DNA of 64,000 nt from Asaia bogorensis (GTDB lineage Bacteria > Pseudomonadota > Alphaproteobacteria > Acetobacterales > Acetobacteraceae), in the NCBI GenBank assembly GCA_945897825.1, contig CAMDGX010000004.1, forward strand, positions 1-64,000, in the 5' to 3' direction. A model generated the notes under the pieces. The model had not been told where the DNA came from, made no database searches, and saw only the letters and a program-made list of their open reading frames with translations. Within the stretch, counting starts at the first letter, position 1. Every line of letters starts with the position of its first letter. The translations under genes were made by a program, and so were the position numbers. Of the stretch, positions 1 through 64,000 are shown in pieces.

Positions 1-672
1 GGCGCCGACGATGCCGATGACGGCACTCTCGCGGAAGTTGATGTCGAGCCGATAGACCGACAGGCCGATGAAGCGCGGCAGCACCTGCGGCTGTACGGCA
101 TACACCATCAGCTGCGGCCAGGAGGCACCGGCGGCGCGGATGGCCTCGACCTGCGCTTCGTCGAGGTCCTCGAGATCCTCGGCCAGCAGCTTGGCCATGA
201 AACCGATGGTGGCGAAGGCGAGCGTCACCATGCCGGCGAGCGGGCCGAAGCCGAACATCTTCACGAACAGGATGGCGACGATGATCTCGGGGAAGGAGCG
301 CGACACGGCGATGATGCCGCGGCAGACGAGATAGACCGGCAGGGGGGCTAGGTTGCGCGCCGCCCCCAGCCCGACCGGCAGCGACAAGGCCACGCCGAGC
401 ACGGTCGAGACCACCGTCATGGTCAGGCTCTCGACCATGCCCTCGTAGATCTCGTCCCAGCGCGAGGTGAAGTCTGGGCTGCCGAAGGCGGCGACGAACG
501 CCCAGCCGCGCACTAGGCCCTCGGCCACGCGCGCCCAGTTGACCTGAAGCGTGCCGAGGGCGAGTGCCAGGTAGAGCGCCGCGCCGCCGTAGATCGCCAG
601 CCGCAGCCAGGGGTTGGCGATGAAGGGCGGCGGGCGCCAGCTTCGCGGAGAGGCTGCCGACGTCGCGCTCAC
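1..672 (-). CDS. phnE: Phosphonate-type ABC transporter permease PhnE (3' part off window)
   Basis: Inner-membrane permease of a PhnCDE-type importer for phosphonates or related phosphorus oxyanions. Translating the complement gives about 224 residues with hydrophobic segments and the permease coupling region [17 protein letters not shown] followed by a Pro-rich turn, as in PhnE. The start is GTG at 672; its GTGA overlaps the TGA stop of phnC, so the two are probably translationally coupled. The C-terminus runs off the left edge. It is the last visible gene of a phnD-phnC-phnE operon. The family is clear; the true ligand (phosphonate, phosphite or phosphate) is not readable. Confidence 0.85.
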
Positions 673-1514
673 CGCGCCTCTTCCAGTCGTGAGGGGGGGA
701 GGTGCGGCGGCTCGTCCTCGTCGTCGTCGGCGGGGCGGTTGGTGTTCCAGTCCTCCGCGCCGTAGATCTCGGTGAGCACTTCGGTGGTCAGCGCGTCGGG
801 CGGGCCGTCGAACACGATGCGGCCGGCGCGCAGGCCGACAATGCGCTGCACGAACATCTGCGCGAGCGCCACGTCGTGGATGTTGACGATGGCGGCAAGC
901 TTGCGCTCCGTACAAAGCTCGACCAGCAAGCGCATGATCTGGCGCGATGTTTTTGGATCGAGGCTGGCGGTGGGCTCGTCGACCAGCAGCAGGGCGGGAT
1001 CCTGGATGAGGGCGCGGCAAATGCCGACGCGTTGGCGCTGGCCCCCGGAAAGCTGGTCGGCGCGCTTGTCGTGCATGCCGCCGAGGCCGGCGCGGTCGAT
1101 CAGGCGGAAAGCCTCGTCGATGTCCTTCTGCGGGAAGCGGCGCAGCCAGCTGGGCCAGAAGCCGACATAGCCGAGCCGACCCGACAGCACGTTCTCCATG
1201 ACGGTCAGGCGCTCGACCAGGGCGTATTCCTGGAAGATCATGCCCATGCGCCGCCGGGCCGCCCGCAGCGCGCCGCCGCCGAGGCCGGTGACGGGCGCGC
1301 CATCGACCGCCACCTCGCCCGCGGTGGGCTCGACGAGCCGGTTGACGCACCGGATCAGCGTGGACTTGCCCGCCCCGGACGGGCCGATCAGGGCCATCAG
1401 CTGGCCCCGCGGCACGTCGAGGTCGACATTGTCCAGCGCCTTGTCGCCGGTGCGGTAGGTTTTGGTCAGGCCCCTTATGCGCAGCATCGGGGCCGAAGTG
1501 TCGGACTGGCTCAC
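669..1514 (-). CDS. phnC: Phosphonate-type ABC transporter ATP-binding protein PhnC
   Basis: Cytoplasmic ATPase of the phosphonate-type importer, 281 residues. It has Walker [10 protein letters not shown] near residue 43, a Q-loop in [12 protein letters not shown], the ABC signature [15 protein letters not shown], and Walker [15 protein letters not shown] with the catalytic Glu. The PhnC-typical switch region [11 protein letters not shown] follows. The start is GTG at 1514, overlapping the phnD stop as GTGA; the same overlap recurs at its own end with phnE, so the operon is tightly coupled. A short acidic tail ([13 protein letters not shown]) extends the C-terminus. Confidence 0.92.
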
Positions 1515-2479
1515 TTGCAGGTATAGGACACGTTCATCGCGGCATCGATGTCACGCACCACCTTCCAGTGCTCCTTGTAGGTGATGGGGATGAACTTCTC
1601 CTGCGGGGGGCTCGACTTGCCGAACTCGGCGAGCAGGGCGGTGCCTTCGAAGTTGAAGGTGGCGAAGGCCTCGCGCACCTTGGCGGCCAGCTCGGGCTTC
1701 AGGTTGTACACGTGGCCGTAGCCGGTGGTCGGGAAGGTTTCCGACTTGTAGATCGTGCGCAGCTTGCTGCCATCCACCGCCTTGCGGATGATCATGCGGT
1801 TCTTGACCGAATTGGCGATGGCCGCGGCGTCGTAGTCCTTGTTGGCGACGCCGATCACCGAATTGTCGTGCTTGCCGGAGAAGGCGGGCTTGAAGTCGCG
1901 GTTGGCCTCGAGGTTGTACTGGGCCTTCAGCAGGGCCGAGGGGGCCTTGAAGCCGGAATTCGAGTTGGGGTCGGTGAAGGCCACCGTCTTGCCCTTGAGA
2001 TCCTCGATCTTTTGGATCGGGCCGTCGGCCTGGACGATGATCTCCATCTCGTAGCCGTATTCGTTGCTCCGGCTGGCCATCATTGTGAAGGGCACGAAGC
2101 CGGCGCAGTTCACCGCGAGCGGGTTGGAGCCGGTGTTGAAGCCCGCGACATGCAGGCGCCCGGCGCGCATCGCCTCGATCTGGGCGGCGTTGGACTGCAC
2201 CGGGAAGAACACCACGCGCTTGCCCGTCACCTTGGACATGTGGGCGAGGAAATCATCCCACACCTTGCGATAGACCTCGGGGTCCTCGACCGGGGTGTAG
2301 GCGAAGATCAGGGTGGAGGGGTCGACCCACTGCTTCGGGTCGGTCGGCGCGTCGGCGACCAGGTCGCCGTTGGCGTCGGTGTAGCGGCTGTCGAGCGCCG
2401 CGGCGGGGGCGGCACCGAAGCCGAGCATGGCGGCCAGTGCGGCCATGACGGTGCGACGCATCGTCGTCGTTCTGCGCAT
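1511..2479 (-). CDS. phnD: Phosphonate-type ABC transporter periplasmic binding protein PhnD
   Basis: Periplasmic ligand-binding protein of the PhnCDE importer, about 322 residues from the chosen start. The N-terminus is a Sec signal peptide ([20 protein letters not shown], cleavage after AAA). The PhnD-family pattern follows, including a conserved [10 protein letters not shown] strand, a [20 protein letters not shown] hinge and [16 protein letters not shown] in the binding cleft. ATG at 2479 is preferred over the GTG at 2488 because AGGGAG lies 8 bases before it. First gene of the operon; the preceding 188 bases hold no gene and probably its promoter, though no convincing Pho box was seen. 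Confidence 0.9.
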
Positions 2480-2667
2480 CCGGATCACTCCCTGTATGGA
2501 TCCCGTCGGCTGTCGAAGCCTTGTGGGCCGTCTGGTAGCGGTACACTCGGTGCGGATGCAACCGTCCGCTCACAGCGGAATCCGTTCGGCCGCCGATCCG
2601 GCCGGTGCGGTAGAGCGCAGCCGGCCGGGGCAGGTCAATGACAGAGCGGTGACGTTACGCTTGGCGC

Positions 2668-3090
2668 TCAGGGATCCAGGCGCGCCGTCGCGGTGCCGGT
2701 CATCACTTCCTTGCCGTCCTGGTTGACGGTGGACAGCGTGAGATCGACCAGCTTCTTGCCGCCTTCCTCGCGGATCTCGGCGACGGTGGCCTTGGCGTCG
2801 AGCGTGTCGCCCGGCCAGACCTGGTTGGTGAAGCGGACGCCGAACTTGGTCAGGCGGCCGTCGCCGACGTAGTTGGTCAGCATCTTGCCGGTCAGGCCCA
2901 TGGTGAGCATGCCGTGCGCGAACACGCTGGGGTAGCCGGCCACCTGGGTGGTGTAGACCTCGTCGGTGTGCAGCGGGTTGTAGTCGCCCGACGTGCCGGC
3001 ATACTGCACGATCTGGGTGCGCGAGAGGTTGTCCACCACGCGCTCGGAGTAGGTGTCGCCCACCTTCAGGGCGGATGCCTTCAGTGCCAT
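2668..3090 (-). CDS. MaoC-family dehydratase (hot-dog fold)
   Basis: A 140-residue single hot-dog domain of the MaoC/(R)-enoyl-CoA hydratase type. The hydratase signature is visible: AGTSGDYNPLHTDE with the catalytic Asp and His, and VFAHGMLTMGLTGKM. These enzymes hydrate trans-2-enoyl-CoA or dehydrate 3-hydroxyacyl-CoA; the acyl substrate is unknown. GAGGAG lies just upstream of ATG 3090. It follows a second MaoC-like gene by 11 bases, and the pair looks like two subunits of one heteromeric hydratase in which this one carries the full catalytic motif. Confidence 0.85.
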   Translation of the reverse strand: MALKASALKVGDTYSERVVDNLSRTQIVQYAGTSGDYNPLHTDEVYTTQVAGYPSVFAHGMLTMGLTGKMLTNYVGDGRLTKFGVRFTNQVWPGDTLDAKATVAEIREEGGKKLVDLTLSTVNQDGKEVMTGTATARLDP

Positions 3091-3101
3091 GTGCGTTCTC
3101 C

Positions 3102-3584
3102 TCAGCTCTGCGCGACCGGGCGCTCGGTGGTCACGCCCACGCTGCGCGCGGTGATGACCAGCTCGCCCTTCTGGTCGCGGTATTCGGTGATGCTCTCGCG
3201 GAACATCAGCTTGCCGGCGCGCTTGCTCTCGCGCTCCCAGGTGTTGCCGGGCTTGGTTTCCACCGTCAGCACGTCGCCGGGGCGGATATGGCGGTGGAAC
3301 TCGAAATGCTGCTCGGCATGCAGCCCGCCCGACGAGCCGGCCTTGCCTTCGACGCCCGACGGGGTCTTGCCGCTGCCGAACCAGGGCTGGCCGGGCTTGG
3401 GCCGCAGGAAGTAGTCGGGGTTGAACTGCGCCACCGACTGGGCGAAGGACGGGGGCGCGATGATGCCGCCGGCTTCCGTCTTCTTGGCGGCCTCGGCGTC
3501 GTGGTACACGGGGTTGGTGTCGCCGATCGAGCGCGCGAACATCATGATGTGCGACGCCTCGACGGGGAATGTGATCTTGGCCAA
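3102..3584 (-). CDS. MaoC-like N-terminal hot-dog protein (FAS1-type dehydratase half)
   Basis: A 160-residue protein of the N-terminal MaoC-like hot-dog type (similar to FAS1_DH_region and mesaconyl-CoA hydratase N-halves). It begins AKITFPVEASHIMMFARSIGDTNPVYHD, with a binding-tunnel motif IIAPPSFAQSV and a later HIRPGDVLTVE. The start was set at TTG 3584 because GGAGG lies 6 bases before it and no ATG or GTG fits the family N-terminus; longer in-frame extensions upstream have no RBS. It is co-directional with the canonical MaoC gene just downstream, so the two probably form a heterodimer acting on a CoA thioester. Confidence 0.75.
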   Translation of the reverse strand: MAKITFPVEASHIMMFARSIGDTNPVYHDAEAAKKTEAGGIIAPPSFAQSVAQFNPDYFLRPKPGQPWFGSGKTPSGVEGKAGSSGGLHAEQHFEFHRHIRPGDVLTVETKPGNTWERESKRAGKLMFRESITEYRDQKGELVITARSVGVTTERPVAQS

Positions 3585-3680
3585 GGGTGTCCTCCGGTTC
3601 TTGCCCCCCTTTGGTGACGTCTCTAAGGGGGCGTTGAGCAAGCTTAGCCGCAAGCGCCCCGATGACAAGGTTCCGCCGCC

Positions 3681-4580
3681 ATGACCGATGCCACACCCCA
3701 TCCGCTGCCCAAGCGCGGCCCGACCTCGCGGACCTTCTTCTCGCAGCGGCTGCGGCTGCACTACGTCGACTGGGGCAACCAGGGCGCGCCGCCGCTGCTG
3801 CTGGTGCATGGCGGGCAGGACCATTGCCGCAACTGGGACTGGGTGGCCGAGGAGCTGCGGCGGGACTGGCACGTGATCTGCCCCGACCTGCGCGGGCACG
3901 GCGACAGCGCCTGGGCTGCGGACGGCAACTACACCATGGCGGGCTACGTGGCGGACCTCGCACAGCTGATCCACCAGCAGAAGCTGGCGCCGGTGACGAT
4001 CATCGCCCATTCGCTCGGCGGCAATATTTCCCTCCGCTACAGCGGCATCTATCCGGAGAACGTGAAGAAGCTGGTCGCCATCGAGGGGCTCGGCCCGTCG
4101 CCGCGCAGCCAGGCCAAGCGCGAGGCGCTGGCGGTGGACGAGCGGATGCGGGCATGGATCGAGGACCGTCGTGCGCTGTCCGCCCGGGTGCCGCGGCGCT
4201 ATGCCTCGATCGAGGAAGCCTTCGCGCGCATGCAGGAGCAGAACAAGCACCTGTCGCCGACGCAGGCGCGGCACCTGACCGAGCAGGGAGTGATCCAGAA
4301 CGAAGACGGCACCTATTCCTGGAAGTTCGACAACTACGTGCGCGGCTGGCCGCCGGTCGACATGACCTACCGGGAGGTGGAGCAGCTCTGGGCGCGCATC
4401 ACCTGCCCGACCCTGCTGGTGTACGGGAAGGAAAGCTGGGCCTCGAATCCCGCCGAGGACGGGCGGATCAAGCATTTCCCCTCGGCGCGGGTGGCGTCGT
4501 TCGAGAAGGCCGGGCATTGGGTGCACCACGACCGGCTGGATGCGTTCCTGGCCGAGGTGCGCGCGTTCCTGGCAGCGTGA
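3681..4580 (+). CDS. Alpha/beta-fold hydrolase
   Basis: A 299-residue cytoplasmic alpha/beta hydrolase. Visible elements are the oxyanion loop HGGQDHCRNWDWV, the strand DLRGHGDS, the nucleophile elbow AHSLGG (Ser near residue 114), and a C-terminal GHWVHHD carrying the catalytic His. The family includes esterases, epoxide hydrolases and C-C hydrolases; the cap region around residues 140-220 is not diagnostic, so the substrate is open. It is divergent from the MaoC pair, with about 95 bases between the starts. Confidence 0.85.
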   Translation: MTDATPHPLPKRGPTSRTFFSQRLRLHYVDWGNQGAPPLLLVHGGQDHCRNWDWVAEELRRDWHVICPDLRGHGDSAWAADGNYTMAGYVADLAQLIHQQKLAPVTIIAHSLGGNISLRYSGIYPENVKKLVAIEGLGPSPRSQAKREALAVDERMRAWIEDRRALSARVPRRYASIEEAFARMQEQNKHLSPTQARHLTEQGVIQNEDGTYSWKFDNYVRGWPPVDMTYREVEQLWARITCPTLLVYGKESWASNPAEDGRIKHFPSARVASFEKAGHWVHHDRLDAFLAEVRAFLAA

Positions 4581-5531
4581 TCAGCCGCCCGCGCCGAACC
4601 AGGCAGCAAGGCGGCTGCGCGCGGCGCGGCCGGCTGCGAGGTCCCAGGCGTTGACGATGGCCAGGCGGAAGCCGCCCGGCGGCATGGCGTGGCTGTCCGG
4701 CGGGCGGTCCTCGTGGAAGGTCACCTGCACGCTCGAGACGCCCGGCATGGCGCGGATTTCCGCCAACAGTGCCGCCGGAGGGTGGCGCCAGCGGCGGCCG
4801 GGCGGGGCGAACAGCACGACGGAGTAGCCGTCGCGGCGGTCGGTGTCGGGATAGTCCCACACGCTCTGGGCGTAGAGCCGGACGAGGGCGGCGACCCAGC
4901 CCGTGCCGTAGAGATCCGGCCACTGGTCGGCGAAACGGAGATGCACCTCGATGATCCCGGCACCGGCTTCGGTGCCCTTTCCGGCACCGCCACCGGCGTT
5001 CGCGCCGATGGTCTCCAGGTTCACCATGCCGGTGTAGCCGGCGAGATGGCGCGCGATCCAGGCGCCGCACGTGGCTTCCAGCGCCGGGCGCCGGGCGGCA
5101 TGGACGATCCAGCGGTCGAAGGTGCCGCCGGGGGCCGGGATGCCGGTGGCGTGGCGCCACCAGACCGCCCTGCCCCGCTCCACCGCCACGTCGCTGCTGA
5201 CATGCTCGCCTTCCAGCAGGCGCATCCAGAAATGCCCGGCCGTCCATGCGGCGGCGTAGTCCTCGGCGGAGGCGATCGCGCGGCTGCCGACGCCCATGCC
5301 GCGCAGGTTCACGACGGGCTTGGAGAAAACCGGGAAGGCCGGTGGCATCACGCCGTGCGGCGCGCATTCATAGCCCTGGGACTGGGCCACGCGCAGCTTG
5401 TCGTAGACCCAGCGGTGCGCGGGGTTCCAGGCCCAGGCGTCGGAATCCTCGGTGGGGATCTCCACGCCGTCCGGGCAGGGGTCGTCGGCGAAGTATTGCA
5501 GCCGCCAGGGGTCGGCCTCGCGGATAGGCAT
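4581..5531 (-). CDS. Conserved hypothetical protein, possibly ATP-grasp-like
   Basis: A 316-residue protein I do not recognise with certainty. The segment VNLETIGANAGGG followed by AGIIEVHLRFADQWPDLYG resembles the metal-binding end of ATP-grasp ligases, where an Asn/Glu pair and a GxIIEVNxR motif coordinate Mg-ATP, but the canonical Arg/Asn pattern is altered. No signal peptide or membrane segment. The start is ATG at 5531 with only a weak RBS; the reading frame stays open further upstream, but that extension is Arg-rich and overlaps nadX. It ends just after the convergent hydrolase. No function is assigned. Confidence 0.6.
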   Translation of the reverse strand: MPIREADPWRLQYFADDPCPDGVEIPTEDSDAWAWNPAHRWVYDKLRVAQSQGYECAPHGVMPPAFPVFSKPVVNLRGMGVGSRAIASAEDYAAAWTAGHFWMRLLEGEHVSSDVAVERGRAVWWRHATGIPAPGGTFDRWIVHAARRPALEATCGAWIARHLAGYTGMVNLETIGANAGGGAGKGTEAGAGIIEVHLRFADQWPDLYGTGWVAALVRLYAQSVWDYPDTDRRDGYSVVLFAPPGRRWRHPPAALLAEIRAMPGVSSVQVTFHEDRPPDSHAMPPGGFRLAIVNAWDLAAGRAARSRLAAWFGAGG

Positions 5532-5593
5532 CGTCAGGGCCGGTTGCGGGCGAATCGAGGGGCGCCGACGAAGCCTCCGGCGGCGACCATCGC

Positions 5594-6397
5594 CTAGCTG
5601 CCGACCTTCAGCGTGCTCACCAGCCCGCGCAGGCAGGCCAGCACCGACAGCGGCGTGAGCTTGCCGGTGCGCGGGTTGCTTTCGCTGGGCACATTCTCGA
5701 CCGTCATGGTCAGGCGGGCGGCAGCGGCTTCCACCTTGATGGTGTGGATGTTGCGGTCCACCCCAGGGTCGGCCCACAGGCGCACGGTGGTGCGTTCCGG
5801 CCCGATTCCCGCCAGCGCGAGGGCGGCGGCGACATTGACGTTGGCAGGGAAACCGGCGGCGGCGTCGTAGGCGTTGCCCTCGAAGATCACCGTCGGCGTG
5901 TTGAAGCCGGACGGGTCGATGCCGTGCTTCACCAGGTAGGGCGCCCCGGCCCAGCCGCGCGGGTGCTTGCGGCTTTCGATCGTGACGGACGAAACCTCGC
6001 CCTCGGCCGCGGCGCGCACCGCGTCGAGCCCCAGCAGCGCGCCGGTCGGCACCACGATGCGCGCGCCGTGCTCCTTGGCCAGCGCGACGAGGTGCATGCG
6101 CGGCAGCAGGGCGCCGACCGAGGAGGGGATGAAGATGCGCCCGGCGGTCAGCGCCGGCACCGCGATCTGCTCGAAAACCGTGGCCGGCGCGGCTTCCACC
6201 ACGATGTCGGCGCGGGCGAGGTCGGGCAGGTCCACCACTTCGGGCGGGGTGGCGAAGCCGGCGACGTTGTCGCGCGCGCGGTCCTTGTCGCGGGCGCTGA
6301 CGGCGACGAGGCGCAGCCCGTCAATGCCCTGATCCAGGGATTTGGCGAGCGCGAGGCCGATGGCCCCCAAACCGCCGATGGCGACCGTGAGGGTCAT
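5594..6397 (-). CDS. nadX: L-aspartate dehydrogenase NadX
   Basis: A 267-residue NAD(P)-dependent dehydrogenase that converts aspartate to iminoaspartate, the oxygen-independent entry to quinolinate and NAD synthesis, or serves aspartate catabolism. The N-terminal Rossmann motif is VAIGGLGAIGLALA. The catalytic domain includes VEAAPATVFEQIA, the SSVGALL loop and NVNVAAALALAGIGP, characteristic of the aspartate-dehydrogenase family; the proposed catalytic His lies in DRNIHTIKVE. Length matches the family. No nadA or nadC is adjacent, so a role in aspartate turnover rather than NAD synthesis is possible. Confidence 0.85.
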   Translation of the reverse strand: MTLTVAIGGLGAIGLALAKSLDQGIDGLRLVAVSARDKDRARDNVAGFATPPEVVDLPDLARADIVVEAAPATVFEQIAVPALTAGRIFIPSSVGALLPRMHLVALAKEHGARIVVPTGALLGLDAVRAAAEGEVSSVTIESRKHPRGWAGAPYLVKHGIDPSGFNTPTVIFEGNAYDAAAGFPANVNVAAALALAGIGPERTTVRLWADPGVDRNIHTIKVEAAAARLTMTVENVPSESNPRTGKLTPLSVLACLRGLVSTLKVGS

Positions 6398-6422
6398 GCG
6401 TGCTGTCCTACGAAAGGGAAAC

Positions 6423-6499
6423 TGGGGCGAACGACGGGGCTCGAACCCGCGACATCCAAGACCACAACCTGGCGCTCTACCAGCTGAGCTACGTCCGCC
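6423..6499 (-). tRNA. tRNA-His (anticodon GTG)
   Basis: The complement folds into a complete cloverleaf. The acceptor is GCGGACG paired with CGTTCGC, the D-arm contains AGCTCAGCTGGTAGAGC, the anticodon loop is TTGTGGT with GTG at 6465-6463, and the T-loop is TTCGAGC. A G at -1 (6499) faces C73, and CCA is encoded at the 3' end (6425-6423). G-1 with C73 is the universal histidine identity feature, which Rhizobiales, Rhodobacterales and Caulobacterales generally do not encode. It lies between nadX and an aminotransferase gene on the same strand. Confidence 0.95.
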
Positions 6500-6536
6500 A
6501 TCGAGGGGAAGCCCCCGAATTTCCAGAGCGCGGCGT

Positions 6537-7751
6537 TTACGCCGTTCGCGCCGGCGCCGTCAATGCCGGCTTGCCCGTATCGGACCCGCGCCCGCCGAAG
6601 AGCTTCTCCAGCCGGGCCAATGCCTCCAACAGCACCTCGTCGCGCTTGCAGAACGCAAAGCGGGCGAAATGGGTGGGGGCATCCGGCGCGTCATAGAAGG
6701 CGGTGACGGGAACGGCCGTCACCTTGGCCGCCTCGGTGATGTGGCGGCAGAACGCCATGTCGTCGCCGTTGAAGCCGAGCGGGCGGAAATCGGCGCTGAT
6801 GAAGTAGCTGCCATGGGTCGGCAGCACGGAGAAGCCGATGCGGGCGAGGCCCTCGGCCATCAGGTCGCGCTTGCGCTCCAGCTCGCCGGCGAGGCTGGCG
6901 AAATAGGCGTCGTCCTTGGCCAGCCCGACCGCGACGGCCCGCTGCAGGTTCGGCGCGCTGGTGAAGGTGAGGTTCTGGTGCGCCTTGGTGGCAACCCCGG
7001 CCAGGCGCTTGTCGGCCGTGATGTAGCCGATCTTCCAGCCGGTCAGCGAGAAGGTCTTACCGGCGCTGCCGATGCGCAGGCAGCGCTCGCGCATGCCCGG
7101 CAGCGTCATCAGCGGGATGTGCTGCATGCCGTCGAACACCAGGTGCTCATAGACCTCGTCGCACACGGCGTAGGCGTCGTGCTTCTGCAGCAGGCCGGCG
7201 ATGAATTCCAGCTCGTCGCGCGAGAAGATCTTGCCGGTCGGGTTCATCGGCGTGTTCAACATGATCGCCTTGGTCTTCGGCCCGAAGGCGGCGGCCAGCT
7301 CGGCGCGCGGCAGGTCCCAGTTCGGCGGGCTCAGGCGCACCAGCTTCGGGATGGCGCCCAGCAGGCGCACCACCGGAACATACGTGTCGTAGAGCGGCTC
7401 GATCAGCACGACCTCGTCGCCCGGGTTGATCAGCGCCATCAGGCTCGCGGTGATCGCCTCGGTGGCGCCGGAGGTCACGACGACCTCGGTGTTGGGGTCG
7501 ATCTCCAGGCCGTAGAAGCGGCGGTTGGCGGCCGCGACGGCCTGGCGCAGCTCGGGCACGCCGGTCATCGGCGGATACTGGTTGCGACCGTCCATCAGCG
7601 CGTCGGAGGCGGCGCGCAGCACGTCGGCGGGGCCATCGGTGTCGGGGAAACCCTGGCCGAGGTTGATCGAGTTGTGCTCGACGGCCAGCGCCGACATCAC
7701 CGTGAAGATGGTGGTGCCGAGGCCGGCGAGCTGATGGTTCAGGTCCTTCAC
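6537..7751 (-). CDS. Class I/II PLP-dependent aminotransferase
   Basis: A 404-residue fold-type I aminotransferase. It shows INLGQGFPDTDGP at the substrate entrance, NTPMNPTGKIF, CDEVYEHLVFDG, and the PLP-binding lysine in SAGKTFSLTGWKIGY. The pattern resembles the YbdL/kynurenine aminotransferase group and N-succinyldiaminopimelate aminotransferases; the amino donor cannot be told. The start is GTG at 7751. It is divergent from glnB across 278 bases. The last 20 residues (GGRGSDTGKPALTAPARTA) are a non-conserved tail. Confidence 0.85.
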   Translation of the reverse strand: MKDLNHQLAGLGTTIFTVMSALAVEHNSINLGQGFPDTDGPADVLRAASDALMDGRNQYPPMTGVPELRQAVAAANRRFYGLEIDPNTEVVVTSGATEAITASLMALINPGDEVVLIEPLYDTYVPVVRLLGAIPKLVRLSPPNWDLPRAELAAAFGPKTKAIMLNTPMNPTGKIFSRDELEFIAGLLQKHDAYAVCDEVYEHLVFDGMQHIPLMTLPGMRERCLRIGSAGKTFSLTGWKIGYITADKRLAGVATKAHQNLTFTSAPNLQRAVAVGLAKDDAYFASLAGELERKRDLMAEGLARIGFSVLPTHGSYFISADFRPLGFNGDDMAFCRHITEAAKVTAVPVTAFYDAPDAPTHFARFAFCKRDEVLLEALARLEKLFGGRGSDTGKPALTAPARTA

Positions 7752-7921
7752 CGCAGACGCACCTTATCCTGGCCGCAAGCGGGCGGCGTGACGTGGGGGG
7801 CGCAGTATGCTGGGCGCGGCGTGCGGGTCAATCTGCCGTCGGGCCGGGCAGGGCGCGCCCGGAAATGAGGCATTGGCGCTGCCTGCAAAGCGGGCAACCC
7901 CGGGGATGCAGCGTGATTTGA

Positions 7922-8368
<447 letters not shown>

Positions 8369-8532
8369 CGAGCGACCTGCCGAATCTCCTTTCAACTCGG
8401 CGCCGCCCCGGCTAGGAGCGCGCCAGCACGATCGTGTGCCGCCATCCCGGGCGACGGTGGCAGGCGACGAACCACCACTCCCGGCGCCAGGCCCGAAGGC
8501 GGGCGCCGAACAGACAGGGAAAGATGACGACG

Positions 8533-9969
<1,437 letters not shown>

Positions 9970-10020
9970 TCCCTGCGGGATCGGGTCGCTCTGATCTTCC
10001 CGATCGGGCCCTGCGAAACG

Positions 10021-10049
10021 CCCCGCGGCAGCAATGCCGCGGGGTTTTT
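10021..10049 (+). terminator. Rho-independent terminator of glnA
   Basis: A perfect 10-bp stem (CCCCGCGGCA and TGCCGCGGGG) with a GCAA tetraloop, followed directly by TTTTT. It lies 52 bases after the glnA stop and just ahead of the convergent SOUL gene. Confidence 0.95.
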
Positions 10050-10060
10050 CGTATTCAGCG

Positions 10061-10696
10061 TCAGCCGCCACCCACTGGAACCGCCACCTCGTTGCGGCGC
10101 AGCCACGGCAGCGTCCAGGGCGGGTCGTAGAACCAGGCCACCGGCGCCGACCGCGGCGTCCAGGTGCTGCCGTCCAACGCGCGCATCAATTCCGCCTCCC
10201 GCGCGGCCACGGCATCGGCGCCGCGGCTGCCGGTGAAGCGCAGCACCGCCATCGTCTCGCCCGGCACCTCCACCAGCCGCACCGCGGGATTGTCGGGCAC
10301 CGGCAGCGTCGCCAGCGTCCATTGCGCCGGCATGAAGAACCGGATGGTCCAGCGGCCGGGCCCGGCGGGCTGCTGCGCCACCGGGGCGGTCATCGCGATG
10401 CGCGCGCCCTCGGCCGGTGCCTGGGCCACCGGGGCGGTCATGGCGATCTTCTCCGCACCGCGGTTGCCGCCGAAGATGTAGCCGGCCAGGCGGCGGAATC
10501 CGGCGTTGCGCGCGGCCTCGGCGTCGGCCTCGATATCCGTCTCGGCGGCGATGCGCGGCGCGTAGCGGCGGATCTCAACCGCACCCGCGCGGTCCACCAC
10601 GTCGAACGGCGGTTCCTCGGTGCCGCGCCGGTCACCGACCACGGAACAGGCGGCAACGGCGAGGCCGGCGGCGAGCGCGGCAATCCGGGCAAACAT
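10061..10696 (-). CDS. SOUL-family heme-binding lipoprotein
   Basis: A 211-residue protein with a lipoprotein signal (lipobox LAVAAC, Cys at residue 17) followed by a SOUL/HBP domain. Family features are VVDRAGAVEIRRYAPRIAAET near the start and twin KIAMTAPVAQ and RIAMTAPVAQ segments. SOUL proteins bind heme or tetrapyrroles; the bacterial role is poorly defined. It is convergent with glnA, separated by that gene's terminator. Confidence 0.85.
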   Translation of the reverse strand: MFARIAALAAGLAVAACSVVGDRRGTEEPPFDVVDRAGAVEIRRYAPRIAAETDIEADAEAARNAGFRRLAGYIFGGNRGAEKIAMTAPVAQAPAEGARIAMTAPVAQQPAGPGRWTIRFFMPAQWTLATLPVPDNPAVRLVEVPGETMAVLRFTGSRGADAVAAREAELMRALDGSTWTPRSAPVAWFYDPPWTLPWLRRNEVAVPVGGG

Positions 10697-10768
10697 GGCA
10701 AAGTCCGATCTTCAAAGCTGCGCGCCGGATATGGGAGCGACCGCGCGCGGTACCCATGGCCGCGCGGA

Positions 10769-11353
10769 TCACACCTTCGGTTCCCACACCGTCGCCTCGG
10801 TCCAACCCAGCTCCGCGAATTCCGCAGCGCGCAGGGGCGCCTCGGCGACCGAAAAGAACTCGTCGAGCTGCGGCGGCTTCACGTCGGTGCCGGACAGCAT
10901 CGCATGCGCCTGGCCGCGATGATGCGTCTGATGCAGGAACAGATGCAGCAGCAGCCGGTCGCGGCGCTCGGCCTGGAAGCGCTGCCCGCGATGAACACGC
11001 ACCTCGGTGGCGAGGTCGGCATCCGCCAGCGCGTCGCAATGCGCGATCAGGCGGCGATCGACGGCGGCCTGCGCGGCCTGCAGCTCGGCGACCGTGGCGC
11101 AAGGCTCCTGGTCCGCCCAGGCGGCAGGGCCAAGTGCGCCGCCCTCCAGCGCGTCGACATAGAAATGGTCGATGACCTGGATGTGGTTCAGCGTCGCGCG
11201 CAGGCTGGGAAAGAAGCCGACGCGCGGCGCCTCGAACGCCGCCTGGTCGAGCCGCGCCACCGCGCCGAGCAGGCGATGGTTGCACCAGGCATTGTTGCGC
11301 GCCATGGCGCGGAATGTGCCGGACAAGGTGGGCGGCGACAGGGGCTGCGGCAT
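10769..11353 (-). CDS. DinB-family protein
   Basis: A 194-residue four-helix DinB/YfiT-like protein. The three metal-binding histidines are visible: NHIQVIDHFY in helix 2, and HQTHHRGQ in helix 3. Such proteins are often thiol-dependent transferases or stress proteins of unknown reaction. The start is ATG 11353 with GGAG 8 bases upstream. It is divergent from the oxidoreductase gene at 11476. Confidence 0.8.
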   Translation of the reverse strand: MPQPLSPPTLSGTFRAMARNNAWCNHRLLGAVARLDQAAFEAPRVGFFPSLRATLNHIQVIDHFYVDALEGGALGPAAWADQEPCATVAELQAAQAAVDRRLIAHCDALADADLATEVRVHRGQRFQAERRDRLLLHLFLHQTHHRGQAHAMLSGTDVKPPQLDEFFSVAEAPLRAAEFAELGWTEATVWEPKV

Positions 11354-11475
11354 GGTCGCATCTCCGATGGACACGACGAGCCTGCCACGCCGGCCAGGCG
11401 CTGTCAGGCACCCCGTCGGCTTGCCGGCGCCGGTCCGGGCGGCCATGCTGGCACGACACGCCGGGAGCAACCGCC

Positions 11476-12504
11476 ATGACCGCACCTGTCCGCTACGGCA
11501 TCCTCGGCGCCGCCAACATCGCGCGCTCCTTCTGCCGCGGGCTCGCGGGCTCCACGCTGGCGACGGCCGAGGTGGTCGCCAGCCGCGACGGCACCAAGGC
11601 CGCCGCCTTCGCCGCCGAAATGGGCGTGCCGCGCCACCTCGCCAGCTACGAGGCCTTGCTGGCCGATCCCGGCATCGAGGCGATCTACATCCCGCTGCCG
11701 AACGACATGCATTGCGAATGGGCGATCCGCTGCGTCGAGGCCGGCAAGCACGTGCTGTGCGAGAAGCCGCTGGCGATGGGCGCCGACGAGGCAAGGCGCA
11801 TGTACGACGCCGCCCGCCGCGCCGGCGTCCATCTGGTCGAGGCCTATCCCTACATGTCCCAGCCGCAGACGCTGCGCGTGCGCGCCCTGCTGCGCGAAGG
11901 CGCGATCGGCCAGGTGCAGCTGATCACGACGGCGTTCGGCTTCGCGCTGGTGGCGCCGGACGGCACGCCGCTGCGCGATCCCGCGAACATCCGCCTGCTG
12001 CCCGAGCGCGGCGGCGGCGGGCTGCTGGATGCCGGCACCTATTCGATGAGCATGGCGCGCATCATCGCCGGCGAACGGCCCGCACGGGTGTTCGCGACCG
12101 GGCGCAACACGGCATCGGGCGTGGACCAGACCGTGGTGGCGATCGTGGAATTCCCTTCCGGGGCCGTCGCACAGGTGAGCAGCTCGATGTCCACCGCCAT
12201 GCACCGCCACGCGGTGGTGGTGGGCAGCTCCGGCGTGATCGAGACGAGCTACAGCAACCATGCTCCCGCCGATGCGAAGCTCACCGTGCGCCTCAAGCGC
12301 GGCGTGCCGGGAACGGTGCCGTTCGAGACCGAGGAGGTCGATGGCGGCGACGGATTCCGGCTGGAGGCGGAGAGCTTCGCGCGCATGGTGCGCCAGGGTG
12401 CCGCGGCGTGGGATGGGTGCAGCGAGGCCGAATCGATTGACACGGCGCTCGCGCTGTCCGCCATTGCGCGCAGCGCCCGCGAGGGTGGCTGGGTGAACGT
12501 CTGA
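11476..12504 (+). CDS. Gfo/Idh/MocA-family oxidoreductase
   Basis: A 342-residue NAD(P)-dependent dehydrogenase of the glucose-fructose oxidoreductase and inositol dehydrogenase type. It has the Rossmann motif GILGAANIARSF, the family signature CEKPLAMGADEA with the catalytic Lys, and a C-terminal sheet domain beginning near LITTAFGFALV. The sugar or polyol substrate is unknown. It heads a plus-strand run with a peptide-type binding protein, a serine hydrolase and an SDR. Confidence 0.85.
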   Translation: MTAPVRYGILGAANIARSFCRGLAGSTLATAEVVASRDGTKAAAFAAEMGVPRHLASYEALLADPGIEAIYIPLPNDMHCEWAIRCVEAGKHVLCEKPLAMGADEARRMYDAARRAGVHLVEAYPYMSQPQTLRVRALLREGAIGQVQLITTAFGFALVAPDGTPLRDPANIRLLPERGGGGLLDAGTYSMSMARIIAGERPARVFATGRNTASGVDQTVVAIVEFPSGAVAQVSSSMSTAMHRHAVVVGSSGVIETSYSNHAPADAKLTVRLKRGVPGTVPFETEEVDGGDGFRLEAESFARMVRQGAAAWDGCSEAESIDTALALSAIARSAREGGWVNV

Positions 12505-12520
12505 TCGGGGAGGAAAAAAC

Positions 12521-14092
12521 ATGAAACGTCGCAGCTTCATCGGGGCTGGGCTGGCCGCCGCCGCAGCACCGCTGGCCACACCGGCCCTGGCGCAGAACGT
12601 GGCGACCCTGCGCTTCATCCCGCAGGCCAACCTGACCGTGCTGGACCCGGTCTGGACCACCGCGACGGTGACCTTCAACCACGCCTACTACGTGTTCGAC
12701 GTGCTCTACGCCACCGACAGCCAAGGCGCGCGCAAGCCGCAGATGGCCGAGGGCCACACGGTTTCGGATGACGGGCGCACCTGGCGCTTCCGGCTGCGCG
12801 AGGGCCTCTTCTTCCATGACGGCGAACCGGTTCGCGCAGCCGATTGCGCCGCCTCGCTGGCGCGCTGGGCCAAGCGCGACCAGTTCGGCATGATCCTCGA
12901 CCGCGTGGTGGACAGCTGGGGCACGGCCGACGACCGCACCGTGGAGATCAAGCTGAAGCGCCCCTTCCCGCTGCTGCTGGAAGCGATCGGCAAAAGCGAC
13001 GGTCCGCCCTTCATCATGCCGGAGCGCCTGGCCAAGACCGACGCGATGACCGCCGTGCGCGAAGTGGTGGGCAGCGGACCGTTCCGCTTCATCGCGAGCG
13101 AATACAATTCCGGCAGCCGCATGGTCTACGAGAAGTTCGACAAGTATGTGCCGCGCCAGGAAGCGCCGGACGGCACCGCGGGCGGCAAGGTCGCGTATTT
13201 CCAGCGCGTGGTCTGGAACGTGATCTCCGACCCCTCCACCGCCGGCGCTGCGCTGCAGAACAACGAGGCGGATTGGTGGGAGCGGCCGCTGGTCGACCTG
13301 ATCCCGACCATGCTTCGCAACCCGGCGATCCGCGCCGAGGTGACCGACCCGGCCGGGCGCCTGGCGATGGCGCGGCTGAACTGCCTGCAGGCGCCGTTCA
13401 ACGACGTGCGCATGCGCCGCGCGGTGCTCGCCTCCGTCCGCCAGGAGGATTTCATGCGCGCCAGCCGCGGCGACGACGAGAAGCTGTGGACCACCAGCCA
13501 CAGCCTGTTCCCGCGCAACACGCCGTATTTCCAGGACCATGCCGACCTGATGCCCGGCAGCCTGGACCGCGCGCGCGAACTGCTGAAGGAAGCCGGCTAC
13601 AACGGCGAGAAGGTGTCGATTATCAACCCGACCGATTTCCCGGATATCGGTCCGCTCGGCCTGGTGATGAACGACAACCTCAAGAAGATCGGCGTGAACG
13701 TCGAGCTGCGCGAGAGCGACTGGGGCACCGTGATCCAGCGCCGCGCCAGCCGCGAGCCGATCGACAAGGGCGGCTGGAGCATCTTCCACACCACCGGCCC
13801 GGCACCGGTCTATGGCTCGCCCGTCACCTCGCCGCTGGTCCGCGGCCAGGGGGCGAAGGGCTGGTTCGGCTGGTGGGAAAACGCGCGCGCCGAAGAGCTG
13901 GCCGAGGCTTGGGTGAACGCCCCGAACGCCGAGGCGCAGACCAAGATCGCCCACGAGCTGGGCCGGCTCGCGCTGGCGGAGGTGGCGACGGTGCCGGTCG
14001 GGCAGTTCTACCTGCAAACCGCCTACCGCACCTCGCTGAAGGACATGGTGAAGGGCATCGCGCCGTTCCCCTGGGGCGTGAAGCCGGCCTGA
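12521..14092 (+). CDS. ABC transporter substrate-binding protein, family 5 (peptide/solute)
   Basis: A 523-residue periplasmic binding protein of the DppA/OppA type. The N-terminus MKRRSFIGAGLAAAAAPLA is a twin-arginine-like signal ending in ALAQ. The mature part contains the family pattern DSQGARKPQMAEGHTVSDDG and RFRLREGLFFHDG. GGGGAGG precedes ATG 12521. No permease or ATPase gene lies nearby, so it must use components encoded elsewhere or serve as an orphan receptor. The ligand is not predictable. Confidence 0.88.
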   Translation: MKRRSFIGAGLAAAAAPLATPALAQNVATLRFIPQANLTVLDPVWTTATVTFNHAYYVFDVLYATDSQGARKPQMAEGHTVSDDGRTWRFRLREGLFFHDGEPVRAADCAASLARWAKRDQFGMILDRVVDSWGTADDRTVEIKLKRPFPLLLEAIGKSDGPPFIMPERLAKTDAMTAVREVVGSGPFRFIASEYNSGSRMVYEKFDKYVPRQEAPDGTAGGKVAYFQRVVWNVISDPSTAGAALQNNEADWWERPLVDLIPTMLRNPAIRAEVTDPAGRLAMARLNCLQAPFNDVRMRRAVLASVRQEDFMRASRGDDEKLWTTSHSLFPRNTPYFQDHADLMPGSLDRARELLKEAGYNGEKVSIINPTDFPDIGPLGLVMNDNLKKIGVNVELRESDWGTVIQRRASREPIDKGGWSIFHTTGPAPVYGSPVTSPLVRGQGAKGWFGWWENARAEELAEAWVNAPNAEAQTKIAHELGRLALAEVATVPVGQFYLQTAYRTSLKDMVKGIAPFPWGVKPA

Positions 14093-14104
14093 GAAGGACA
14101 TAGG

Positions 14105-15229
14105 ATGACCGAGATGTATGTGCCGCCAGCCGACGGTGCCGCCTGGGAACGGGTGGCGCCGGAGGCGGCGGGGTTCGACGCGGGGCGACTGGCCGAGGCC
14201 GTCGCCTTCGCCGAGGCCACCGAGAGCAAGTGGCTGCGCGACATCCGCACGCAGCTGGAAATCGGAACCTTCGAGCCGCCGCCGGACAATTTCCTGTTCG
14301 GCCCGGTGGCCAACCGCAGCGGCCCCAACGGCCTGATCCTGCGCGGCGGCAAGGTGGTGGCCTCCTGGGGCGACACCCGCGCGGTCGACATGACCTTTTC
14401 GGTCGCGAAAAGCTACATCTCGATCCTGGCCGGCATCGCCGTCGCTGACGGGCTGATCCGCGACCTCGACGAGCCCGTCTCGCGCACGGTCGACGATGGC
14501 GGCTTCGACGGCCCGCACAACGGCGCGATCACCTGGCGGCACCTCCTGCACCAGACCTCGGAGTGGGAAGGCACGCTGTTCGGCAAGGCCGACCAGATCG
14601 ACCGCAACCGCACGCTCGCCACCGAGTTCGCCGGCGCCACCAACATGAAGAAGGGCGAGGCCCGCCCCCTGCGCACGCCGGGCAGCTATTGGGAATACAA
14701 CGACGTCCGGGTGAACCGGCTGTCGCTCGCCCTGCTGCGCCGCTTCGGCCGCGCCCTGCCGGAGGTGTTCGCCGAGCGCGTGATGGGGCCGATCGGCGCA
14801 TCGTCCGATTGGCGCTGGACCGGCTATTCCAATTCCTACGTGCTCGCCGGTGGGCGCAATGTGCGCAGCGTGTCCGGCGGCGGGCACTGGGGCGGCGGCG
14901 TGTTCATCCATGCCGAGGACCAGGCGCGCATCGGGCTGATGATGGCACGACGGGGCGACTGGGGCGGCCGGCGCGTGCTGGCGCAGGACTGGATCGCGCA
15001 ATCCCTGGCCCCCTGCCCCATCAAGTCCGACTACGGCTTCCTGTGGTGGCTGAACACCGGGCGCGGCCCGAAGCCGAGCGCGCCGGCCGACAGCTACTGG
15101 GCCACCGGCGCCGGCGGCAACTTCACCTGGGTCGATCCGACGAACGACATCGTCGCCGTGCTGCGCTGGCACGATGCGGCGCAGCTCGATGCCTGGATCG
15201 CCCGCGTGCTGGGGGCGCTGAAGCCGTGA
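14105..15229 (+). CDS. Serine hydrolase, class C beta-lactamase fold
   Basis: A 374-residue hydrolase of the beta-lactamase/EstB/D-aminopeptidase superfamily. The SxxK motif is SVAK in DMTFSVAKSYISIL (about residue 100) and the YxN motif is YND in SYWEYNDVRVN. No export signal is seen, so it is probably cytoplasmic and acts on an ester or small peptide. It starts 12 bases after the binding-protein gene, with AAGGA upstream, and its stop overlaps the start of the SDR gene. Confidence 0.8.
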   Translation: MTEMYVPPADGAAWERVAPEAAGFDAGRLAEAVAFAEATESKWLRDIRTQLEIGTFEPPPDNFLFGPVANRSGPNGLILRGGKVVASWGDTRAVDMTFSVAKSYISILAGIAVADGLIRDLDEPVSRTVDDGGFDGPHNGAITWRHLLHQTSEWEGTLFGKADQIDRNRTLATEFAGATNMKKGEARPLRTPGSYWEYNDVRVNRLSLALLRRFGRALPEVFAERVMGPIGASSDWRWTGYSNSYVLAGGRNVRSVSGGGHWGGGVFIHAEDQARIGLMMARRGDWGGRRVLAQDWIAQSLAPCPIKSDYGFLWWLNTGRGPKPSAPADSYWATGAGGNFTWVDPTNDIVAVLRWHDAAQLDAWIARVLGALKP

Positions 15230-15915
15230 GGGTGGCGCTCGTCACCGGCGGCGGCCGAGGGATCGGGCGCGCGGTGGCGGATCGACTCCTCTCGGATGGC
15301 TGGCGCGTCGTGGTCGCCGACCGCGATGCCGACGGGCCGCCCGGCGCGCGCACGGTGCGCTGCGACGTGTCCGACGAAGCGGCTGTCGCCGCACTCGTGG
15401 CCGGCATCGCGGCGCAGGAAGCCCGGCTCGACGGGCTGGTGTGCAATGCCGGCTTCGGCATCACCAAGAAGCTGGCGGAACTATCGCTGGCCGAATGGTC
15501 ATCGGTGATCGGCACCAACCTGACCAGCATCTTCCTGCTCGCCCGCGCCGCCGAGGCGATGCTGCGCGCGGCCGGCGGAGGGATCGTGACGATCGCCTCC
15601 ACCCGCGCGCACCAGTCCGAACCGAACACCGAGGCCTATGCCGCATCGAAAGGCGGGGTGGTGGCGCTGACCCATGCGCTCGCGGCCTCGCTCGCGCCCG
15701 ATGTGCGGGTGAACTGCGTCTCGCCCGGCTGGATCCTCACCAAGGGGCCGGCGCCCACGCCGCAGGATCACGCGCAGCACTTGGCCGGGCGCGTGGGCAA
15801 GCCGGAGGACATCGCGGCCGCCGTGGCGTTCCTGCTCGGCGCGGAAGCCGGGTTCGTCACCGGGGCGGAGCTGGTGATCGATGGCGGGATGACGCGCAAG
15901 ATGATCTACGTCTGA
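15226..15915 (+). CDS. Short-chain dehydrogenase/reductase (SDR)
   Basis: A 229-residue classical SDR. It has the NAD(P) motif TGGGRGIG at the extreme N-terminus, CNAGFG, the catalytic Ser in TIASTRA and the YxxxK motif YAASK, then VNCVSPGWI and a C-terminal TGAELVIDGG. The start is GTG 15226, which overlaps the stop of the serine hydrolase as GTGA; GTG 15232 is an alternative that removes two residues. Last gene of the 11.5-15.9 kb run. Confidence 0.88.
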   Translation: MRVALVTGGGRGIGRAVADRLLSDGWRVVVADRDADGPPGARTVRCDVSDEAAVAALVAGIAAQEARLDGLVCNAGFGITKKLAELSLAEWSSVIGTNLTSIFLLARAAEAMLRAAGGGIVTIASTRAHQSEPNTEAYAASKGGVVALTHALAASLAPDVRVNCVSPGWILTKGPAPTPQDHAQHLAGRVGKPEDIAAAVAFLLGAEAGFVTGAELVIDGGMTRKMIYV

Positions 15916-15980
15916 CGCATGGGCCGACGATTGAGACGGAATATTGCAAGCGCCACCATGGCGCGCTACGGCTGGCGGTG

Positions 15981-16376
15981 ATGGCGTCTTCGCTTCCCCT
16001 TCGCCGCGCGCGCCCGCGCCCCGGCATGGCCCTGGCCATGCTGGCGGTCGCAGCGCTGATGCTGCGCCTGCTGGTGCCGATGGCGCCAATGCCGGCCGTG
16101 CCCGGGGATGCGCTGGCCGAACTTCTGGCCGGGGGCGGCATCTGCTCGGCTGATGCACCAGCACCCGGCAAGGCACCGGCGCCGATGGATGCGGCCTGCC
16201 TGCTCTGCCCGCTCTGCGCAGCACCGCTGCCGATCGTGCTGGCCGACGCACCGCCATTGCCGGCCCACGCCCTGCTACCCGAGGCGGTGCGCCACTGGTG
16301 GCCACCGGCCCTCGCACCGCCCGCCGCGCCGTATCGCATCGCCCACCCACGAGGACCACCTTCCCTCCACGCCTGA
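15981..16376 (+). CDS. Small DUF2946-like exported protein with CxxCPLC motif
   Basis: A 131-residue protein with a hydrophobic N-terminal segment (ALAMLAVAALMLRLLVPMAPM), a cysteine cluster (CLLCPLCAAP) and a C-terminal PRGPPSLHA resembling the RxPP end of DUF2946 proteins. Genes of this kind are commonly found beside TonB-dependent metal uptake systems. Here it lies 65 bases upstream of an iron-type ABC system. A role in metal handling is inference from that context; family membership is moderately sure. Confidence 0.55.
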   Translation: MASSLPLRRARPRPGMALAMLAVAALMLRLLVPMAPMPAVPGDALAELLAGGGICSADAPAPGKAPAPMDAACLLCPLCAAPLPIVLADAPPLPAHALLPEAVRHWWPPALAPPAAPYRIAHPRGPPSLHA

Positions 16377-16440
16377 CACCGCACCGCCGGCGGCCGCATC
16401 CGCGCGCCGCCCTTGCCTGTCTTCGTGGAGAGTTCCCGAC

Positions 16441-17574
16441 ATGTCCGTCCTGTCCCGGCGCAGTGCGCTCGCGCTGCCGCTTGCCATGCTTGCCCGCCCT
16501 GCCCTCGCGGCACCGATCCAAGTCACCGACGCGCTGGGCCGCGTAGTGACGCTGAAGGCGGCGCCCGAGCGCATCGTCGTCAACTTCAACTTCGAGGAGT
16601 TCACCGCCGCGGGCGGCGCCGCCGCGTGGGAGCGCGTGGTCGGCTTCTCGCGCGGGCTGTGGGCCGATTGGCGCGCCGGCTCCTACCGGCGCTACCTGCC
16701 GGCCATCCCGCGCCTGGCCACGCTCGGCGATGTCGGCCACACCGACGACGGCGGCTTCAGCATCGAGAAGGTGATCGCGCTGCGGCCAGACCTGCTGTTG
16801 CTGGCCGATTGGGCATTCCAGACGCTGAAGCCCCAGGTCGCCCAGCTGGAGGCGCTCGGCGTCCCCACGGTGGTGATCGACTACAACGCACAGATCCCGG
16901 AGCGGCACCTGGCCAGCACCCGCGCGCTCGGGATCGTCACCGGCCAGCCCACCCGCGGCGAGACGCTGGCGAGCCTCTATGCCGCCAAGCTCGCCGACAT
17001 CCAGGCACGCGCGGCGCGCGGCATCGCCGCCGATGGCGGGCGCAAGCCGAAGCTCTATGTCGAGCTGGGCCAGGGCGGCGCGGACGTGGTGGGCAACACC
17101 TACTGGCGCGGCATGTGGGGCCGCATGATCGACCTGATCGGCGCGGACAACATCGCCGCCAACCGGCTTGCCGGCGCCGGCAACTGGGGGCCGCTCAACC
17201 CCGAATACGTCATCGCCGCCAACCCCGACGCCATCTTCATCGCCGGCTCCTCCTGGGCCAACCGCCCGAACGCCGTGCTGACCGGGTTCGACGCCGACCT
17301 CGCCACCACCCGCGCCCGCCTCGCCCCCTACGCGAAGCGCCAGGGCTGGGCCGACCTCGCCGCCATCCGCAACGGCCAACTCTTCGCCATCGAGCACGGC
17401 CTGTCGCGCTCGCTGTGGGACTACACGGCGATGCAGTTCCTGGCCAAGGCACTGTGGCCGGCGCAATTCGCCGACATTGATCCGGCGGCGGAGCTGCGCG
17501 ACTACCACGCCAAGTGGCTGCCGGTCGCCTTCTCAGGCACCTGGATGGCGCGCCTGACGCCGCCCGGCGCGTGA
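16441..17574 (+). CDS. Iron-siderophore/heme-type ABC transporter substrate-binding protein
   Basis: A 377-residue periplasmic binding protein of the FepB/BtuF class. A signal peptide (LALPLAMLARPALAAPI) precedes QVTDALGRVVTLKAAPERIVV, the standard FecB/FepB opening, and a helical backbone joins two lobes. The C-lobe contains NPEYVIAANPDAIFIAG. Ligand class (ferric siderophore, heme or cobalamin) cannot be told. It is the first gene of a three-gene importer, with the stop overlapping the permease start. Confidence 0.85.
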   Translation: MSVLSRRSALALPLAMLARPALAAPIQVTDALGRVVTLKAAPERIVVNFNFEEFTAAGGAAAWERVVGFSRGLWADWRAGSYRRYLPAIPRLATLGDVGHTDDGGFSIEKVIALRPDLLLLADWAFQTLKPQVAQLEALGVPTVVIDYNAQIPERHLASTRALGIVTGQPTRGETLASLYAAKLADIQARAARGIAADGGRKPKLYVELGQGGADVVGNTYWRGMWGRMIDLIGADNIAANRLAGAGNWGPLNPEYVIAANPDAIFIAGSSWANRPNAVLTGFDADLATTRARLAPYAKRQGWADLAAIRNGQLFAIEHGLSRSLWDYTAMQFLAKALWPAQFADIDPAAELRDYHAKWLPVAFSGTWMARLTPPGA

Positions 17575-18605
17575 CGGCGGCGCACTGGCGGGCCGCCAAT
17601 GCGCGCCGGGCCGGGGTGAGCGGGGCGGCCCTGCTGGTGCTGGCCGCCAGCTTCGCCGCCGACCTCGCCACCGGGCCTGCGCTGCTGCCGGTCGGCGAGG
17701 TGATCTTCGTGCTGGCCGGGCTGTCGAACGACCGGATGCTGGAGGCGATCGTGCTGCAGCTGCGCCTGCCGATCGCGGTGATGGCGGCGCTGGTCGGTGC
17801 CGCGCTGGGCCTGTCGGGGGCGGTGATGCAGACCATCCTGAACAACCCCCTCGCCAGCTCCTACACGCTGGGCATCTCGGCAGGCGCCGGGTTCGGCGCG
17901 GCGCTGGCGATCCTGACGGGCGCCGCGCTGCCGTTGCCGGAGCAGTATGCGATCCCGCTCGCCGCCTTCGCCTTCGCCGGCCTCGCCTGCGCAATCGTGG
18001 CCGGGGTGGGGCGGATGCGCGGCGCGACGCCGGAGCTGCTGGTGCTGGCCGGCATCGCCTGCCTGTTCATGTTCCAGTCGCTGCTGTCGCTGTTGCAGTT
18101 CCTGGCCTCGCCGGAAGCGTTGCAACAGATCGTGTTCTGGCTGTTCGGCAGCCTGATGCGTTCCACCCTCGGCAAGGCGGGCCTTGTCGCCGCGGTGCTG
18201 GCGCTGGTGCTGCCGCTGCTGCTGCGCGATTCGTGGCGGCTGACCGCGCTGCGCCTGGGCGACGAGCGGGCGGCGGCACTTGGGGTCCGGGTCGGGTCGC
18301 TGCGCCTGCGCTGCTTCGCGGCGGTGTCGCTCCTGACCGGGGTGGCCGTCGCGTTCGTCGGCACGATCGGCTTCGTCGGCCTGGTCGCCCCGCACATCGC
18401 GCGGATGCTGGTGGGCGAGGACCAGCGCCACCTGCTGCCGGCCTCCGCTGTGTTCGGCGCGCTGCTGCTGTCGGTGGCGTCGGTGGCGAGCAAGGTGATC
18501 CTGCCCGGCACGGTGTTCCCGATCGGCATCGTCACCGCCCTGGTCGGCGTGCCGTTCTTCGCCTGGCTGGTGCTGACGGCCGGCCCTCGCGGGGGGTTCC
18601 GCTGA
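17571..18605 (+). CDS. FecCD-family ABC transporter permease
   Basis: A 344-residue polytopic inner-membrane permease of the FecCD/BtuC family, with about nine to ten hydrophobic helices. It shows the conserved LRLPIAVMAALVGAALGLSG, NNPLASSYTLGIS and FVGLVAPHIARMLVG (coupling region to the ATPase). The start is GTG 17571 overlapping the preceding stop as GTGA. A single permease gene means the pore is probably a homodimer. Confidence 0.92.
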   Translation: MTAAHWRAANARRAGVSGAALLVLAASFAADLATGPALLPVGEVIFVLAGLSNDRMLEAIVLQLRLPIAVMAALVGAALGLSGAVMQTILNNPLASSYTLGISAGAGFGAALAILTGAALPLPEQYAIPLAAFAFAGLACAIVAGVGRMRGATPELLVLAGIACLFMFQSLLSLLQFLASPEALQQIVFWLFGSLMRSTLGKAGLVAAVLALVLPLLLRDSWRLTALRLGDERAAALGVRVGSLRLRCFAAVSLLTGVAVAFVGTIGFVGLVAPHIARMLVGEDQRHLLPASAVFGALLLSVASVASKVILPGTVFPIGIVTALVGVPFFAWLVLTAGPRGGFR

Positions 18606-19342
18606 TGCGCATCGCGGTCGAGGACGTCCGGGTGCGCTACGGGACCCACGAAGTGCTACGCGGGGTCGATCTCGCCGTCGCACCGGGCGAGGTCGTGGCG
18701 GTGCTCGGCGCCAATGGGTGCGGCAAGTCCACGCTGCTGCGCGCCATCGCCGGGTTGCAGCCGCACCAGGGACGGGTGCGCTGGGACGGCACCGCCGGCG
18801 GCATCGGCTACATGCCGCAGGACAACGCCACCCGCGCCGGCCTGACGGCATTCGAGGTGGTGCTGCTCGGCCGGCTGCGCTCGCTGGCGCTACGGGTAGG
18901 GCAAGCCGATCTCGCCGCCGCCGAGTCGGCGCTGGCCGAGCTCGGCATCGCGGGGCTGGCCGGGCGCGCCCTGTCGGACCTGTCCGGCGGGCAGCGCCAG
19001 CTGGTCTTCCTCGCCCAGGTGCTCGCCGGCGATCCGCGCGCGCTGCTGCTCGACGAGCCGACCAGCGCGCTGGACATCGCCCACCAGCTTCATGTTCTCG
19101 ACCTGCTCGGCGCGGCAACGCGGCGACGGGGCCTGACCACCATCGCCGTGCTGCACGACCTCAACGCGGCGGCCCGCTTCGCCGGGCGGTTGGTGGTGCT
19201 GCATGGCGGGCGCGTGCTGGCAGCCGGCGCACCGGCCGAGGTGCTGCGCCCCGATATCCTGCGCACCGCCTATGGCGTGGAGGCGGCAGTCATGGCAGGG
19301 CCGGACGGCGCGCCGGTCGTGGTGCCGCTGCGCGCGGCCTAG
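18605..19342 (+). CDS. Iron-type ABC transporter ATP-binding protein (FecE/BtuD-like)
   Basis: A 245-residue ATPase. It has Walker A GANGCGKST, Q-loop in GYMPQDN, signature LSGGQRQLVFLAQ, Walker B ALLLDEPTSALD and H-loop VLHDLNAA. ATG 18605 overlaps the permease stop as TGATG. It completes the importer. No TonB-dependent receptor or Fur box was seen nearby, so the outer-membrane step must be encoded elsewhere. Confidence 0.93.
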   Translation: MRIAVEDVRVRYGTHEVLRGVDLAVAPGEVVAVLGANGCGKSTLLRAIAGLQPHQGRVRWDGTAGGIGYMPQDNATRAGLTAFEVVLLGRLRSLALRVGQADLAAAESALAELGIAGLAGRALSDLSGGQRQLVFLAQVLAGDPRALLLDEPTSALDIAHQLHVLDLLGAATRRRGLTTIAVLHDLNAAARFAGRLVVLHGGRVLAAGAPAEVLRPDILRTAYGVEAAVMAGPDGAPVVVPLRAA

Positions 19343-19453
19343 GAACGTTCTGGGCTGGAAACGCCTCAAGCACGTTCGCCGCCCGCCCTTGTCCCCCGCG
19401 CTCGCCGTGCACAGATTGCGTCGCCAGGGCCAAACAGAGGCGGAATCACCGAC

Positions 19454-20329
19454 GTGCAGGAAGTCCTCATCGCCGCCGATTCGGCGAACACGCTGCGCGC
19501 GCGCGCGGCCCGCCTTGTGCTGTCCAACTGGTTCCAGCGCGGCGTCATCGCGCTGATCCTGCTCAACGCCGCGACGCTCGGGCTTGAGACCTCTTCCACC
19601 GTGATGGCCGCCACCGGCGGCTTCCTGATCGCGCTGGACACGGCCTTGCTGTGGCTGTTCACCGCCGAGCTCGTGCTGCGGATCTACGCCTTCCGCGGGC
19701 GCTTCTTCCGCGACCCCTGGGGCATCTTCGATCTGCTGGTGGTGGGCATCGCCTGGCTGCCGGCGACCGGGCCGCTGTCGGTGCTGCGGGCGCTGCGCGT
19801 GTTGCGCGTCCTGCGCATGATCAGCGTCGTCCCGTCGCTGCGCCATGTCGTCGAGGCGATGCTGCACGCCCTGCCGGGGATGGGCTCGATCGTGCTGCTG
19901 ATGGCGCTGATCTTCTACGTGTTCGCCGTGATGGCGACCAAGCTGTTCGGCACCATCCTGCCCGACCGCTTCGGCACGCTGGGATCGAGCCTCTACACGC
20001 TGTTCCAGATGATGACCCTGGAGTCCTGGTCCGAGGCGAATGTCCGCCCGATCCTGGAAACCCAGCCGCTGGCCTGGATGTTCTTCGTGCCGTTCATCCT
20101 GCTCGCCACCTTCGTGGTGCTGAACCTGTTCATCGGCGTGATCGTCGACAGCATCCAGACGCTGCGCGCCGAGCGCGAGAGCGCCGACGTCGCGGCCACA
20201 TCGGCAGCCACCGCCGCCGCCACCGAGCGCGCGGCGGCGGAAGCCCATGCCGACCAGGCGCTGCTGTTGCAGGAAATCCGCGCCCTGCGCACCGAGGTCG
20301 CGGAGATGCGGGCGGAGCGCCGACGCTAG
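19454..20329 (+). CDS. Voltage-gated sodium channel, NaChBac family
   Basis: A 291-residue single-domain six-helix cation channel of the bacterial NaV type. S4 (about 110-124) carries Arg at every third position (112, 115, 118, 121). The pore loop holds the selectivity filter TLESWSE at 188-194, matching the TLESW core of characterised bacterial sodium channels. S6 is about 210-233, followed by an Ala-rich linker and a C-terminal coiled coil (LLLQEIRALRTEVAEMRAE), typical of tetramer assembly. The start is GTG 19454. Its stop shares the palindrome CTAG with the convergent aminotransferase gene. Confidence 0.93.
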   Translation: MQEVLIAADSANTLRARAARLVLSNWFQRGVIALILLNAATLGLETSSTVMAATGGFLIALDTALLWLFTAELVLRIYAFRGRFFRDPWGIFDLLVVGIAWLPATGPLSVLRALRVLRVLRMISVVPSLRHVVEAMLHALPGMGSIVLLMALIFYVFAVMATKLFGTILPDRFGTLGSSLYTLFQMMTLESWSEANVRPILETQPLAWMFFVPFILLATFVVLNLFIGVIVDSIQTLRAERESADVAATSAATAAATERAAAEAHADQALLLQEIRALRTEVAEMRAERRR

Positions 20330-21624
20330 CCGGCAATCTCGCGGATCATCTCGTCCCACGCGCCCAGGAACGCATCGGCGTGCTCGCGCTTGAACACCAG
20401 AGGGGGGCGGATCTTCACCACGTTGCGGAAGATGCCGGCGTTGCTGGTCAGGAAGCCCTTGTCCTTCAGCCGGTTCACCACGTCCACCGTCGTCTCCACG
20501 TCCGGCGAGCCGTCCGACGCCACCATCTCGACGCCAATGAACAGGCCGACGCCACGCACGTCGCCGATCCCGGGATGGTCGCCGGCCCGCGCTTCGAGGG
20601 CGGCCTTGAGGTAGGCGCCCACATCCGCCACCGAGGCCACTAGCCCCTCGCTCTCGATGTAGTCGATCACAGCACTGCCGACCGCGGCCTGCAGCGGGCT
20701 GGAGGCGAAGGTGTTGAAGTAGCGCGTGCGGCTGCGGAAGATATCCACCAGCTCCTTGCTCGCCGCCGTCGCTGCCAGCGGCAACCCATTGCCCATCGGC
20801 TTGCCGGTGACGACGATGTCCGGCTTGTAGCCCGTCACTTCGTAGCCCCACCACTTGCCCGGCCGCGCATAGCCGGCCTGGACCTCGTCGGAGATCACCA
20901 GCCCGCCATTGCGATGCACGAGGTCGCTGGCCTTCTCCATGAACCCGGCCGGAATCTCCGGCAGCCCCTCATTGGCCAGGATCGAGCACAGGATCAGCGC
21001 CGCGAACCCCTCGCCGCTGGCGTTCAGGCTGTCGATCGCGTCCTGCAACCGCGCCAGATAGGCATCGGTCAGCTCCGCCTCGGACAGGCCCGGCGCGATC
21101 GGGCGGAAGGTTTCCGGGAACGGAAAGCTGCGCACATCCGGCACCGCGTTGTTGCCGAGCGACAGCCGCGTCAGCTTCGACACCAGTTCCGAATTGCCGT
21201 GATAGGTGCCGTCGGTGCAGATGATGCCCTGCTTGCCGGTGGCAAACCGCGCCATGCGCAACGCCACCTCGTTGGCCTCGGTGCCGGAGCACGAAACGAT
21301 CACGCTCTCGATCGGCCCCGCGGTGTTCTTGCCCGCATGCAGCCCGGCGAGCTTCTCGCAGAATTCGACGATCCCCTCGTGCAGATAGCGGCTATGGACG
21401 TTCAGCGTCGATTGCTGCCGCACCATCGCTTCCACGATCACCGGGTTCGCATGGCCCACGCAGGGAACGTTGTTGTACATGTCCACATAGCGCCGCCCGG
21501 CCGGGTCGTAGAGATACACGCCCTCGCCGCGCACCAGGTGCAGCGGCTCGTTGTAGAACAGCGGCGTGCCCGACCCCATCGCGTGGTCGCGGCGGGCCTG
21601 GAGCTGGTGCGGGGTGATGTCCAT
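20326..21624 (-). CDS. Class III PLP-dependent aminotransferase
   Basis: A 432-residue omega-type aminotransferase. It shows NNVPCVGHANP, SGTEANEVALRMAR, DGTYHGNS, the Asp in ISDEVQAGYARPG that contacts the PLP ring nitrogen, and the PLP lysine in VTGKPMGNGLPLAA. Enzymes of this class use acyl-free amines, beta- or omega-amino acids. Overlaps the stop codon of the sodium channel gene by four bases. Confidence 0.88.
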   Translation of the reverse strand: MDITPHQLQARRDHAMGSGTPLFYNEPLHLVRGEGVYLYDPAGRRYVDMYNNVPCVGHANPVIVEAMVRQQSTLNVHSRYLHEGIVEFCEKLAGLHAGKNTAGPIESVIVSCSGTEANEVALRMARFATGKQGIICTDGTYHGNSELVSKLTRLSLGNNAVPDVRSFPFPETFRPIAPGLSEAELTDAYLARLQDAIDSLNASGEGFAALILCSILANEGLPEIPAGFMEKASDLVHRNGGLVISDEVQAGYARPGKWWGYEVTGYKPDIVVTGKPMGNGLPLAATAASKELVDIFRSRTRYFNTFASSPLQAAVGSAVIDYIESEGLVASVADVGAYLKAALEARAGDHPGIGDVRGVGLFIGVEMVASDGSPDVETTVDVVNRLKDKGFLTSNAGIFRNVVKIRPPLVFKREHADAFLGAWDEMIREIAG

Positions 21625-21708
21625 CGTCTGTCTCCGGCGGTTCGGACCGGCGCCTAGCGGACCGCAAGCGCGCCGCGCTGTCCAGCCCCCCTCGCGACGT
21701 TTCGCGGC

Positions 21709-22842
21709 TCAGCCGGCTTCGAGCGCAGCGGCGACCGCGGCCTGCACATGGGTGGCGGCGATCTGCCACCGCCGCGTATGGATCGAGCTCTCACCCGGCT
21801 CGCCGCGCCCCATCACGCAATCATACGCCAGGCCGCACGACGCGGCGAGGCGGCGGAAGCACCAGTTGGCGTAGGTGTCCGGCAGCAACTCCACCACCCG
21901 GCAGTCGCGCGGCGCGAACACGATGTTCACCAGCCCCGCGCCATGCGGCGCCACCACCAGCTCCGCATCAGCGAACAGCGCGGCCTGTTCGCCGAAGCCG
22001 CGCCCCTCCAGCGCCACCGGCCTCACGCCGTAGCGCGCAAGTCCGGCGATCACCTCCGCCTCGTTCGCCAACACCCGGTTGGCCGCGCCGCGCCGGTCGA
22101 TATACAGCCGGCGGCGTGGCCCGGGCGCGGGCGGCGGCACCAGCGCTGCCAGGAAACTCGCCAGCCGCGGATGCGGCTCGTAGAGCGTGGCCATCGCCCA
22201 CGGCACCACCACGCGCCCGCACGCGAAGGCATCCCACGGTTCCACCCGCCGCACCTCGCGCCCCCGGAGAACCCCGCTGCGCAGGAGCGTCTCCTCCGCC
22301 ACGGGCACCGGATGCGCGGGCAGCAACACGCCGCGGCACTCCGCCAGGATCGCCGCGTCGGCGGCGGCCAGCCGGCCGATGCCATCCGTCAGCCAATGGT
22401 AGTAGTTCCAGTGCCCACCGCCGAGCAGGCTGAGCCACGTGCCTTCCAGCGCCATGGGTGCCGCCGCGCTGAACAGCGTGACCCCCTCCGGCCCCTCGAC
22501 AAACCATTGCCGGCCCGGCTCGCAATGCACCAGCGTATCCCCCACCACCCCGCCCCCGGCGACCGTGATGCCGCCATCGCCGAACAGCGCCACGTCCTCG
22601 AACACGCAGGTCCAGGGCGTCACGGTGGTATAGTCCGGCGCGTTCCAGGCCTGACCGCGCGGATGCTCGTCCAGCACCATCCGCGCCAGCATGTGCCGCC
22701 CGGTCGGCGGCTCCGGCAGCGCGATCCGCCGCGCCAGGCCGGTGGGAACGCTGCGAACATGGCGCGACCCGGCATCGAACATCCCGGACAGCGACAGGCG
22801 CGGGAACGGCCCGTGCGCGAGGGCGTGGGAGCCGAGGCTCAC
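21709..22842 (-). CDS. Glycosyltransferase family 61 protein
   Basis: A 377-residue protein with the GT61 (DUF563) hallmark motifs: HWNYYHWLTDGIGRL near the middle, RRLYIDRRGAANRV, and APHGAGLVNIVFAP near the C-terminus. GT61 enzymes transfer pentoses or related sugars to glycans. Start GTG 22842; an in-frame ATG about 20 codons later is an alternative. It is the last gene of a minus-strand run with MaoC and PanE-type genes, whose functional link to glycosylation is unclear. Confidence 0.8.
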   Translation of the reverse strand: MSLGSHALAHGPFPRLSLSGMFDAGSRHVRSVPTGLARRIALPEPPTGRHMLARMVLDEHPRGQAWNAPDYTTVTPWTCVFEDVALFGDGGITVAGGGVVGDTLVHCEPGRQWFVEGPEGVTLFSAAAPMALEGTWLSLLGGGHWNYYHWLTDGIGRLAAADAAILAECRGVLLPAHPVPVAEETLLRSGVLRGREVRRVEPWDAFACGRVVVPWAMATLYEPHPRLASFLAALVPPPAPGPRRRLYIDRRGAANRVLANEAEVIAGLARYGVRPVALEGRGFGEQAALFADAELVVAPHGAGLVNIVFAPRDCRVVELLPDTYANWCFRRLAASCGLAYDCVMGRGEPGESSIHTRRWQIAATHVQAAVAAALEAG

Positions 22843-22849
22843 CCGCCCC

Positions 22850-23308
22850 TCACCCCGCGCCGCGCGCGCGGAAGAACGCCATGCCGCGCAGCGTCATCAC
22901 CGCCTCGCCGTCCTGGTTCAGCACCTCGGTCAGGAAATGCACCAGCCCCCGGTCAGGCTTGCTGCTGGACAGCCGCGCCTTCTCCACCGTCACGCGCAGC
23001 CGCAGCCGGTCGCCGACGCGCACCGGGCGCGGCCAGCGCAGCTCCTCCATCCCCGGCGACCCCATCGAACCCTGGGCGCCGAAAAAATGCTCCACCATCA
23101 GCCGCATCGCCACGGCCGCCGTGTTCCAGCCGCTGGCCACCAGTTCGCCGAAGATCGAGTCCCGCGCCGCCGCGTGGTCCAGGTGGAACGGCTGCGGATC
23201 GTAGCGCCGCGCGAAGTCGAGGATCTCCGCCTCGGTCATCAGGTAGTCGCCACCCTCCAGCACCAGGCCGGGGGTGAAATCCTCGAACCAGCGAACCGGC
23301 TGGCTCAT
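22850..23308 (-). CDS. MaoC-family dehydratase
   Basis: A 152-residue hot-dog hydratase-like protein. The catalytic motif reads YDPQPFHLDHAAARDSIFGELVASGWNTAAV, with the Asp/His pair in a slightly divergent setting. Its ATG overlaps the stop of the upstream PanE-like gene (ATGA), so the two are translationally coupled. It is the third MaoC-type protein in the window. Confidence 0.82.
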   Translation of the reverse strand: MSQPVRWFEDFTPGLVLEGGDYLMTEAEILDFARRYDPQPFHLDHAAARDSIFGELVASGWNTAAVAMRLMVEHFFGAQGSMGSPGMEELRWPRPVRVGDRLRLRVTVEKARLSSSKPDRGLVHFLTEVLNQDGEAVMTLRGMAFFRARGAG

Positions 23309-24360
23309 GACATCAGGTGGTCCGGCGAGGGCTGCTTCTCGCCGCGCTCGATCGCCTGCACCAGTTCGGTCAGCCGCACATGCGCGCCGGCCGCGCGGCC
23401 GATCTCCGCCCCTTTCTCGGCGATGAAGCCGTTCATGAACGCGATCTCAGTCCGCCGCCCCTTCAGCATGTCCTGCGCCATCGAAGGCCGCTGCAGGTCG
23501 CTGCGCGCGGCCGCGTTGGTGCCGCCGAGCATGATCGCCTCCACCTCCGCCAGCGCCTGCGCATCGCCCTCGCCGGCCTGCGCCAGCTTCTCCGGTTCCA
23601 GCTTGCCGATCTTCTCCAGCTGGTAGCCGAGCGCCTGGCCAATCCGCACCGCCTCGCCGCCCAGCCGGATCGAGAACCGCCGGATCGCGTCGTGCCGGTC
23701 GATGTCGTTGCCCGACAGTCCGGTGGCCGCCGACACGCCGTTGCGCATGCCGTTCAGGCACAGCTTGGACCAGCGCTCGCCCCACAGATTCGTCGTCACC
23801 TTCACGCTGTCGATGCCCGCGATCATTTCCGCGATCGCCTCCGCCCGCGGCGTCACCCGCCCATGCACCTCGCCGACGCGGAACACGGTGTGGTTGGCCC
23901 CACCCTTCGGCACAGTGCGCCGAATCCTGCCCGCCTCGTACATGTCCACCGAGATCGCGGCGGCAATGCAGCCAAGCACCCTGCCCCAGCCGACGACGTT
24001 CGCGATGCGTTCCTCATTGATGCAATTCTGCAAGGAGACCATGTAGCCGCCCGGCGACAGGTATTGCCGCATCATCATGCTCGCCCATTCGGTGTCGTAC
24101 GACTTCACCGAGATGAAGCAGATGTCGACCGGCCGCTGCTTGCTGAAGTCCTGCACCTCGGTCAGATGGATGATCGGCGGATTGGCAGTCACGTTCTCCT
24201 CCGCCGTCATCCCGGTCAGGTGCAGCCCGCCGGCGCGCACCGCCTCGACATGCTCCGGCCACGCGTCGATCAGCGTCACGTCGTGGCCCATCCGGTGCAG
24301 ATGCCCGCCGACATACCCGCCGACGGCGCCCGCGCCCATGAAGGCGATGCGTGGTTTCAT
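23305..24360 (-). CDS. 2-dehydropantoate 2-reductase family protein (PanE/ApbA)
   Basis: A 351-residue NADPH-dependent reductase of the ketopantoate reductase fold. It has the nucleotide motif GAGAVGGYVGGHL, the SVKSYDTE segment, and the catalytic Lys in ERWSKLCLNGMRNG. The length exceeds true PanE (about 300), and a second family member is at 50618, so at least one probably reduces another 2-oxo acid. It is coupled to a MaoC-type gene. Confidence 0.8.
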   Translation of the reverse strand: MKPRIAFMGAGAVGGYVGGHLHRMGHDVTLIDAWPEHVEAVRAGGLHLTGMTAEENVTANPPIIHLTEVQDFSKQRPVDICFISVKSYDTEWASMMMRQYLSPGGYMVSLQNCINEERIANVVGWGRVLGCIAAAISVDMYEAGRIRRTVPKGGANHTVFRVGEVHGRVTPRAEAIAEMIAGIDSVKVTTNLWGERWSKLCLNGMRNGVSAATGLSGNDIDRHDAIRRFSIRLGGEAVRIGQALGYQLEKIGKLEPEKLAQAGEGDAQALAEVEAIMLGGTNAAARSDLQRPSMAQDMLKGRRTEIAFMNGFIAEKGAEIGRAAGAHVRLTELVQAIERGEKQPSPDHLMS

Positions 24361-24399
24361 GTCGGATATCTCCCCTGGCGTCCTGGTGCGGCGAACAGA

Positions 24400-25167
24400 C
24401 TACGCCGCCAGGGCCCGCCGGCAAGCCATGAAGCCGGCGAGGCGCAGCCAGGCCATCCCGAGCCCGGCCATGGCCGACCGCGTCACCGTTCGCGGCACCA
24501 CGCGTCGCGGCGTTGCCGGCTGCCCGGCGGCCGCGCGCGGTGCGGCCGGTGCCGTGATGCGGTCGATCGCCGCGCGGATGCGCGCCCGCCCGCGATGCAG
24601 CAGAACGCGCTGGTTCTCCGGCGTGATCTGCAGCAGCGCGCAGATCTCATCGCCGGTGCGGTCCTCCATGTCGCGCAGGATGATCACCGCTTTCTGCCCC
24701 GCCGGCAGCGCCTCGATCGCGTCCTGGACATGGAGCCAAAGCTGCCGCCCGGCCACCACCCGCTCCGGGTCCAGCACATCCCACAGCCGCGGCGCCTCCG
24801 CCCAGTGCCCGTCGTCGCGAAAGGCGCTCATCGGAACCGCGCGCTCCTCGCCCTGGCTGCCGTCGAGCACGCCGGGCAACTCGACCATGCGCCCTTCCTG
24901 CCCGATGCGCGTGCGCGCCCGGTTCAGCACGATGGTGTAGATCCACGAGGCGAGCGAGGACCGGCCCTCGAAGCGCGAGATGTTGTTGTAAACGGCGATC
25001 CAGCTGTCCTGCACCACCTCCTCCGCCTGGGCGCGGCTGCCGATGATCGCACTCGCCACACCCACGAGCGGCGCATGGAAGCGGCGCACCAGCCGGCGAT
25101 AGGCGCCATCCTCGCCACGGCGCAGGCGCTCCAGGAAGTCGGCGCTGTCGAACGCTTGGTCGTCCAT
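24400..25167 (-). CDS. ECF RNA polymerase sigma factor
   Basis: A 255-residue group 4 sigma factor. The sigma2 region is visible in VVQDSWIAVYNNISRFEGRSSLASWIYTIVLNRAR, and sigma4 in ALPAGQKAVIILRDMEDRTGDEICALLQITPENQRVLLHRGRARIR. After sigma4 comes a tail of about 50 residues, Ala/Pro/Arg-rich then hydrophobic (MAGLGMAWLRLAGFMA), unusual for the class. ATG 25167 is used; an in-frame ATG at 25248 would add 27 residues. A zf-HC2 anti-sigma gene is divergent, 118 bases away, rather than co-transcribed. Confidence 0.88.
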   Translation of the reverse strand: MDDQAFDSADFLERLRRGEDGAYRRLVRRFHAPLVGVASAIIGSRAQAEEVVQDSWIAVYNNISRFEGRSSLASWIYTIVLNRARTRIGQEGRMVELPGVLDGSQGEERAVPMSAFRDDGHWAEAPRLWDVLDPERVVAGRQLWLHVQDAIEALPAGQKAVIILRDMEDRTGDEICALLQITPENQRVLLHRGRARIRAAIDRITAPAAPRAAAGQPATPRRVVPRTVTRSAMAGLGMAWLRLAGFMACRRALAA

Positions 25168-25284
25168 CGTCGGTCCCGGCCCGTTCGTGCCAACCAGTAA
25201 CAGATTCCCGATGCGGCGTAACGCGGCGCGTTGCCGCCGGTCCGACATCGTGGGACCATGAATTGCCCCGCGAAGGAGACCCGC

Positions 25285-25524
25285 GTGCTGCGCTGTCGCG
25301 ATGTTCCGGAGCGTGCCTCCGACCTGCTGGACGGATCCCTGCCGCTGCGCACCCGCCTCGCGCTGCGCCTGCACCTGGCCATGTGCTCGATGTGCCGCGC
25401 CTATATGGACCAGATGCGCAAGACCCGCGCCCTGCTCGCCCGCCGCCCGCTCGACCCGCCGGACCGCGCCACCGAGGATGCGATGATCGCGCGCATCACC
25501 GGCGGCCCCGATCACCGCACCTGA
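25285..25524 (+). CDS. Zinc-finger (zf-HC2) anti-sigma factor
   Basis: A 79-residue protein opening LRCRDVPERASDLLDGSLPL, with the HxxxCxxC zinc motif HLAMCSMC around residues 31-38. This is the core of ZAS anti-sigma domains; no transmembrane segment follows, so it is a soluble anti-sigma that could sense redox through the cysteines. GTG 25285 is chosen because AAGGAG lies 6 bases upstream; ATG 25258 gives a longer, non-conserved N-terminus. Probably controls the divergent ECF factor. Confidence 0.8.
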   Translation: MLRCRDVPERASDLLDGSLPLRTRLALRLHLAMCSMCRAYMDQMRKTRALLARRPLDPPDRATEDAMIARITGGPDHRT

Positions 25525-25594
25525 ACGGCCCTCCCCCGCCCGTTCCAATCCGCCGCCCGGCTGGTAAGCTGCCGCCAACCCACGGAGAGGCAGC

Positions 25595-26800
25595 ATGAAG
25601 ATCACGGCGGTGCGCATCCGAAAGCTGCGCGGCACGATGGCGGTGGACGGCAAGCTCTGGGAGGACCGCCTGGTCCGCCCGATCGACGTCTACGAGGAAT
25701 ACCGCAACACCCAGCGCCGCGACGAACTCGAAGGCGGCATCCAGCTCGACGACCACCGCTTCCAGCTCGACGCCTGCTTCCTCCAGGTCGAGACGGACCA
25801 GGGCGTCATCGGCATCGCCGGCCCGATCACCGAGGCGGTCGGCAGCATCGTCGCGCGCAACCTGCGCAAGATCGTCATGGGCAAGGACCCGATCGCGCAT
25901 GAGAAGCTGTGGGACCAGATGCACCGCATCATGGTGCACGGCCGCCAGGGCGACGCGATGCTCGCCATCTCGGCGATGGATTGCGCGCTGTGGGACCTCA
26001 AGGGCCGCTGGCTCAACGTGCCCGTCTACAAGCTGCTCGGCGGGCCGACGCGCGATGCCGTGCCGGCCTACATCTCCACCCTCGGCTTCGACGTGCAAGA
26101 CCTCGGCCGCGTGCGCGAGCGGGCGCAGATGTTCAAGGCCCAGGGCTACCAGGCGCAGAAATGGTTCTTCCGCTTCGGCCCGATGAGCGGCCACGACGGC
26201 ATGCGCCGCAACGTCGCCCTGGTCCGCACCGTGCGCGAGGCGGTGGGCGAGGACTACGACATCATGTTCGACTGCTGGCAGTCGATGAACGCGCCCTATG
26301 TCATCGACCTCGCCGGCCGCATCGCCGAATACCGGCCGTACTGGCTGGAGGAATGCGCCATGCCGGACCGCATCGAGAGCTACCGCGCGATCAAGGACAA
26401 GACCAACATCCCCCTCTCCGGCGCCGAGCACGAATACACCCGCTGGGGCTTCAAGCGCTTCATCGACATGAAGGCGCTCGATGTGCTGCAACCCGACATC
26501 TACTGGTGCGGCGGCCTGTCCGAGACGCTGAAGATCACCGCCATGGCCACCGCCGCCGACCTCGTGGTGATCCCGCACGGCCATTCCACCCCGGCCGGCA
26601 TCCACTACTCGCTGGCGCAGTCGCCGATCCACACGCCGTACCAGGAATACCTGGAGAAGTGGAACCGCATCCACCAGCACTTCCTGGCCAACCCCGTGCA
26701 TCCCGTGAATGGCATGATGGCCTGCAACGACCTGCCCGGCATCGGCATGGCGCTCGATCCCGCGAAGATCGAGGCCGAGACCGAAATCTTCCCCGCCTGA
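25595..26800 (+). CDS. Mandelate racemase/muconate lactonizing (enolase superfamily) protein
   Basis: A 401-residue enolase-superfamily acid-sugar dehydratase or racemase. The catalytic set is visible: Lys in YQAQKWFFRFGP, metal ligands Asp in MFDCWQS, Glu in LEECAMP and Glu in SGAEHEYTRWG, and the general-base His in VIPHGHSTPAG. The KWFFR segment recalls L-rhamnonate and related dehydratases, but the substrate is not assigned. GGAGAGG precedes ATG 25595. It begins a run with an LLM oxidoreductase and PepT. Confidence 0.88.
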   Translation: MKITAVRIRKLRGTMAVDGKLWEDRLVRPIDVYEEYRNTQRRDELEGGIQLDDHRFQLDACFLQVETDQGVIGIAGPITEAVGSIVARNLRKIVMGKDPIAHEKLWDQMHRIMVHGRQGDAMLAISAMDCALWDLKGRWLNVPVYKLLGGPTRDAVPAYISTLGFDVQDLGRVRERAQMFKAQGYQAQKWFFRFGPMSGHDGMRRNVALVRTVREAVGEDYDIMFDCWQSMNAPYVIDLAGRIAEYRPYWLEECAMPDRIESYRAIKDKTNIPLSGAEHEYTRWGFKRFIDMKALDVLQPDIYWCGGLSETLKITAMATAADLVVIPHGHSTPAGIHYSLAQSPIHTPYQEYLEKWNRIHQHFLANPVHPVNGMMACNDLPGIGMALDPAKIEAETEIFPA

Positions 26801-26812
26801 GGAGACCGCGCC

Positions 26813-27883
26813 ATGCAGTTCGGCATCGCCATCCCGACCGATTCCGACTCATGGAAGGTCGCCGCCGCCGCCGAGGAACTGGGCTTCGCCTCGGCCTGGT
26901 TCTACGACACGCAGATGCTGAGTGCGGATTGCTTCGTCGCCATGGGTGCGGCCGCGGTGAAGACCAGCCGCATCCGCCTCGGCACCGGCGTGCTGGTGCC
27001 GTCCAACCGCATCGCCGCCGTCGCCGCCAACGCCTTCGCCTCGCTGAACAAGCTCGCCCCCGGCCGGATCGATTTCGGCATCGGCACCGGCTTCACCGCG
27101 CGGCGCGCCATGGGCCTCGGCGCGGTGCCGATGAAGGAGATGGAGGAATACATCCGCGTCGTCATGGCGCTGCTGCGGCGCGAGACGGTCGAGACCGAGA
27201 TCGAGGGCGAGCGGCGCAAGATCCGCTTCCTCAATCCCGAGCTCGGCCTGATCAACACCACCGATCCGGTCGCCCTGCACGTCTCCGCCTACGGCCCGCG
27301 CGGCCAGGCACTCACCGCACGGCTCGGCGCCGGCTGGATCGCCTTCGTCGGCGACGAGGCCTCAACCGTCGGCTGGCTCGGCTCCATGCGGCAGAGCTGG
27401 GCCAAGGCCGGCCGCGCCGAAGCCGACCTGGTCGCTACCGGCTTCGCGCTCGGCTGCGTGCTGGGCGAAGGCGAGGGCTTCGACTCGACGCGCGCCATCG
27501 CCCAGGCCGGCCCGCGCGCCGCCGTGCTGCTGCACCGCGCCGCCGATGCCGCACTGGCTGGCCTGCCGAACACCTCGCCGGTGCCACCATCGGTCGCCGA
27601 TGTCGTGCAGGGCTACATCGACCTGGCCAAGACCTTCGCGCCCGAGGATGCCCGCTACCTGGAGAACCACACCGGCCACCTGATGGCGGTGAAGGACAGC
27701 GAGCGCCGCTTCGTCACCGGCGAGCTGATCCGCCAGATGACGTTTACCGGCACCGAGGCGCAGCTCACGCAACGCATCGCCAACATGCGCGACGCCGGCT
27801 ACACCGAGTTCACCATCCAGGTGGTGCCCGGCCAGGAACACGCGATTGCCGATTGGGCGCGGATCATGAAGCGCCTGGGATGA
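26813..27883 (+). CDS. LLM-class flavin-dependent oxidoreductase
   Basis: A 356-residue TIM-barrel oxidoreductase of the luciferase-like/F420-dependent type. It has the N-terminal strand MQFGIAIPTDSD, ELGFASAWFYDTQM, the RIRLGTGVLVPSNR core and DFGIGTGFTARRAMG. It could use FMN or F420; the reaction is not predictable. It lies 12 bases after the enolase-superfamily gene and 13 before pepT, an evident operon. Confidence 0.85.
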   Translation: MQFGIAIPTDSDSWKVAAAAEELGFASAWFYDTQMLSADCFVAMGAAAVKTSRIRLGTGVLVPSNRIAAVAANAFASLNKLAPGRIDFGIGTGFTARRAMGLGAVPMKEMEEYIRVVMALLRRETVETEIEGERRKIRFLNPELGLINTTDPVALHVSAYGPRGQALTARLGAGWIAFVGDEASTVGWLGSMRQSWAKAGRAEADLVATGFALGCVLGEGEGFDSTRAIAQAGPRAAVLLHRAADAALAGLPNTSPVPPSVADVVQGYIDLAKTFAPEDARYLENHTGHLMAVKDSERRFVTGELIRQMTFTGTEAQLTQRIANMRDAGYTEFTIQVVPGQEHAIADWARIMKRLG

Positions 27884-27896
27884 CGCAGGAGACACG

Positions 27897-29147
27897 ATGA
27901 GCCTTTCCCCCGAAGACACGAAGCTCGCCGATCGGCTGATCGAGCGCTTCTTCCGCTACCTCGCCGTCACCAGCCAGAGCGACGCAAAGGCAACCGTGGT
28001 GCCCAGCACGCCGGGCCAGTGGGACATGGTGCGCCTGCTGAAAGGCGAGCTGGAGGCGATGGGCCTGACCGAAATCCATCTCGACGAACACGCCTGCCTC
28101 ACCGTCCGCCTGCCCGGCACCGTGCCGGGCGCGCCGCGCATCGGCTTCTGCGCCCATGTCGACACCGTCGATGTCGGCCTCTCGCCCGACATCAAGCCGC
28201 GGCGCGTGTTCTTCGACGGCGGCGACATCTGCCTCAATCCCGAACAGGACATCTGGATGCGGGTGGCCGAGCATCCCGAGTTCCTGCCCTACACGAACCA
28301 GGACCTGCTGGTCACCGACGGCACCAGCGTGCTCGGCTGCGACAACAAGGCGGCCGTCACCATTGTCATGGACCTGCTGGCCCGCCTGATCGCCGAGAAG
28401 CCGCCGCATGGCGACATCGTCGTGGCCTTCGTGCCCGACGAGGAGATCGGGCTGCGCGGCGCCAAGGTGGTCGACCTCAAGCGCTTCCCGGTCGACTTCG
28501 CCTACACCATCGACAGCTGCGAGATCGGCGAGTTCATCTTCGAAACCTTCAACGCCGCCGCCGCGACGGTCGAGATCGAGGGCGTCACCGCACATCCGAT
28601 CAACGCCAAGGGCGTCATGGTCAACCCGGTCCTGGTGGCCGCCGACCTGATCACCCGCTTCGACCCGCTGGACACGCCGGAGCACACCGAGGGACGCGAG
28701 GGCTACTGCTACGTCACCTCCATGGCCAACAATTCCGCCACCGCGACGGTGAAGATCAACCTGCGCGATTTCGACCGCGCCGGGCTGGAGGCGCGCAAGG
28801 AGAAGGTGCAGGCCCATGTCGCCGCCACCCAGGCGAAGTTCCCGCGCGCCAAGCTCAAGGTCTCCATCGAGGACGTCTACGCCAACATCGCCGAGAGCCT
28901 CGGCAACGACCGCCGCTGCCTGGAGCTGATGGAGCGTGGCTTCAAGGAGTTGCAGATCACGCCGCGTATCTTCCCGCTGCGCGGCGGCACCGACGGCTCG
29001 GCGCTGTCGGCGCGGGGCGTGCCGACGCCGAACTATTTCACGGGTGGCTTCAACTTCCACTCGCGCTTCGAGTGCCTGCCGGTGCCGGCCTTCCTGCTCG
29101 CCTACCGGCTGTCCGACCGGCTGGTGCGCCTGGCCGCCGGCGGCTGA
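27897..29147 (+). CDS. pepT: Peptidase T (tripeptide aminopeptidase)
   Basis: A 416-residue M20B metallopeptidase that removes the N-terminal residue from tripeptides in the cytoplasm. Zinc ligands and active-site residues are in AHVDTVD, GTSVLGCDNKAAV (bridging Asp), VPDEEIGLRGA (Glu pair), DSCEIGEF and the C-terminal LRGGTDGSALS. Length and motif order match PepT. Last gene of the enolase/LLM/PepT run. Confidence 0.93.
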   Translation: MSLSPEDTKLADRLIERFFRYLAVTSQSDAKATVVPSTPGQWDMVRLLKGELEAMGLTEIHLDEHACLTVRLPGTVPGAPRIGFCAHVDTVDVGLSPDIKPRRVFFDGGDICLNPEQDIWMRVAEHPEFLPYTNQDLLVTDGTSVLGCDNKAAVTIVMDLLARLIAEKPPHGDIVVAFVPDEEIGLRGAKVVDLKRFPVDFAYTIDSCEIGEFIFETFNAAAATVEIEGVTAHPINAKGVMVNPVLVAADLITRFDPLDTPEHTEGREGYCYVTSMANNSATATVKINLRDFDRAGLEARKEKVQAHVAATQAKFPRAKLKVSIEDVYANIAESLGNDRRCLELMERGFKELQITPRIFPLRGGTDGSALSARGVPTPNYFTGGFNFHSRFECLPVPAFLLAYRLSDRLVRLAAGG

Positions 29148-29166
29148 CGCAGGGGCCGAAACGAAA

Positions 29167-29192
29167 CCGGGGCGCCCTTTCGGACGCCCCGG
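29167..29192 (-). terminator. Intrinsic terminator between convergent operons
   Basis: Perfect 8-bp GC stem (CCGGGGCG and CGCCCCGG) with a 10-base loop. Read on the minus strand it is followed by TTTCGTTTC, so it suits the thiolase/OB-fold operon coming from the right; it may also stop pepT transcripts. Confidence 0.75.
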
Positions 29193-29219
29193 CCTGTCGG
29201 CAGCCAGTTCAGGCGAAGG

Positions 29220-29603
29220 TCAGGCCGGCTCGAAGCACGGCACCTTGTTCGCGTCGGTCTGCACAAAGACAAGCTTCACCTTCTGGCCGATCTTCAGCTG
29301 ATCGGGGTCGGCCTTGACGATGTTGGTCATCATCGTCGGGCCCTCCTTCAGCGTCACGTAGGCCATGGTGAAGTTGGAGCGCAGCATGGTGGACATGCTG
29401 TAGATCGTGCCCTCGCCCGAGGCTTCTTCCCACTCGGTGCTGCCGAAGCAGAACGGGCAGACGGCGCGCGGATACCAATGCGCCTTCTTGCACGAGGTGC
29501 AGCGCCGGATCATGAACTTGCCCTGGTCGGCGGCCGCGTAGAACGGGTCGCTCTCCGGGTTCGTGCAGTTCGGCGGCATCTTGCGGTCTTCCATGATACC
29601 CAT
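29220..29603 (-). CDS. Zn-ribbon/OB-fold protein (DUF35 family), thiolase partner
   Basis: A 127-residue acyl-CoA-binding OB-fold protein. A rubredoxin-like zinc ribbon (CTSCKKAHWYPRAVCPFC) is followed by an OB fold beginning WEEASGEGTIYSMSTM. DUF35 proteins usually form complexes with the adjacent thiolase-like protein and deliver or position CoA thioesters. ATG 29603 has GGGAG 8 bases upstream. It follows the thiolase gene by 5 bases. Confidence 0.88.
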   Translation of the reverse strand: MGIMEDRKMPPNCTNPESDPFYAAADQGKFMIRRCTSCKKAHWYPRAVCPFCFGSTEWEEASGEGTIYSMSTMLRSNFTMAYVTLKEGPTMMTNIVKADPDQLKIGQKVKLVFVQTDANKVPCFEPA

Positions 29604-29608
29604 GGCGG

Positions 29609-30778
29609 TTACTCCCTCTCGAGGATCAGCGTGGAGGAGCCGTGGCGGCTGCCGAGCAGGCCGCCCGTGCCGTGGGCCAGGGCGACGTCGCAGTTCGGCA
29701 CCTGCACCTTCGGATGTGCCTCGCCACGCAGCTGGCGGACGGCCTCGATCACCTTGGTGATGCCGCCGCGGTTGGCCGGGTGGTTGTTGCACAGCCCGCC
29801 GCCATCGGTGTTGAACGGCAGCTTGCCGACGCCGGAGATCAGGTTGCCGTCGGCGACGAATTTGCCGCCCTGGCCCTTCTCGCAGAAGCCGAGGTCTTCC
29901 AGCTGCATCAGCACGGTGATGGTGAAGCTGTCGTAGATCGAGGCATACTTGATGTCGGCATGCTTCACGCCGGCTTCGGCGAAGGCCGAGGCGCCGGACC
30001 AGCGGGCGCCGGAATAGGTGAGATCGACGTCGCCGCCCATCTGCCCCTTCCAGCTCTCGCCATGGCCCATGACCTTCACCAGCGGACGCTTCAGCGTCTT
30101 GGCGATTTCCGGACGGGTGACGATCAGCGCGCCGCCGCCGTCGGAGATGACGCAGCAGTCGAGGCGGTGCAGCGGGGTCGAGACCATCGGGGAGTTCACG
30201 ACCTCCTCCACGGTGACGACGTTGCGCAGCATCGCGTGCTCGTTCCACTGGGCGTGGTGGCTCGCGGCCACCTTGATCCAGGCGAGCTGCTCGCTGGTCG
30301 TGCCGTATTCGTACATGTGGCGGGCGGCGACCATGCCGTAGACGTTCGTCGTGGCCGGGGAGAAATGCGTCTCCCACGGGCTGTCGGCGACCTGCGGATT
30401 GCCGGGGCGCTGGCCGGTGCCGGTCTGCACGCCTTCGGAGCGCGGGCGGCCCGAGAGGGTGATCAGGGCCACGTTGCACTTGCCGGCCTGGATCGCGGCG
30501 ACGGCATGGCCGACGGCGCCGATGTAGGACGTGCCGCCGACATCGGTGCTGTCGAGGTAGCGCAGGCGCAGGTTCATGTAGTCCACGACGCTGATCGGGC
30601 CCATGCCGGCGGCATCGCCGGCGCAGAAGTAGCCGTCCACGTCGTCCTTGGTGAGGCCCGCATCGGCAAGGGCGCCGGCGGCGCACTCGGCGTGCAACTG
30701 CGCCACTGATTTGTCAGGGGCCTTGCGCGTGGGGTGCTCGAAAGCACCCACGATGTACCCTTTTCCCTTGATGCTCAT
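29609..30778 (-). CDS. Thiolase-family protein (SCP2-type acetyl-CoA acetyltransferase)
   Basis: A 389-residue thiolase-fold protein of the SCP-x/unknown-thiolase subgroup that pairs with DUF35 proteins. It shows GTSYIGAVGHAVAAI where classical thiolases have the nucleophilic Cys loop, YDSFTITVLMQLEDLGF, the NTDGGGLCNNHPANRGG motif with conserved His, and a C-terminal GTGGLLGSRHGSSTLIL. The usual first-site Cys is not evident, as in many of this subgroup, so it may act on large or unusual acyl-CoAs. Operon with the OB-fold gene. Confidence 0.82.
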   Translation of the reverse strand: MSIKGKGYIVGAFEHPTRKAPDKSVAQLHAECAAGALADAGLTKDDVDGYFCAGDAAGMGPISVVDYMNLRLRYLDSTDVGGTSYIGAVGHAVAAIQAGKCNVALITLSGRPRSEGVQTGTGQRPGNPQVADSPWETHFSPATTNVYGMVAARHMYEYGTTSEQLAWIKVAASHHAQWNEHAMLRNVVTVEEVVNSPMVSTPLHRLDCCVISDGGGALIVTRPEIAKTLKRPLVKVMGHGESWKGQMGGDVDLTYSGARWSGASAFAEAGVKHADIKYASIYDSFTITVLMQLEDLGFCEKGQGGKFVADGNLISGVGKLPFNTDGGGLCNNHPANRGGITKVIEAVRQLRGEAHPKVQVPNCDVALAHGTGGLLGSRHGSSTLILERE

Positions 30779-31007
30779 CCTGTTTCCACACCCATGTTCA
30801 TGTTGCGTTGTCGTGGGCACCAGAGGCACCGACGCGCCGACACAGTGTGCGCGTTCGGGCGGTTGTAGACAACCCTCGGGGGCGTTTTGACACGGCGCGG
30901 CGCAGACCCGATCCTGGGGGATGGCGGCTGGATTGCCACACGCTACCGCGCGCAGCCCGAGGGCTGGGCGGAAGACCTTTTCCTGCGACCCGACCAAGGA
31001 GATTGCC

Positions 31008-31862
31008 ATGGCCGACCTGTTCGTCTGCCTGACCTTTGACCACGACAACACATCGTCCGCGATCTCGCGCGGGCAGACCTCGCCCACCATGATCAGCCGG
31101 GGCGATTTCGGCATCCCGGCGACGCAGCGGATCCTGCGGCTGCTGAACGAGCGCTCGATCCCGACGACCTGGTTCATTCCGGGGCATACGATCGACAGCT
31201 ACCCTTCCTGCGTGGCCGCGGTGCATGCGGCCGGGCATGAGATCGGCAACCATGGCTGGACGCATCGCGTGCCGTCCACGCTCGGGGCCGAGGGGGAGGA
31301 GCAGGAGCTGATCCGCGGCAACGAATCGATCATGCGGCTGACCGGCAAGGCCCCGCGCGGGTATCGTTCGCCGGCATGGGACCTGTCCGAGGTGTCGGTG
31401 GACCTGCTGATGAAGCACGGGTTCCTGTACGACAGCTCGATGATGGGGCACGACTACATCCCCTACCAGGCGCGCAAGGGCGACCGGGTGGAGCTGCTGG
31501 AGCCGATGGAGTTCGGGGCGGACACGGCGCTGGTGGAGATGCCGATCTCCTGGGCGCTGGATGACCATCCGCATTTCGAATACTCGCGCTCGCCGCAGGG
31601 CATCCTGCCGGGGAACATGAACGCGCGGCTGGTGATCGAGAACTTCATCAACGAATTCAAATACATGAAGAAATACTACGACTGGGGCATCCTGACCTAC
31701 ACGTTCCATCCGCATGTGATCGGGCGCGGGCACCGGATGTTCATGCTGGAGCACATGATCGACGTGCTGAAGGCCGAGGGCGCCAAGTTCGTGACGATGG
31801 AGACGGCGGTCGGCGAGTACAAGGCGCGCTATCCGAACGGGGTGAGCCTGCGCGGGCGGTGA
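31008..31862 (+). CDS. Polysaccharide deacetylase-family (NodB-like) hydrolase
   Basis: A 284-residue carbohydrate esterase 4 fold protein. It has the catalytic TFDHDN motif, metal-binding HEIGNHGWTH, RSPAWDLS and a C-terminal YTFHPHVIGRGHR. No signal peptide is present, so it acts in the cytoplasm and may be a small-molecule deformylase or imidase of this fold rather than a polysaccharide deacetylase. AAGGAG lies 7 bases before ATG 31008. Confidence 0.85.
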   Translation: MADLFVCLTFDHDNTSSAISRGQTSPTMISRGDFGIPATQRILRLLNERSIPTTWFIPGHTIDSYPSCVAAVHAAGHEIGNHGWTHRVPSTLGAEGEEQELIRGNESIMRLTGKAPRGYRSPAWDLSEVSVDLLMKHGFLYDSSMMGHDYIPYQARKGDRVELLEPMEFGADTALVEMPISWALDDHPHFEYSRSPQGILPGNMNARLVIENFINEFKYMKKYYDWGILTYTFHPHVIGRGHRMFMLEHMIDVLKAEGAKFVTMETAVGEYKARYPNGVSLRGR

Positions 31863-31870
31863 GTGCGCGG

Positions 31871-31892
31871 GGCGGCGGGGGTTCCCGCCGCC
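31871..31892 (+). terminator. Candidate terminator of the NodB-like gene
   Basis: Perfect 9-bp GC stem (GGCGGCGGG and CCCGCCGCC) with GGTT loop, 9 bases after the stop. The T-tract is poor: the first TTTT comes about 20 bases later. Confidence 0.5.
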
Positions 31893-31968
31893 CTACTCCC
31901 TGGTTTTGCCGGGGGATCGCGTTTTGTTCCGATATCGCAATGAATTAGGCGCGGATTTGCGCGCGGCG

Positions 31969-32436
31969 TTACGGGGCATTTGGAAATTTCAGGCCCGGTA
32001 TGGCGACGGAGATGGCGGCGCGGGGTGCGGCGCGCGGCGCGCCGCACGGCCATGGCAGCTCGGCGCGATGCGCGCGGGCGGGCCGGTTGGTGGCGCACGC
32101 AATTGATGCGGGGACGGAGTCGGAGTCCGCGCAGGACACACCACGCGTCGGCCTGCGCCGGGCGGGCGTGGGGACAGGGACCCTGGAATCGGCCTCGCGG
32201 CGCGGACGGCGCGCGCGGGTGGCGCGGCGTTGGGCGGGGGTGACGAGCAGGCCGGCCTGCCACTGATCGAACAGGTGCTCAAGGCGGCCGAGCAGGCGGA
32301 CCAGGGCGGCCAGGATGAGGGCGTGCAGGGCGGCAAGCACACCTCCCCCAGCGGCCATTTGGGCCGATTCGATGCGCAGGTCGGCCAGGAGGGCGGACAG
32401 GGTCCGGTCCTGGGGCGCTGGGGGATGATCTAACAC
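31969..32436 (-). CDS. Hypothetical Ala/Arg-rich small protein
   Basis: A 155-residue open frame filling the longest otherwise empty stretch (31.86-32.5 kb). The N-terminal third is orderly and amphipathic (SALLADLRIESAQMAAGGG, then LHALILAALVRLLGRLEHLF), and the rest is Arg/Pro/Ala-rich and probably disordered. GTG 32436 is proposed because it coincides with the expected transcription start of a TATAAT promoter, giving a leaderless message. It could also be a non-coding GC-rich frame. Function unknown. Confidence 0.45.
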   Translation of the reverse strand: MLDHPPAPQDRTLSALLADLRIESAQMAAGGGVLAALHALILAALVRLLGRLEHLFDQWQAGLLVTPAQRRATRARRPRREADSRVPVPTPARRRPTRGVSCADSDSVPASIACATNRPARAHRAELPWPCGAPRAAPRAAISVAIPGLKFPNAP

Positions 32437-32442
32437 ATGCGT

Positions 32443-32471
32443 ATTATATCTAACTGCCAACACCGCTGCAA
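32443..32471 (-). promoter_or_regulatory. Sigma-70-type promoter with perfect TATAAT
   Basis: On the minus strand, TTGCAG (32471-32466), 17 bases, then TATAAT (32448-32443). A perfect -10 box is rare in DNA this GC-rich. The predicted start, about 7 bases downstream, falls on the GTG of the small hypothetical ORF. Confidence 0.5.
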
Positions 32472-32475
32472 AGGA

Positions 32476-32498
32476 TTTTTTCGGAGACCCCGAAAAAA
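32476..32498. repeat. AT-rich hairpin upstream of the small ORF
   Basis: Perfect 9-bp inverted repeat TTTTTTCGG and CCGAAAAAA around a 5-base loop. It lies 9 bases beyond the stop of the RidA-like gene and just upstream of the TATAAT promoter. It has A/T-tract stems like the outer hairpins of the composite elements further right but lacks their core. Confidence 0.7.
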
Positions 32499-32506
32499 AG
32501 CCGTCG

Positions 32507-33262
32507 CTAGCCCGGCAGCACCAGCTCCGTCGCGATGCCGCGGCAATCCACCTCGAACTCCAGGTCGATCACCGGCGGGCGGCAGAAATGCCAGCAGGCG
32601 CCGTGGCGGGCGGCGCCCCGCTCCACGATCTCGCGGGCGAAATGCGGGAACATGTCGTGCACCGTGTAGACCTGCACCCCGGTGGTGTCGGGCCAGCCGA
32701 AGCCCAGGGCGCCCATGCGGCGCTCCATCTCGCCCATGACGTGGTGCATCTTCTTGCGCATGCCCTCCTCGGAGAGGTCGCGCCAGGCGACGGTGTGTTC
32801 GCGGTAGGTGCCCTGCCCTTCCACGCTCTCGCCGCTGCCGGCGATCAGGAAGCTCGCGGCAGCGCCCTTGGCGGGCACGGCATAGGTGAAGGCGTGGAAA
32901 CCCGGCTCGGTCGGCTTGTGGATCTCCGGGCAGACATTGCTGCGGGCGATCGGGTTCAGGCCGCCGACCGGAATGCCCCATTGCTCCAGCACGCTGAAAT
33001 AGCCGCGGTTGAAGCGGGTGAAGCCTTCCTCCGAAAAGGCCGAGGGCGAGCGCAGCTCGCAGGCGGCAAACGCGGTGCGCGGCAGGCCGAGGGAGGCCAG
33101 ATGCGCCTCGATGCGCTGGAAACCCTCGTGCAGCTTCACCGGGTTGGCGAAGCGGGCGCGCTCCAGGCGCCAGCCAGGCAAGGCGGCGACGCCGGCGGAA
33201 TACTGGAACACGCCCTCGATGAAGCGGAAGCCGCGGTCGGGGAGGTCTAGGACGTTGGCCAT
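32507..33262 (-). CDS. RidA/CnbZ-like deaminase family protein (tentative)
   Basis: A 251-residue protein with GVFQYSAGVAALPGW near the N-terminus, AACELRSPSAFSEEGF, ARSNVCPEIHKPTEPGF, VYTVHDMFPHFA and EFEVDCRGIATE at the end. The layout recalls a two-lobed RidA (YjgF) fold, and the pattern resembles proteins annotated as 2-amino-5-chloromuconate deaminase CnbZ; both are from memory. The longer frame upstream of ATG 33262 reads into the AT-rich repeat and is spurious. Confidence 0.5.
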   Translation of the reverse strand: MANVLDLPDRGFRFIEGVFQYSAGVAALPGWRLERARFANPVKLHEGFQRIEAHLASLGLPRTAFAACELRSPSAFSEEGFTRFNRGYFSVLEQWGIPVGGLNPIARSNVCPEIHKPTEPGFHAFTYAVPAKGAAASFLIAGSGESVEGQGTYREHTVAWRDLSEEGMRKKMHHVMGEMERRMGALGFGWPDTTGVQVYTVHDMFPHFAREIVERGAARHGACWHFCRPPVIDLEFEVDCRGIATELVLPG

Positions 33263-33284
33263 GGTGGGGTGCCTCGCTCGGTTA

Positions 33285-33424
33285 GGGAAGAGTCTTCTTT
33301 TTTCTGAAGAAAAAAGAAGCAAAAAAGACTTTTGTCCATTTGCGCCGTGTTCGATCCGTCAGGCGCCGTACAAAGTGTTGAAAGTTTTTTGGTTCTTTTT
33401 TTCAAAAAAGAACGTGCTTTCTTG
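33285..33424. repeat. AT-rich composite palindrome, copy 1 (B-core-A orientation)
   Basis: About 140 bp. Hairpin B (CTTCTTTTTTCTGAAG type) is followed by a GCAAAAAAGACTTTTGTCC arm, a degenerate core (CATTTGCGCCG against GGCGCCGTACAAAG), then GTTTTTTGGTTC and hairpin A (TTCTTTTTTTCAAAAAAGAA). It lies between two co-directional minus genes (gamma-glutamyltransferase and the RidA-like gene). The core inverted repeat is the most decayed of the full copies. Confidence 0.9.
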
Positions 33425-33493
33425 CCTGGGAGTTGGTGCGCGCGGAGGAGAGCAGCGTGGATCCTTCACTTCGTTCAGGATGACGGGAGGCGA

Positions 33494-35128
33494 TCAGGCG
33501 ATGGCGGCGGGGTAGCCGTCGCGCTGGGGGTCGGCGCCGCCTTCGAGGGTGTTGTCCCACATGGTGATGCCGTGGACGCCGGCGAAGGCGAAGGTGAGGG
33601 GGGAGCGGACGACGTCGTAGCCCATGGCTTCCAAGGCGCGCTGGGTGGCGCGGGGGATGCGGTTGGAGATGTCGATCTTGTCGGAGGTGGCGGAGAAGCG
33701 GGGGGCCTGGACGGCTTCCTGCATGGTCATGCCGAAATCGAGCACGTTGACGATGCCTTGCAGGATGGCGATGCCGATCCAGGCGCCGCCGGGGGCGCCG
33801 ATGGTCATGACCGGGGTGTCGCCTTCGAAGACGATGGTGGGGGCCATGGTGGAGAAGCGGCGCTTGCCGGGGGCGATGGAGCTGGGGCGGCCGGGGCGGG
33901 GGTCGTACCAGTTCATCGCGCCGTTGAGCATGAAGCCGGTGTTCGGCGGGATGACGCCGGAGGGGGTGGCGAGCGTGTGGGTGACGGAGACGACCATGCC
34001 GTTCGCATCGACGGCGGAGAGGGTGGTGGTGTGCGGGGCGTCGGCGAGGGCGCGGGTGAGGGAGGCTTTCTCGCCGCTGCGGATGCGGGCGGCCTGCGCG
34101 TCGGCCCATTCGTCGGAGAGCATGCGGGACAGCGGCGGGGTGAAGAAATCGGGGTCGCCGATGTTCTCGTCCTTGTCGCGGCCGGCGATCTTCATCGCCT
34201 CGGCGACGACGCGGATGAATTCGGGGGTGTTGTGGCCGAGGGCGGCGAGGTCGAAGCGCTCCAGGATGCGCAGGATCTGGGCGACGGTGATGCCGCCGGC
34301 GGGGGGCGGGGGAACGGCGACGGTTCGGCCGCGATAGGGGATGGCGATGGGGGAGTTCACGCGGGGGGCAAAGCCGGCGAGGTCCTGGGCGGAGAGGAGG
34401 CCGCCGTGCTGTTGCTGGTCGGCGACGATGCGGGCGGCGATTTCGCCGGTGTAGAAGGCATCGGCGCCGTCGCGGGCGAGGATGGCGAGGGTGTTGGCCA
34501 GGTCGGGGTTGTGGATGATGTCGCCGAGTTTCTTGGTGGTGCCGTCGGGGCGGAGGTAGAGGCGTGTGCCGTCGGGGGTGAGGCGGAGTTTTTCGATGTA
34601 GGGGAGGCGGCGGTAGGGGGCCTCGTTGGTGGCGAAGACGCCGGCGACGTGGGGGCGGACGGGCCAGCCTTCGGTGGCGACGCGGATGGCGGGGGCGAAG
34701 AGGTCGGCCCAGGGGAGGGTGCCGAACTGGCGGTGGGCGAGGGCGAAGGCGGCGACGATGCCGGGGGTGGTGATGGCGCGGCGGCCGATCTCGTTCACGT
34801 TGCCCTTGACGACGAAGCCGAAGCCGTCGGGGCATTCGCCCTGGAAGTCCTTGGCCCAGAGGTCGGGCGTGGCGGCGGCGGGGCAGGTTCCCATGCCGTC
34901 GATGATCTGGTGGCGGCCGGTGGCGGGGTCGTAGACCTGGATGGTGCCGAGGCCGCCGATGCCGCACATCAGCGGGTCGACGACGCCCTGGGTGAAGGCG
35001 CAGGCGAGCATGGCGTCGACCGCCGAGCCGCCGGCGCGCAGGATGTCGGCACCGGCTTCGACCGCCTCGGGCTGGGGGGCGGTGATCATGGCTTTTGCCG
35101 GGGGGAGGCGGCGGGCGGGGCGGGGCAT
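33494..35128 (-). CDS. ggt: Gamma-glutamyltransferase family protein
   Basis: A 544-residue Ntn-hydrolase precursor that cleaves gamma-glutamyl bonds (glutathione and conjugates) or related amides. The autoprocessing site is in DAPHTTTLSAVDANG, where the first Thr of the small subunit is the nucleophile; downstream are NTGFMLNGAMNWYDP and GAPGGAWIGIAILQG. No signal peptide is seen, so it may be a cytoplasmic family member with another substrate. ATG 35128 has AAGGAG 6 bases upstream; the extension to 35203 lacks an RBS. Divergent from the carbamoylase-type gene. Confidence 0.88.
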   Translation of the reverse strand: MPRPARRLPPAKAMITAPQPEAVEAGADILRAGGSAVDAMLACAFTQGVVDPLMCGIGGLGTIQVYDPATGRHQIIDGMGTCPAAATPDLWAKDFQGECPDGFGFVVKGNVNEIGRRAITTPGIVAAFALAHRQFGTLPWADLFAPAIRVATEGWPVRPHVAGVFATNEAPYRRLPYIEKLRLTPDGTRLYLRPDGTTKKLGDIIHNPDLANTLAILARDGADAFYTGEIAARIVADQQQHGGLLSAQDLAGFAPRVNSPIAIPYRGRTVAVPPPPAGGITVAQILRILERFDLAALGHNTPEFIRVVAEAMKIAGRDKDENIGDPDFFTPPLSRMLSDEWADAQAARIRSGEKASLTRALADAPHTTTLSAVDANGMVVSVTHTLATPSGVIPPNTGFMLNGAMNWYDPRPGRPSSIAPGKRRFSTMAPTIVFEGDTPVMTIGAPGGAWIGIAILQGIVNVLDFGMTMQEAVQAPRFSATSDKIDISNRIPRATQRALEAMGYDVVRSPLTFAFAGVHGITMWDNTLEGGADPQRDGYPAAIA

Positions 35129-35259
35129 GGCGGTCTCCTTCGCTGGCTGATTTGCGCGCCGGGGAGGCCCGGGCGTCAACCCCTTTGGAATCCGGTTGTG
35201 CAACGGGCGGCGGTCGGCGCAGGCTGGATGGATCGCAATAACCAGGAAGGTTGCACGGC

Positions 35260-36492
35260 ATGGCTCCGGTTCGCGTGAATGGAAAGCGGCTTTGGTCCGA
35301 CCTGATGGCGTCGGGGTCGATCGCGCAGTTGCCGCATGGCGGGGTGGACCGGATGGCGCTGACGGACGGGGACCGGGATGTGCGGAACCTGTTCGGGTAT
35401 TGGTGCGAGGCGGCGGGGTTGAAGCTGTCCGTCGATGCGATGGGGAACATGTTTGCGCGGCGGGAGGGGACGGACCCTTCGTTGCCGCCGGTGATGCTCG
35501 GGTCGCATCTGGACAGCCAGTCGCCGGGAGGGAAGTTCGACGGGCCGCTGGGGGTGATCGGGGCGCTGGAGGCGGTGCGGGCGATCGCGGAGGCGGGGAT
35601 TTCGACGAAGCGGGCGCTGGAGGTGGTGAACTGGACCAACGAGGAGGGGGCGCGGTTCTCGCCGGGGCTAATGGGATCGGCGGTGTTCGCGGGGGTGGTG
35701 CCGTTGGCCGATGCCTATGCGTCGGTGGATCGGGAGGGGAAGCGGTTCGGGGATGAGCTGCGGCGCATCCGGTATTGCGGGGATGCGCCAGTGGGGGGGC
35801 GCGAGGTGGATGCGTATTTCGAGCTGCATGTCGAGCAGGGGGCGTTGCTGGAGGAGGCGGGGGTGGTGATCGGCGCGGTGACGCACAGCCATCATTCGGT
35901 GTTCTGCGACATGGAGGTGCTGGGGGAGAACAGCCACATCCAGACGATGCCGATGCTGCGGCGGCGCAATGCGCTGGTGGGGGCGGCGCGGCTGATCGAT
36001 GCGATCGACCAGGTGGGGCGGGCCTATGCGCCGGCGGGGTCGGCGAGTGCGGTGGTGATGGATTGCTGGCCGAACAACCGGATCAACATTCCGCACCGGG
36101 CGACGTTCAGCTACGGGATCATGCATCCGGACGCGGACGGGGCGGCGGCGATGGCGCGGGAGGTGGAGGCGGCCGAGGCGCGGATCGCGGCGGAGACGGG
36201 GCTGGTGTTCAACACGGTGGTGAAGCGGCGGCGCACGCCGTTCCATTTCGACGAGGGGATGATCGGGTTGACGGAGGCGGCGGCCGGGGCGCTCGGGTAT
36301 TCGTGCGCGCGGATGCGGTCGCGGGCGGGGCATGATGCGTTCAACATGACGCTCGTGTGCCCGACGGAGCTGATCTTCGTGCCGAGCCGCGACGGGTGGA
36401 GCCACAGCGAGCGGGAGTGGACGGAGCCGGAGCACTGCACCGCGGGGGTGGAGGTGATGGCGAATGCGGTGGTGGCGCGGGCGAACAGGTAG
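35260..36492 (+). CDS. M20-family Zn-dependent amidohydrolase (N-carbamoylase/allantoate type) 1
   Basis: A 410-residue hydantoinase/carbamoylase-family amidohydrolase removing carbamoyl or ureido groups from amino-acid derivatives. Metal motifs are GSHLDSQSPGGKFDGPLGV, WTNEEGARF, YFELHVEQG and the C-terminal SRAGHDAFN. ATG 35260 has AGGAAGG 9 bases upstream. A paralogue is at 62327. Its stop directly abuts a composite repeat element shared with the convergent methyltransferase gene. Codons end strongly in G, matching the local G-rich plus strand. Confidence 0.88.
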   Translation: MAPVRVNGKRLWSDLMASGSIAQLPHGGVDRMALTDGDRDVRNLFGYWCEAAGLKLSVDAMGNMFARREGTDPSLPPVMLGSHLDSQSPGGKFDGPLGVIGALEAVRAIAEAGISTKRALEVVNWTNEEGARFSPGLMGSAVFAGVVPLADAYASVDREGKRFGDELRRIRYCGDAPVGGREVDAYFELHVEQGALLEEAGVVIGAVTHSHHSVFCDMEVLGENSHIQTMPMLRRRNALVGAARLIDAIDQVGRAYAPAGSASAVVMDCWPNNRINIPHRATFSYGIMHPDADGAAAMAREVEAAEARIAAETGLVFNTVVKRRRTPFHFDEGMIGLTEAAAGALGYSCARMRSRAGHDAFNMTLVCPTELIFVPSRDGWSHSEREWTEPEHCTAGVEVMANAVVARANR

Positions 36493-36629
36493 GGAAGTCG
36501 TTCTTTTTTGAAAAAAAGAACCAAAAAACTTTTATCCATTTGCACGGGGGCTTGATGGTTTGGCCGGGTGCAAATGGATGAAAAGTCTTTTTGCTTCTTT
36601 TTCTTCAGAAAAAGAAGATTCTTACTTCC
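36493..36629. repeat. AT-rich composite palindrome, copy 2 (A-core-B orientation)
   Basis: Begins one base after the carbamoylase stop. Hairpin A (GTTCTTTTTTGAAAAAAAGAAC), arm CAAAAAACTTTTATCC, core ATTTGCAC against GTGCAAATGGATGAAAAG, then TCTTTTTGCTTC and hairpin B (TTCTTTTTCTTCAGAAAAAG). The right end holds the TAA stop of the convergent methyltransferase gene (36622-36624). Between convergent genes. Confidence 0.95.
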
Positions 36630-37350
36630 GCGCAGCGACGAGCAGGAAGGGCGGCCGGTCGCGTTCGGGGGCCCAGGCGGGGTTGGCTTCGATCTGGTCG
36701 GGGCTGGGGCCCCATTCGTCGAGGGCGGTGAGGGTGAAGCCGGCGGCGAGGAGGGTGGTGGCGTAGGTGGCGATGGTGCGGTGGTGCTTGACCACGCCGG
36801 GGGCGAACCAGTTGGTGGTGCGGGGGCCTTCGGCGAGGTAGGCGTCGAGCGGCCAGGTGCGGCGGCCGTCGGGCGTGGTTGCGAAGGCGGGGTTGGTGGG
36901 GGCGGTGTAGATCGGGTGTTCGACCGAGAAGACGAAGGCGCCGCCGGGGACGAGGGCGGCGTGGAGGGTGGCGAGCAGGGCCGGGAGGTTCGCCAGGTAG
37001 TGCAGGGCGAGGGAGGAATAGGCGAGGTCGAAGCTGGCGGGGGGAAGGGTGAGCTGGTCGAGGTCGGCGCGGCGGTATTCGATGGCGGGGTCGGCGGTTT
37101 CGGCGGCGGCGCGGGCGAGCATCTTTTCGGAGAGGTCGAGGCCGAGGACGGTGGCGGCGCCGGCCTCGCGGGCCCAGCGGGCGAACCAGCCGAAGCCGCA
37201 GCCGAGATCGACGACGCGCAGGCCGGGCATGGGCGGCAGCATGGCGCGCAGGGTGGGCCATTCGGCGGCGCCGTCCAGGCCCTTCTGCGAGCGGGCGAGG
37301 GTGCTGTAGCCGGCGAAGAAGCTGTCGTCGTCGTAGATGTTCTGGGCCAT
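36622..37350 (-). CDS. Class I SAM-dependent methyltransferase
   Basis: A 242-residue methyltransferase with SAM motif I VVDLGCGFGWFARWA, an acidic ribose-binding position in VLGLDLSEKM, and EYRRADLDQL and FDLAYSSLALHYL as later motifs. The substrate is unknown. ATG 37350 is chosen because GGAG lies 6 bases upstream. The 210 bases before it hold a leader ORF and an intrinsic terminator, suggesting attenuation control. Confidence 0.85.
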   Translation of the reverse strand: MAQNIYDDDSFFAGYSTLARSQKGLDGAAEWPTLRAMLPPMPGLRVVDLGCGFGWFARWAREAGAATVLGLDLSEKMLARAAAETADPAIEYRRADLDQLTLPPASFDLAYSSLALHYLANLPALLATLHAALVPGGAFVFSVEHPIYTAPTNPAFATTPDGRRTWPLDAYLAEGPRTTNWFAPGVVKHHRTIATYATTLLAAGFTLTALDEWGPSPDQIEANPAWAPERDRPPFLLVAARK

Positions 37351-37403
37351 CGGGGACTCCATGCGATGCGCGGGGGAGATGGCAGGCGGGGCGTCGGCGC
37401 ATG

Positions 37404-37433
37404 AAAAAGGCCCCGTCCGGGTGCGGAGGGGCC
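37404..37433 (-). terminator. Intrinsic terminator upstream of methyltransferase (attenuator candidate)
   Basis: On the minus strand GGCCCCTCCG, loop CACC, CGGA, a bulged C, GGGGCC, then TTTTT: a 10-bp stem with a U-tract. Its left arm (432-426 part of the 37 kb stretch) can instead pair with GAGGGGC at 37488-37482 inside the leader ORF. A second alternative pairs GTCCGG (37470-37465) with CCGGAC (37420-37415). It can also be read simply as the terminator of the amidase-TrmO operon. Confidence 0.8.
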
Positions 37434-37461
37434 TGTGGTGGAGCGTTGCGGTCTCAGATCG

Positions 37462-37536
37462 TCACCGGACGCAGCTCTCCTGCCCCTCAGCGAGGATGCG
37501 GGCGGGTCTGGCGACGACGAGGAAGTGCCGGAACAT
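37462..37536 (-). CDS. Candidate 24-residue leader peptide
   Basis: ORF of 24 codons: MFRHFLVVARPARILAEGQE, then SCVR and TGA. It lies 39 bases after the TrmO-like gene and ends 28 bases before the terminator hairpin. Its codons 17-19 (GAG GGG CAG) form the segment that could break the terminator, and the end of the ORF overlaps the second alternative segment. There is no run of one amino acid; Phe, Leu, Val and Ile are enriched early. No strong Shine-Dalgarno. Confidence 0.4.
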   Translation of the reverse strand: MFRHFLVVARPARILAEGQESCVR

Positions 37537-37575
37537 GGCGTCAGGATGCGCGGGTGCGGCTTGGGGCGTCAAGCG

Positions 37576-38031
37576 TCATCGGCTGCGTTTCTGGAAGCCC
37601 ATGCTGGCGTCGGGCTCGCAATCGGTGCTGGGGAGGTAGGGCTTGATGTCGAGCAGGGGCGTGCCGTCGATGCAGTCGAGGTAGCGGACGCGCAGGATGC
37701 CGGGGGCGGCGAAGCCTTCCAGCTTCACCACCGACAGGCCGATCGGGTTGGGGCGGCGGGGGGTTCGGGTGGCGAACAGGCCGCGGGGTTCGGTGTCGTT
37801 GGGCGGCGTGAACTGCAGCTCCGGCGTGCCGGCGCGGTCGAGCCAGTAGAGCAGGATGAGGTGGGTGTAGCCTTCGAGGTCCTTGAGGGCGGGGATGTAG
37901 TGTTCATCCACCTCGACGGTGCATTCGGGGATGTCGCCGCGGCGGCCGTTGCGCGGGCATTCGGATGTGGTTTTCCAGGGGGTGCGCAGCCGGCCGATCG
38001 GGGTGGCGAGCAGCCGGGCTGCGTCGGTCAT
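37576..38031 (-). CDS. TrmO/TsaA-family tRNA methyltransferase-like protein
   Basis: A 151-residue member of the UPF0066 (TsaA/TrmO) family, whose E. coli member N6-methylates t6A37 in tRNA-Thr(GGU). Family motifs are IGRLRTPW, CPRNG, LILLYWLDRA, the signature GLFATRTPRRPNPIGLSVVKL, and LDCIDGTPLLDIKPYLP. It lies 4 bases after the amidase gene. Some family members lack shown tRNA activity, so the exact substrate is left open. Confidence 0.85.
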   Translation of the reverse strand: MTDAARLLATPIGRLRTPWKTTSECPRNGRRGDIPECTVEVDEHYIPALKDLEGYTHLILLYWLDRAGTPELQFTPPNDTEPRGLFATRTPRRPNPIGLSVVKLEGFAAPGILRVRYLDCIDGTPLLDIKPYLPSTDCEPDASMGFQKRSR

Positions 38032-38035
38032 GGCG

Positions 38036-39451
38036 CTACCAGTCCATCGCGGGGCGCTTGTCGGCCCAGGGCTGGATGCGTTCGAAGGCGCGCGAGGCCT
38101 GCATCACGCCGAGGTCGTCGAAGCGGCGGCCGACGATCTGCAGGCCGACGGGCAGGCCGTCCTTGGTGAAGCCGGCGGGGACGGTGGCGGCGGGGTTCCA
38201 GCTCATGTTGAACGGGTAGGAGAACTCGGCCCACTGGATCCAGTCCCACGGGTGCTGCGGCCAGTGGTCGGGCATCAGCTTCTCGGCGGGGAAGGCGGCG
38301 ACGGAGACGGTGGGGGTGATGAGGAAGTCCCACTCCTCGAAGAACATGTGGATGTCGGCGATGTAGGCCATCTTGCGCATCCGCATGTCCTGGTACTGCG
38401 CCATGGTGACGTTGCCGCCATCCTTGATGCAGGCGACCAGGCCGGGGTCCATCTGGTGTTCCCACTTGGGCAGCAGGGCGGCGCTGCGGGTCATGTGGGC
38501 GGACCAGAAGTCGCGGATCAGGCCGGCGCCGGTGGGGCCCCAGGCGGGCTTCACGTCGACCAGGGAGAAGCCGCCATTGGCGGCGAAGTTCTCGGCGGCG
38601 CGGCGGACGAGGTCGGCCACTTCGGGGTCGACGCGGGCGTGGCCGAGATCCATCGAGAAGGCGACGCGCTTGCCCTTCACGCCATCATCGAGCCGGCCGA
38701 TGTAGTCGGCGGGCCAGGCTTCCTGGCTGGTATGGTCGAGCGGGTGCGGGCCGGACATCACCTGCATCATCAGCGCGCCATCGCCGACGGTGCGGGTCAT
38801 CGGGCCGATATGGCTGGTGTAGTCGCCGGCGCCGACGGGGTGGTTGGGCACGCGGCCATGGGTGGGCTTGAGGCCGAACAGGCCGCAGAAATGGCTCGGC
38901 ATGCGGATGGAGCCCGCGCCGTCGCTGCCCTGGTGCAGGGCGGAGTAGCCCGCGGCGGAGGCGGCCCCGGCACCGGCGGAGGAGGCGCCGGCATTGTAGC
39001 CCTTCTTCCACGGGTTGCTGGTGATGCCGGTGAGCGGGCTGCGGGAGACGCCGGTCCAGCCGAACTCGCTGGTGGTGGTCTTGCCGATGACAATGCCGCC
39101 GGCCTCGCGCAGGCGGGCGACGAAGGGGTTGTCGATCTTGGACTGGAAGCCCTTGGCGGAGTGGCTGCCGGACTCGGTCGGGAAATCGACCGTCCAGGCG
39201 AGGTCCTTGATGGTGACGGGCAGGCCGTGCAGCGGGCCGATGTTGCCGCCCTTCATCAGGGCGTCCTCGGCCTTGCGGGCGCGGTCCATCGCCAGTTCCG
39301 GCCCGAAGGCGGCCATGGCGTTGATCTTCGGCTCCAGCCGCTCGATGCGCTTGATGATGGTGGCCATCACCTCGACCGGCGAGATCTTCTTCTGCCGGAT
39401 CATCGGCGCCAGTTCGGTAGCGGGCAGGAAGCCCAGGTCTTCTTCGTTCAT
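38036..39451 (-). CDS. Amidase signature-family amidohydrolase
   Basis: A 471-residue cytoplasmic amidase. The Ser-cisSer-Lys triad is visible: Lys in VTIKDLAWT, cis-Ser in NAGASSAGAGAASA, and nucleophile Ser in GSDGAGSIRMPS. The FGLKPTHGRVP strand and C-terminal GLPVGLQIVGRRFDD are family typical. GatA-like members lack the context of gatB/gatC here, so it is probably a catabolic amidase. Operon with the TrmO-like gene. Confidence 0.9.
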   Translation of the reverse strand: MNEEDLGFLPATELAPMIRQKKISPVEVMATIIKRIERLEPKINAMAAFGPELAMDRARKAEDALMKGGNIGPLHGLPVTIKDLAWTVDFPTESGSHSAKGFQSKIDNPFVARLREAGGIVIGKTTTSEFGWTGVSRSPLTGITSNPWKKGYNAGASSAGAGAASAAGYSALHQGSDGAGSIRMPSHFCGLFGLKPTHGRVPNHPVGAGDYTSHIGPMTRTVGDGALMMQVMSGPHPLDHTSQEAWPADYIGRLDDGVKGKRVAFSMDLGHARVDPEVADLVRRAAENFAANGGFSLVDVKPAWGPTGAGLIRDFWSAHMTRSAALLPKWEHQMDPGLVACIKDGGNVTMAQYQDMRMRKMAYIADIHMFFEEWDFLITPTVSVAAFPAEKLMPDHWPQHPWDWIQWAEFSYPFNMSWNPAATVPAGFTKDGLPVGLQIVGRRFDDLGVMQASRAFERIQPWADKRPAMDW

Positions 39452-39496
39452 GGTGTCGCTCTCCCCTCGTCGGCGCGTCGCCCGCCGGAATCGAAA

Positions 39497-39522
39497 GGGG
39501 CCGGACGTTGCCGCCCGGCCCC
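39497..39522 (-). terminator. Terminator after the aminomutase-like gene
   Basis: Perfect 8-bp stem GGGGCCGG and CCGGCCCC with a 10-base loop; on the minus strand it is followed by TTTCGATTC. It separates the aminomutase-like gene from the amidase operon. Confidence 0.7.
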
Positions 39523-39533
39523 CGGCCGAAAGA

Positions 39534-40928
39534 TCAGTTCGGAAGCTCGCCTTCCGCCTTCAGCATCTTCAGCGCCTCGCGATAGGCGCTGACGGTGTCG
39601 GCCACGTCCTGCGCGGTGTGGGTGGCCGAGAGCAGGCCGCCGATGCGCGGGTTGGTGTCGACGCCGTTGACCAGCAGCGCGATGCGCATGCGGTTGTTGA
39701 GCTTCTGCGGCTGGGCCTTCAGCTCCTCCATCTCGACCACATAGGGGTCGAAGCCATGCGGGGTGATGTCGCGGCCCTTCGGGTTCACGAACAGGTGGAA
39801 GCCCGAGGAGGTGCCGTAGACCGACCACTTGAGGCCGAACTCGGCCAGTACGTCGTTCAGCCCGGAGCGCAGCGCGGTCGCGGTGTCGGCGGCCTTCTGC
39901 ACCGCGTCGGTCTCGGCCAGGATGGTGAGGCAGGCGATACCGGCGGCCGCCGAGACGGGGTTGGCGTTGAAAGTGCCGGGGTGGCCGATCTTCTCGCGGC
40001 CGGCCTTGGCGGTGGCGGCGAAGTCGAGCAGGTCCAGGATGTCCTTGCGGCCGGTGACGCAGCCGCCCGGCATGCCGCCGGCGAGGATCTTGGCCCAGGA
40101 GGAGAGGTCGGGCGTGATGCCCCAGGCGACCTGCGCGCCGCCCGGCGAGGCGCGGAAGCCGGTGACGACCTCGTCCATGATCAGCAGCGCGCCGTATTTC
40201 GTGGTGAGGCGGCGCAGCTCCTGGACGAACTCGGCCTTCAGCGGGACCTGGCCGAAGCTGCTGCCGGTGGGCTCCAGGATGGCGGCGCAGATGTCCGGGT
40301 TGGCCTTCAGCGCGGCCTCGACGGCGGCGATGTCGCCGGGGTTCACCAGCACGGATTTCTGCGCGACGGAGGGCAGGACGCCTGGGGTCGGCGTGCCGTC
40401 GTAGTGGTTGGAGTAGCCATTGGCCATCTGGTCGTGCCAGCCGTGGAAGTGGCCCTTGAAGCGCAGCAGCGTCTCCTTGCCGGTGAAGGCGCGGGCGAGG
40501 CGCACCGCCATCAGGGTGGCTTCGGTGCCGGAGGAGGTGAAGCGGATGCGCTCGGCGGCGGGGACCAGGCGCTTGACCGCATTGGCCCAGCCGATCTCGC
40601 GGGGGTGGCTGGCGCCGAACTGCGAGCCGTCCTGCATCGCCTCGGTGATCGCCTTCAGCACCGTGGGATGGTTGTGGCCGAGGATGAGCGCGCCGTGGCC
40701 GCCGAAGTAGTCGACATACTTGTTGCCGTCGACGTCCCACTTGTGCGGGCCGGCGGCGCGGGCGACGTAGATGCCGTAGGGGTCGAGGTTGCGCGCATCA
40801 TGCGTGATGCCGCTGGGGAACAGCTCCTGCGCCTGGCGCGACATCTCGGCCGAGCCCGCGGTGCGCTGGCGGTAGGCGGTGACGATTCGCGAGTTCGTCC
40901 GGGAATCGTCGGTGGTGGTGGTGCTCAT
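39534..40928 (-). CDS. Class III aminotransferase, glutamate-1-semialdehyde aminomutase-like
   Basis: A 464-residue PLP enzyme closest in pattern to HemL: RFTSSGTEATLMAVRLARAFTG, FKGHFHGWHD, AAILEPTGSSFG, the IMDEVVTGFR Asp and the PLP lysine in SSWAKILAGGMPGG. It is longer than HemL (about 430) and sits beside a deacetylase rather than heme genes, so a different amine or amino-acid substrate is likely. ATG 40928 has AGGAG 7 bases upstream. Confidence 0.82.
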   Translation of the reverse strand: MSTTTTDDSRTNSRIVTAYRQRTAGSAEMSRQAQELFPSGITHDARNLDPYGIYVARAAGPHKWDVDGNKYVDYFGGHGALILGHNHPTVLKAITEAMQDGSQFGASHPREIGWANAVKRLVPAAERIRFTSSGTEATLMAVRLARAFTGKETLLRFKGHFHGWHDQMANGYSNHYDGTPTPGVLPSVAQKSVLVNPGDIAAVEAALKANPDICAAILEPTGSSFGQVPLKAEFVQELRRLTTKYGALLIMDEVVTGFRASPGGAQVAWGITPDLSSWAKILAGGMPGGCVTGRKDILDLLDFAATAKAGREKIGHPGTFNANPVSAAAGIACLTILAETDAVQKAADTATALRSGLNDVLAEFGLKWSVYGTSSGFHLFVNPKGRDITPHGFDPYVVEMEELKAQPQKLNNRMRIALLVNGVDTNPRIGGLLSATHTAQDVADTVSAYREALKMLKAEGELPN

Positions 40929-41075
40929 CGGGTGCTCCTGCGTGGTGCGCATGCCGCATGCGGGGGTCGGGGACGGACGCTGACGCGGTATTCTGCACCA
41001 GTTTCGCGGATTGGCGAGGGGTTGCGCGAAAATTCCCCGGACGCGACGATTGTGTTCCAGCCAGAAGGAGCACGC

Positions 41076-42209
41076 ATGTTCGACCTGTTGTTGACCGGCG
41101 GGCGGGTGATCGACCCGGCCCAGAACCTCGACGACGTCGTCGATGTCGGCTTCGCCGATGGAAAGGTGGCGGCGATCGGGCGCAACCTCGGCACGGCCGG
41201 GCAGACGCGCGATGTTTCGGGCAAGATCGTGACGCCCGGGCTGATCGATTTGCACACCCACGTGTATTGGGGCGGCACGTCGCTCGGCGTGGACCCCGAC
41301 CAGTATGCGAAATGGAGCGGCTGCACCACGCTGGTGGATGCCGGCAGCGCCGGGCCGGGCAACATCCACGGCTTCCGCAAGCACGTGATCGAGCGGGCGG
41401 ACGTGCGGATCATCCCGTTCCTCAACCTGTCGTTCGCGGGCATCTTCGCGCTGCATTTCGATGTGTATGTCGGCGAGTCGTCCGATATCCGGCTGCTCAA
41501 CAGCCGCGTGTGCCTGCGGGTCGCGCGCGAGCACGCCGACCTGGTGTGCGGCATCAAGGTGCGAATCGGCGCGGTGACCTCCGGTGCGCTCGGCATCGAG
41601 CCGATGAAGATGGCGCTGGAAGTGGCGCGCGAGCTCGGGCTGCCGCTGATGGGGCATCTGGACGGGCCGCCGCCGCCGCGCGCGGAGGTGATGGCGCTGC
41701 TGGGCAAGGGCGACATTCTCACCCACTGCTTCCGCCCCTGGCCCAACACGCCGGCGGCCCCCGATGGCGGCGTGGAGCCCGATGTTCTCGATGCGCGCGC
41801 GCGCGGGGTGATCTTCGACATCGGCCATGGGGCGGGCAGCTTCGGCTTCGCCAGCGCGATGCAAATGGTGAAGAACGGTTTCCTGCCCGACGTGATTAGC
41901 AGCGACGTGCACCTGACCTCCATCGGCGGGCCGGCCTACAACATGCTCGTCACCATGACGAAGTTCATGGCCATGGGCGTGAGCCTCAACGAGATCATCC
42001 GCGCCAGCACCATCAACCCCGCGAAGGCGGTGCGCCTGGAGGATCGCGGCACGCTTCGGCCGGGAACGCTGGGCGATGCCACCGTGCTGGAGATTGAGCA
42101 GGGCGAGTTCAGCCTTAAGGATGCCGTTGGCGAGGTGATGCAGACGAAGCAGCATCTGGCCTGCCGTGGCATCGTGCTCGGCGGGAAGTGGTGGCACGAT
42201 GGGGGTTGA
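41076..42209 (+). CDS. Amidohydrolase/deacetylase-family metallohydrolase
   Basis: A 377-residue binuclear amidohydrolase. Metal ligands appear as DLHTHVYWGG, the carboxylated Lys in CGIKVRIGAV, GHLDGPPPP, THCFRPWPN and the catalytic Asp in ISSDVHLTS. The set resembles the Atu3266/EF_0837 deacetylase group acting on N-acyl or O-acyl hydroxy/amino acids. GGAG lies 5 bases before ATG 41076. Divergent from the aminomutase-like gene; convergent with the DapA-family gene across a composite repeat. Confidence 0.85.
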   Translation: MFDLLLTGGRVIDPAQNLDDVVDVGFADGKVAAIGRNLGTAGQTRDVSGKIVTPGLIDLHTHVYWGGTSLGVDPDQYAKWSGCTTLVDAGSAGPGNIHGFRKHVIERADVRIIPFLNLSFAGIFALHFDVYVGESSDIRLLNSRVCLRVAREHADLVCGIKVRIGAVTSGALGIEPMKMALEVARELGLPLMGHLDGPPPPRAEVMALLGKGDILTHCFRPWPNTPAAPDGGVEPDVLDARARGVIFDIGHGAGSFGFASAMQMVKNGFLPDVISSDVHLTSIGGPAYNMLVTMTKFMAMGVSLNEIIRASTINPAKAVRLEDRGTLRPGTLGDATVLEIEQGEFSLKDAVGEVMQTKQHLACRGIVLGGKWWHDGG

Positions 42210-42218
42210 GGGAAGAAA

Positions 42219-42343
42219 GGAAGCGGTTCTTTTTTGAAAAAAAGAACCAAAAAACTTTTGTCCATTTGCGTTCGGCCTCGCCGCGCGTAAATGGATGAAG
42301 TTTTTTTGCTTCTTTTTGTTCACAAAAAGAAGACTCTTCCTTA
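42219..42343. repeat. AT-rich composite palindrome, copy 3 (A-core-B orientation)
   Basis: Hairpin A GTTCTTTTTTGAAAAAAAGAAC, arm CAAAAAACTTTTGTCC, core ATTTGCG against CGTAAATGGATGAAG, then TTTTTTTGCTTC and a variant hairpin B (CTTCTTTTTGTTCACAAAAAG). It lies 9 bases after the deacetylase stop, and the TAA of the convergent DapA-family gene is at its right edge. Confidence 0.95.
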
Positions 42344-43264
42344 AGCTCCAATCTCCGCCAGCCGCCGCGCTTGCCGCGCCAGCAGGAACTCCACCTCCGC
42401 GATCTCCCGCGCCCCGATCGCCGCCACGGGGCGGCGCTGCGCCGGCGAGACGATGGCGCCGCGCTTGTGCAGGATGTATTTGCGCACGGCGAGGCCCGGA
42501 CCCGGCTGCTGTTCGTAGCGGGCGAGCGGCAGGTAGGCGTCGAAGATGTCGCTTGCGCGCTGCTCGTCCCCGGCGCGGTGGGCGGCGACGACGCCAGCCA
42601 TCATCTCGGGGAAGGCGAAGCCGGTCATCGCGCCGTCCGCGCCGCGGCGCATTTCCTCCGGCAGGAACACGCCGCCATTGCCGACCAGGATCGAGATGCG
42701 GCGCATGTCCTTGGCGTCGCGCAGGGTGGAGATCTTGTTCAGGCCGGGCCAGTCCTCGTGCTTCAGCATCACGCAGGAGGGGTCGGTGTCGACCACGCGG
42801 CGGATCACCACGGGCGAGATGAAGACGTTGGTCGACTGGGGAAAATCCTGCAGCACCCAGGGGATGCCGCCCAGCGTCTCGGCCACCTGGCCGAAATAGC
42901 GGAACACCGCGTCGTCGGTGCGCAGCGAGCCGGAGGGGGCGACCATGACGCCGCTGGCGCCGCCGTCCATCACCGCCTTGGCCAGTTCGCCCATCGCCGC
43001 GAAGCCGGGGCTGGAGACGCCGACCACCACCGGCACGCGGCCGGCGACACGGGCCACGACATGCCGGGCGAAGGCGACGGACTCGGCGACCGACAGCTTC
43101 GGCGCCTCGCCCATCATGCCCAGGATGGTCAGGCCCGTGGCGCCGCGGGCGAGGTAGAATTCCACCATCCGGTCGGCGCTGGCGAAGTCGATCTCGCCGG
43201 TTTCGGTGAACGGTGTCACCGAGATGATGTAGACACCGGCAGCGGTTTCATCGAGCAGCGCCAT
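42341..43264 (-). CDS. Dihydrodipicolinate synthase (DapA)-family aldolase
   Basis: A 307-residue class I aldolase barrel. The Schiff-base Lys is in SCVMLKHEDWPGL near residue 170, and GMMGEAPKLS matches the GTTGE substrate loop. The Tyr that normally follows strand 5 (YNxP) is replaced: the sequence is VLQDFPQST. True DapA is therefore unlikely; related enzymes cleave or dehydrate 2-oxo sugar acids. It follows the CDGSH gene by 10 bases. Confidence 0.83.
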   Translation of the reverse strand: MALLDETAAGVYIISVTPFTETGEIDFASADRMVEFYLARGATGLTILGMMGEAPKLSVAESVAFARHVVARVAGRVPVVVGVSSPGFAAMGELAKAVMDGGASGVMVAPSGSLRTDDAVFRYFGQVAETLGGIPWVLQDFPQSTNVFISPVVIRRVVDTDPSCVMLKHEDWPGLNKISTLRDAKDMRRISILVGNGGVFLPEEMRRGADGAMTGFAFPEMMAGVVAAHRAGDEQRASDIFDAYLPLARYEQQPGPGLAVRKYILHKRGAIVSPAQRRPVAAIGAREIAEVEFLLARQARRLAEIGA

Positions 43265-43274
43265 CGGGCGGACC

Positions 43275-43517
43275 TCAGTATTTCTTGTGCGCGCCGTCGC
43301 ACAGCGGCGACTTGCCGGTGCCCTTGCAGGCGCAGAACCAGGCGTCGCCCGTTTTGTCGGCGGTGTATTTCAGCGGCACGAAGCTGCTGCCCTTGTGCGA
43401 GCCGTCGCAGAACGGCTGCTTCGAGGACTTGCCGCAGGAGCACCACCAGTAATCCTTGCCGGCCTCCACGGCGATCTTGATCGGCGCCTTGGCGGCAACT
43501 ACGGGCTGGTCGGACAT
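43275..43517 (-). CDS. Tandem CDGSH iron-sulfur protein
   Basis: An 80-residue protein with two CDGSH-type [2Fe-2S] sites, CSCGKSSKQPFCDGSH and CACKGTGKSPLCDGAH, each with three Cys and one His. This is the two-motif (type 2) bacterial architecture with both clusters in one chain. Labile clusters in this family serve redox or iron-sulfur transfer. Co-directional with the DapA-family gene. Confidence 0.93.
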   Translation of the reverse strand: MSDQPVVAAKAPIKIAVEAGKDYWWCSCGKSSKQPFCDGSHKGSSFVPLKYTADKTGDAWFCACKGTGKSPLCDGAHKKY

Positions 43518-43604
43518 GCTGGCACTCCTGCTGGCGGGCCCACGATGGGCGAATACGGTATGCTACCTTTCCGCGCTGCTTGCCGCCAGGGGCGGACGGC
43601 CGCG

Positions 43605-44603
43605 CTATGGCGGCAAGCGTTTCCAGAACAGCGACGTCGTCTCCGCGGTGCCATCCGGTGCGCGCGTGTAGTCGGGGATCTGGCCCGCGCGGGTCCAGCC
43701 TTCCGCGAGGTAGAGGCGCTCCGCCTCACCGCCCTGCTGGGTTGCCAGGGTGAGCATCTCGCGCCCGGCCGCGCGCGCCGCGGCTTCTGCCTCGCGCAGC
43801 AGTCGCCGCGCGAGGCCGCGGCGGCGGGCGGCGGGGGCGACCATCAGCTTCTTGATCTCCGCCCGGTGGCGCTGGTTCTCCGGCAGGGCGAGGTCCAGCG
43901 CCACGCTGCCGGACAGCACGCCGTCCGACCACGCGGCGAACAGGATGCGCTCGCCGCGCGCGGATTGGGAGGCGACGCGGCGGCAATAGGCGCTGGCCTT
44001 GGCGGCGGGGAGCGGGGCGAGGAAGGAGAGGTTGCCGCCGGCATCGACGCAGTCCTTGAGGATCGCGGCCAGGCGCGGGACGGCGGAAACCGCGGCGGCG
44101 GCATCGAGGCGCGCGACGTCGGTGCCCGTCAGCGGCTTGCCGTATTCGAACTCCATCGAGTTCGACAGGTCGTTCAACGCCCGGATCGGCCCCGCGCGCA
44201 CATAGGAGCACTTTTCGTAGAACCGGTGCGCCCGGTCGAAGCGCGTGTCGCTCCAGAGCCGCATCGCATTGGCGCCGTTGGCGCGCGCGTGGGATTCGGC
44301 GGCGGTGATCAGCGCCTGGGCGAGGCCGGTGCCGCGCTGGTCGGCATAGGCGTACATCTTGCAAACTTCCCAGGCGCCGTCGTCAAGCGGCTTGGTCCCG
44401 ACCATGCCGACGACGCGCCCGCCCTGCTCCGCGGCCCACAGCGCGCCGCCCTGCGCGGCGTAGTAGGACGCCAGCGCGCGCAGTTCGGGCACCTCGCCGT
44501 CAAGGTCCATCACGCAGCCGGGGTATTCCGCCCAGCAGGCGCCGACCAGCGCGATGAAGCCGACCGCGTCGTCGTCGCGGCCGGCGCGAAGGGCCGGGGT
44601 CAC
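43605..44603 (-). CDS. Tandem GNAT-domain acetyltransferase
   Basis: A 332-residue protein with two GNAT domains. The first (about 1-155) has the acetyl-CoA loop YADQRGTGLAQALI; the second (about 180-332) has VAPAARRRGLARRLLREA. The substrate is unknown; one domain may be structural. GTG 44603 overlaps the aminotransferase stop as GTGA, so the two are coupled. Confidence 0.83.
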   Translation of the reverse strand: MTPALRAGRDDDAVGFIALVGACWAEYPGCVMDLDGEVPELRALASYYAAQGGALWAAEQGGRVVGMVGTKPLDDGAWEVCKMYAYADQRGTGLAQALITAAESHARANGANAMRLWSDTRFDRAHRFYEKCSYVRAGPIRALNDLSNSMEFEYGKPLTGTDVARLDAAAAVSAVPRLAAILKDCVDAGGNLSFLAPLPAAKASAYCRRVASQSARGERILFAAWSDGVLSGSVALDLALPENQRHRAEIKKLMVAPAARRRGLARRLLREAEAAARAAGREMLTLATQQGGEAERLYLAEGWTRAGQIPDYTRAPDGTAETTSLFWKRLPP

Positions 44604-45802
44604 GTCAGGCTGGCGACGAAGGCCCCCATGCGCTTCATCGCCTCATCCAGGCTTGCATCATCGGTGGCGTAGCTGATGCGCAGATAGGGCGACATGCCGA
44701 AGGATGCGCCGGAGACCAGCGCGACATGCGCTTCCTCCAGGCAGGCCATGGCGAAATCGGCATCCGTCTCCAGCTTCTTGCCGGCGGGCGTCGTCCGCCC
44801 CAGGCAGCCGGCGATGTTGGGGAACACGTAGAACGCGCCCTCCGGCTTGTGGCAGGTGATGCCGGGCATCGCGTTCAGCGCGTCGACCACCATGTCGCGG
44901 CGGCGCATGTATTGCGCCTTCATGTCGGCCACGATGTCCTGCGGCCCATCCAGTGCCGCCGCCGCCGCCGCTTGGCCGACGGTCGAGACGCCGGCCGTCG
45001 CCTGGCCCTGCATGTTGACCATGGCGCGGATCAGGTCCTTCGGCCCGCCGGCGAAGCCGATGCGCCAGCCGGTCATGGCGTAGGTCTTGGACACGCCGGA
45101 CACCGTCACCACGCGGTCCTTCAGGTCCGGGGCGACCTGCGCCAGCGTGGTGTGCTGGAAGTCGCCATAGACGAGGTGTTCGTACATGTCGTCGCACACC
45201 ACCCAGACATGCGGGTGCTTGCGCAGAACATCGGCCAGGGCCTTCAGATCCGCCTCGGTCGGCGCCGCTCCGGTCGGGTTGTTAGGGTAGTTCAGCATGA
45301 CCAGCTTGGTCTTGGGCGTGATCGCCGCGTCGAGGTCCTCCGGCCGCAGCTTGAAGCCGTTGTTCTCCGGGCAGTTGATCACCACCGGCTCGCCGCCGGC
45401 CAGCCGCGCCATCAGCACATAGGCCGACCAGTACGGCGCCGGCACGATCACCTCGTCGCCCTCGTCCACCGTGGACATGATGGCGTTGTACAGAACCTGC
45501 TTGCCGCCATTGCCGACCATGATCTCGTCGAGCGCGTAGTCCAGGCCGTGGTCGCGCTTGAATTTGCGCTGCACCGCCTGCTTCAGGGCGGGCGCGCCAT
45601 CCTGCGGCGGATACTTGGTGTCGCCCTTCAGCGCGGCGGCGAAGCCGGCCTCGATGGCGTGCTTCGGCGAGGCGAAGTTCGGCTCGCCGATGGTCAGCGC
45701 GATGACATTGTGGCCCGCCGCGCGCAGCTCGCGCGCCCGGATCGTCATCTGCACCGTGGCCGCGACCTTGGCGCGGCCGAGTCTCTGCGCGAGGGCCGGC
45801 AT
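44600..45802 (-). CDS. Aspartate aminotransferase-like protein 1 (class I)
   Basis: A 400-residue fold-type I aminotransferase of the aspartate/prephenate aminotransferase group. Motifs: LTIGEPNFASP, NYPNNPTGAAP, CDDMYEHLVYG, the PLP Lys in [17 protein letters not shown] and the substrate Arg in SPYLRISYATD. It lies one base after a close paralogue, a tandem duplication. It may transaminate aspartate, prephenate or another amino acid. Confidence 0.88.
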   Translation of the reverse strand: MPALAQRLGRAKVAATVQMTIRARELRAAGHNVIALTIGEPNFASPKHAIEAGFAAALKGDTKYPPQDGAPALKQAVQRKFKRDHGLDYALDEIMVGNGGKQVLYNAIMSTVDEGDEVIVPAPYWSAYVLMARLAGGEPVVINCPENNGFKLRPEDLDAAITPKTKLVMLNYPNNPTGAAPTEADLKALADVLRKHPHVWVVCDDMYEHLVYGDFQHTTLAQVAPDLKDRVVTVSGVSKTYAMTGWRIGFAGGPKDLIRAMVNMQGQATAGVSTVGQAAAAAALDGPQDIVADMKAQYMRRRDMVVDALNAMPGITCHKPEGAFYVFPNIAGCLGRTTPAGKKLETDADFAMACLEEAHVALVSGASFGMSPYLRISYATDDASLDEAMKRMGAFVASLT

Positions 45803-45803
45803 G

Positions 45804-47852
<2,049 letters not shown>

Positions 47853-47856
<4 letters not shown>

Positions 47857-48662
47857 CGGCGCATCGCCCCGATCGGCACCAGCACCACAGCCAGCAGCAC
47901 CACCGCCAGCGCCGCCGCCTGCGGCCAGTCACGCTCCTGGAAGAACGCGTCCCAGATCACCCGCCCCAGCATCAGCGTCTCCGCCGAGCCCAGCAGCGCC
48001 GGCACCACCACCTCCCCGCTCACCGGCACCGCCACCAGCACCACGCCCGCGACCACCCCCGGCAGCGACAGCGGCAGCGTCACCCGCCACCAGGCCCGCC
48101 ACGGCGACGCCCCCAGATCCGCCGCCGCCTGCTCCAGCGTCGGATCGGCCGCCGACAGCCGCGCCTCGATCGGCAGCACCATGAACGGCAGATAGACGTA
48201 AACCAGCCCGACCAGCATCGCCGCCTCGCTGTGCAGCATCGCCACCGGCGCCTCCACCACCCCCAGCGCCAGCAAGGCGGCGTTCAGATACCCCTCGTCG
48301 CGCAGGATCGCGATCCACGCCACCAGGCGCAGCAACACCCCGCTCAGGAACGGCACCACCACCAGCGCCCGCAGCACCGGCCGCCACCGCGCCGGCGCCC
48401 GCGCGATGCCCAGCGCCATCGGATACCCGATCAGCAGGCACAGCCCCGCCGCAAGCGCCGCCACCCGCACGCTGCCCCACAGCGCGTCCCGATACAGCGG
48501 ATCGCCCAGCGCCAACGCCAGAGGCTCCAGGTTCCAGCCCAGCTCGAACGGCGGCACTGCCTCGGCCGGCACCGCCAGCGCGATTGCCAGCAGGATCGCC
48601 GCCGGGGCCGCCACGCAGAGCAGGAGCCAGGTCCAGACGGGGGTGAGAAGAAAGGCCTTCAA
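47853..48662 (-). CDS. ABC transporter permease (PotH/YdcU type)
   Basis: A 269-residue partner permease. The EAA loop is LEQAAADLGASPWRAWWRVTLPLSLPG. The only start that keeps the first helix (LLTPVWTWLLLCV) is TTG at 48662, which lies at the very edge of composite repeat copy 4; the purine-rich hairpin B of the repeat would act as its ribosome-binding region. The next in-frame candidate, a GTG inside helix 1, would truncate the membrane segment. Confidence 0.85.
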
Positions 48663-48784
48663 GCAAGACTCTTCTTTTTCTGAAGAAAAAGAAGCAAAAA
48701 GACTTTCATCCATTTGCCAATGGAAACATCGGCGCAAAGTGATGAAAGTTTTTTGGTTCTTTTTTTCAAAAAAGAACGCCTTCC
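48661..48784. repeat. AT-rich composite palindrome, copy 4 (B-core-A orientation)
   Basis: Hairpin B (CTTCTTTTTCTGAAGAAAAAG), arm AAAAAGACTTTCATCC, core ATTTGCC against GGCGCAAAGTGATGAAAG, then TTTTTTGGTTC and hairpin A. It fills the whole gap between the DUF4392-type gene (stop CTA at 48784-48786) and the permease gene on the same strand, and it supplies the permease start codon. Confidence 0.95.
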
Positions 48785-49692
48785 TACCCTTCCACCACCG
48801 CCCGGATCGCATCCAGCTTGGCGTGATGCCGCGACATATCCAGCGAGTCGACCGTCAGCTCCGCCAGTGCCGTCACCCCGTCCACCGCCGGCCCGTGCGC
48901 CACCGCGTGCTCGATGATTGCCCGGTCCCGCGCGGGGTCCAGCGCCTCCAGCATCGCCACCCGCCAGTCCGGCCGCAGCACCGCCAGCGCCGCCGCCAGC
49001 CCCCACGCTCCCCAGTTCGACACGCCCGCGACCACCAGGTAATCCGCCGCCGTCGCGCAGGCGATGCTGTCGCCATGCGCCACGTCCTTGGCGATCAGCG
49101 CCCGCGGCAGCGCCCCCATGCCGATCTCGTTGCCCCCGTCGCCGACGGCCAGCTTCGCCCAGGTGCCGCCCAGGAACAGCTCGTCCATCGGCGCCGTGAA
49201 CGCGCTGATATCCACCCCGCGCAGGTTGCGCGGCCGCCCGTCGAAGGCCTGCCCGCAGCGCTCGATCGACAGCGCATGCGTCACCCCGGCCCCCTGCCAA
49301 GCCGCCACCAGCGGCGCCAGCGGCGCGCCGAGCGCCACCACGTCCAGCGGCACATCCCCGATCCCGGCCCCCACCAGCGCCGCCGCGCAGGTCGCCCGGC
49401 ACGGCTCGTCGGTGGCCAGCCGCACCCGCACCCCGGCCGATGCCAACCCCCGCAGCAGCAGCGCCGCGCCGATCGGCCCGTCGGTCTCGGCCGCCGGCGG
49501 ATCGGCGCGCGGCACGAAGAACCCGGTGATGACACCCACCACCGGCGCCGGCGCCGACGCGATCGAGGACGCCGCCGCCCACAGCCCGCCCCGCGCTGCC
49601 TCGCACAGATGCGAGATGTTGCGCCCCACTTCCTCCTGTACCAGCGCCTCGATGCGATCCACCAGCGCGCGCTGGGCCGAAGAAAAGTCCAT
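48784..49692 (-). CDS. DUF4392 protein, C-terminal half of D-glutamate cyclase (DGLUCY)-like
   Basis: A 302-residue protein with the DUF4392 pattern: GVITGFFVPRADPPAAETDGPIGA, ALSIERCGQAFDG, DELFLGG, VGDGGNEIGMGAL and a C-terminal VDGVTALAELTVDSLDMS. In the mitochondrial enzyme DGLUCY, which converts D-glutamate to 5-oxo-D-proline, this domain is fused to a DUF1445 domain; here the DUF1445 partner is the gene immediately upstream, overlapping by one base. The pair probably forms the bacterial equivalent. Confidence 0.85.
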   Translation of the reverse strand: MDFSSAQRALVDRIEALVQEEVGRNISHLCEAARGGLWAAASSIASAPAPVVGVITGFFVPRADPPAAETDGPIGAALLLRGLASAGVRVRLATDEPCRATCAAALVGAGIGDVPLDVVALGAPLAPLVAAWQGAGVTHALSIERCGQAFDGRPRNLRGVDISAFTAPMDELFLGGTWAKLAVGDGGNEIGMGALPRALIAKDVAHGDSIACATAADYLVVAGVSNWGAWGLAAALAVLRPDWRVAMLEALDPARDRAIIEHAVAHGPAVDGVTALAELTVDSLDMSRHHAKLDAIRAVVEG

Positions 49693-50492
49693 CAGAGCGA
49701 GGCGAGGTTGCTGTTGCGCAGATCGGTGATCAGCATGCAGCCCGGCGCGTGGGTGATGCAGAATTCCGGCTTCACCTGCGCGATCACCGCCTGCGGCGTC
49801 ACCCCGCAGGCCCAGAACACCGGCAACTCGCCCGGCCCGATCGGCACCGCGTCGCCATAGTCCGGCTTGCCGATATCCGAAATCCCGATCGCCTCCGGCA
49901 GCCCGATATGCACCGGCGCGCCATGCACGGAAGGAAACCGCGACGTGATCTGGATCGCCCGGATGGCGTCCGCCGGCTTCAACGGCCGCATCGAAACCAC
50001 CAGCGGCCCATGGAACACGCCCGCCGGCGTGGTGGCGATGTTGGTGCGGTACATCGGCACGTTCGAGCCGCAGGTGATGTGACGAACGTCGATCCCGTCC
50101 TCCACCAGCGCCTCCTCGAAGCTGAACGAGCAGCCGATCGCGAACGTCACCAGGTCGTCGCGCCACACCGCGGAAATGTCGGTCGGCTCGTCAACCAGCA
50201 CCCCGTCGCGCCACACGCGATAGCGCGGCACATCGGTGCGGATATCGAGGTCCCGCGCCAATCCCGGCAGGCGCGGATCGCCAGGCTCCGACACGGCCAG
50301 CACCGGACACGGCTTCGGATTGGCCTGCGCGAACCGCAGGAAATCATGCGCCAGCGCCTTGGGCAGGATCGCCAGGTTCGCCTGCACGTTGCCGCGCGCG
50401 AGGCCGGCGGTCTGGCCGGTATAGGCCCCGGCACGGAACCGCAGGCGCTCCTTCAGGCCGGCATTGGCCCCGAGGTCGGAAATCGCATTCAT
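49692..50492 (-). CDS. DUF1445 putative hydro-lyase, N-terminal half of D-glutamate cyclase-like
   Basis: A 266-residue DUF1445 protein. Motifs: [56 protein letters not shown], and the C-terminal [12 protein letters not shown] then [18 protein letters not shown] lies 6 bases before ATG 50492. Its TGA overlaps the next gene's ATG (TGATG). Together with the DUF4392 gene it reconstitutes the two-domain layout of DGLUCY. Confidence 0.85.
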
Positions 50493-50617
50493 GGCAGGCT
50501 CCCGCACTGACGAGGCCGCTACCGTAAGGGCGCCAAGGCCCGCACGTCAAAGCAGCCAAGGTTGCCCCCCGCCCCACCCTCGGGCAGCATTGCACCGCAC
50601 AACGAAGGGCGACACGG

Positions 50618-51601
50618 GTGAAAATTTGCGTCTACGGGCCGGGAGCAATCGGCGGCTGGCTGGCCGCCGCCATGGCGAAGGGCGGCATCGAGGTCTCGGT
50701 CGTCGCCCGCGGCAGCCACCTCAAGGCCATCCGCGAGAACGGCCTCACCCTGGAACTCCCCGACGACCGCTACACCGTCAAGGTCGCGGCCAGCGACAAC
50801 CCCGCCGACCTGGGACCGCAGGACGGCGTGATCGTCACCGTCAAGGCGCCATCCCTGCCGTCGGTCGCCGGCGCCATCGGCCCGCTGCTGCGCGAGGACA
50901 CGCCGGTGGCGTTCCTGACCAACGGCATCCCCTGGTGGTATTTCATGGGCCATGGCGGCGCGCTCGACGGCCGCTCGCTGCCGCGCCTCGATCCGAACGA
51001 CGCGTTGCGCAACGCCATCGGCCTCAAGCGCCTCATCGGCGGCATCGCCTGGCCCGCCAGCTCCGTCCCCGAGCCCGGCGTGATCAAGATGAGCGCGGGT
51101 GCCGCCCGCGGCTGCGTCGTCGGCGCGCCCGACGGGGGGGCGCATCCGGGCCTCGACCTGCTGGCAAAAGCCTTCGCCGCCGGCAACCTGCGCCTGGACA
51201 TCGCGCCGCAGATCCGCGACGTGATCTGGGAGAAGCTGGCCTTCAACCTCTCCGCCGGCCCGATGTGCGTGCTGACCACCGCCCCGGTGAAGGACACGCA
51301 TGTGGAGGAAACCCTGGTGCACACCTCGCGCCAGGTCATGTCCGAAGTCGCCGCCCTGATCGCCGCCATGGGCCGCACCGTCGCCATCGACCAGGACAAG
51401 GTCGTCGCCGGCAACCGCGTCCTGGGCCACCGCCCCTCCATCCTCCAGGACCTGCTGGCCGGCCGCCCGATGGAAGTCGACGCGCTCTACTCCACCCCGC
51501 TCGAACTCGCGGAGATGGTCGGCGTGAACCTCCCCACGCTCGAACTGCTGGTCTCGCTGATCAAGGTGCGGGCGCGGCAGGCCGGGCTCTACGAAGGGTA
51601 G
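50618..51601 (+). CDS. 2-dehydropantoate 2-reductase (PanE/ApbA family)
   Basis: A 327-residue NADPH-dependent 2-oxo acid reductase. The nucleotide motif is GPGAIGGWLAAAMA, the VKAPSLPSV segment follows, and the catalytic Lys is in EKLAFNLSAGPM. GTG 50618 starts the frame with AAGGG upstream. Size fits true PanE better than the 23.3 kb paralogue. It ends at TAG directly against composite repeat copy 5. Confidence 0.83.
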   Translation: MKICVYGPGAIGGWLAAAMAKGGIEVSVVARGSHLKAIRENGLTLELPDDRYTVKVAASDNPADLGPQDGVIVTVKAPSLPSVAGAIGPLLREDTPVAFLTNGIPWWYFMGHGGALDGRSLPRLDPNDALRNAIGLKRLIGGIAWPASSVPEPGVIKMSAGAARGCVVGAPDGGAHPGLDLLAKAFAAGNLRLDIAPQIRDVIWEKLAFNLSAGPMCVLTTAPVKDTHVEETLVHTSRQVMSEVAALIAAMGRTVAIDQDKVVAGNRVLGHRPSILQDLLAGRPMEVDALYSTPLELAEMVGVNLPTLELLVSLIKVRARQAGLYEG

Positions 51602-51740
51602 GAAGCAAGCGGTTCCTTTTTTTGAAAAAAAAGAACCAAAAAACTTTCGTCCATTTGCGCCGCGCCCTACAGGGCAAACACGGTGCAAATGGATGAAAAG
51701 TCTTTTTGCTTCTTTTTCTTCAGAAAAAGAAGGCCTTCCT
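51601..51740. repeat. AT-rich composite palindrome, copy 5 (A-core-B orientation)
   Basis: Starts GGAAGCAAGCGG, then hairpin A (GTTCCTTTTTTTGAAAAAAA type), arm CAAAAAACTTTCGTCC, core ATTTGCGCCG against CGGTGCAAATGGATGAAAAG, TCTTTTTGCTTC and hairpin B, ending GGCCTTCCTT. It fills the gap between the convergent PanE-family and GFA genes, touching both stops. Confidence 0.95.
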
Positions 51741-52132
51741 TACTCCGGAAACCCCTCGAACTGCGGCAATCCATCGGTGATCTCGAACCACGCCGCCTTC
51801 GACCCCACGAAGATATGCGCCGAAGCCCGGATCCCGGGATCGCCCTCCAGCGTCCCCATCGCCACATGCGCGAACGCCCCGTCACGCACCACGGAGAACA
51901 GCAACGACCCGCAGCGCGCGCAGTGCGTGTTGTTGTTCAACGCGTCGCCCATGACCAGCAGCGAATCCTCGCCCTGCGTCACCTGCACGCAGGCCCGCGC
52001 GATGCCCGCGAACGGCTTGAATGCCGCCCCCGTCACCCGCCGGCACTGCGAGCAGTGGCAGTTCAGCGCATAGGCGAACTTCCCCTGCACCTCATAGGCC
52101 ACCGCCCCGCAGTAGCACCGCCCCTCGATCAC
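51740..52132 (-). CDS. GFA-family (glutathione-dependent formaldehyde-activating-like) protein
   Basis: A 130-residue zinc protein of the Gfa/CENP-V family. It opens EGRCYCGAVAYEV, with CHCSQCRR and HCARCGSLLF providing the zinc-binding cysteines. The family includes Gfa but most members lack shown activity. GTG 52132 overlaps the stop of the upstream thioredoxin-fold gene as GTGA, so it is translated together with that redox gene. Confidence 0.85.
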   Translation of the reverse strand: MIEGRCYCGAVAYEVQGKFAYALNCHCSQCRRVTGAAFKPFAGIARACVQVTQGEDSLLVMGDALNNNTHCARCGSLLFSVVRDGAFAHVAMGTLEGDPGIRASAHIFVGSKAAWFEITDGLPQFEGFPE

Positions 52133-53187
52133 AGCACCGGCGGTGGATAGTACGGCTTGTCGCCCAGCGCGTTCACCCGCTCCCAGAACCCCGGCCCGCC
52201 AGCGAATCCGGACGGCTCCAGTTTCTGCGCGTCGCGGAAGATGCACCAGGACTCCGGATGCAGCCGGCTCGCCTCGGCAAACACCTCCCCGGTCTCGTCC
52301 TCCTGCCCCGCCCGCCGCAGATGCAGCCCCAGCCGGAACAGCGCCTCGGCCTGCGCCATCTCCGGCGTGATGCGCGGCAGCCGCGCCCGCGCCGCATCGC
52401 CGGGCAGGGCATGCTTCCCGGTCCGCACCCAGGCGCGCACCGCATCGAGATAGCCCCGCCGCGCCGCCTCCCGCTCCGCCGCCAATTCCGGCGCCAGCGT
52501 CCGCGTCACCGGGTCCATCCGCCGGAAATGATCGGTCGACCCCGCCGTCTCGGGCGGGCGCACGATCACCCCGCGCTCATCGATCCACACGCATTGCGGC
52601 ACGTTGACCATGCCGTACAGCGCGGAAACCCGATGCTCCTCGTCGATCAGGCAGGGATAGCTTGGCCGCGCCTTCTCGATCCACGGCCGCGCCTGTTCCG
52701 CTCCCCGCCCTTCCTGGGCGACCGCGATGACCACGAACGGCGCGTCGAACACGCAAGTCTGCAGGTCCTCCCACACGGAGAGGTCAAGCCTGCAGCCTCA
52801 CCAGGACGCCCAGGTGGTCAGGAACACTTTTTGCCCGCGATAGTCGGACAGCCGATGCGTCTTCCCTGCCAGGTCCGATAGCGCGAAATCCGGCGCCTCC
52901 AGCCCGGCCAGCGCCGCATTGCGCGCCTCCGCCCCGGCCCCGAGCACCCAGGTCTCCCCGGCCCGGTCGCTGGCCACGGGGTTGCCGAGCAGCCGCCAGA
53001 ACCCCGCCACGTCGACGCGCCCGCCCGCCAGCATCGCCCCGCCCAGCGGAACGCACAGCTCGTCGCGGCACATCCCCTCAGGCTTCAGCGTCCAGCCCGT
53101 CACCCGCGCCGCATCCTCCGGGGTCAGACGCAGCCCCCCGTCGGACGGCACCGCATGGGTGCCCGTTTCACTCAGAACGACCGCCAT
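52129..53187 (-). CDS. Thioredoxin-fold redoxin with in-frame TGA: candidate selenoprotein
   Basis: Reading through one TGA (52800-52798) gives a continuous 352-residue frame. An N-terminal module (about 1-95, with CRDELC) leads to a TlpA/redoxin-type thioredoxin fold (about 96-235). The active site reads VFLTTWASW, TGA as residue 130, then GCRLDLSVWEDL, so TGA stands for the first Cys of a CGC site and Cys132 remains. The cis-Pro loop is VNVPQCVWIDE; a helical C-terminal part follows (FRLGLHLRRAGQ). A bacterial SECIS-like hairpin lies just after the TGA. ATG 53187 is preferred; ATG 53205 is possible. The alternative is a nonsense mutation, but 222 codons downstream stay open. Confidence 0.75.
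52759..52800 (-). promoter_or_regulatory. Candidate bacterial SECIS element with UGA codon
   Basis: On the minus strand, after UGA (52800-52798) comes a 7-bp outer stem (CUGCAGG 52795-52789 with CCUGCAG 52765-52759), an asymmetric internal loop, then an upper stem CCUC, bulged U (52779), CC, apical loop GUGU (52776-52773), GG and GAGG. The bulged U two pairs below a loop containing GU is the key SelB-binding layout of the E. coli fdhF SECIS. The distance from UGA to the loop is 21 bases, within the known bacterial range. Confidence 0.75.
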
Positions 53188-53232
53188 GATCCCCTGCCCT
53201 GCCATTGCCCACCCACTCTGGCAGGCCGAAGC

Positions 53233-53832
53233 TCAGCCTTCCAGCGCGATCGGCAGCATCGAGGCGACCAGCAGCAGCGCCATGGCGATGTTGAACGCCC
53301 GCATCCGCGCCCCGCCGCCCAGCACCCGCGCCGCCCCATCCCCGAGCAGCGCCCAGGGCAGGCAGCTCGGCACCGTCACCAGGAAGAACACCAGCCCGAT
53401 CACCGTCAGCTGCGGCGCCAATGCCGCCTCCGGCCGCACCCACGCCGCCGCGATCGACAGCGCCAGCAGCCAGGCCTTCGGGTTCACCCACTGGAACAGC
53501 ACCGCGCGCACGAAGCCGAACCGCAGCGCCGGAACCTCGCCCCCCTGCCCCACCGGCGCCATCGCGATCTGCCACGCCAGCCAGGCGAGCCATGCCATCG
53601 AGGCCCACCGCATCCCCCGCGCCACCGCGGGATACGCGGCCAGCACGCCCGCCAGCCCCAGCCCCACCAGCACGATCATCAGCGCAAAGCCGGCACCGAT
53701 CCCCAGCATGTGCGGCCAGGTCGCCCGCCACCCGTTCGCCGCCGCGTTCGCCGCCACCAGCGCGTTGTTCGGCCCCGGCGTCACCGCGGCCGCGAAGGCA
53801 AACCCGATCAGCGGCAACAGCGGCACATCCAT
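53233..53832 (-). CDS. LysE/RhtB-family amino-acid exporter
   Basis: A 199-residue inner-membrane protein with about six helices. The family opening is FAFAAAVTPGPNNALVAANAAANGW, and LFQWVNPKAWLLALS marks the central conserved region. LysE/RhtB proteins export amino acids or derivatives. ATG 53832; the gene lies 45 bases ahead of the redoxin gene on the same strand. Confidence 0.87.
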   Translation of the reverse strand: MDVPLLPLIGFAFAAAVTPGPNNALVAANAAANGWRATWPHMLGIGAGFALMIVLVGLGLAGVLAAYPAVARGMRWASMAWLAWLAWQIAMAPVGQGGEVPALRFGFVRAVLFQWVNPKAWLLALSIAAAWVRPEAALAPQLTVIGLVFFLVTVPSCLPWALLGDGAARVLGGGARMRAFNIAMALLLVASMLPIALEG

Positions 53833-53902
53833 GGAATTAGGTCAGCATCAATGACCTGTCTGCGTCCAGCCTCCGCACCGCATGCCAGCCATCGGGCGCC
53901 GG

Positions 53903-54286
53903 TCAGTCGGCCCCCTGCTCCACCCGCGGCCCCTCGCGCGGCCCGGTGCCGAAGATCGGCGGTCCCCCGCCGCCGCGCGGCGCGGGCGGTGCGGCGCGCG
54001 GCCCGCCGCCCCAGAAGCCGCCCTGCGCACGCCCCGCATTGCCAGGCCGTTCCGCACGCTCCGCCCCGCGGAACTGCCGACCGCCCTGATGATCGCCGCG
54101 ATAGCCATACCCGCCCTGCGGATGGCCCCGATATGCCGGCGCGGGATAGTAGCTCGGCCCCCAATAGGGCCGGTCGTAGTAGCCATGGCTGTAGCCGCTC
54201 GTGGCACCGCCATAGACATAGCCATCCTGCACGGGGCCGCACGCCGACAGCGCGGCAAGTGCGGCCAAGGCTGCGAAGCGGATCAT
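53903..54286 (-). CDS. Small Gly/Tyr/Pro-rich lipoprotein
   Basis: A 127-residue predicted lipoprotein. The signal MIRFAALAALAALSAC gives a lipobox with Cys16. The rest is a low-complexity Gly/Tyr/Arg/Pro-rich chain (GGYGYRGDHQGG, PAPRGGGGPP) with no recognisable domain. GGAGG lies 5 bases before ATG 54286. Function unknown. Confidence 0.75.
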   Translation of the reverse strand: MIRFAALAALAALSACGPVQDGYVYGGATSGYSHGYYDRPYWGPSYYPAPAYRGHPQGGYGYRGDHQGGRQFRGAERAERPGNAGRAQGGFWGGGPRAAPPAPRGGGGPPIFGTGPREGPRVEQGAD

Positions 54287-54368
54287 GTGTTCCTCCAGGC
54301 CAGCGCCCACGATACCGGGCATATCTGTCCGCCAAACGCGCGAAATGCGGAAAAGTCGTGGCGCGCGA

Positions 54369-54917
54369 TCACCCCAGCGCGAACTTCGCCAGCAATCCGG
54401 GCGACAGGATCCCCGTCGCCCACACCACCGCCGAGCCGACATTGGCGATCTGGAACGGCACCTGCGGCATCGCGCAGCTCCCCGCCGCCAGCGGCACCGC
54501 GGCCCGCAACGGCCCGAAGAACCGCCCGATGAACACCCCCGCGATCCCCCACCGCTGAAAGAACCGCTGCCCGCGCGGCAGCAGGCCCGGCGCGCGCGTC
54601 AGCGGCCACACATGCGCGATCCGCTCCTTGAAGTGGTAGCCGATCCAATACGATACCGCATCGCCGAGGATCGCCCCGCCCGCCGCCGCCAGCCAGCAGG
54701 GCCAGAACGGAATCCCGCTCGCCCCCAGCAGCCCCGACAGCGCGAACAGGATCGCCGTCGCCGGCAACAGCAGCGACACCACCGCCAGCGACTCCCCGAA
54801 CGCCAGCACGAACACCATCGGCGCCGCCCAGGCTTGGTTGGCCCGGATGAACTCCAGCGTCGCGGCAACAAAGCCTTCGATGGCGCAGCACTCCCGCTTA
54901 TCCCCGCCCCGCAGCAT
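54369..54917 (-). CDS. DedA-family membrane protein
   Basis: A 182-residue DedA (SNARE-associated, PF09335) protein with about four to five helices. Family features are FGESLAVVSLLLPATAILF, GGAILGDAVSYWIGYHF and FIGRFFGPLRAAVPLAAG. DedA proteins are linked to undecaprenyl-phosphate or lipid flipping and membrane homeostasis. ATG 54917 has GGGGGA upstream. Confidence 0.87.
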   Translation of the reverse strand: MLRGGDKRECCAIEGFVAATLEFIRANQAWAAPMVFVLAFGESLAVVSLLLPATAILFALSGLLGASGIPFWPCWLAAAGGAILGDAVSYWIGYHFKERIAHVWPLTRAPGLLPRGQRFFQRWGIAGVFIGRFFGPLRAAVPLAAGSCAMPQVPFQIANVGSAVVWATGILSPGLLAKFALG

Positions 54918-55006
54918 GCCGCATCCCCCGCCCGCCGGCCACACGCCCCGATTGACCCGCCCCCCGCCCCGTGGTGCGCTCCCGCACCCATTCGGGAGGA
55001 AACCAA

Positions 55007-55789
55007 ATGCCCATCACCCCCAACGTCTCGCTCGACCGCCTGCGCGCCGGCAAGATGTCCCTCGGCTTCGGCGCCAGCCACCTGCGCACCGTCGCCACCC
55101 CCATGCTCGCCAAGTCCGCCGGCTTCGACTGGCTGTTCATCGACATGGAGCACGGCGCTTTCTCGGTCCACGAAGCCACCCAGCTCTGCTTCGCCTCGCT
55201 CACCGCCGGCATCTCCCCCATCGTCCGCGTCTGCACCGACGCGCTGGACGAAGGCACCCGCGCGCTGGACAACGGCGCCCAGGGCCTGGTCATCCCCCAT
55301 GTCGACACCCCCGCCCAGGCCAAGCGCATCGCCCAGGCCTTCCGCTACCCCCCGCGCGGCACCCGCTCCTGGGGCGGCGGCATCGCCCAGTTCGGCTTCC
55401 TGCCCCCGCCCGTCGCCGAGGCGCAGGAGCAGATCAACAACGAAACCCTCATCGTCGCGATGATCGAAACCGCCGAAGCCGTCGCCAATGCCAACGCCAT
55501 CGCCGGCACCGACGGCATCGACTGCCTGCTGATCGGCACCTCGGACCTCACCGCCGACATGGGCATCAGCGGCCAGGCCGGCCACGAGAAGGTGCAGGCC
55601 GCCTACCGCGCCGTCATCGACGCCTGCAAGAAGCACGGCAAATACCCCGGCATGGGCGGCATCTACGACGAGGAAAACGCCCGGCGCTACATCTCCTGGG
55701 GCTGCCAGTTCATCCTCGGCGGCAGCGACGGCATGTTCATCACCCAGGCCGCGACGGCGCGCGCGAAGTTCCTCACCAGCCTGGCCTGA
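55007..55789 (+). CDS. HpcH/HpaI-family class II aldolase
   Basis: A 260-residue metal-dependent pyruvate aldolase. It has LFIDMEHGAFS, GLVIPHVDTPAQA (usual metal-site region), the Glu in AMIETAEAVAN and the Asp in GTSDLTADMG. Such enzymes cleave 4-hydroxy-2-oxo acids. GGGAGGA lies before ATG 55007. Its TGA is the first base group of composite repeat copy 6. Confidence 0.87.
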   Translation: MPITPNVSLDRLRAGKMSLGFGASHLRTVATPMLAKSAGFDWLFIDMEHGAFSVHEATQLCFASLTAGISPIVRVCTDALDEGTRALDNGAQGLVIPHVDTPAQAKRIAQAFRYPPRGTRSWGGGIAQFGFLPPPVAEAQEQINNETLIVAMIETAEAVANANAIAGTDGIDCLLIGTSDLTADMGISGQAGHEKVQAAYRAVIDACKKHGKYPGMGGIYDEENARRYISWGCQFILGGSDGMFITQAATARAKFLTSLA

Positions 55790-55923
55790 AGCAAGACTCT
55801 TCTTTTTCTGAAGAAAAAGAAGCAAAAAGACTTTTCATCCATTTGCGCCGCGTTTGACGCGTCGAAAACGGCGCAAATGGACAGAAGTTTTTTGGTTCTT
55901 TTTTTCAAAAAAGAACATGCTTC
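55788..55923. repeat. AT-rich composite palindrome, copy 6 (B-core-A orientation)
   Basis: Overlaps the aldolase stop (TGAAGCAAG). Hairpin B, arm AAAAAGACTTTTCATCC, the best-preserved core (ATTTGCGCCG against CGGCGCAAATGG), GTTTTTTGGTTC and hairpin A, ending ATGCTTC at the stop of the convergent YbjN-like gene. A secondary inverted repeat GACGCGTC sits in the centre. Confidence 0.95.
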
Positions 55924-56437
55924 ACTTGAGCAGGTTATCCGTATCCACCGCCCCAATCGCCTCCACCACCACGTCCGCGAAACGCCGCGTCGCCGCCGCG
56001 ATCGCCGCCCGGCTCACCCCCGGCCCCAGCACGATGTAGTGGTCCACCGACAGCTGGTCCGGCCGCTCCGCCGGCACCGCCGCGCGCAGCACGATGTATT
56101 GGTCGTTGATCCGGTTCGCGAGATCCAGCTTCTCCTGCATCGCCGCCCGCGGCGCGAACGAGAAGCTGACCAGCAGCCGCACCACATCCTTTCCCGGCAG
56201 CACATGCACGCGAATCAGCGCGAAACTCACCGTCAGGTTGCCGGAAGCGTCAACCGCCGTCGTCATCTTCGCCGCGTCGAGCGCGGCCTTCAGCACATCG
56301 CGCGACAGGTTCGCCTCGGTCACCATCTCCCCCGAAGCCGCCGGTCGCGCAGGCGTGGGCCGTGCCGGCGCCTGCGCCCACGCCAGCGGGGCGGCCAGGA
56401 GCACGACGGCGAAACAGGCGAGGGCGGCGGGCGTCAT
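55922..56437 (-). CDS. Exported YbjN-domain-like protein
   Basis: A 171-residue protein with a Sec signal peptide (ALACFAVVLLAAPLAWAQA). The mature part resembles the YbjN/sensory transduction regulator fold, with FAPRAAMQEKLDLANRINDQY as the clearest match. No catalytic motif. It follows the MFS genes on the same strand. The family is moderately sure; function unknown. Confidence 0.6.
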   Translation of the reverse strand: MTPAALACFAVVLLAAPLAWAQAPARPTPARPAASGEMVTEANLSRDVLKAALDAAKMTTAVDASGNLTVSFALIRVHVLPGKDVVRLLVSFSFAPRAAMQEKLDLANRINDQYIVLRAAVPAERPDQLSVDHYIVLGPGVSRAAIAAATRRFADVVVEAIGAVDTDNLLK

Positions 56438-56479
56438 GCGCGGTCTCCAGGCAGGTGCGACCCCGAACGATCCGGCGCG

Positions 56480-57751
56480 CTACCGAGTCGCGTCTACGCC
56501 GCGCCTCGCCCCGCCGACACCGCCCCACACCAGCCCCCAAACCCCCATCGCCGAGATCACCAAGCCGCACAGCGCCACCGACAGCGCCACCCCGATCGTG
56601 TCGAACACAAAGGGCGCCACCGCCAGCACGCCCAGCAGCCCGAGGTAGTTCACCACCATGAACGCCCGCACCGCCGCCGGCAGGTCACGACGGGCCAGCT
56701 CCGTCTGCCGCACCGTCGCCGTCGGCACGTCCATCATCGGCGCCCCCGCGCCCGATAGCGCAGCACCCGCCAGCAACCCCGCCAGCACCCACCCCGAAGG
56801 CAGCAGCATCGCGGCCGCGCCCATCCCCACGATCCCCGCCCCCAGCACCGCATAGCCCCACAGGATCACCAGCCCGGGCCGCCGCGGCTGCGCGAGATTG
56901 CCCACCACCAGCGTCGCCGCCAGGTTCGCCCCGCCATAGGTCGCGATCACCAGCCCGAACGCCGCCAGCCCCGCCCCGCCGACCCGGATGCCCGTCGCCT
57001 CGATGATCAGCGGCGTGCCCAGGAACATCGCCGCATACCAGGCCCCGTTCATCGGCGCCGTCATCATCAGCAGCATGAACAGCAGCCGATGCCCGCGCAC
57101 CGCCACGAAGCCCCGTGCAATCGCCGTCGCCATCCCCTCGCGCACCGTCCGCGCAGGCGCCACCGGGAACCGCCGCGCCAGCGCCGCCACCACCAGCGCG
57201 GCGGCCAGGAACCCCGCCATCTCCAGGCCGACGAACCACACCAGCGGCACCACGCCGGCCGCCAGGCTCAGCAGCCCCGGCCCCAGCAGCCGCGCGATCC
57301 GCTCCGTCGTGTCCACCAGCGCATTGGCCGCCGGCAGCATCGACGCCTCCCGCGCCAGCCCCGGCAGCGCCCCCTGCACCGCCGGCCGGAACACCGCCAT
57401 CCCCGCCGCCAGCACCGCGACCGCCAAAACCAGCACCCACCCCACCGGCTGCCCGGCCACCGCCCAGCTCCCGGCCACCAGCCCCAGCATTCCGGCGCGC
57501 AGCAATAGCGAGGCGCGCATCACCGCCAGCGGCGCGAACCGGTCGGCGAAATGCCCGACCAGCAGTGCGACGCCAAGCCCCACCATCCCCTGCAACACCG
57601 CGAGGTATCCGGCCGCCGTGCCGAACGCCACCACCGCGACCCAGCTCAGCACCACGTTGAACGACTGGTCCGCCAGCGCCGACAGCGCCATCGCCCCCCA
57701 CAGCCGCCCGATCGCCGCATCCCGTGCCGCACGGAACATCGGCGCGGCCAT
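56480..57751 (-). CDS. MFS transporter 1 (tandem paralogue)
   Basis: A 423-residue major facilitator with about 11-12 helices. It shows ALADQSFNVVLSWVAV in helix 1, a loop basic pattern after helix 2, and PAVQGALPGLAREASMLPAANALVDTTERIARLLGPGLLSL in the middle. The same DTTER and RQT..R/D segments occur in the next gene, so the two are tandem duplicates. It resembles enterobactin-exporter (EntS)-like MFS proteins; substrate unknown. It lies 3 bases after its paralogue. Confidence 0.85.
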   Translation of the reverse strand: MAAPMFRAARDAAIGRLWGAMALSALADQSFNVVLSWVAVVAFGTAAGYLAVLQGMVGLGVALLVGHFADRFAPLAVMRASLLLRAGMLGLVAGSWAVAGQPVGWVLVLAVAVLAAGMAVFRPAVQGALPGLAREASMLPAANALVDTTERIARLLGPGLLSLAAGVVPLVWFVGLEMAGFLAAALVVAALARRFPVAPARTVREGMATAIARGFVAVRGHRLLFMLLMMTAPMNGAWYAAMFLGTPLIIEATGIRVGGAGLAAFGLVIATYGGANLAATLVVGNLAQPRRPGLVILWGYAVLGAGIVGMGAAAMLLPSGWVLAGLLAGAALSGAGAPMMDVPTATVRQTELARRDLPAAVRAFMVVNYLGLLGVLAVAPFVFDTIGVALSVALCGLVISAMGVWGLVWGGVGGARRGVDATR

Positions 57752-57754
57752 CCG

Positions 57755-58990
57755 TCAGCCCCTCACCCGCACGAGGCCCAGCGCCCCAATCGCCAGGTAA
57801 ACCGCCCCGCCCCCCAGCATCACCCACGCCGTTCCCACCGAAGCCACCAAAGTCGGCGCCGCCAGCATCGTCACCACCGCGCCCAGCTGCACCGACACCA
57901 TGTGCGCCCGCACCGCCGGCGCGATGTCGTCGCGTGGCAGGTCGGTCTGGCGCAGCGTCGCCACCACGATGTCCTGCATCGGCGCGCCCACCGCCGCGAT
58001 CGCCGCGCACAGCGCCAACGCCGGCACCTGCCATTCCTGCGGCAACAGCATCGCCCCCGCCATCGCCGCCGTCGCGCCCCCGAACAGCAGGATGCCCATG
58101 AACACGCGCCGCGCCGGCCGCGCCGGCAGACCGAGATTGCCCAGCACCAGCGTGGCCCCCAGATTGCCCACGCCATACGCCGCGATCACCACCCCGAACG
58201 CCGCCAGCCCCCCCGTCCCAAGCCCGCGCTCCAGGTGCAGCGGCAACGCCAGGTAGAAGCACGCGACCCACACCCCGTTCTGCAGCGCCGCCGCCGGCAG
58301 CATGAAGCGCAGCAGCCCATGCCCCCGCACCGCCCGCACCCCGCGCACCGCCGCCGCCCACAACGACCCGACGCCGGCCGCCGCCGGCACCGTCGCCAGC
58401 CCCGTCCCGGTCCGCGCGATCAGCACCACCGCCACCGCCGACAGCAGGAACGTCGCCACGTTCACCGTGACGAAATGCACCTCCGCCAGCAGCGCCGCCG
58501 CCAGCACCAGCAGCCCCGGCCCGGCCAGCCGCGCCAGCCGCTCGGTCGTGTCCATCAGCGCATTGGCCGCCGGCAGCATCGCCCGGTCCCCGGCCAGCAC
58601 CGGCAGCGCCGCCTGCATCGCCGGCCGGAACGCCGCCAGCCCCGCCCCCAGCACCACGATCACCGCGAACAGCGCCCAGGCCGGCGGCGCGCCCTGCACC
58701 GCCCACACCACCGCCAGCCCCGCCAACGCCGCCGCCCGCGCCAGGTCCGCCCCCAGCATCACCCGCAACGGCGGCGTCCGGTCCAGCTGCCGCGCCGCCA
58801 GCACCAGCGCCGCCAGCGTCGCCACCGCCTGCGCGACGGCCAGATACCCGGCATCCGGCCCCAGCGTGCGCACGGCCACATAGCCGAGCACGACCCGGAA
58901 CAGCTCGTCCCCGATCGCCGCCCCCGCCAGCCCCGCCCACAACAACGCCGTCGGCCGATGCGCCAGCGGCCGCAGCAGCGGCAGGTTCAT
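57755..58990 (-). CDS. MFS transporter 2 (tandem paralogue)
   Basis: A 411-residue major facilitator aligned along its length with the neighbouring gene: PAMQAALPVLAGDRAMLPAA, DTTERLARLAGPGLLVL and RQTDLPRDDIAPAVRAHM correspond to segments there. Its ATG 58990 overlaps the stop of the flavin reductase-like gene (ATGA), so three genes are coupled. The two MFS proteins may act as a heteromeric or divergent exporter pair. Confidence 0.85.
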   Translation of the reverse strand: MNLPLLRPLAHRPTALLWAGLAGAAIGDELFRVVLGYVAVRTLGPDAGYLAVAQAVATLAALVLAARQLDRTPPLRVMLGADLARAAALAGLAVVWAVQGAPPAWALFAVIVVLGAGLAAFRPAMQAALPVLAGDRAMLPAANALMDTTERLARLAGPGLLVLAAALLAEVHFVTVNVATFLLSAVAVVLIARTGTGLATVPAAAGVGSLWAAAVRGVRAVRGHGLLRFMLPAAALQNGVWVACFYLALPLHLERGLGTGGLAAFGVVIAAYGVGNLGATLVLGNLGLPARPARRVFMGILLFGGATAAMAGAMLLPQEWQVPALALCAAIAAVGAPMQDIVVATLRQTDLPRDDIAPAVRAHMVSVQLGAVVTMLAAPTLVASVGTAWVMLGGGAVYLAIGALGLVRVRG

Positions 58991-59619
58991 GCCTTCTTGT
59001 TCCAGCCCTCCAGCGGAATCCGCGGCATCTCGAACCGGTCCGCGGTGCGCGTATACCACCCGCCGCCATGCAGCCGCCCGATCAGGTCCAGCTTCGGCGT
59101 GTCGATATGGCAGCGCTGCGCATCCAGCACGCAGTCATCGCGCACATGCATCGCCACCACCCGCCCCAGCACCAGCGCGCGGTCGGTGTTCAGCTCCACG
59201 ATCATGAACCGCTCGCACTCCAGCGCCACCGGGCTCTCGGCGATCCGCGGCGGCTTCACCCGTGTGCTCGGCGCCGTCGTCAGCCCCGCCTCCGCCAGCT
59301 CATCCACCTCCGGCGGAAAATCGATCGCGGTGACGTTCATCGCCGACGCCGCATCCTGGTTCACCAGGCACACCGTGAACTGCCCGGTCTCGCGGATGTT
59401 CTGCCCGGTATCCTTGATATCCCCCGGCTTGCGCCCGCCGATCCCGAACACCACCACCGGCGGATCGGCCGAAAACACGTTGAAGAACGAATACGGTGCC
59501 GCGTTCAGCCGCCCGCCCGCATCCTGCGTCACCACCCAGGCGATCGGCCGCGGCACCACGGTCGATACCAGCAGCTTGTAGCGGTCCTGCACCGCCATCG
59601 TCTCGAAATCGAACAGCAT
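58987..59619 (-). CDS. Flavin reductase-like (FMN-binding split barrel) protein
   Basis: A 210-residue protein of the flavin reductase-like domain family. It has STVVPRPIAWVVTQDAGGRLNAAPYSFFNVFSADPP, the usual flavin-binding opening, and FTVCLVNQDAASAMN. It may be the reductase partner of a monooxygenase, or a standalone flavoprotein; no oxygenase is adjacent. First gene of the MFS operon. Confidence 0.83.
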   Translation of the reverse strand: MLFDFETMAVQDRYKLLVSTVVPRPIAWVVTQDAGGRLNAAPYSFFNVFSADPPVVVFGIGGRKPGDIKDTGQNIRETGQFTVCLVNQDAASAMNVTAIDFPPEVDELAEAGLTTAPSTRVKPPRIAESPVALECERFMIVELNTDRALVLGRVVAMHVRDDCVLDAQRCHIDTPKLDLIGRLHGGGWYTRTADRFEMPRIPLEGWNKKA

Positions 59620-59697
59620 TTCCGCCCCACCTCCGGTTCCCGCCAGCCTCGCCGCGCCCGCATCGACTGTCCAGGCCCCCGGTGCCACTCTCCGCGC

Positions 59698-61044
59698 ATG
59701 CCGGCCCTCAGCCCCTCCCTCTTCCTCCTCGCCTGGGCCGCCACCCTGGCCGACCAGCTCGCCGGCCTCCAAGCCGCCGGCACCCTGGCGGGCATCGCGA
59801 TCGCCCTCTACCTCGCCCTCGAAGCCCGAAGCCTGCGCCCAGGCATCCGCACCATCGCCGCCATCCTCGTCCTCGCCGGCACCGCCTCGGCCCTCGCCAC
59901 CCCCGACCCGCTCGCCGCCCTCTCCGCCGGCGCCCGCCGCGGCGCCGCCTACGCCGCCTTCTTCCTGGCCCTCGGCGCCCTGCGCGACGCCGCCGAACGC
60001 AGTCGCACCGTCCGCCGCAGCGGCGCCCACCTCGTCGCCCAGCCCCAAGCCCGCCGCTACCTCGCCGTCACCAGCGGCGCCCACCTCTTCGCCATGATCC
60101 TCTCCTACGGCGCAATCGACCTGATCGGCGCCATGCTCGCCCGCACCGCCGCCCCGCGCGAGACCGTCCGCCGCCTGCTCATGGCCGCCTATCGCGGCTT
60201 CGCCACCATGAATTGCTGGAGCCCGCTCAACATCATGACCGTGGTCGTCACCGCCGCGGTCCCCACCGCCGATTTGCGCCCCATCCTCCCGCTGGCCTTC
60301 GCCGCCGCCATGCTCCTCCTGCTCGCCGGCGCCCTCGTCGACCGCCTGCAATCCCCCCGCACGCCCGACACCCCGCCCCCCTCCGGCGAACGCTGGACCA
60401 TCCACCTGCGCATCCTGGCCATCGTCGCCCTGGTGATGGCCACGGCCGAGGCGGTCGCCATCACCTTCGAAACCCCGCTCGCCACCGGCGTCACCGCCGC
60501 CGTCCCCCTCATCGGCGCCGCCTGGACCCTCGCCCAGCTCCGCCGCCGCCCCCACATCGCCCCCCTGTTCGCCCGCCGCCTGCGCGCCTTCCACGAACGG
60601 CTCCCCTCCTTCCGCGGCGAAGCCACCCTGCTCGCAACCTCCGGCTTCCTCGGCGTCACCCTCGGCCTGGCCCTCCCCGCCGGTGGCCTCGCAGCCTTCC
60701 TCCCCCCGCTCCCGCCGATCCTGATCCCGCTCGCCGTCCCGCTGGTGCTGATCGCCACCTCGCTGCTCGGCTTCAACCCCATCGCCATCGTCGCGATCAT
60801 CGGCGCCGCCATCCCCGACCCCGCCGCCCTCGGCGTCGCCCCCACCACCCTCGCGCTGGCCTGCATGCTCGGCTGGGGCGTCGGCGTCGGCATGACCCCG
60901 TTCTCCGCCAGCGCCCTGGCCACCGCCCGCTGGACAAACGCCGACCCCTGGCGGGTCACGACCGACTGGAACCGTGCCTACACCATCGTCGCCCTGGCCC
61001 TGGCGCTCGCCATCCTGACAGGCAAGCAAGCCGTTCTTTTTTGA
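59698..61044 (+). CDS. Polytopic membrane protein, unknown transporter-like
   Basis: A 448-residue protein with about 10-12 hydrophobic helices and two conserved-looking re-entrant segments (FATMNCWSPLNIMTVVV and GVGVGMTPFSASALATA). The pattern resembles ion-transporter (IT) superfamily permeases but no family was named with confidence. The last seven residues (GKQAVLF) and the TGA stop are encoded by composite repeat copy 7, so the native C-terminus has been replaced by the element. Divergent from the flavin reductase operon. Confidence 0.7.
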   Translation: MPALSPSLFLLAWAATLADQLAGLQAAGTLAGIAIALYLALEARSLRPGIRTIAAILVLAGTASALATPDPLAALSAGARRGAAYAAFFLALGALRDAAERSRTVRRSGAHLVAQPQARRYLAVTSGAHLFAMILSYGAIDLIGAMLARTAAPRETVRRLLMAAYRGFATMNCWSPLNIMTVVVTAAVPTADLRPILPLAFAAAMLLLLAGALVDRLQSPRTPDTPPPSGERWTIHLRILAIVALVMATAEAVAITFETPLATGVTAAVPLIGAAWTLAQLRRRPHIAPLFARRLRAFHERLPSFRGEATLLATSGFLGVTLGLALPAGGLAAFLPPLPPILIPLAVPLVLIATSLLGFNPIAIVAIIGAAIPDPAALGVAPTTLALACMLGWGVGVGMTPFSASALATARWTNADPWRVTTDWNRAYTIVALALALAILTGKQAVLF

Positions 61045-61151
61045 AAAAAAGAACCAAAAAACTTTCATCCCTTTGCGCCCAGGAATCCCCGACGCAAATG
61101 GATGAAAAGTCTTTTTGCTTCTTTTTCTTCAGAAAAAGAAGATTCTTACTT
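61022..61151. repeat. AT-rich composite palindrome, copy 7 (A-core-B orientation)
   Basis: Starts GCAAGCAAGCC, hairpin A (GTTCTTTTTTGAAAAAAAGAAC), arm CAAAAAACTTTCATCC, core CTTTGCGCC against GACGCAAATGGATGAAAAG, TCTTTTTGCTTC and hairpin B, ending GATTCTTACTT. It provides the TGA stop for the left gene and holds the TAA stop of the convergent dehydrogenase gene. Confidence 0.95.
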
Positions 61152-62108
61152 GATTAAATTCCAAGGCTCCCCGCCTGCCAGCACCTGGGAAATCGCGTCC
61201 AAGCACAAATCCCCCATCGCCGCCCGCGTCTCCACCGTCGAACTGCCCATGTGCGGCAGCAGCACCACGTTCTCCAGCCCCAGATACCCCGGGTTCACCG
61301 CCGGCTCCCCGTCATACACATCGAGCCCCGCGAACCCCACCTGGCCCGACCGCAGCGCCTCGATCAGCGCCCCGTCATCCACCAACGACCCCCGCGCCGC
61401 ATTCGCCACGATCGCCCCGCGCGGCAGCATCGCCAGCCGCTCCGCGTTCAGCCACTTCGCCGTCCCCGCCCCGCCAGGCGCCGTCAACGCCAGCGCATCG
61501 CACGCGGCCAGGAACGACGCATCATCCCCGTGATAAATCGCCCCCATCTCCAGCTCCGGCGCCAGCCGCGTCCGGTTGCGGTAGTGGATCTCCATCCCGA
61601 ACCCGCGCGCCATCTTCGCCAGCTCGCGCCCGATCCGCCCCATCCCGAAAATCCCCAGCCGCTTGCCGCTGATCTGCGACCCCAGCAGCAGCATCGGCGC
61701 CCACCCCTTCCACTGCCCCGACCGCACCAGCCGCTCCCCCTCGCCGGCCCGCCGCGCCGCCATCAAAACCAGCAGCATCGCGATCTCCGCCGTCGCCACG
61801 CTCAGCACCTCCGGCGTATTGGCCACCGGAATCCCCCGCCCCCGCGCCGCCGCCACGTCGACATGGTCATACCCCACCGAACACGTCGCGATCGCCCGCA
61901 CGCTCGCCGGCAACGCCCCAATCGTCGCCGCATTCAACCGATCGGTCGAAAAGCACAGCACCGCGTCACACCCTTGCGCGAGCGCCACGATCTCCTCCGG
62001 CGCCCACTGCACATCCGGCTGGTTCAACCGAACCTCAAACCGCTCCGCCGCCCGCACGGCCACGGCCTCAGGCAACTGCCGCGTTACCAGCAAAACCGGC
62101 TTCGTCAT
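61146..62108 (-). CDS. D-isomer-specific 2-hydroxyacid dehydrogenase
   Basis: A 320-residue NAD(P)-dependent reductase of glyoxylate/hydroxypyruvate type. It has the nucleotide motif GIFGMGRIGRELA, and the catalytic Arg in NAARGSLVDD, Glu in DVYDGEPAVNP and His in LLPHMGSST. CSVGYDHVDVAAARGRGI is the substrate-domain signature. The substrate is probably glyoxylate or hydroxypyruvate but is not proven. Its TAA lies inside composite repeat copy 7. Confidence 0.88.
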   Translation of the reverse strand: MTKPVLLVTRQLPEAVAVRAAERFEVRLNQPDVQWAPEEIVALAQGCDAVLCFSTDRLNAATIGALPASVRAIATCSVGYDHVDVAAARGRGIPVANTPEVLSVATAEIAMLLVLMAARRAGEGERLVRSGQWKGWAPMLLLGSQISGKRLGIFGMGRIGRELAKMARGFGMEIHYRNRTRLAPELEMGAIYHGDDASFLAACDALALTAPGGAGTAKWLNAERLAMLPRGAIVANAARGSLVDDGALIEALRSGQVGFAGLDVYDGEPAVNPGYLGLENVVLLPHMGSSTVETRAAMGDLCLDAISQVLAGGEPWNLIK

Positions 62109-62169
62109 CGCAAAGTCTCCCAGGATTTGGGCGGCTTATGGCACGGATCGGGAAACGCAAGAAAGCAGC

Positions 62170-62271
62170 GGGGCTCTGCCCCGCACCCCGCCAAGGGGCC
62201 GAGCCCCCTGGACCCTCAATGAATGGGGGTCTGGGGCCTCAGGCCCCAGCGGGGTCCAGGGGCAGAGCCCC
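62170..62271. repeat. GC-rich long inverted repeat
   Basis: Imperfect palindrome of about 100 bp between divergent genes. The outer arms GGGGCTCTGCCCC (62170-62182) and GGGGCAGAGCCCC (62259-62271) are exact reverse complements, with further matching blocks inside (GGGGCC runs, CTGGACCC against GGGTC). It is a different family from the AT-rich elements. Similar GGGGC(T)CTGCCCC blocks are, from memory, a common intergenic repeat in high-GC proteobacteria. Confidence 0.75.
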
Positions 62272-62326
62272 TGGCCTTCCCCTTCCCTTTGCCTTCATAC
62301 TTTTCTCCCTTCGCCGGAGTGGAAAG

Positions 62327-63592
62327 ATGCGCCCCAACCTCACCCCCGACCTCGACCTCGCCACGCGCCTCTTCGACACCCTGCGCGCGCGCACCTTCGA
62401 CGGCGTCGGCATCACCCGCGAGGCCTACGGCCAAGGCGAACGCATCGCCCACGAGATCGTCCGCCACGAAGCCGAGGCCCTCGGCCTCGAAACCCGCACC
62501 GACCCCGCCGGCAACCTGCTCATGACCCTGCCCGGCCGCGACCGCGCCGCGAAACGAATCATCCTCGGCAGCCATCTCGACAGCGTCCCCCAGGGCGGCA
62601 ATTTCGACGGCGCGGCCGGCGTCCTCGCGGGCCTGGCCGCCGTCGCCGGCATGAAGAAATCCGGCTTCGTGCCCGCCCGCGACATCACCGTTCTGGCCAT
62701 CCGCGCCGAGGAGGGCGGCGCCTGGTTCCCCTCCGGCCTGCCCGGCAGCAAGGCCGCCCTCGGCCGCCTCCCCCCCGAGCACCTCAAGGTCGCCCGCCTC
62801 GATTCCGGCCGCAGCCTCGCCGACCACATGAAGGAGGAAGGCTTCGACCCCGACGCCGTTGCCCGCGGCGAATGCCTCCTCCCGCCCGCCTCCATCGAAG
62901 CCTATGTCGAGCTCCACATCGAGCAGGGCCCCGTCCTCGAGGCCCACCAGATCCCCATCGCCCTGGTCACCGCCCTGCCCGGCTCGCGCCGCATCCGCGA
63001 AGGCCGCGTCATCGGCGAATACAACCACTCCGGCGCCACCCCCCGCCGCTACCGCCGCGACGCCGCCATCGCGCTCGCCGAATTCGCCACCAGGCTCGAC
63101 GACGAATGGGCCCGCCTCGAAACCCTCGGCCACACCCTCGTCGTCACCTTCTGCATCCTGGAAACCACCGAACAGGCAGGCTTCACCAAGATCCCCGGCG
63201 AAGCCCGCTTCCAGATCGACGTCCGCGGCACCACCGAAGCCGGCATCGCCGCCGTCCACGCCGCCATCGACCGCCTGATCGCCGAGGTCGAAGCCCGTCG
63301 CGGCGTCACCTTCGAGCTGACCCGCGGCCCGCTCAGCCCGCCCACCCCGATGTCGCCCGAAATCCGCGCCGGCCTCGCCCGCGCCGCCGAGTCCCTCGGC
63401 ATCGACTACCTCACCATGCCCAGCGGCGGCGGCCACGACGCCAGCAGCTTCGCCCAGGCCGGCGTGCCCACCTGCATGCTCTTCGTCCGCAACCAGAACG
63501 GCAGCCACAACCCCGATGAAGCCATGCGCCCGCAAGACTTCGCGAAAGGCTGCGAAGTCATCACCACCTGGGCCGCCACCCTCGCCACGTAG
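62327..63592 (+). CDS. M20-family Zn-dependent amidohydrolase (N-carbamoylase type) 2
   Basis: A 421-residue hydantoinase/carbamoylase-family amidohydrolase, paralogue of the 35.3 kb gene. Metal motifs: GSHLDSVPQGGNFDGAAGV, IRAEEGGAWF (an AEEGG form of the usual EEG), VELHIEQGP and SGGGHDASSF. ATG 62327 has GGAG upstream; the longer frame reads through the GC-rich inverted repeat and is spurious. Codons here end in C, unlike the G-ending paralogue. Confidence 0.88.
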   Translation: MRPNLTPDLDLATRLFDTLRARTFDGVGITREAYGQGERIAHEIVRHEAEALGLETRTDPAGNLLMTLPGRDRAAKRIILGSHLDSVPQGGNFDGAAGVLAGLAAVAGMKKSGFVPARDITVLAIRAEEGGAWFPSGLPGSKAALGRLPPEHLKVARLDSGRSLADHMKEEGFDPDAVARGECLLPPASIEAYVELHIEQGPVLEAHQIPIALVTALPGSRRIREGRVIGEYNHSGATPRRYRRDAAIALAEFATRLDDEWARLETLGHTLVVTFCILETTEQAGFTKIPGEARFQIDVRGTTEAGIAAVHAAIDRLIAEVEARRGVTFELTRGPLSPPTPMSPEIRAGLARAAESLGIDYLTMPSGGGHDASSFAQAGVPTCMLFVRNQNGSHNPDEAMRPQDFAKGCEVITTWAATLAT

Positions 63593-63600
63593 CAATCCCC

Positions 63601-63661
63601 GCAAGCAAAGCACGTTCTTTTTTGAAAAAAGAACCAAAAAACTTTCATGACCTTGCGCCGC
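63601..63661. repeat. AT-rich composite palindrome, copy 8 (left half only)
   Basis: GCAAGCAAAGCAC, hairpin A (GTTCTTTTTTGAAAAAAGAAC), CAAAAAACTTTCATGACC and TTGCGCCG, then the element stops: no returning core arm and no hairpin B. It lies 8 bases after the amidohydrolase stop. A GCGCC-GGCG mini-hairpin replaces the lost right arm. Confidence 0.9.
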
Positions 63662-63762
63662 GCCAAGGCGAGCGGCGAAGCGTGAGGTGATAGTGGCTCT
63701 ATCCATCACGAACCAAACAACCCCACCCCAGGCACCGATCCCACCCCTTCTCCCTTGCCTTG

Positions 63763-63794
63763 CTTCTCCGTGCCTCTGTGTCTCTGTGGTGAAT
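63763..63794 (-). repeat. Interspersed CACAGAGACACAGAG-type repeat
   Basis: On the minus strand ATTCACCACAGAGACACAGA followed by GGCACGGAGAAG. From memory, the same run occurs in many unrelated bacterial genomes and yields spurious FTTETQRHGE-like peptides. It lies in a gene-poor stretch (63.66-63.93 kb) that is more AT-rich than the rest and holds nothing else recognised. Confidence 0.6.
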
Positions 63795-63927
63795 CTTCTT
63801 CTTGCTTTTTCTCTTGCCGCTCGAAGCGCGCCAAACCTGACCACCCCCCCACCCGCAGCAGCAAAAAATTCCACCGAACGTAAAATTTCCTATTGCCTCC
63901 CGCCTTGCAGTTAGTCATAATACCTGA

Positions 63928-64000
63928 ATGTCAGAGCATTCCACCACCCCCCTGGCCCATCAGGTCGCCATCATGGCGGCCGAAATGCGTGCCGCCGCCG
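63928..64000 (+). CDS. Partial ORF at right edge, unknown
   Basis: ATG 63928 opens a frame (MSEHSTTPLAHQVAIMAAEM then RAAA) that is still open at the window end. Helical and Ala-rich, no recognised motif in 24 residues. No clear Shine-Dalgarno; TAATAC lies just upstream (63919-63924). Too short to name. Confidence 0.4.
   Translation, partial: MSEHSTTPLAHQVAIMAAEMRAAA

Follow-up and report, generated by a model that had tools for sequence, protein, structure and literature searches.

The closest studied system to the element described here is the leader of tlrB (yxjB) in Bacillus subtilis, which is under tylosin-dependent transcription and translation attenuation (PMC6851288). The two have in common a short leader peptide, an intrinsic terminator, a downstream methyltransferase and an RNA fold that is altered, or here predicted to be altered, by a stalled ribosome. 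The tlrB leader has 9 residues, a Shine-Dalgarno sequence and an RYR motif at its end, whereas the ORF described here is probably leaderless, encodes 23–27 residues across the family and has its conserved core at residues 7–11. It also differs from tlrB in having a 2:3 antiterminator, and its methyltransferase is not RlmA. Leaders of erm genes (ErmCL, ErmBL and others) are alike in that a short hydrophobic core follows the start at a set, small number of residues and a methyltransferase lies downstream, but most of them control translation, act on an rRNA methyltransferase and occur in Gram-positive bacteria, in contrast to the predicted transcription attenuation of an unrelated methyltransferase in Gram-negative bacteria.

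Within the alphaproteobacteria, the trpL, thrS, asd and dapA attenuators resemble our element in having an ORF close behind the promoter, a hairpin within the ORF, an antiterminator and a GC-rich terminator with GGGGCCTTTTT. However, their peptides repeat the regulated amino acid in runs and their target is its pathway; the leader here has neither feature. Two Gram-negative upstream ORFs respond to ribosome-targeting antibiotics, toiL of Escherichia coli topAI (PMC12121999) and that of a DUF1127 gene in Sinorhizobium meliloti (PMC12218461); these involve Rho-dependent termination, and the present leader an intrinsic terminator and antiterminator. A 2025 paper assigned antibiotic-type upstream-ORF attenuation to Gram-positive and the amino-acid type to Gram-negative bacteria (PMC12218461). 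We found no description of the present leader family in the literature searched, where journal coverage was incomplete. In the window, the whole 64,000-nucleotide stretch of DNA that was analyzed, Rfam gave no match at gathering score except a tRNA, and hits for the window element and for one other leader locus (L167) were at chance level. The lack of an Rfam match, together with a peptide core under selection, led us to reject a riboswitch. A parallel with ErmSL (IAAR) is not counted as evidence, as the motif was not found in the literature searched.

We interpret the element as an attenuator of transcription under ribosome control that works through an arrest peptide, with a drug that inhibits the ribosome as the most likely cause of the stall. 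This is the best explanation of the data, with a probability of roughly 0.6. The element itself, its conserved peptide core and its alternative helices are supported by comparison of sequences among relatives.

On the minus strand of the window, the gap between trmO and the methyltransferase gene (37575 to 37350) contains, by direct reading, a leader ORF and a terminator (Table 1). The earlier note, made from this DNA alone, had reported a 24-codon ORF, a 10-bp intrinsic terminator ending in TTTTT and two alternative pairings, all of which we recovered. The ORF encodes MFRHFLVVARPARILAEGQESCVR and ends with TGA at 37464–37462. Direct reading and folding give a terminator with arms GGCCCCTCCG (37433–37424) and CGGACGGGGCC (37419–37409) around the loop CACC, forming a 10-bp stem with a single bulged C, followed by the T-run at 37408–37404. 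GAGGGGC within the ORF is the exact complement of GCCCCTC in the left arm, as is GTCCGG (37470–37465) of CCGGAC in the right arm. The latter segment belongs to the right strand of a long helix that spans the leader stop codon, and it may pair with the terminator right arm instead.

Table 1. Features of the leader locus and its neighbors (positions in the window)
Feature	Positions	Strand	Remarks
-35-like element TTGACG	37567..37572	-	36 nt 5' of leader ATG
-10-like element CATCCT, weak	37543..37548	-	A at -11 in 31/33 leaders
Leader ORF, 24 codons, MFRHFLVVARPARILAEGQESCVR	37462..37536	-	Start and length same in congener G006
Codons 7-10, Val-Val-Ala-Arg, putative arrest motif	37507..37518	-	Window form of the [I/V]V[A/S/T]R core
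Long helix predicted in unstalled RNA, left strand GTCGTCGCC.GAC	37506..37518	-	Fold; compensatory change relative to G006
Long helix predicted in unstalled RNA, right strand GTC.GGTGACGAT	37458..37470	-	Fold and G006 alignment
Region 2, GAGGGGC, antiterminator left strand within ORF	37482..37488	-	Sequence, covariation, fold
Region 3, GCCCCTC, antiterminator right strand and terminator left arm	37426..37432	-	Sequence, covariation, fold
Intrinsic terminator hairpin and T-run	37404..37433	-	Sequence, fold, family pairing
Region 5, CGCCCCGCC, possible 4:5 partner of terminator right arm in read-through state	37385..37393	-	p=0.16 in the window
Shine-Dalgarno GGAG of methyltransferase	37357..37360	-	GGAG also conserved among relatives
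Class I SAM-dependent methyltransferase, 242 aa	36622..37350	-	Orthologue of PDB 3bkw; likely start 37350
trmO, upstream neighbor, outside the switch	37576..38031	-	Context

Within the genus, the element was present in one of eight congeners (G006), with 88% identity over 140 nt extending exactly from the ATG to the T-run. There it precedes the orthologous methyltransferase, trmO is on another contig, and the leader ORF retains 24 codons. The methyltransferase proteins of the two genomes are 72% identical, compared with 88% for the leader element. The long helix joins codons 7–11 with the stop-codon region and shows one compensatory change between window and G006, from C-G to U-A, as codon 7 changes from GTC to GTT and G changes to A on the opposite strand. 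In the remaining congeners, trmO and the methyltransferase are separated by little or no spacer, or by unrelated inserts. Since most congeners have the methyltransferase after trmO without a leader, leader control appears to be dispensable. Matches covering the central part of the ORF in other genomes of the family were mostly coding sequence by chance and were discarded.

Taken alone, the ORF, terminator and pairings of the window copy are no better than chance. Two terminator-like sites were found in 5 kb compared with 2.5 expected from shuffles, and the fold of the window leader had a z-score of -1.85. When the ORF part beyond the stall point was shuffled, 31% of shuffles paired as many terminator-arm bases, showing that GC-rich arms pair readily; this control rules out single-sequence statistics as proof of an attenuator. 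It also makes the stalled and unstalled folds weak evidence by themselves; the claim is carried by covariation. The earlier note had named, as what would refute its idea, a hairpin that does no more than terminate the amidase-trmO operon constitutively. In this rival reading, the ORF and pairings would have arisen by chance. Although these weak statistics and the position of the hairpin after trmO in the window fit such a terminator, in G006 and other genera the element precedes the methyltransferase with no trmO upstream of it, and it has its own promoter-like signals and covariation. Conservation contradicts the rival reading, which we regard as highly improbable.

Homologous leaders occur well beyond the genus. 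Covariance models and orthologue searches recovered about 45, from Acetobacteraceae, Rhizobiaceae and other alphaproteobacteria and from one Pseudomonas plasmid. Where the downstream gene of a strong hit was readable, it was this same class I methyltransferase in all cases but one, a DHA2-type efflux pump. The first model, built from 17 leaders, gave strong hits in 385 alphaproteobacterial genomes exclusively before this methyltransferase. Among 397 Acetobacteraceae genomes, it found eight leaders before the methyltransferase, one at a contig end and one, in G269, before a pump of the DHA2/EmrB type; no such methyltransferase was found in the G269 genome. A second model, run on 295 genomes from the family of the Mesorhizobium leader, found 14 leaders, of which 13 were readable and all 13 contained the core. 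The methyltransferase is downstream in most of these, and in a few the longest-frame rule chose another frame. An order-level scan around G556 (three genomes) and a family scan around G576 (four genomes) added no leaders.

Starting instead from the methyltransferase, we scanned one genome per species (84,980 species) and obtained 80 loci. A complete leader with a covariance score above 85 bits was present at 15 of these, in Mesorhizobium, Bosea, Bradyrhizobium, Ensifer, Phyllobacterium, Siccirubricoccus and Roseovarius among other genera, and a few more loci had a decayed remnant. At three methyltransferase loci (L096, L099 and L148) the terminator is retained and the ORF is gone, a form of switch decay, and two Sinorhizobium/Ensifer loci (L117 and L232) carry an inserted palindromic repeat after the terminator and before the methyltransferase. 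Plasmid copies of the leader were found in Pseudomonas hygromyciniae, Microvirga, Ciceribacter and Sinorhizobium, and no match was found in the phages searched.

The leader peptide is conserved mainly in its first half. A typical sequence is M(x)EKDTHIVARxAGIPTGGMQGxRxR, and the start codon is ATG in all 33 aligned leaders. The core [I/V]V[A/S/T]R has its first residue at position 7 or 8 in all of them and in 13 further leaders outside the alignment. Its first position is Ile in 29 leaders and Val in 3, its second is Val in 32 of 32, its third is Ala (24), Ser (6), Cys (1) or Thr (1), with Pro in one more leader, and its last is Arg in 30 of 32. Codon usage at these positions is diverse (three codons for Ile, three for Val and six for Arg), and pN/pS is 0.00 for V, 0.09 for I and 0.18 for R, compared with 0.98 for the residue directly after R. 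The invariant Val with three codons and the Arg with six codons indicate selection on the peptide; the ORF is conserved with synonymous changes in the core, and its translation is predicted. Leaders whose loop is one base shorter have IPLAGCRD in place of IPTGGMQG and retain the hairpin. As the downstream peptide changes with loop length, the first eleven or so codons seem to matter as peptide and the rest as RNA. Such a core, kept at a constant distance from the start codon, suggests nascent-peptide arrest. The known R/K-X-R/K arrest motif is not the conserved core; only some of the leaders have an RxR at the C terminus, and those of the IPLAGCRD type lack it.

Covariation supports three mutually exclusive helices at the family level. 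Helix 1:2 pairs in 90.6% of cells, with base pair 40–63 occurring as G-C, U-A or C-G, and helix 3:4, the terminator, pairs in 93.0%. Helix 2:3, the antiterminator, was absent from the model used for alignment; it pairs in 86.9% of cells, compared with 50–56% in slid controls, and five of its pairs are changed on both sides. Across all three helices, slid controls were 26–58% paired, and changes on both sides were seen. An additional 4:5 pairing, between the terminator right arm and a segment after the T-run, had p<0.05 in 24 of 29 leaders. The window copy has diverged, and it agrees only partly with the consensus pairs of the 1:2 hairpin and of the 2:3 pairing; the GAGGGGC/GCCCCTC pairing pointed out earlier is its version of the conserved antiterminator. 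When a ribosome was modeled with R in the P site, its edge lay at about nucleotides 43–46, over region 1, and the free RNA was predicted to fold 2:3 in the leaders tested, including that of the window; unstalled, most fold 1:2. An intrinsic terminator separates the leader ORF from the structural gene. The element is very probably an attenuator. The earlier note had proposed a ribosome-controlled layout and suggested looking for a conserved ORF and covarying pairings in relatives. The ORF, start codon, core, terminator and antiterminator are all kept and covary across many genera, so the proposed layout appears to hold.

Promoter-like sequences place the predicted transcript start close to the ORF. 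TTGAC lies 35–36 nt 5' of the ATG in most of the 33 leaders, and 31 of them have an A at -11. From these signals, transcription would be expected to start at the ATG or right beside it, which would make the ORF leaderless, as it probably is. In trpL of S. meliloti, transcription is reported to start at the ATG (PMC10117765, PMC7298713). A leaderless ORF with a terminator is also the layout of rnTrpL (PMC7298713, PMC10117765), and it is conceivable that the element mainly yields a short trans-acting RNA or peptide, like rnTrpL/peTrpL of S. meliloti. The fixed linkage to one downstream gene and the conserved antiterminator and 4:5 pairings favor cis control instead, and we consider a mainly trans-acting role very unlikely, although cis control and trans action can both hold.

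We propose the following mechanism for the preferred reading, an attenuator with an arrest peptide and a drug-induced stall. A promoter just after trmO would start transcription at or next to the leader ATG. During normal translation, the ribosome would read through, and either regions 1 and 2 would pair or the ribosome would cover region 2; the 3:4 terminator could then form and the methyltransferase would be off. A ribosome stalled with [I/V]V[A/S/T]R at the peptidyl-transferase center would instead cover region 1, allowing the 2:3 antiterminator to form and leaving region 4 free for region 5, so that polymerase could enter the methyltransferase gene. We infer translation, stalling and the stall position from the sequence evidence given above.

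The same RNA switch could respond to an ordinary shortage of Val-, Ala- or Arg-charged tRNA. The thrS, asd and dapA attenuators that our models also picked up have the same layout, leaderless ORF and terminator style; these weaker hits are classic attenuators with Thr, Lys or mixed codon runs and serve as an internal contrast. However, none of the roughly 45 leaders contains an amino-acid codon run, which extends to the whole family the earlier observation that the window peptide lacks a tell-tale run. About a third of leaders have Ser, Thr, Cys or Pro in place of the Ala, Arg is replaced by His or Trp in two, and only a single Val codon position is invariant. Furthermore, the downstream gene is neither biosynthetic nor a tRNA synthetase, being a methyltransferase or an efflux pump. 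Starvation sensing thus seems improbable, and an arrest peptide is the likely alternative to it.

The stall is most likely caused by an inhibitor that targets the ribosome and is recognized jointly with the short nascent peptide, as in the tlrB and erm leaders. We favor a ribosome inhibitor as co-signal because of the efflux-pump case, the ant(6)-Ia and MFS neighbors of plasmid homologues, the A/S/T position and the fixed position of the motif. Phenicols and linezolid stall best with a penultimate Ala, then Ser or Thr (PMC8987054). With R in the P site, A/S/T would be the penultimate residue, which matches this preference; a macrolide is equally possible as co-signal, and Pro in one leader and Cys in another at this position count against the preferred reading. 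We infer the inducing compound, and likewise a role of the methyltransferase in resistance, and place a drug signal at even odds or slightly better.

TnaC is an arrest peptide that senses tryptophan, and a peptide sensing a metabolite, such as S-adenosylmethionine or the methyltransferase's own substrate or product, could work the same RNA switch with another ligand. The peptide and RNA evidence applies to it equally, and nearly all leaders precede the same methyltransferase. On the other hand, the leader in G269, a genome lacking the methyltransferase, precedes an efflux pump, and methyltransferase homologues are carried on resistance plasmids. The core at residues 7–11 also lies within the range in which drug-dependent arrest occurs in short erm leaders. 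We therefore regard a metabolite as an unlikely signal, though less so than amino-acid starvation.

The genes downstream bear on a possible role in resistance. The methyltransferase belongs to class I and is an orthologue of PDB 3bkw, neither an Erm nor an RlmA protein. On an Enterococcus faecium plasmid, a homologue lies 33 bp before ant(6)-Ia, and homologues are present on 354 Enterococcus plasmid records; one study gives the Enterococcus homologue no function (PMC13055272). In one such plasmid locus (L224, 4001–5676), the homologue stands directly before ant(6)-Ia, sat4 and aph(3')-IIIa. A Klebsiella plasmid carries a homologue 32 bp before an MFS gene; upstream of this pair (L225, 4001–5918 and 300 bp upstream) lie a short ORF, MFVCLVCKDRGGYVCGD, and two intrinsic terminators, which may make up a separate attenuator. 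Candidate links to resistance are the methyltransferase, an efflux pump in one case and the plasmid neighbors ant(6)-Ia and MFS, although the neighbors on resistance plasmids may be coincidental passengers. Together, these leaders may form a new class-wide Gram-negative family in which a leaderless ORF with a new arrest core senses antibiotics and switches a methyltransferase or efflux pump acting as resistance determinant, with relatives on plasmids; we put this forward tentatively, as somewhat less than an even chance. If true, an alphaproteobacterial arrest-peptide switch would extend a theme of Gram-positive bacteria, the attenuation of resistance genes by way of the ribosome. It would also add a new arrest motif and open a way to the function of the methyltransferase family (PDB 3bkw), with relatives beside ant(6)-Ia on Enterococcus plasmids.

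Other attenuator-like leaders and repeats were seen in the course of these searches. At L002, L004, L005, L008 and L009 (G000:C39 and congeners), a classic attenuator stands before the asd gene, made up of a Thr/Lys-rich leader peptide such as MFSLATLTTRKTKKTPDRVSLVRAR and a terminator. Homology of our element to the asd leader, suggested by a 92% identical terminator, was rejected; thrS, asd and dapA leaders all have this terminator style, which therefore does not prove descent. Leaders of thrS (threonyl-tRNA synthetase) with Thr codons, in runs of up to nine, were found at L190, L192, L193, L195, L196, L198, L212 and L243; they have the same terminator style and come from several families of alphaproteobacteria and from a single genome of another class. 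At L202 and L210, a dapA-like gene follows a short leader peptide (containing Lys in L210) and a terminator. In one large genus (L194, L241, L242, L245 and L246), a leader ending like MTRxxWAVEGVVR and a terminator precede a gene whose product end resembles a DUF1127 protein, and a DUF1127 gene of S. meliloti is attenuated by an upstream ORF (PMC12218461). Leaders without an obvious codon run (MLIAVHAALYFTGFPIAGRPRSYMR and MRSFRIQLVNLLPTASGGPVRDVVR) are followed by a terminator at L199 and L244, and the gene downstream of L244 resembles a GNAT acetyltransferase. In the window, 33494–41041 holds an amide-type catabolic cluster with gamma-glutamyltransferase-like, hydantoinase/carbamoylase-family amidase, amidase and class III aminotransferase-like genes. 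The palindrome CTTCTTTTTCTTCAGAAAAAGAAG lies at 36594–36617, and similar sequences recur in intergenic gaps of the genus (also at L036 and L039).
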